A stretch of 19,454 bases of DNA, from assembly GCA_030747075.1 (NCBI GenBank), contig JASLLL010000038.1:1-19454 (forward strand), written 5' to 3'. A program made the position numbers and the translations under genes. Under the pieces are notes generated by a model, which saw only the letters and a list, made by a program, of their open reading frames with translations, was not told the DNA's origin and searched no databases. The DNA is from Gemmatimonadota bacterium. GTDB lineage: Bacteria > ARS69. Of the stretch, positions 1-19,454 are shown piece after piece. Positions within the stretch are counted from its first letter, which is position 1; every line of letters begins with the position of its first letter.

Positions 1-30
1 CGCTCTCACCCGGAAGATGACGGTAGTCCG
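1..30. other. Window edge, no feature seen
   Basis: These thirty bases lie downstream of the stop codon of the Rrf2-type gene. No terminator hairpin or start of another gene can be recognised in so short a piece. Confidence 0.6.
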
Positions 31-435
31 TTAGCGGATCAAGTCCGCGATGGACACCGAGGCAAAGCGCGTTCGAATGGCTTCGTCCATCTCATCGAAC
101 AAAGCCAGAACGCGGTGGCACGCCATTCCGCCATCCGGCCCGGGGGGGTCCACCGGGAGCATCGCCCGGTCGGTGAACCGTGGTGCCTGAAAGGTCTCGA
201 TCACTTCCAGCAGGGAAATATCGGACGGCTTTCGAGACAGACTGTAGCCACCACCGACCCCGCGCACACCGACCGCCAACTTTGCGCGCACGATGTGCTG
301 GAACACCTTCGCGAGCGCACCGGGCGGGATGCCGTGTCGATCCGCAACGGAGGCCACGGTGACGCGCCGCCCTCCCGACATCGCCATGTCCACCACGGCG
401 TAGATCGCGTAGCAGGAACTCCGCGAGAGATTCAT
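31..435 (-). CDS. Rrf2-family transcriptional regulator, last gene of the aromatic operon
   Basis: A 134-residue protein that fits Rrf2 regulators in length and layout. It has an N-terminal winged helix-turn-helix (about residues 1-65, opening MNLSRSSCYAIYAVV), the family's 'GVRGVGGGYSLSRKP' wing at about 56-70, then 'ISLLEVIE' at 73-80 and a C-terminal helix. Rrf2 proteins act as dimers on palindromic operators, and many sense iron-sulfur status, nitric oxide or cysteine. The usual three-cysteine Fe-S motif in the region after residue 80 is absent. Only Cys106 (in MACHRVL) lies there, plus Cys8 in the DNA-binding domain. The ATG was chosen because it overlaps the stop of the SDR gene as ATGA (432-435), with GGAGG 12 bases upstream. 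A longer open reading into the SDR gene is not credible. From its position I infer that it controls its own operon, possibly through the palindrome at 4191-4204. The ligand is unknown. Confidence 0.88.
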   Translation of the reverse strand: MNLSRSSCYAIYAVVDMAMSGGRRVTVASVADRHGIPPGALAKVFQHIVRAKLAVGVRGVGGGYSLSRKPSDISLLEVIETFQAPRFTDRAMLPVDPPGPDGGMACHRVLALFDEMDEAIRTRFASVSIADLIR

Positions 436-1160
436 GCGGTTAGTTGTCCTCCGTCGACGCGAAGGACCTGTCCGGTCACATGACGCGCGAGGTCCGAGCA
501 CAGGAAGAGGACGCTTCCGGCGACATCCTCCGGTTCCGCCATCCGGCCGAGCGCCGTTTCGTCGAGGGCGGTCCGGAGGACTTCCCCCGGGAGGCTCTCG
601 GTCATGGCTGTACGAACGAGTCCGGGAGCCACGGCATTGACGCGCACACCGAAGCGGCCCAACTCCTTTGCGGTCGAACGGGCGAGCGCGTTCAGCCCGG
701 CCTTGCTGGCCGCATAGTTGGACTGTCCGAACTTGCCGCGCTCCCCGTTGATGGACGAAATCAGGACCACGGACCCGCCGCCGGTTTTTCGAAGGTGGGG
801 AACTGCGGCCTGTAGAAGGAAGAAAGCGGAATCGAGATTGACGGACAGGACACGCCGCCATTCTTCCACGGGCATCTTCCAGACCACCGAGTCCGCGGTG
901 ATCCCGGCGCAATGCACGACAAAGTCGAGGCGTTCCTGCTCCTCGGCGAAGGCGTCGACGGCGTGGAGCGTTGCGTCCGGGTCCGCAAGGTCCAACGAGA
1001 TGTCAATGGCGCCCGGAGCCGGAGGGCAGCCGGGAAGGTCCATGCTTCCGGTCGTTGCGCCGTGCCGGAGGAGAGTGTCAACGATTGCGCGCCCGATGCC
1101 GCCGCTTCCTCCGGTGACGAGTGCCGTCTTTCCGTCGAGAGAAAGGGGGCGGTCGGTCAT
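432..1160 (-). CDS. Short-chain dehydrogenase/reductase (FabG/PhaB-like), candidate 3-hydroxyacyl-CoA dehydrogenase
   Basis: A 242-residue classical SDR. Using the ATG at 1160 as residue 1, the cofactor motif TGGSGGIG is at 16-23, CAG at 84-86, Asn108 in 'SVNLDSAF', the catalytic Ser at 135/136, and YAASK at 149-153 (Tyr149, Lys153), followed by 'VAPGLV' and the usual 'VDGG' near the end. The family reduces 3-oxoacyl or oxidises 3-hydroxyacyl thioesters and related alcohols with NAD(P). The gene lies directly after dch with an ATGA overlap (1157-1160). A GTG 12 bases further upstream is a poorer start because the Shine-Dalgarno GGAG lies between the two. Oah releases 3-hydroxypimeloyl-CoA, so I infer that this SDR may oxidise it to 3-oxopimeloyl-CoA. 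A role like BadH (2-hydroxycyclohexanecarboxyl-CoA dehydrogenase) or plain FabG cannot be excluded. Confidence 0.9.
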   Translation of the reverse strand: MTDRPLSLDGKTALVTGGSGGIGRAIVDTLLRHGATTGSMDLPGCPPAPGAIDISLDLADPDATLHAVDAFAEEQERLDFVVHCAGITADSVVWKMPVEEWRRVLSVNLDSAFFLLQAAVPHLRKTGGGSVVLISSINGERGKFGQSNYAASKAGLNALARSTAKELGRFGVRVNAVAPGLVRTAMTESLPGEVLRTALDETALGRMAEPEDVAGSVLFLCSDLARHVTGQVLRVDGGQLTA

Positions 1161-1939
1161 GAGTTGCTCCACGCGGGTTTCCGTTTCTCCAGGAAGGAGG
1201 CGAGGCCTTCGCGCGCGTCCTTCGTTTGCATCAGGTCGTCCAGATAGAGCTTCTCCACGCGGTCGAGCTCCGCAAGGAAGGTCCGGTGGAAGGGCCCGCG
1301 CACAGCCTGCAACGCGATGCGAAGACTGGAGGCGGATTTGGGGAGAAGGCGCTTCTCCGCCCAGGCGAGGGCAGCGTTCGCCGGGTCGTCGTCGACTTCG
1401 TCCACGAGTCCCATGGAGAGCGCAGCCTCCGCCCCGATGACGCGGCCGGTGGCGCAGAGGTCATCGGCGGAGGGTTGCCCGACGCGCATCGGCAGAACGA
1501 GAGAAGCGACCGGCGCGAAGACACCGAGCGCAATCTCCGGCTGACCGAGCTTTGCATCCGGGGCGGCAAAGACGCGATGACAGAACGACGCCAGTTCGAG
1601 CCCGCCACCAAGGCACTGCCCGCGGACCGCGGCGACGAGAAAGACGCCACACTCCAGCATGGCCCGGAACATCGCGTGGAATCCGGGGAGCATGGAATCG
1701 ACCGCGCCGGGAAGGTGCTCCTCCACGCTGGCGCCGAAGGAGAAGTGAGGACCTTCGCCTTCCACGATGACGGCTTTCAGGTTCCGGTCGGTGCGTGCCT
1801 CCTGGAAGGTGGTGGTGAGCGCCTCGATCATTTTCGCGTCGAGAACATTCGCCTTGGGTGCCGAGAGGAAGATGCGCCGGAGTGCACCGTCGGCGGATAC
1901 TTCCACGCGGATGGGACCGGCGGTGGGCGTGTTCGTCAC
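1157..1939 (-). CDS. dch: Cyclohexa-1,5-diene-1-carbonyl-CoA hydratase (crotonase family)
   Basis: A 260-residue enoyl-CoA hydratase/isomerase-family protein. The oxyanion-hole segments are 'FSFGASVEEHLP' (66-77) and 'GQCLGGGLELA' (107-117). The two glutamates typical of hydratases are at Glu115 (GGGLELA) and Glu135 (GQPEIALG), with the 20-residue spacing seen in true hydratases. The following 'VFAPVASLVLP' run and the context point to Dch (BamR), which adds water to cyclohexa-1,5-diene-1-carbonyl-CoA to give 6-hydroxycyclohex-1-ene-1-carbonyl-CoA in anaerobic benzoyl-CoA breakdown. The GTG start overlaps the oah stop as GTGA (1936-1939), and AAGGTGG lies about 7 bases upstream. The stop overlaps the SDR start. 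Sequence alone would allow a general enoyl-CoA hydratase; placement beside had and oah makes the specific call likely. Confidence 0.86.
   Translation of the reverse strand: MTNTPTAGPIRVEVSADGALRRIFLSAPKANVLDAKMIEALTTTFQEARTDRNLKAVIVEGEGPHFSFGASVEEHLPGAVDSMLPGFHAMFRAMLECGVFLVAAVRGQCLGGGLELASFCHRVFAAPDAKLGQPEIALGVFAPVASLVLPMRVGQPSADDLCATGRVIGAEAALSMGLVDEVDDDPANAALAWAEKRLLPKSASSLRIALQAVRGPFHRTFLAELDRVEKLYLDDLMQTKDAREGLASFLEKRKPAWSNS
1167..1170 (-). promoter_or_regulatory. Ribosome binding site that decides the SDR start
   Basis: GGAG stands six bases before the ATG at 1160. It lies just downstream of the alternative GTG at 1172, so the ATG that overlaps the dch stop is the better start. Confidence 0.6.
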
Positions 1940-3045
1940 GACACATCCACCTTTCCGTGGGCCGCCGCGAGAATCTCGTCGGTCAACGCGTCGCCCCACA
2001 CCGCACCTTCGGCCAGGCGGCGACGGAGCAGCAGGAAGTCCGCTTCGCGGCAGGTCTCGGAACTGCCCTCGTGGAAGGCCCGGAAGCCCGCACGCCCTTC
2101 CGTCATCATGTTGAGCGCGAGCCACGCGCGGTTGCTTTCCTTGTTCCGGTTCCAGTGTTCGAGTTTGTGTTTGCGCACGCTCTCGGTTGTCTTCGTGAGG
2201 CATCCGGGCATCGTGAGTGCCAGTTGTAGTATGAGGCGGTCGACTTCGGCATCCAGAAGCGACAGGTCCACCTCTCCGGACTTGAGAACCTTCCTGGCTT
2301 CTGCGCGTTCCTTTCCGGAGCGGAACTCGCCATGGACGATGTTCCCGTATGCATCGAGCCAGCGATCGGTGACCGCCATCGGATTCGGAACGAACTCCCC
2401 GTCGACCTTGAGCGCGGGAACGATCTTCGTAATCAGCCCCAACCGGTGGGCCATGTGGGCGCTCCACGGCTGGCAGAGGGTACAGCTGTCCATGGCGCGT
2501 TCCACCCCGACGAACAACGCCAGGAAGTCCGTTGAGCCGCCGTCGGGCGCCGACCCATGCTTCGGCCCGGCCTGCCCGAACAGCGCGAGATCCTGCGAGA
2601 CGGTGAAGTCGCACGCCATGCCGATCTCCTGCCCGCCCGCAATCCGCATTCCATTCACACGACAGATGACCGGCTTGTCGCAATGGAGGATGGCGGAGAC
2701 CATGTCGTTGAAGATGCGCATGTACTGCCGGTACTCTTCCGGGTTCCCTGCGTAGTACTCGGCATACTCGGCGGTGTTTCCTCCTGTGCAGAACGCCCGG
2801 GTTCCGCTGCCGGTGAAGACGACCGCAACGCACGCCCTGTCATTGGACGCCCGACGCATTCCGAGGATCACGCCCTTGGCCATCTCGGTCGTGTAGGAGT
2901 TGAGCTGCGAAGGATTGTCGAGCGTGATGCGCACGGCATGAAGCCCTTCCACAGGGATCCCGTCCGCTCCCGGAATGGGGAGTTCTTCGTAGAGAAGTCC
3001 TTCGAACTTCGGGAAAGGTGCGATGTCGTGGTTCTTGAAATCCAT
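1936..3045 (-). CDS. oah: 6-oxocyclohex-1-ene-1-carbonyl-CoA hydrolase (ring-opening hydrolase, BamA type)
   Basis: A 369-residue, enlarged crotonase-fold enzyme. It adds water and hydrolytically opens the ring of 6-oxocyclohex-1-ene-1-carbonyl-CoA, giving 3-hydroxypimeloyl-CoA. Visible hallmarks are 'TLDNPSQLNSYTTEM' (41-55), 'GTRAFCTGGNTAEYAEYY' (81-98), 'NGMRIAGGQEIGMACDF' (131-147) with Glu140, and 'FGQAGPKHGSAPDGGSTDF' (156-174). At the place of the second hydratase glutamate it has Gly160, followed by a GPKxGSxxDGG block that resembles MenB-type crotonases. The long C-terminal part (about 240-369) is a further feature of this subfamily. The ATG overlaps the had stop by one base (TAATG), with GGAG 8 bases upstream. 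A longer open frame reaching 3891 is the shadow of had and was not used. This gene family is the usual marker for anaerobic aromatic degraders, and the match is strong along the whole length. Confidence 0.95.
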   Translation of the reverse strand: MDFKNHDIAPFPKFEGLLYEELPIPGADGIPVEGLHAVRITLDNPSQLNSYTTEMAKGVILGMRRASNDRACVAVVFTGSGTRAFCTGGNTAEYAEYYAGNPEEYRQYMRIFNDMVSAILHCDKPVICRVNGMRIAGGQEIGMACDFTVSQDLALFGQAGPKHGSAPDGGSTDFLALFVGVERAMDSCTLCQPWSAHMAHRLGLITKIVPALKVDGEFVPNPMAVTDRWLDAYGNIVHGEFRSGKERAEARKVLKSGEVDLSLLDAEVDRLILQLALTMPGCLTKTTESVRKHKLEHWNRNKESNRAWLALNMMTEGRAGFRAFHEGSSETCREADFLLLRRRLAEGAVWGDALTDEILAAAHGKVDVS

Positions 3046-4121
3046 TACGGGCACTCCGGTGTGAGAATGACGCGACGGGAGACCTTGTGGGCGTGAAGGT
3101 CTTCGAAGGTCTCGTTGATCAAGCGAAGCGGACGGCGCTCCACGAATGCGGGAAGCGCCACCTTTCCACCGAGCACGAGATCGAGCGCGGCGGGGTAGTG
3201 CTCCGGGAGGCATCCCCAGTTTCCCTGCACGGTGGCGTCGAACGCCATGAGGTTGGAGAGGCGGATCTCCACCTTTGCGGGAGTGAACCCGACGATTCCC
3301 AGATACGCGCCATGCCCGACGAACCCGAACGCGGTCGTCTGTCCCTGGGGCGATCCTGAAGTCTCGAAGATGCGATGGCGGTAACTCGGAATGCCGTGTT
3401 CTTTCGCGAAGGCTCGGAGGGCTCCCTTCATGTCCTTGAAGGAGAGTTCCGCCGCGTTCAGTGTCAGGTCCGCGCCGTGCCCGGCGAGAAGTGCCAGTCG
3501 GTCCGCGCTGACATCGACCGCAACGACGCGCGCACCGAGCGCTGCCGCAATCTGCACGCCGAAGCCACCGACCCCGCCGATTCCGACGAAGACCGCGAGG
3601 TCGCCTTCGGCAAGGCCGCTTCGGAGAATGGCCTGATAGGGCGTGGTCACCGCGTCGGCAATCACGGAGAGATCCGCCAGTTCCAGTCCGGCCGGGTTCT
3701 TCGATGAGTCGGCGAGGTCCGGCACCGGGCAAAGACCGCGCGCGGGAACGACGAGGTGCGTGCCGAATCCGCCGTGGACATCGTTGCCCGGGAAAATCTG
3801 AGTGGGGCAGATGGATCCGTGCCCGGCCTTGCAGGCGGGACACTCTCCGCAGGGAATGACGGCGGGAACGACGACTTCGCGGCCGATCCATTCTTCGGCG
3901 CCGTCGCCAGCCTCAAGGACGCGCCCGGAGATTTCATGGCCGAGTGCCAGGGGAAGGTCGTGTCTGGTGGGAACGCCGTCGTAGAAGAAGCCGAGGTCGG
4001 TGTGACAAACACCGCACCCGACGACCTTCACGAGAACCTCGCCCGGGCCGGGGGCCGCATCCCGTTCGGAGAGTACCATCGGTTGGCCGACCTTCTCGAA
4101 CATCCATGCCTTGATCTTCAC
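3045..4121 (-). CDS. had: 6-hydroxycyclohex-1-ene-1-carbonyl-CoA dehydrogenase (zinc alcohol dehydrogenase family)
   Basis: A 358-residue medium-chain, zinc-dependent dehydrogenase. It oxidises 6-hydroxycyclohex-1-ene-1-carbonyl-CoA to the 6-oxo compound with NAD, the step between Dch and Oah. The catalytic zinc site shows GCGVCHTD (Cys39) and GHE (His62, Glu63). The structural zinc site has Cys91, Cys94, Cys97 and Cys105. The nucleotide-binding glycines are in 'VGIGGVGGFG' (179-188), with 'VVAVD' ending the second strand. I chose GTG at 4121, eight bases after AAGAGGAG; GTG at 4124 is equally in frame and would add one residue. It is the first gene of the operon, behind the promoter at 4183-4211. 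In isolation it could be called a generic alcohol dehydrogenase, but the neighbouring oah and dch fix the substrate with good confidence. Confidence 0.92.
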   Translation of the reverse strand: MKIKAWMFEKVGQPMVLSERDAAPGPGEVLVKVVGCGVCHTDLGFFYDGVPTRHDLPLALGHEISGRVLEAGDGAEEWIGREVVVPAVIPCGECPACKAGHGSICPTQIFPGNDVHGGFGTHLVVPARGLCPVPDLADSSKNPAGLELADLSVIADAVTTPYQAILRSGLAEGDLAVFVGIGGVGGFGVQIAAALGARVVAVDVSADRLALLAGHGADLTLNAAELSFKDMKGALRAFAKEHGIPSYRHRIFETSGSPQGQTTAFGFVGHGAYLGIVGFTPAKVEIRLSNLMAFDATVQGNWGCLPEHYPAALDLVLGGKVALPAFVERRPLRLINETFEDLHAHKVSRRVILTPECP

Positions 4122-4129
4122 CACAGGGG

Positions 4130-4137
4130 CTCCTCTT
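4130..4137 (-). promoter_or_regulatory. Strong ribosome binding site of had
   Basis: AAGAGGAG stands 8 bases before GTG 4121 and 5 bases before GTG 4124. It supports one of these two codons as the start of had; no ATG in frame fits this site. Confidence 0.6.
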
Positions 4138-4182
4138 GGGGAAAACGGGGTCGCAGTGCCTAAACAGGAGGCTCGCTGCCGA

Positions 4183-4211
4183 TTTATACGGGCCCTGAAG
4201 GGCCGGGTCAA
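4183..4211 (-). promoter_or_regulatory. Sigma-70-type promoter of the had-oah-dch-SDR-rrf2 operon
   Basis: Read on the minus strand, the -35 box is TTGACC (4206-4211) and the -10 box is TATAAA (4183-4188), with a spacer of exactly 17 bases (4189-4205). Each box differs from consensus at one position. Transcription should begin near 4176, leaving a leader of roughly 55 bases before the had GTG. The spacer contains the palindrome annotated at 4191-4204. No other pair of boxes in the 176-base divergent gap is as good. Confidence 0.7.
4191..4204. promoter_or_regulatory. Palindrome inside the promoter spacer, candidate operator
   Basis: GGCCCT-GA-AGGGCC is a perfect inverted repeat of six bases with a two-base centre. 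It sits wholly between the -35 and -10 boxes of the had promoter, so a protein bound there would cover the RNA polymerase site. The Rrf2-type regulator at the end of the same operon is the natural candidate, but this link is inference. GC-rich palindromes also arise by chance, and the site could equally serve another regulator or influence the divergent M28 gene. Confidence 0.5.
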
Positions 4212-4297
4212 TGCTACCCTTGGTGTTCCGAAGATTGTGGGTGGCAATGGCCGGGAGAACCTGTTTCAGGGCATTTTCCCGGGGTGGGAGGGCTTGA

Positions 4298-5464
4298 ATG
4301 GGCCAGAAAACGCCTCTTCTGGACACGGTTTGTGAGTTCGCCTTCCCTCGATTTGCCGGGACGGAGGGGGAGCGTCGTGCGGGGGAGATGGTGGCGGAAC
4401 GGTTGCGGGCCGCGGGCCTGGAGGTCACCCGGGAGCCCATCCGCGTGAGCCGTTCGGCGTACCCCAACCTTCGCGCGTTGGCTCACGGACTGGGGGCGCT
4501 GGGTGTGGTGGTTCTTGCGGCGACGGCCACGACCGGGAATCCCCTCCCGGGGGTGTTCCTGGCGGCGGCGCTTCTGGCGGCCCTCCTTGGAGGCGCGAAG
4601 TGGCACCGATCGCTGGAAGGCATCTTTGACACGGGCAGCATGGTCGACAGCGCGAACTTCACCGCGCGACGACCCGGGCGGGGCGGTCGCCCGCGCATTG
4701 TGGTCGTCATGGCGCACATCGACACCAAGTCCGCGCGATGGCCAACCTTCCTTCCTGTGACACTCATCGGAGGTGCGGCGCTCGGAACGGCGGCGCTGGG
4801 CGTCTGGTGTGCGCTGGCTGTTGCGCTTGCGTGGGAGCCGATGGCCGCAGGCGCGGCCGCCGTGTGGGGGAGCGTCCTGGCGGCCATGATGATCGCGCCG
4901 ACGATGAACCGGATCGGAAACGAGTCGCCTGGCGCGATGGACAACGCGACCGGCGTTTCCGTGCTTCTGGAAGCGGCGCGGACCTTCCCGACCGACCCCG
5001 CGCTGGCGGACGCCGAACTGCTCTTTGTGGCCACGGGCGCGGAGGAGATTGGTCTGGGGGGCGCGCTTCGCTGGATTCAAACGCATGAATCGGAGTGTCC
5101 GCGGGACCGTACGGCGGTGCTCAATCTGGATTCCGTCGGCGTCGGGCGGGGTGTGCTGGGGCTGGACATTCACGGGGGGCTGCCGGGCGGACTTCGCATG
5201 ACGGATGCATTCCGCAAAGCAGCGGTGGCGTCCGGGGTAAAGGCTCGGCGCATCCGCGTCCTTCCGGGCGTCGGTGTGGACACCATGCCGATCTCCTCAC
5301 GCGGATATTCCACGGTCACGCTCCTGGGCCGGGTTCCCGGTGGAGCGAGCGTCCGCATTCACACGGCACGCGATACTGCGGAACACCTCTGCGAAGCGGG
5401 CCTTCGCGACGCGGCGACTGTCCTGACGGAACTGGCCCGCATGGCGGCAAAGCCCGTCGGGTGA
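4298..5464 (+). CDS. M28-family metallopeptidase with internal membrane helices
   Basis: A 388-residue protein with the two-metal ligands of peptidase family M28 in the expected order: His140 and Asp142 (AHIDTKS), bridging Asp215 (AMDNATG), the Glu249-Glu250 pair (TGAEEIGLGG), Asp278 (NLDSVG) and His355 (VRIHTARD). Family members are amino- or carboxypeptidases. The N-terminus lacks a signal peptide and begins with the helix usual for the family (GTEGERRAGEMVAERL). Hydrophobic stretches lie at about 62-77 and 83-99, before the first metal ligand, and at about 152-178 and 182-200, between the first and second. The enzyme is thus probably anchored in the inner membrane; which side the active site faces cannot be told. 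GGGAGG precedes the ATG by about five bases. It diverges from the had operon and ends 92 bases before a secreted subtilisin gene. Substrate unknown. Confidence 0.85.
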   Translation: MGQKTPLLDTVCEFAFPRFAGTEGERRAGEMVAERLRAAGLEVTREPIRVSRSAYPNLRALAHGLGALGVVVLAATATTGNPLPGVFLAAALLAALLGGAKWHRSLEGIFDTGSMVDSANFTARRPGRGGRPRIVVVMAHIDTKSARWPTFLPVTLIGGAALGTAALGVWCALAVALAWEPMAAGAAAVWGSVLAAMMIAPTMNRIGNESPGAMDNATGVSVLLEAARTFPTDPALADAELLFVATGAEEIGLGGALRWIQTHESECPRDRTAVLNLDSVGVGRGVLGLDIHGGLPGGLRMTDAFRKAAVASGVKARRIRVLPGVGVDTMPISSRGYSTVTLLGRVPGGASVRIHTARDTAEHLCEAGLRDAATVLTELARMAAKPVG

Positions 5465-5499
5465 CCGAGAGGCACCGTTCGCGCCGCCCCGTGCGCGTA

Positions 5500-5508
5500 T
5501 GCTACACT
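5500..5508 (+). promoter_or_regulatory. Possible extended -10 promoter for the secreted subtilisin gene
   Basis: TGCTACACT fits an extended -10 (TG-N-TACACT) 48 bases before the ATG, in the only gap between the M28 gene and this one. No good -35 box stands at the right distance, so the call rests on the -10 alone. Confidence 0.35.
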
Positions 5509-5556
5509 ACGCTGACCCCCCGGATGTTCCCCGTGAAGCTTGGAGGAATCCCGCCC

Positions 5557-7236
5557 ATGAGACCCCTGTTCGCGATCGCTTTCATTACTCTTCTGCTCAC
5601 GACCCCCGCCTCCGCCGTCGAGATGCGCTCGAACGAGTTGCTCCTTGTTCTGCCCGAGGGCGGCCCATTCGAACTGGCACCGGACCGCACCTTCCAGAGC
5701 CTTGACGCCGACCTGGCTGGCATCCTTGTCCGACACGGATTAGACACTTACGAGTTCATGGCGCAAAAGTCGGGTGCGCTTACGCCTCGCGACCGCCGGT
5801 TTGTGCGGGTCTTCACGGACCTCGACACATTCGATGCAGGCACGGCCCGCGACGAACTGGCGGCAACGGGTCTCTTCGACGCCGTGGCGCTGCCCTTCAC
5901 GCTTTCGACCTTTGTCCTTCCGAACGACTCGATGCTCAGCAGCCAGTGGCATGTCACGAGTTCCTCGGCGGGGATCTCCCTTCCGTCGGCGTGGAACGAA
6001 GAGAAGGGGAGCGCATCGACGGTGATTGCCATTCTCGACACGGGCGTGGATGTCGGGCACCCGGATCTCTCGGGGAACATGTGGAACAACTCCGGGGAGA
6101 TTGCGAACAACGGCGTGGACGATGATGGCAACGGCTGGGTAGACGATGTCTGGGGTTGGGACGCCGGAGACAACGACAAAGACCCGAGTCCGGTTCCGTA
6201 CTACGAGGGCGGCGTCGATGTCGGGTTCCACGGAACGCACTGTGCCGGGATCGCGTCGGCGACCACGAACAACAGCACCGGCATCGCGGGTGCGGGTTGG
6301 CGTTGCTCCATCATGGGTGTGAAGATGGTGCAGACGGATGTCGGCATGACGGATGTGGCGATCACCAACGCATTCCTCTACTGCGCGGAGACGAAGCCCG
6401 ATGTCATCTCGATGAGTTTCGGCGGACCGGATCAGGGCGGGATGGCTGCGTTCATGCAGCAACTCATCAACACGGCGACGGCGGAGGGGATCGTCTGCGT
6501 CGCGGCGGCCGGGAACAACGGAGACAATGCGCGGATGTACCCCGCGGCGTGTTCCGGAGTGATCTCTGTCGGGGCGACGAACGAGTCCAACCAGCGCGCG
6601 TCCTTCTCCTCGTACGGGAACTGGGTGGATATCGCCGCGCCGGGCGAGCATATCTGGTCCACCATCCAGAGCAACTACAGTTGGGACTTCCTGACGGGTA
6701 TTCTGTTCATGCTGATGTACGGGTGGGATGGCCTCAACCCGTACATGTACTGCGACGGAACCTCCATGGCGTGCCCGTTGGTGGCGGGTGTGTGCGGGTT
6801 GGTGAAGTCGGCGGCTCCCGGCATGACCTCCGACGAAATGGCCGCGCATCTGAAGGACACGGGCGATGTCGTGAACTACGACCAGAACATCGGGAAGCGC
6901 GTGAACGCCTACAACGCCGTCACGAACCTCTCGACGGGCGCGCCGATGGTGGCCGCGACGACATTCCGCGTCGACGGAGGCGCGCCGAATCCGTTCGCCT
7001 CGCAAACCAGTGTTCGGTTCACGCTGGACGCGCCGGGGGACATTCGACTCGGCGTGTTCGATGTCGCCGGGCGCTTCGTTCGAACACTGGTCGATGGACC
7101 GCTGACGGCCGGGTCGCACGCACGCACCTGGGATGGAACGGACGCGACAGGGCGATCCGCCTCCGCGGGCGTCTACTTCGCGCGGTTGGAGTTCGGCGGC
7201 AGGCAGGAGTCGACCCGGCTCGTTCTGCTCCGCTGA
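5557..7236 (+). CDS. Secreted subtilisin-family (S8) serine protease with C-terminal FlgD/sorting-like domain
   Basis: A 559-residue preproprotein. Residues 1-20 form a signal peptide (MRPLFAIAFITLLLTTPASA). About 21-125 is a likely propeptide. The S8 catalytic domain follows, with Asp161 (AILDTGVDVGHPDL), His225 (GFHGTHCAGIAS), oxyanion Asn320 (AAAGNNGD) and Ser403 (CDGTSMACPLVAG). An Asp/Asn-rich run at 185-210 (NNGVDDDGNGWVDD) is a likely calcium-binding insert, often seen in secreted S8 enzymes of these lineages. An unusual hydrophobic insert lies at about 372-397, just before the catalytic serine. The last 85 residues are an Ig-like FlgD/type-A-sorting-like domain (PNPF at 477-480, DVAGR at 502-506, WDGTD, SAGVYFARL, ending in LVLLR). 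The start was chosen for its signal peptide and GGAGG nine to ten bases upstream; the longer open frame from 5095 lies inside the M28 gene. Probably surface-bound or released. Target proteins are unknown. Confidence 0.93.
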   Translation: MRPLFAIAFITLLLTTPASAVEMRSNELLLVLPEGGPFELAPDRTFQSLDADLAGILVRHGLDTYEFMAQKSGALTPRDRRFVRVFTDLDTFDAGTARDELAATGLFDAVALPFTLSTFVLPNDSMLSSQWHVTSSSAGISLPSAWNEEKGSASTVIAILDTGVDVGHPDLSGNMWNNSGEIANNGVDDDGNGWVDDVWGWDAGDNDKDPSPVPYYEGGVDVGFHGTHCAGIASATTNNSTGIAGAGWRCSIMGVKMVQTDVGMTDVAITNAFLYCAETKPDVISMSFGGPDQGGMAAFMQQLINTATAEGIVCVAAAGNNGDNARMYPAACSGVISVGATNESNQRASFSSYGNWVDIAAPGEHIWSTIQSNYSWDFLTGILFMLMYGWDGLNPYMYCDGTSMACPLVAGVCGLVKSAAPGMTSDEMAAHLKDTGDVVNYDQNIGKRVNAYNAVTNLSTGAPMVAATTFRVDGGAPNPFASQTSVRFTLDAPGDIRLGVFDVAGRFVRTLVDGPLTAGSHARTWDGTDATGRSASAGVYFARLEFGGRQESTRLVLLR

Positions 7237-7260
7237 CCACTGATTGCTGAAGTCTCACGA

Positions 7261-7290
7261 GAGGCCCCGGCGGGTGACTGCCGGGGCCTC
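7261..7290. terminator. Bidirectional hairpin terminator between the subtilisin gene and carB
   Basis: GAGGCCCCGGC and GCCGGGGCCTC form a perfect 11-bp stem around an 8-base loop (7272-7279), 24 bases after the subtilisin stop and 33 bases after the convergent carB stop. Neither side has a long T tract (CTTGTG on the plus side), so it may act as a weak intrinsic terminator or as an RNA 3'-end barrier for both genes. Confidence 0.7.
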
Positions 7291-7323
7291 CTTGTGCGAA
7301 TGGTAGAGCGTGCACGCGGTGTC

Positions 7324-10300
7324 CTACGCGGAAGTCGGTCCTTCTGAGGCAACCGCCAACGGGCGCGCCGCGGCGTTCTCGTCGGCCGTCTTGGCACCGC
7401 CCTCCAGCGGGAGGTCTGCCTCCTCCGGCGTCACGGTTCCGTGGAACTCCTGCAGGCACTTCACCCGCGCGCCTCCGTCAGAGAGTGCTCGGATTCCGAG
7501 AACGGCGGCACTCGCGGCGGAGAGCGTGGAGATGAACGGTACTCCCCGCCGGATGGCCGCCGCGCGGATGGCGGATTCATCCTTGCGGGAAGTCTTCCCC
7601 AGCGGCGTCGCGATCACGAGATCGATTTCGCCGTTCAGGATTCCGTCGATCGCGTTCGGTCGGCCTTCGCTCACCTTGGCGAGCGTCACGGCGGTAAGTC
7701 CCGCGCGCTCCAGTGCGAGCGCCGTTCCGCGCGTCGCCACCAGGCGGAATCGGAGTCGCGCCAGTTCCCGCGCGATGCCCGTGATGTCGGCATGGTCGGA
7801 GTCGTTTACGGAGACGAACGCGGTCCCGGCGACCGGGAGCGGATCTCCGGCCGCAGTCTGACTCTTCGCGAATGCGCTGCCGAAGTTCTCCGAGATGCCC
7901 ATGACTTCACCGGTGGACTTCATCTCCGGACCGAGCGAAGCGTCGGCGCCCGTCATCTTGTTGAACGGAAGGACCGCCTCCTTGACGGAGACATACTTCG
8001 GGGACGGCTCCTCCAGAAAGCCCAACTCCGCGAGCGTGTTGCCTGTCATGACCTTTGCCGCGATTCTCGCGAGCGGTACACCGACCGCCTTCGACACGAA
8101 GGGGACCGTGCGCGAGGCACGCGGGTTGGCCTCCAGGATGTAAACGACATCGTCACGGATGGCGAACTGGGCGTTCATGAGCCCGATCACACCCAGGTCC
8201 AGTGCGAGCGCGCGCATCTGGTGGCGGATCGTCTCCAAGTGCTCGGGAGCGATCCGGTAGGGCGGGAGGACGCACGCGGAATCCCCGGAATGAACCCCCG
8301 CTTCCTCGATGTGCTGCATGATTCCGCCGATGACGCACTGCTCTCCATCGGAGACCGCGTCGACATCCACCTCAAACGCATCCTCCAGGAACCGGTCGAT
8401 CAGTACCGGGTGGCCCGGCGAGACGCGGGCGGCCTTTCTCATGTAGGCGACGAGCGACGGTTCGTCATAGACGATTCGCATCGCCCGCCCGCCGAGGACA
8501 TACGACGGACGCAGAAGCAGCGGGAACCCGATATCAGCGGCAACTTCGCGCGCCTCCTCCACATTGAGTGCGGTTCCGTTTGGCGGGAGCGTGAGGCCGA
8601 GCTTTTCCGCGATGCGCGCGAACTTCTTCCGGTCCTCCGCATCATCGATGGCCGACGGAGGCGTCCCGATGATCGGAGCGCCCGCCTCCTCCAGCGCGAG
8701 CGCGAGTTTCAGCGGCGTCTGCCCGCCGAACTGCACGATGATCCCCTCCGGTTGCTCGGCGTCCACCACCTCGAGAATGTCTTCCAGCGTGAGCGGTTCG
8801 AAGTAGAGCCGGTCCGCCGTGTCGTAATCCGTAGAGACCGTCTCCGGGTTCGAGTTCAACATGATCGTCTCGAAGCCCGCTTCCCGCAGAGCCTGCACCG
8901 CGTGTACGCAGCAGTAGTCGAACTCGATCCCCTGGCCGATCCGGTTCGGTCCGCCGCCGAGAATCAGGATCTTCCGCGACTCCGATGGCGCGACTTCCGT
9001 TTCGGCGCCGGGGCCGACATAGGTGGAGTAGTGGTAGGGCGTGTGCGCGGCGAACTCGGCGGCGCAGGTGTCGACCGTCTTCATGACGGGGCGCACGCCG
9101 TGCTCATGGCGGAGGGCGCGGATCTCCCTCCGCGTTCTCCGAAGGATGTGCGCAAGCTGGCCGTCGGAAAAGCCCGCACGCTTCGCCCGCCAGAGCGTGT
9201 CGGCGTCCGGCTCACGCGTATTGGACAGGCGCGCCTCCTCCTCCACGAGTGAGGCCAGTTGGTCCAGAAACCACGGGTCCACGCCGGTTGTCTCTGCGGC
9301 CTCCTTCGCGGTCATGCCCAGACGAAGCGCCCGGCGAAGCGTGAAGAGGCGGTCTTCACGCGGGGACCGGAGGCGTCCGCGCACTTCCTCCAGAGCGGCC
9401 TCGCGGGCGGCCGCTGATTCCTCTTCCGGGAGATCCTCCGGCAGGATGCCGTCGCGTCCATCGGCACCGAGCCCCAGGCGCCCGGTCTCCAGCGATCGGA
9501 GCGCCTTCTGGAGCGCTTCGCGGAATGTCCCGCCGATCGCCATTGCCTCTCCGACGGACCGCATCTGCGCACCGAGTCGTTCGTCGACACCGGGGAACTT
9601 CTCAAAGTCGAAGCGCGGGATCTTCACCACCACATAATCGAGAGTGGGTTCAAACGACGCGGGCGTCTTCTTCGTGATGTCGTTGGGGATTTCGTCCAGC
9701 GTGTATCCGGCCGCGAGGAGTGCCGCAATCTTCGCGATGGGAAAGCCCGTAGCTTTCGACGCCAGCGCGGAGGACCGGGACACCCGAGGGTTCACTTCGA
9801 TGACGACCATGCGACCCGTTGCCGGATCCACGCCGAACTGCACATTGCAGCCGCCCGTCTCCACGCCGATCTCGCGGATGATGGCGATGGCGGCGTTCCG
9901 CATTGCCTGATACTCGCGGTCGGTGAGCGTCTGCGCGGGCGCGACCGTAACGGAATCGCCCGTGTGAACGCCCATGGGATCCAGGTTTTCGATAGAGCAG
10001 ATGATGACCGCGTTGTCCGCGCCGTCGCGCATGATCTCCAGTTCGTACTCTTTCCACCCGAGGATCGATTCCTCCACGAGTACTTCGTGGATGGGGGAAG
10101 ACGCCATCGCCTGCGCAACCGAGGACTTGAACTCGTCCACATTGTACGCGAGCGCGGCGCCTGTTCCGCCCATCGTGAAGGCGGGGCGGATGACGGCGGG
10201 GAAGCCGACCTCCTCGATTGCCGTGAGCGCCTCCTCCAGACTGCGAGCCGTCCGCCCGCGAGGGAGGTCCATCCCGATCGACTCCATCGCGCGCTTGAAG

Positions 10301-10692
10301 AGTTCGCGGTCTTCCGCCTTGCGGATGGTCACGAGATCCGCTCCGATGAGTTCCACGCGATAGCGTTCCAGTACGCCGCTCTCGGCCAGCGCCACCGCCG
10401 TATTCAGCGCGGTCTGTCCGCCGAGCGTGGGCAGCAGAGCGTCGGGTCTCTCACGCGCGATGATGCGCTCCAGCACCTCGGGCGTGATCGGTTCCACATA
10501 GGTTCGATCCGCAAGCTCGGGGTCCGTCATGATCGTTGCGGGGTTTGAGTTCACGAGCACGACGCGGAACCCTTCTCGACGAAGCGCCTTCACCGCCTGC
10601 GTGCCTGAATAGTCGAACTCACACGCCTGCCCGATGATGATCGGGCCGGAGCCAATGACGAGGATCTTGTCGAGGTCTGTGCGCTTCGGCAT
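7324..10692 (-). CDS. carB: Carbamoyl-phosphate synthase large subunit
   Basis: A 1122-residue protein, against about 1073 in E. coli. It makes carbamoyl phosphate from bicarbonate, ammonia delivered by CarA and two ATP, feeding pyrimidine and arginine synthesis in the cytoplasm. The two homologous ATP-grasp halves are clear. The carboxyphosphate half has [18 protein letters not shown] (13-30), the GGTG loop at about 175-178 and NPRVSRSS (301-308). The carbamate half has [16 protein letters not shown] (579-594) and [10 protein letters not shown] (856-865). The MGS-type allosteric domain occupies about 950-1085, ending in 'VKCLQEFHG'. An extra tail of about 37 low-complexity residues follows. 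The ATG stands two bases after the carA stop. A start 15 codons upstream would lie inside carA and is not needed. No sign of damage. Confidence 0.97.
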
Positions 10693-10694
10693 GA

Positions 10695-11834
10695 TCAGCG
10701 AGTCCCTGCGGAGAGTGCGGTCATGAACTCCGGCCACAGCCGGGAGGAGTCGTGGGGTCCGGGCGCGCCCTCCGGGTGGTACTGCACCGAGAAAACGCCG
10801 AGCTTCTCGTGGAACATCCCCTCCACGGTCCCGTCGTTCAGGTTCGTGTGCGTGATCGTGAAGCCGCGATCCAGGGCGCTTGCTTCCTCCACGGCGTAGT
10901 TGTGGTTCTGGGCCGTGATGTCGATGCGCCCGGTCCGGCAGTCCCGGACGGGGTGGTTTCCTCCGTGGTGCCCGAAGGGGAGCTTGAAGGTTTCCGCGCC
11001 CGCGGCGAGTGCCAGGATCTGGTGTCCCAGGCAGATTCCCGCCACCGGAAGCCTGCCGAGAAGCTCGCGGACCGTTTCCACGGCAGCGGATGCCATGCGC
11101 GGGTCGCCCGGGCCGTTCGACAGAAAGAGCCCGTCCGCACCGAGAGAGAGAATCTCCTCCGGAGCGGTCGAGGCCGGGAGGACGACAATCCGTGCTCCCG
11201 TCGCGGCGAGATTACGGAGGATCTCGCGCTTCACGCCGAGATCGAGAACGGCCAGCGTCGGGCCGCGATACCCTTGCGACTCGGGCTTCGGGTTGTCCGA
11301 CCCCTTCCATTCGTATCGCCGAGGGGTCGTGACGGAGGACACGGCGTCGAGCGTGGACATATCCGGCACCGCACGCGCGGCACTCACCAGCGCATCCGGC
11401 CCGGAAACTTCGGCCAGTGCGGGACCGCTTGCGATGACGCCGCGCAGCGCACCCCTCTCCCGGATGTGGCGGGTGAGCGCGCGCGTGTCCAGCCGATGGA
11501 TGCCGACGATTCCGTGTCGTGTGAGGTACGCCGCCAGATCCTCTTCCGCGGTATGGGAAGATGCCGTTCGAGAAAACTCCCGCGCGACAAATCCCCGCAC
11601 ATGGGTCCGCGAAGATTGCTCATCCGCGGAGTTCACACCGTAGTTCCCGATCTGCGGGCAGGTCATCACGACAAACTGGCCGTGGTAGGACGGGTCGGTG
11701 AGGATTTCCTGATAACCCGTCATGGAGGTGTTGAAGACCACCTCACCCCCGATGAGCCCCAATGCACCAAACGCCTCTCCTTCGAAGAGGCGTCCATCTT
11801 CCAGGACGAGAAGGGCGCGGGCCGTCGGGGTCAC
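10695..11834 (-). CDS. carA: Carbamoyl-phosphate synthase small (glutaminase) subunit
   Basis: A 379-residue protein of normal family length. The N-terminal CarA domain (about 1-150) contains '[17 protein letters not shown]' (34-50) and 'GNYGVN'. The C-terminal class I glutamine amidotransferase domain has the nucleophile Cys268 (GICLGHQ) and the His353/Glu355 pair (QYHPEG). It hydrolyses glutamine and passes ammonia through a tunnel to CarB. GTG was chosen as the start because GGAG lies six bases upstream and the family motif begins right after it; the nearby ATG at 11839 is out of frame. carA and carB are separated by two bases and form one transcription unit, probably started from the promoter at 11867-11895. 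Confidence 0.97.
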
Positions 11835-11866
11835 TCCATCTCCGGGGAAGTCGGAACGGTTGCGGC

Positions 11867-11895
11867 ACCCTAGCAGGGCGGGAGCGAACGGTCAA
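11867..11895 (-). promoter_or_regulatory. Sigma-70-type promoter of carAB, overlapping the end of the upstream gene
   Basis: On the minus strand, TTGACC (11890-11895) and TAGGGT (11867-11872) are separated by exactly 17 bases. The -35 box is identical to that of the had promoter and includes the TGA stop of the upstream lipoprotein gene. Transcription would start near 11860, about 26 bases before the carA GTG. The -10 keeps only the three most conserved positions (T, A and final T). Confidence 0.5.
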
Positions 11896-13616
11896 CGAGC
11901 GACCGCGCGCGCTTCCCCTCCGTGCGTCAGCGTCCAGTGCTGGCCGGCTTTCAGGTCTCCGAAGGCGTCCTCGCGTCCGTCCGGCCACAGGACGCGCACA
12001 TCCGTCGCCGCATCCAGGTGTCCCAGCCCGACATGGACCACGGGGTCGCTTGCCGAGCAGTAGCTGAATGCCGCCCGCACATCGCGCGTGATTCTGCGCT
12101 CTCCTGCCGACAGGGACACCGTTGCGCCCAGCGCGTCCCGGCCGTGTTCCTCCAGAGCCCGGATGGAAATCCAGCTCTGCCCGCGCCCCGCCCGGTTCAG
12201 CAGGAGTTTTGCCGGTCCGTCCCGGTTTCCGACCAGGATGTCGAGCGCCCCGTCTCCGTCCACATCCGCGAACGCCGCGGCCCGGCTCGTATGGATGAGG
12301 ACTTTCGTGGTTCCGCCTTTCGGCTCCACCTCCACCAGTCTTCCGCCCGCCTCTCCCCGGAAGAGCAGGTTGGTCTCCGCGTACGGATCCGCAGTCGGTG
12401 GTTCCAGTGCCATCTCCACGCGCCCGTTTGCCAGGAAGTAGTCGAGACGACCGTCGTTGTCGAAGTCGAGAAGCCCCATCCCGAATCGCGTATACCCGAT
12501 GCTCCCGGCCCCCAGGCCGATCGCCGCCGTTCGGTCCGTGAACAACCCGCCGTCGTTCCGGTAGTAGGAGTCCGACTGTCGCTGGAGATTCACGACGAGC
12601 ACATCCAGGTCTCCGTCATCGTCGTAGTCCACCGCCATGACGCCCATGCCCGCCTTCGTGATGCCGTTCTCGTCCACCGCGCAGCCCATGATGAGCGCGT
12701 CGTCGGTGAAGGTGCCGTCTCCGTTGTTGAGCCAGAGCTGGTTGAACATCGTGTCGTTCGCGACAAAGATGTCCGTTCGGCCGTCCAGATCGAAGTCGCC
12801 GCAGACCACTCCCAGCCCGTAACCGAACGCGTCAGCGAACCCGGCGTCATCCGAAGTGTCGGTGAAAGTGCCGTCCCCTTCGTTTCGGTAGAGCGTGTCT
12901 CGTGTCGGCGCCCCGTAGTTGGTGGGCAGGCAATAGTCCGGCTCACCAAGGGAGTTTCGACAGGTGATCTCATTCTCGATGGACCAGTTCACATAGTTCG
13001 TCACAAAGAGGTCCAGATCCCCGTCGGCATCCATGTCCAGAAAGGCCGCGCTGGTGCCCCACCGGTCGTTTCCGACTCCCGCGTGTTCCGTGGTGTCTTC
13101 GAAGCGGCCGTCCCCGAGATTCCGAAGGAGCGTGTTCCCGCCGTAGTTCGTGACATAGAGGTCCATGCGACCGTCGTTGTCGTAGTCGCCGGCAGTCACG
13201 CCGATGCCGTAGCCGCGATCATCGGCCCCGCTGCCGTCTGTGCGGTCTTCAAAAGTCCCGTCGCCGCGATTGACATACAGACGGTTGCGCGCCGCCTCGG
13301 ACCCGGGATGCCGAAGGCTCCCGCTCTGGATGAGGTATGCGTCCGCCATTCCATCACCGGTGAGGTCCACGAGAGCGGCTCCGCCACCCATGATCTCGGG
13401 GAAGAGCGGGTTGGTTTCGCGGCCGGAGCCGTGCACGAAGTCGATCCCCAGCGCAGTGGTCGCGTCGGCAAACCACGCGGAGTCCGCCACCGCGGGTTCT
13501 TCCTCGACCGATGGTGCGTCCCGATCCCCGCAGCCCCCGGCGAGCAGCATCGCCCCGCCCGCGAGAGCCACCACCCCCCCGGCGCGCGGTCGCATCCGGG
13601 CGGCCCGGGCGTTCAC
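11892..13616 (-). CDS. FG-GAP/VCBS-repeat lipoprotein with ASPIC/UnbV domain (CRTAC1 type)
   Basis: A 574-residue exported protein. Residues 1-29 are a lipoprotein signal: arginines in the first eleven residues, a hydrophobic core, and lipobox LAGGC with Cys29. Seven DxxxDGxxD-type calcium-loop motifs of FG-GAP/VCBS repeats occur at 84-92, 144-152, 194-202, 274-282, 330-338, 384-392 and 451-459. They imply a beta-propeller, each blade often closing with a 'NxGDGTFxD'-like run. Residues about 480-565 form an ASPIC/UnbV domain ('DALGATVSL', 'VLWPDG'). These proteins are extracellular and structural or adhesive; no catalytic function is established. The GTG start overlaps the TPR gene's stop as GTGA (13613-13616). 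ATG at 13595 would leave a shorter but still possible signal peptide. The overlap with the TPR lipoprotein gene suggests a joint product. Confidence 0.9.
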   Translation of the reverse strand: MNARAARMRPRAGGVVALAGGAMLLAGGCGDRDAPSVEEEPAVADSAWFADATTALGIDFVHGSGRETNPLFPEIMGGGAALVDLTGDGMADAYLIQSGSLRHPGSEAARNRLYVNRGDGTFEDRTDGSGADDRGYGIGVTAGDYDNDGRMDLYVTNYGGNTLLRNLGDGRFEDTTEHAGVGNDRWGTSAAFLDMDADGDLDLFVTNYVNWSIENEITCRNSLGEPDYCLPTNYGAPTRDTLYRNEGDGTFTDTSDDAGFADAFGYGLGVVCGDFDLDGRTDIFVANDTMFNQLWLNNGDGTFTDDALIMGCAVDENGITKAGMGVMAVDYDDDGDLDVLVVNLQRQSDSYYRNDGGLFTDRTAAIGLGAGSIGYTRFGMGLLDFDNDGRLDYFLANGRVEMALEPPTADPYAETNLLFRGEAGGRLVEVEPKGGTTKVLIHTSRAAAFADVDGDGALDILVGNRDGPAKLLLNRAGRGQSWISIRALEEHGRDALGATVSLSAGERRITRDVRAAFSYCSASDPVVHVGLGHLDAATDVRVLWPDGREDAFGDLKAGQHWTLTHGGEARAVAR

Positions 13617-15034
13617 TTCTTCCCCGCGGCGGTCTTGATTCGCTCGTTGGCATTCAGAGTGATCCAGTCATGAGCGACACTGTCGAGAACTCCGTTGATC
13701 AGTCGGCGCCCGGCGGGGATGTCCCCCGTTTCCGCAAGAACGACGGCGCGGCCCGCCAGTGCATGGGGGTTTCCCGGCTCAAGAAGAAGCGCCCGATCGA
13801 ACCGAACTGCAGCATTCTCCGGCTGTCCGAGGCGGATTTCCGCCCACCCGGTGTTCGCAACGAGTTCCGCATCCGCGGGGTCCAGCCGCGCCGCGAACTC
13901 GAAGGAGTCGCGTGCATTCCCATGGCGCTCAAGGTCCGTGCACACCTCACCGCGTCTTCGGTGCGCGTCCACGGAGACCGGGTTCAACTCGATCGCGCGG
14001 TCCGCGTGATGGAGCGCACGGTCCGGCATGCCCCGGCGGGAGAAGACGACGCTGAAGTTGATGTGCGTGGACGCGACATTCGGACTCTCTTCCAGCATTT
14101 TTGTGAGGAGCTTCTGCGCCCGGTCCAGAAAGCCGGATTCGAGCAGCGCGTAGCTCAGGTAGTTGAGAAGCGTGGGATCCTCCGGGTGGTCCGGGCGAAG
14201 TTCGCGGAGAATGGAGAGGGCTTCCCGCGGATTGCCCGAGTGCAGGAGAACGAACGCCTTCTGAAGCAGGCTGACGAAGCCGATTCGGTACTCCTCGACC
14301 TCCTCCTCGCGAGGGTCCGCCCACCGGGGGCGGGATCCGCCGTACCCGAGATCCCGCAGCGCGTCCTCCATGTTCCCGTCGGCGCGGTTTGCGGTTCCGC
14401 GGAGATACCGGGCGTAGGGCACATAGGGGCTCTCCGGCCTTCGGGACAGGAACGCTTCCACGGATTCGACTGCTCCCGCGTAGTCCTCCAGTTGGAGTTG
14501 CGTGCGTGCCAGTCCGAGCCATCCTGCCGGATGGTTCGGCTTGCGGTTGATGGCTCGTTCAAACTCCGCCGCGGCTTCCTGCGGTTGCCCGAGATCCAGA
14601 AGCCACTGCGCGAGCCGCCATCGCGCGGGCGCATAGTCCTCGTCCAGATCCACCGATCTGCGCATGGCCAGTGTGGCCGCTCGCGTCTCTCCCTGATGGG
14701 ACAGCGACATGGCTTCATGGAAATGCCACCGTGCGGCGTCGGGGGCCAGCGCGATCGCGTGTCGGAAGGACCGGGCGGCGGCTTCGTGAAGCCCGCACGC
14801 TTCGTAAGCCAGGCCCAGTCGGCCGCGAGCATCGGCGCTGTTCCTCGACGCCTCCGCGTCGGCTGCGAGGGAATCCACCATGGCGGCGACGCGCTCGTCC
14901 GCATGGTCTCCCAAAGGCACACGAAGCGGCGGTGGAACGCCCTCTCCGGTGCAGCCCGCGAGAAGTATCGCGGCGGTCATCAGGGCGGAAAGCACTCCGG
15001 AGGGCGCGGGCGGGCGGGCGAGAGTCAGAGTCAT
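13613..15034 (-). CDS. Tetratricopeptide-repeat lipoprotein
   Basis: A 473-residue protein with a lipoprotein signal (MTLTLARPPAPSGVLSALMT... to lipobox LLAGC, Cys28). A short acidic linker follows, then about nine or ten TPR units between residues 66 and 455, interrupted at about 202-250 by a segment with the acidic run 'PREEEVEEYR'. Typical helix pairs read 'GRLGLAYEACGLHEAAARSF' (71-90), 'LDRAQKLL' and 'PDRALHHADRAIELNP'. TPRs bind other proteins; this one would sit on a membrane facing the periplasm or surface. The ATG stands 10 bases after the S8 gene's stop and has no clear Shine-Dalgarno, so it probably depends on translation of the gene before it. Its own stop overlaps the start of the FG-GAP lipoprotein. 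The longer open frame upstream to 15622 is a shadow of the S8 gene. Function is otherwise unknown. Confidence 0.88.
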   Translation of the reverse strand: MTLTLARPPAPSGVLSALMTAAILLAGCTGEGVPPPLRVPLGDHADERVAAMVDSLAADAEASRNSADARGRLGLAYEACGLHEAAARSFRHAIALAPDAARWHFHEAMSLSHQGETRAATLAMRRSVDLDEDYAPARWRLAQWLLDLGQPQEAAAEFERAINRKPNHPAGWLGLARTQLQLEDYAGAVESVEAFLSRRPESPYVPYARYLRGTANRADGNMEDALRDLGYGGSRPRWADPREEEVEEYRIGFVSLLQKAFVLLHSGNPREALSILRELRPDHPEDPTLLNYLSYALLESGFLDRAQKLLTKMLEESPNVASTHINFSVVFSRRGMPDRALHHADRAIELNPVSVDAHRRRGEVCTDLERHGNARDSFEFAARLDPADAELVANTGWAEIRLGQPENAAVRFDRALLLEPGNPHALAGRAVVLAETGDIPAGRRLINGVLDSVAHDWITLNANERIKTAAGKK

Positions 15035-15044
15035 GGCGCACAGA

Positions 15045-16757
15045 CTACCGGATACGAACGATCCTCGCCACGACGCTTCCGGATGGTGTGGTGAGCCGCG
15101 CCAGATAGATTCCGGCCGCGACGGGCACGCCCCGGTCGTTGCATCCGTCCCAGCGAACTTGACCATTCGCCTCGGGACCGAGTTGCCAGAGGGCCACGCG
15201 CCGCCCCGCGATGTCGTGCACACACAGGGTCGCTTCGCGGCTCGACCCGGGGCGCGACCACCGCAGCGTGACGGCATCCGCGGACGGGTTCGGCGACGCG
15301 AGGAGGCGGCCGTCGCCCGCGGCGGGCGTCGGTGGCGTCTCCACGCCGGTGGGTGAGTAGAGATGTGCGTCCCATCCACGAAGGACGCCCCACCCGTAGT
15401 CGTTGTCATGCGATCCGGCGCGGGAGGCGGATCCACGGAGATGTGCCGCCAGCTCCATCGGCGGCCAGGCGGGGTGCGCCTCCAGAAGAAGGGCGCCCAC
15501 CCCGGCGGCGATCGGGCAGGAGAACGAAGTGCCGCTCCCCCGTGCGTAGGCGGTGGAGTCAACCGGCAGTCCGACGATCGTGCCTTCGCCCACCGCACAG
15601 AAGTCGGGCTTTGTCCGGCCATCGTAGGTGGGGCCGCGCGAGCTGAAGACAGAGACCACCTCCAGCGTATCGATCGACCCCACGGCCAGAACGCTGTCGC
15701 CGTCGGCGGGCGCGGTCACATGAAGCCAGGGGTCATCCCCTTCGTTCCCGGCGGAGGAGAAGACCGCAATCCCGTTTGCGACCGCCAGATCCCCCGCGAT
15801 CGTGGTCGTGGCGGTGTTTCCGTCCATGTCCGAGTACGCGTACCAGTTCTTGTACCCCAGCGACGAACTCACAATGTCCGCGCCCAGACTGTCGGCCCAC
15901 TCGATGCCCTCGACCCAGTAGTCCTCTTCCACGGAAGTCTCGGAGGTGATGTCCTCGGTCTTTCCCAGCAGGAAGGACGCGCCGAAGGCCGGACCAATGA
16001 GCAACCCGGGCGCGTATCCCGCAATCAGCGACAGCACATACGACCCGTGGTTGTGCTGGTATTCGTTGTCTTCCGGTTCGTTGGACACGATGTTGTCGTC
16101 GTTGATGAAGTCGCGTGCGGCCACCACCGTCACGGAGTCGACGGACTCGTGGACGGTGCTGAATCCGGTGTCGAGGAGACAGACGAGGACGCCCGCGCCC
16201 GTGTATCCCGCCGCATGCAGAAGATCCACCTGATGCGGAAGAAGCTGTGACGCCGAGTGGCCGTAGTCGGGAGTGACCCGGCCGTTCTCGGGGCGCGAAA
16301 GCGAAACGGGCGTCACGGACTCCGGAGTCCGCGCGCCGCGCGCCACCGGTCGAACGGCGGCCACGAAGGGAAGTTGCTCGATGGCTTCCACCTGCGCGGG
16401 CGTCGCGTCCACAGAGATGGAGCCAAGCCAGCGGGAGGTCGCCCGGGGGGAGGCGCCGAGCGCGTACACCTGCCGCCGGTACCGGTCGGGAACGGGCACA
16501 TCGAGCAGATCGACCAGGGAGCTGGCAGGTCGAGTCTTCGCGCGTCGTGCCCGGCATCGGGGAGTGAGCGAAGTGCGCGCCGCTTCCAGCGCCGCCGCTT
16601 CCTCGGCGGGGGAGGCGAGTGCCTTGTCGCGGAAGATCACCCATACGGCGGATGCCTCTTCCTCCGCATCGGAGGCGGCAGGGAGGAGGGCAGCCAGAAC
16701 GGCCACCGCGAACGAAGCTCGGACTCCGTTCGCGGATCGCCGGAACCAGTGGCACAT
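15045..16757 (-). CDS. Divergent secreted subtilisin-family (S8) protease with C-terminal sorting-like domain
   Basis: A 570-residue exported protein. A signal peptide ends near residue 31 (LAALLPAASDA). The propeptide region is about 32-160, with 'GSISVDATPAQVEAIEQLP' typical of an I9-like inhibitor domain. The S8 domain shows Asp196 (CLLDTGFS), His237, oxyanion Asn338 (SSAGNEGD) and Ser411 (GSGTSFSCPIAAG). The histidine motif reads HGSYVLS instead of the usual HGTHVAG, and is followed by 'SFLLGKTEDI' and 'VEEDYWVEGIEWADSLGADI', which mark a subgroup distinct from the protease at 5557-7236. The catalytic triad itself is complete. The C-terminal 85 residues form a FlgD/sorting-like domain (SPNPS at 488-492, DIAGRR at 515-520, WDGCND, AAGIYLARL, end VRIR). 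GGAGGGAAGG stands just before the ATG. It lies 20 bases after the P-domain protein gene and 10 bases before the TPR gene. Confidence 0.91.
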   Translation of the reverse strand: MCHWFRRSANGVRASFAVAVLAALLPAASDAEEEASAVWVIFRDKALASPAEEAAALEAARTSLTPRCRARRAKTRPASSLVDLLDVPVPDRYRRQVYALGASPRATSRWLGSISVDATPAQVEAIEQLPFVAAVRPVARGARTPESVTPVSLSRPENGRVTPDYGHSASQLLPHQVDLLHAAGYTGAGVLVCLLDTGFSTVHESVDSVTVVAARDFINDDNIVSNEPEDNEYQHNHGSYVLSLIAGYAPGLLIGPAFGASFLLGKTEDITSETSVEEDYWVEGIEWADSLGADIVSSSLGYKNWYAYSDMDGNTATTTIAGDLAVANGIAVFSSAGNEGDDPWLHVTAPADGDSVLAVGSIDTLEVVSVFSSRGPTYDGRTKPDFCAVGEGTIVGLPVDSTAYARGSGTSFSCPIAAGVGALLLEAHPAWPPMELAAHLRGSASRAGSHDNDYGWGVLRGWDAHLYSPTGVETPPTPAAGDGRLLASPNPSADAVTLRWSRPGSSREATLCVHDIAGRRVALWQLGPEANGQVRWDGCNDRGVPVAAGIYLARLTTPSGSVVARIVRIR

Positions 16758-16777
16758 ACCCTTCCCTCCGTCAGGCG

Positions 16778-19454
16778 TCAGCGCGTGAGAACCACCTTCT
16801 TCGTCTCGGCGACCTCACCGGCGCGGAACCGGTAGAAGTAGACACCGCTTGCGGTGCGGAGACCTTGAGAGTCCCGGCCGTCCCATGCGGGCTGATGCTG
16901 CCCCGGCGGGAGGAGTTCATCGACCACGGTGGCCACCCTTCTTCCGGTCACATCGTGAATGTCGATGTGTACACGGGTCTCTCCTGCCAACTCGAAGGCG
17001 ATGTGCGTAGCACTGGTGAAGGGGTTGGGGAAGCTGCCGAGAAGTTGCGTGACAGCAGGCCTTCCCACCACCGCGTCCGTCGCGCCGCTTCCGTAGGTGA
17101 GGCGCAGACACCACTGGTTGAGTGTTCCGGTGTCGGCTCCCGCGTTGTCGGAGATGTTGAGCGACCAGCTGCCGCTGATGTCCTCGCCGAGAAGCGCGTC
17201 CAGACTTTCGTCCGGAGTCAGCACCGACGGATACCATCCCACGATGTCGTCCGCGCTCGATCCGCTCCGGTTGTGGAGCGTGACCGAAGTCCCCTTCGGT
17301 GAGACAAGCGTCACGATCAGATCCCCGATCCAGGTGTGCGTGATGTCCACGAACACCTCCACACCCGATACCGAACCGGTGTCGCCCACCACAAGAGGCG
17401 AAGAGATCCCCGGAGACGGCGAATCCGGAATCGGAAGACCCGGACTGTCGCAGAAGTCGGCCGTCACGGTCGAAGTCAGCACGAAGTCCACGCCCGTCAT
17501 GTGCATCCCGTCGACCAGCGTCACATCCGTGCCTTCCGTGCTCCAGCCGGTCTTGGTCGCCACCACGCGGTAGGCCCCCGCGTACAGACCCGAAAGCGTG
17601 TAACTCCCGTCCACGCCCGTCGTCGTGCTTCCTCCGCCGGGAGTCGCCGTCACCGTCACCCCCGACGCGTCCGACTGACCCGCCAGGGAAACCGTGCCAG
17701 ACACCGAACTGGATCCAAGCTCCGGCGTCAGAAGCCAGGTCACCGCGTTCTCCAGAAGAAGAGCGCGGCTTGCGGCGTCCATCGCCGAGTAGTTGAACGC
17801 GAAGAACACAAACTGGCCGCCCTCCGGCGCCGGGTTCGAGTCGTACGCAATCACGCTCGCGTCCGTCGGGTAGTCCGACCACGAACCGACCATCACCGCG
17901 TCCGCAGTCGGCACCAGCGCGTCCTGATCCCCGTAGTTCGCATAGGTCATCGTGACGGGACCGGTGATCACATTCGGAACGCTCATCACATAGTGGCTCG
18001 CATCCGCCACCGTCACCGAACCGCTCTCGTCATGATTCCAGCCGGTCATGTGAAGCACCGGCTCACAGAACGACGCGTCGCCATAGTAGTCGTAGCCGAC
18101 CTCACCGCCCTCCACCAGAAGGTGGCCGCCGGACGCCGCATAGGCCGTGAGTGCGGTACGGAACGCCGCATCGGAGAGCGTCGTCGTGTTGTCCCCGCTG
18201 GAGGTGATCAGAAGATCGTACAGACCCCAGCTTGCCGGATCCGTGGAGGCCATCGTCTCCGTCGTCACCGTGTAGCCGATCGTTTCCAGATCCGCCACCA
18301 GGTCCGCCGCCGCACGGGTCGCTCCCTGCATGAAGCCGGACTCAATGACCCCGCCCGTCTTCTCGTCCAGCTTCGCTTCCGCGAAACTCCGGCCTTTCGC
18401 CGAATCATCGATCACCAAAAGCTCCCCGATCGTCGGATCCAGCACGAAACCCTTCGTCACCACCGGATCGGAAATCGTGATCGGGAGCGTGACGGGAATG
18501 TGCTGCCATGCCTTCACCGTCACCACATAGTCGAAGTACGGAAGTGCCGCAGTCGTGAACGATCCCGTCACCGAGTCACTCAGCGTCTGCGTGAAGAGCG
18601 ACATGTCGTCGCTCCGGTACACCTTCACCGCGGCGGCCAGAGGCGTTCCGGTCCCCGTCTCCGTGATGGTGCCCGTCAGAACACCGCTCGGTGCCGGGGT
18701 GAGGTCCATGTCGTGCACCGTCGAGCCCGCGTTCACGAACACCGACGCTTCGTAGTGCAGGTAGCCGAAGACATCGGTGGAAAGCGTGTAGTCCGCCACC
18801 ACCAGACTGTCCGGAGCGGACCAGCTGCCGTCCACCGCGGAGGTCGCCGTGAAGACCGCGTTCCAGCCCGCGTCGAAGCACTCCACCACCGCGCCGGAGA
18901 TCGGCGAACCGGCGCTGACCACCGTTCCCGTCAGCATCCCGAGCGCTTCCACCACCGGGAACAGTTCCTCGTGCGTGTCGTAACCGCTGACCGCAATCAC
19001 CGCCTGAACGGAAACGAGCGAAAGAGGTATCACCTCCAGCGAGAGCGCCCCCGTCGACTCCTCCGTCCCGCCCGAATGGATCGCCCACAGCGTATGCCCG
19101 GGTTCGGAGACCGTGGCCACGATCGTTCCCGGGAGGTTCAGCGCAAAAGTGTCCGCCAGCCCCACGGCGGTCGTGACCGTGAGATCGGGAGCGGTCAGCG
19201 AAAGCGCGTTCACGCCGAGCGACTCGCGGAAGAGCTCGTAAGTCTCCCCGGGATCCTGGCCGACCATCTCGATCGAGGGGCCGTACGGATAGAGCACATT
19301 CACGACCGCCTCTCCCGAGGCATCGGTCGTCACCACAGCCGAGGTGTAGCCCAACCCGTCCGCCCACACATCGATCCCCGGCTTCGGGGTCACGCCGTCC
19401 GCCTCCATCACCGTCACCGTCACATCCGTCGCCACATTCGCGTCGATGGATGAC
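16778..19454 (-). CDS. Large secreted multi-domain protein with P-domain and sorting-like C-terminus (5' part outside window)
   Basis: The frame stays open to the window edge, so only the last 891 or so residues are seen; the amino end and any catalytic domain are missing. Numbering from GTG 19435 as residue 1: Ig/CNA-like segments at about 1-160, carboxypeptidase-regulatory-like beta-sandwiches at 165-245, 251-335 and 577-653 (for example TTGVDGSYTLSGLYAGAYRV), a Rossmann-like glutamine-amidotransferase-fold region at 338-570 (start 'ELLVIDDS', 'YDLLITSSGD', 'AYAASGGHLLVEGG'), a proprotein-convertase P-domain at 661-782 (VEVFVDITHTWIGDLIVTL), and a FlgD/sorting-like domain at 803-885 (PNPF, DVTGRR, WDGRD, SGVYFYRF, end VVLTR). 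This layout is common in large secreted S8 or C25 peptidases, so a protease head upstream is plausible but unseen. It begins a run of four exported proteins. Confidence 0.85.
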   Translation of the reverse strand, partial: SSIDANVATDVTVTVMEADGVTPKPGIDVWADGLGYTSAVVTTDASGEAVVNVLYPYGPSIEMVGQDPGETYELFRESLGVNALSLTAPDLTVTTAVGLADTFALNLPGTIVATVSEPGHTLWAIHSGGTEESTGALSLEVIPLSLVSVQAVIAVSGYDTHEELFPVVEALGMLTGTVVSAGSPISGAVVECFDAGWNAVFTATSAVDGSWSAPDSLVVADYTLSTDVFGYLHYEASVFVNAGSTVHDMDLTPAPSGVLTGTITETGTGTPLAAAVKVYRSDDMSLFTQTLSDSVTGSFTTAALPYFDYVVTVKAWQHIPVTLPITISDPVVTKGFVLDPTIGELLVIDDSAKGRSFAEAKLDEKTGGVIESGFMQGATRAAADLVADLETIGYTVTTETMASTDPASWGLYDLLITSSGDNTTTLSDAAFRTALTAYAASGGHLLVEGGEVGYDYYGDASFCEPVLHMTGWNHDESGSVTVADASHYVMSVPNVITGPVTMTYANYGDQDALVPTADAVMVGSWSDYPTDASVIAYDSNPAPEGGQFVFFAFNYSAMDAASRALLLENAVTWLLTPELGSSSVSGTVSLAGQSDASGVTVTATPGGGSTTTGVDGSYTLSGLYAGAYRVVATKTGWSTEGTDVTLVDGMHMTGVDFVLTSTVTADFCDSPGLPIPDSPSPGISSPLVVGDTGSVSGVEVFVDITHTWIGDLIVTLVSPKGTSVTLHNRSGSSADDIVGWYPSVLTPDESLDALLGEDISGSWSLNISDNAGADTGTLNQWCLRLTYGSGATDAVVGRPAVTQLLGSFPNPFTSATHIAFELAGETRVHIDIHDVTGRRVATVVDELLPPGQHQPAWDGRDSQGLRTASGVYFYRFRAGEVAETKKVVLTR

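Follow-up and report, generated by a model that had tools for sequence, protein, structure and literature searches.

Candidate genes for O2-independent benzoyl-CoA breakdown in Candidatus Orphanbacterota, with an MBR-type class I reductase unlinked to the had-oah-dch operon

Among the tetrameric class I benzoyl-CoA reductases, those of the BCR and MBR types have been set apart from the Bzd type (PMC11971306). The benzoyl-CoA pathway itself is known, is common in uncultured lineages and is not rare in unusual phyla. Relatives of the ring-opening hydrolase Oah are encoded at no fewer than 581 loci of public species genomes, and the best 80 of these are spread over Planctomycetota, Acidobacteriota, Myxococcota, Actinomycetota, Bacteroidota, KSB1, Ignavibacteria and Pseudomonadota (plasmid records gave no Oah match). 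Some other uncultured phyla, e.g., Ca. Effluviviacota, are reported to have part of the pathway. One more host is thus less of a novelty, and what stands out here is which host it is and the apparent mix-and-match assembly of reductase and lower pathway. The original prediction was correct in placing the pathway in a poorly studied phylum.

Host lineage and the lower-pathway operon

The stretch analysed (the window) is the whole of contig C38, 19,454 bases long, from a genome of 2.67 Mb in 61 contigs (100% complete, 0.96% contamination). Our genome set groups this genome (G000) with four others that share its phylum and family. Across 4,065 bases, the Oah locus of G004, one of the four, shows 100% identity with JALGZR010000067 of isolate M3-44_Bin_119, which is named as a member of Ca. 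Orphanbacterota, FCB superphylum (PMC9727166). A match of 2,975 bases, likewise without a difference, links the Oah locus of G003, another of the four, with isolate M3-22_Bin_282. On the basis of the grouping and of the named member G004 (CarB 71% identical), the host belongs to Ca. Orphanbacterota, and the uncultured FCB-type bacterium proposed from the window was the right kind of host. Members of this phylum, mostly from Bohai Sea sediment, are described as respiratory, with M28 and S8 peptidases, cytochrome oxidases and nitrate reductases (PMC9727166); neither "benzoyl" nor "aromatic" occurs in the main text of that description. The window also carries M28 and S8 peptidases, the S8 enzymes with C-terminal FlgD-like tails.

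We identified five genes in a single minus-strand operon, in which the stop and start codons of neighbours overlap. The first is had (3045-4124, or to 4121), encoding 6-hydroxycyclohex-1-ene-1-carbonyl-CoA dehydrogenase. It is followed by the bamA-like oah (1936-3045), for the ring-opening enzyme 6-oxocyclohex-1-ene-1-carbonyl-CoA hydrolase, and by dch (1157-1939), for cyclohexa-1,5-diene-1-carbonyl-CoA hydratase. A gene for a FabG-like dehydrogenase of the SDR family (432-1172) overlaps dch, and one for an Rrf2-family transcriptional regulator (31-435) is the last before the contig end. The original prediction had placed had, oah and dch in one overlapping operon at 1157-4121, where all three are found, and it had not included the SDR and Rrf2 genes, which belong to the operon as well.

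Had scores 493.9 bits against TIGR03201 (NCBIfam cut-off 338.65) and Oah 546.7 bits against the TIGR03200 equivalog (cut-off 464.45). Oah also lies inside the Oah tree, so that its proposed place with the BamA proteins is borne out by score and by tree. The protein (369 aa) fits the long form of the enzyme (about 360-390 aa, with a C-terminal extension beyond the crotonase core) and aligns end to end with 17 other Oahs from several phyla at 49-75% identity, with invariant columns all along the alignment. By family score and tree, it is assigned as the ring-opening hydrolase, and ring hydrolysis is the predicted reaction. Dch is a probable assignment, from its score and from synteny. With 284 bits against TIGR03189 it falls 8.5 bits short of the cut-off (292.5), but the next-best family reaches 133 bits, which leaves Dch more than 150 bits above every other family, including other enoyl-CoA hydratase models. 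It is 51-66% identical to the Dch of syntenic operons in its own clade.

The SDR protein is below every equivalog cut-off among the NCBIfam profiles. It is likely the 3-hydroxyacyl-CoA dehydrogenase of the ensuing beta-oxidation, and a similar SDR stands after dch or bcrD in many other operons. The regulator is supported by TIGR00738 (79.1 bits, cut-off 73.3) and by PF02082, and a similar regulator closes the bcr operon in many loci of Planctomycetota and Acidobacteriota. Most of the best 80 public-genome Oah loci show the order had-oah-dch as well; thus, the arrangement is not a matter of chance.

The reductase operon on a second contig

When the same genome was searched for members of the ATPase family BcrAD_BadFG, two neighbouring genes came up on contig C40, in an operon unlinked to the had-oah-dch contig. 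The benzoyl-CoA reductase that the original prediction had proposed to look for outside the window is encoded there, as a class I enzyme of the MBR type. All genes are on the minus strand: a TetR regulator (13951-14571) upstream of mbdN (12783-13946; 387 aa), then mbdO (11457-12752; 431 aa), mbdQ (10628-11446; 272 aa), mbdP (9798-10631; 277 aa) and, directly after mbdP, a gene for a 92-aa protein (9523-9801). Adjacent in this operon are therefore two HGD-D catalytic subunits (MbdN and MbdO, PF06050) and two different ASKHA ATPase subunits (MbdQ and MbdP, PF01869).

The subunits match those of the solved 3-methylbenzoyl-CoA reductase: MbdN with 526 bits (next unrelated entry 146), MbdO with 537 (next 117), MbdQ with 409 (next 219) and MbdP with 313 (next, at 190, the MbdQ of the same enzyme). 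MbdN and MbdO align colinearly with the solved subunits almost from end to end. Similarity of the catalytic subunits to the Bzd type is distant (92 bits to solved BzdN, 78 to solved BzdO), and the C40 subunits fall below every cut-off of the bcr and bzd NCBIfam models, with no MBR model among their NCBIfam hits. The Thauera Bcr type (TIGR02259/02260/02263; long BcrA of about 430 aa) is not indicated either, since the genome scores far below these cut-offs. Judged by its relatives, then, the C40 enzyme is a class I, MBR-type benzoyl-CoA reductase and not a Bcr, a Bzd or a hydroxyacyl-CoA dehydratase.

The 92-aa protein has no Pfam or NCBIfam match, and its conserved cysteines suggest a putative role in metal or cluster binding. 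Its relatives adjoin mbdP in Actinomycetota, KSB1 and other lineages. Among 20 Oah-positive genomes tested, relatives were found in all eight of the MBR type and in four others, and in none of the Bcr type. One of the four (G062) is of the Bzd type by curated cut-off, and its relative lies a few kilobases downstream of two ATPase genes.

Another small protein, GNAT-acetyltransferase-like as judged from sequence starts, recurs inside the benzoyl-CoA operons of other genomes (L068 9139-9618 and 15810-16325, L202 10499-10936, L083 2077-2511, L198 5270-5731, L199 3820-4257), and there is none in the window. It could modify the ligase or the reductase.

Substrate, direction and genome context

We consider it very probable that the two operons together provide for O2-independent breakdown of benzoyl-CoA, with the reductase replaced in the course of their history. 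The MBR-type reductase encoded by TetR-associated mbdNOQP would carry out the first step at the expense of ATP, Dch would hydrate the cyclic dienoyl-CoA, Had would oxidise the product of Dch, and Oah would open the ring by hydrolysis, giving 3-hydroxypimelyl-CoA. The SDR and the Rrf2 regulator would be made from the same transcript as had-oah-dch. The joint action of these enzymes in the degradative direction is what we infer from the genes.

How benzoyl-CoA would be formed is less clear-cut. A benzoate-CoA ligase, a gene that the original prediction had singled out for a search of the genome, does not occur above cut-off there (best 219.8 bits, cut-off 375.25), and the ligase candidates scored are FadD-like or acetyl-CoA-synthetase-like. 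Within the family, this ligase is above cut-off in both Bcr-type genomes (505.7 and 492.4 bits) and in neither MBR-type genome. Reductase type thus tracks ligase presence, in four genomes, which may be coincidence. Phenylacetate-CoA ligase is absent from the genomes of the phylum and was dropped as a route of entry. The C4 molybdenum hydroxylase, considered as a 4-hydroxybenzoyl-CoA reductase, was rejected as it scores best as a xanthine dehydrogenase. As a guess, benzoyl-CoA may come from beta-oxidation of phenylpropanoids activated by a FadD-like ligase.

The substrate may also be a substituted (methyl- or halo-) analogue of benzoyl-CoA. In the strong form of this idea, the reductase and the lower pathway act mainly on compounds such as 3-methyl- or 3-halobenzoyl-CoA and not on benzoyl-CoA itself. 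We regard this as somewhat doubtful: the best match of all four subunits is indeed a 3-methylbenzoyl-CoA reductase, and the distribution of the ligase between the two MBR-type and the two Bcr-type genomes fits, but MBR-type enzymes accompany ordinary Oahs in several phyla and the name of the type stems from one studied enzyme.

A pathway run in reverse, of the kind that some fermenting syntrophs use, would yield cyclohexanecarboxylate or benzoyl-CoA; benzoyl-CoA degradation is strongly preferred over it as well. In principle the enzymes of the lower pathway can work both ways, and the missing benzoate-CoA ligase could be counted on the same side. However, the genome encodes a class I reductase that spends ATP, so that ring reduction is the driven direction and degradation is indicated, and the published description has the phylum respiring, with genes for terminal oxidases and nitrate reductase. 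Reversal is accordingly quite improbable. Of the two uses put forward in the original prediction, anaerobic aromatic use gains from the class I reductase in the genome, and cyclohexane-carboxylate formation has, beyond the points just named, nothing in its favour.

Both contigs carry housekeeping genes that bear on their origin. For CarB, encoded on the window contig, identity is 71-73% with the proteins of three family-mates and at most 63% with those found elsewhere, short partial matches excepted. IleS, on C40, is 67% identical to the proteins of two family-mates (G002 and G003) and at most 49% identical over long matches elsewhere. That the window contig or the reductase contig was mis-binned from another organism might be considered for a draft genome of 61 contigs in a phylum whose Oahs nest among those of Planctomycetota and Acidobacteriota. 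It is hardly credible given that CarB and IleS both have their nearest relatives in family-mates, that the combination recurs in G004, an independent genome of the family, and that the contamination estimate is 0.96%.

Compared with the IleS of the window genome, that of G004 (C58:720-3845) shows just 38% identity and those of G002 and G003 show 67%, which suggests that two different isoleucyl-tRNA synthetases occur within the family. FG-GAP/ASPIC-UnbV (CRTAC1-like) proteins are encoded near both operons (window 11892-13616; L003, on C40, 7886-9511), and probably represent just a large family in this host.

Four of the five phylum genomes combine an above-cut-off Oah with paired HGD-D genes. 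This co-occurrence was computed directly, as were the identity and family of each gene, the type of reductase and the host lineage. In the fifth genome, which is 67% complete, neither Oah nor the HGD-D pair was found. Across a broad sample of 386 genomes, Oah was identified in 20, every one of which also has HGD-D genes. The C40 operon shares its superfamily with the 2-hydroxyacyl-CoA dehydratases, matches HadB/HadC models and matches the bcr and bzd NCBIfam models below cut-off only, but a dehydratase without an aromatic role is most unlikely, as the MbdN/MbdO match is several-fold stronger than the HadBC match, two different ATPase subunits stand in place of one activator, and reductase genes of this type co-occur with Oah.

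Benzoyl-CoA breakdown by these genes would add anaerobic degradation of aromatic rings to a recently named FCB phylum whose main-text description is silent on the trait, and would do so across the genomes of the phylum.

Reductase type and operon history

The phylum contains both types of reductase: Bcr in G001 and G003, and MBR in the window genome and G004. By NCBIfam models, G001 has BcrC (517 bits) and BcrB (725 bits) above cut-off and BcrA (562 bits) slightly under it. In the Oah tree, the four Oahs of the phylum fall in one clade (99% SH-aLRT), nested among those of Planctomycetota and Acidobacteriota, and in 20 of the 26 distinct members of this clade bcr genes follow immediately downstream of the operon, on one contig with it. 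Most of the fetched loci of the clade show the order had-oah-dch-bcrC-bcrB-bcrA-bcrD, often followed by SDR and Rrf2 genes; the window operon is this arrangement minus the reductase block. In the reductase (MbdO) tree, the window genome and G004 are sisters (81%) within an MBR clade that has 100% support, and G001 and G003 are in the Bcr clade. A tree constrained to unite the Oahs of every MBR-type genome is rejected (p-AU 9e-7). Together these results suggest that the reductase was swapped while the lower pathway stayed.

The ancestor of the operon would have had bcrCBAD between dch and the SDR gene, and the simplest account is that this block disappeared and an unlinked TetR-mbdNOQP cassette took its place. 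The trees are quick searches with SH-aLRT support only and are unrooted, and the direction of the exchange is therefore a matter of parsimony. Gain of the MBR cassette could have preceded the loss of bcr, or the operon could have been split first. As predicted from replacement, an unlinked TetR-MbdNOQP operon was found elsewhere in the genomes of two loci without bcr nearby: one of Planctomycetota with had-oah-dch-SDR-Rrf2 (L083) and one of Arenicellales with had-oah-dch (L118).

In a broader reading, on which our judgement is evenly balanced, TetR-mbdNOQP and the 92-aa cysteine protein may form a self-contained transferable cassette that has repeatedly replaced bcrCBAD where had-oah-dch-SDR-Rrf2 was kept, with the 92-aa protein as a partner, general but so far missed, of class I reductases with short subunits (MBR and Bzd). 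Reductase type and lower pathway would in any case have separate histories, and thus surveys that use only oah/bamA as a marker cannot tell which reductase is used or which substrates are taken.

Compared with known systems, the closest is MbdNOQP (PDB 9g87 and 9gai), the best match for all four C40 subunits and likewise an enzyme with short ATPase subunits. The C40 locus differs in its host phylum, in its own upstream TetR gene, in the unlinked position of had-oah-dch and in the conserved 92-aa protein that follows in the operon. The Bzd-type reductase (G062, above the TIGR03190/03191 cut-offs) is also a class I enzyme of four short subunits, and a relative of the 92-aa protein occurs with it too, but its catalytic subunits are only distantly similar to those of C40. 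The Thauera-type bcrCBAD loci (L068, L075 and L078 of Planctomycetota, and G001) share with the window the had-oah-dch order and the SDR and Rrf2 genes in the operon, whereas the window lacks bcrCBAD between dch and the SDR gene and its genome has an MBR-type enzyme.
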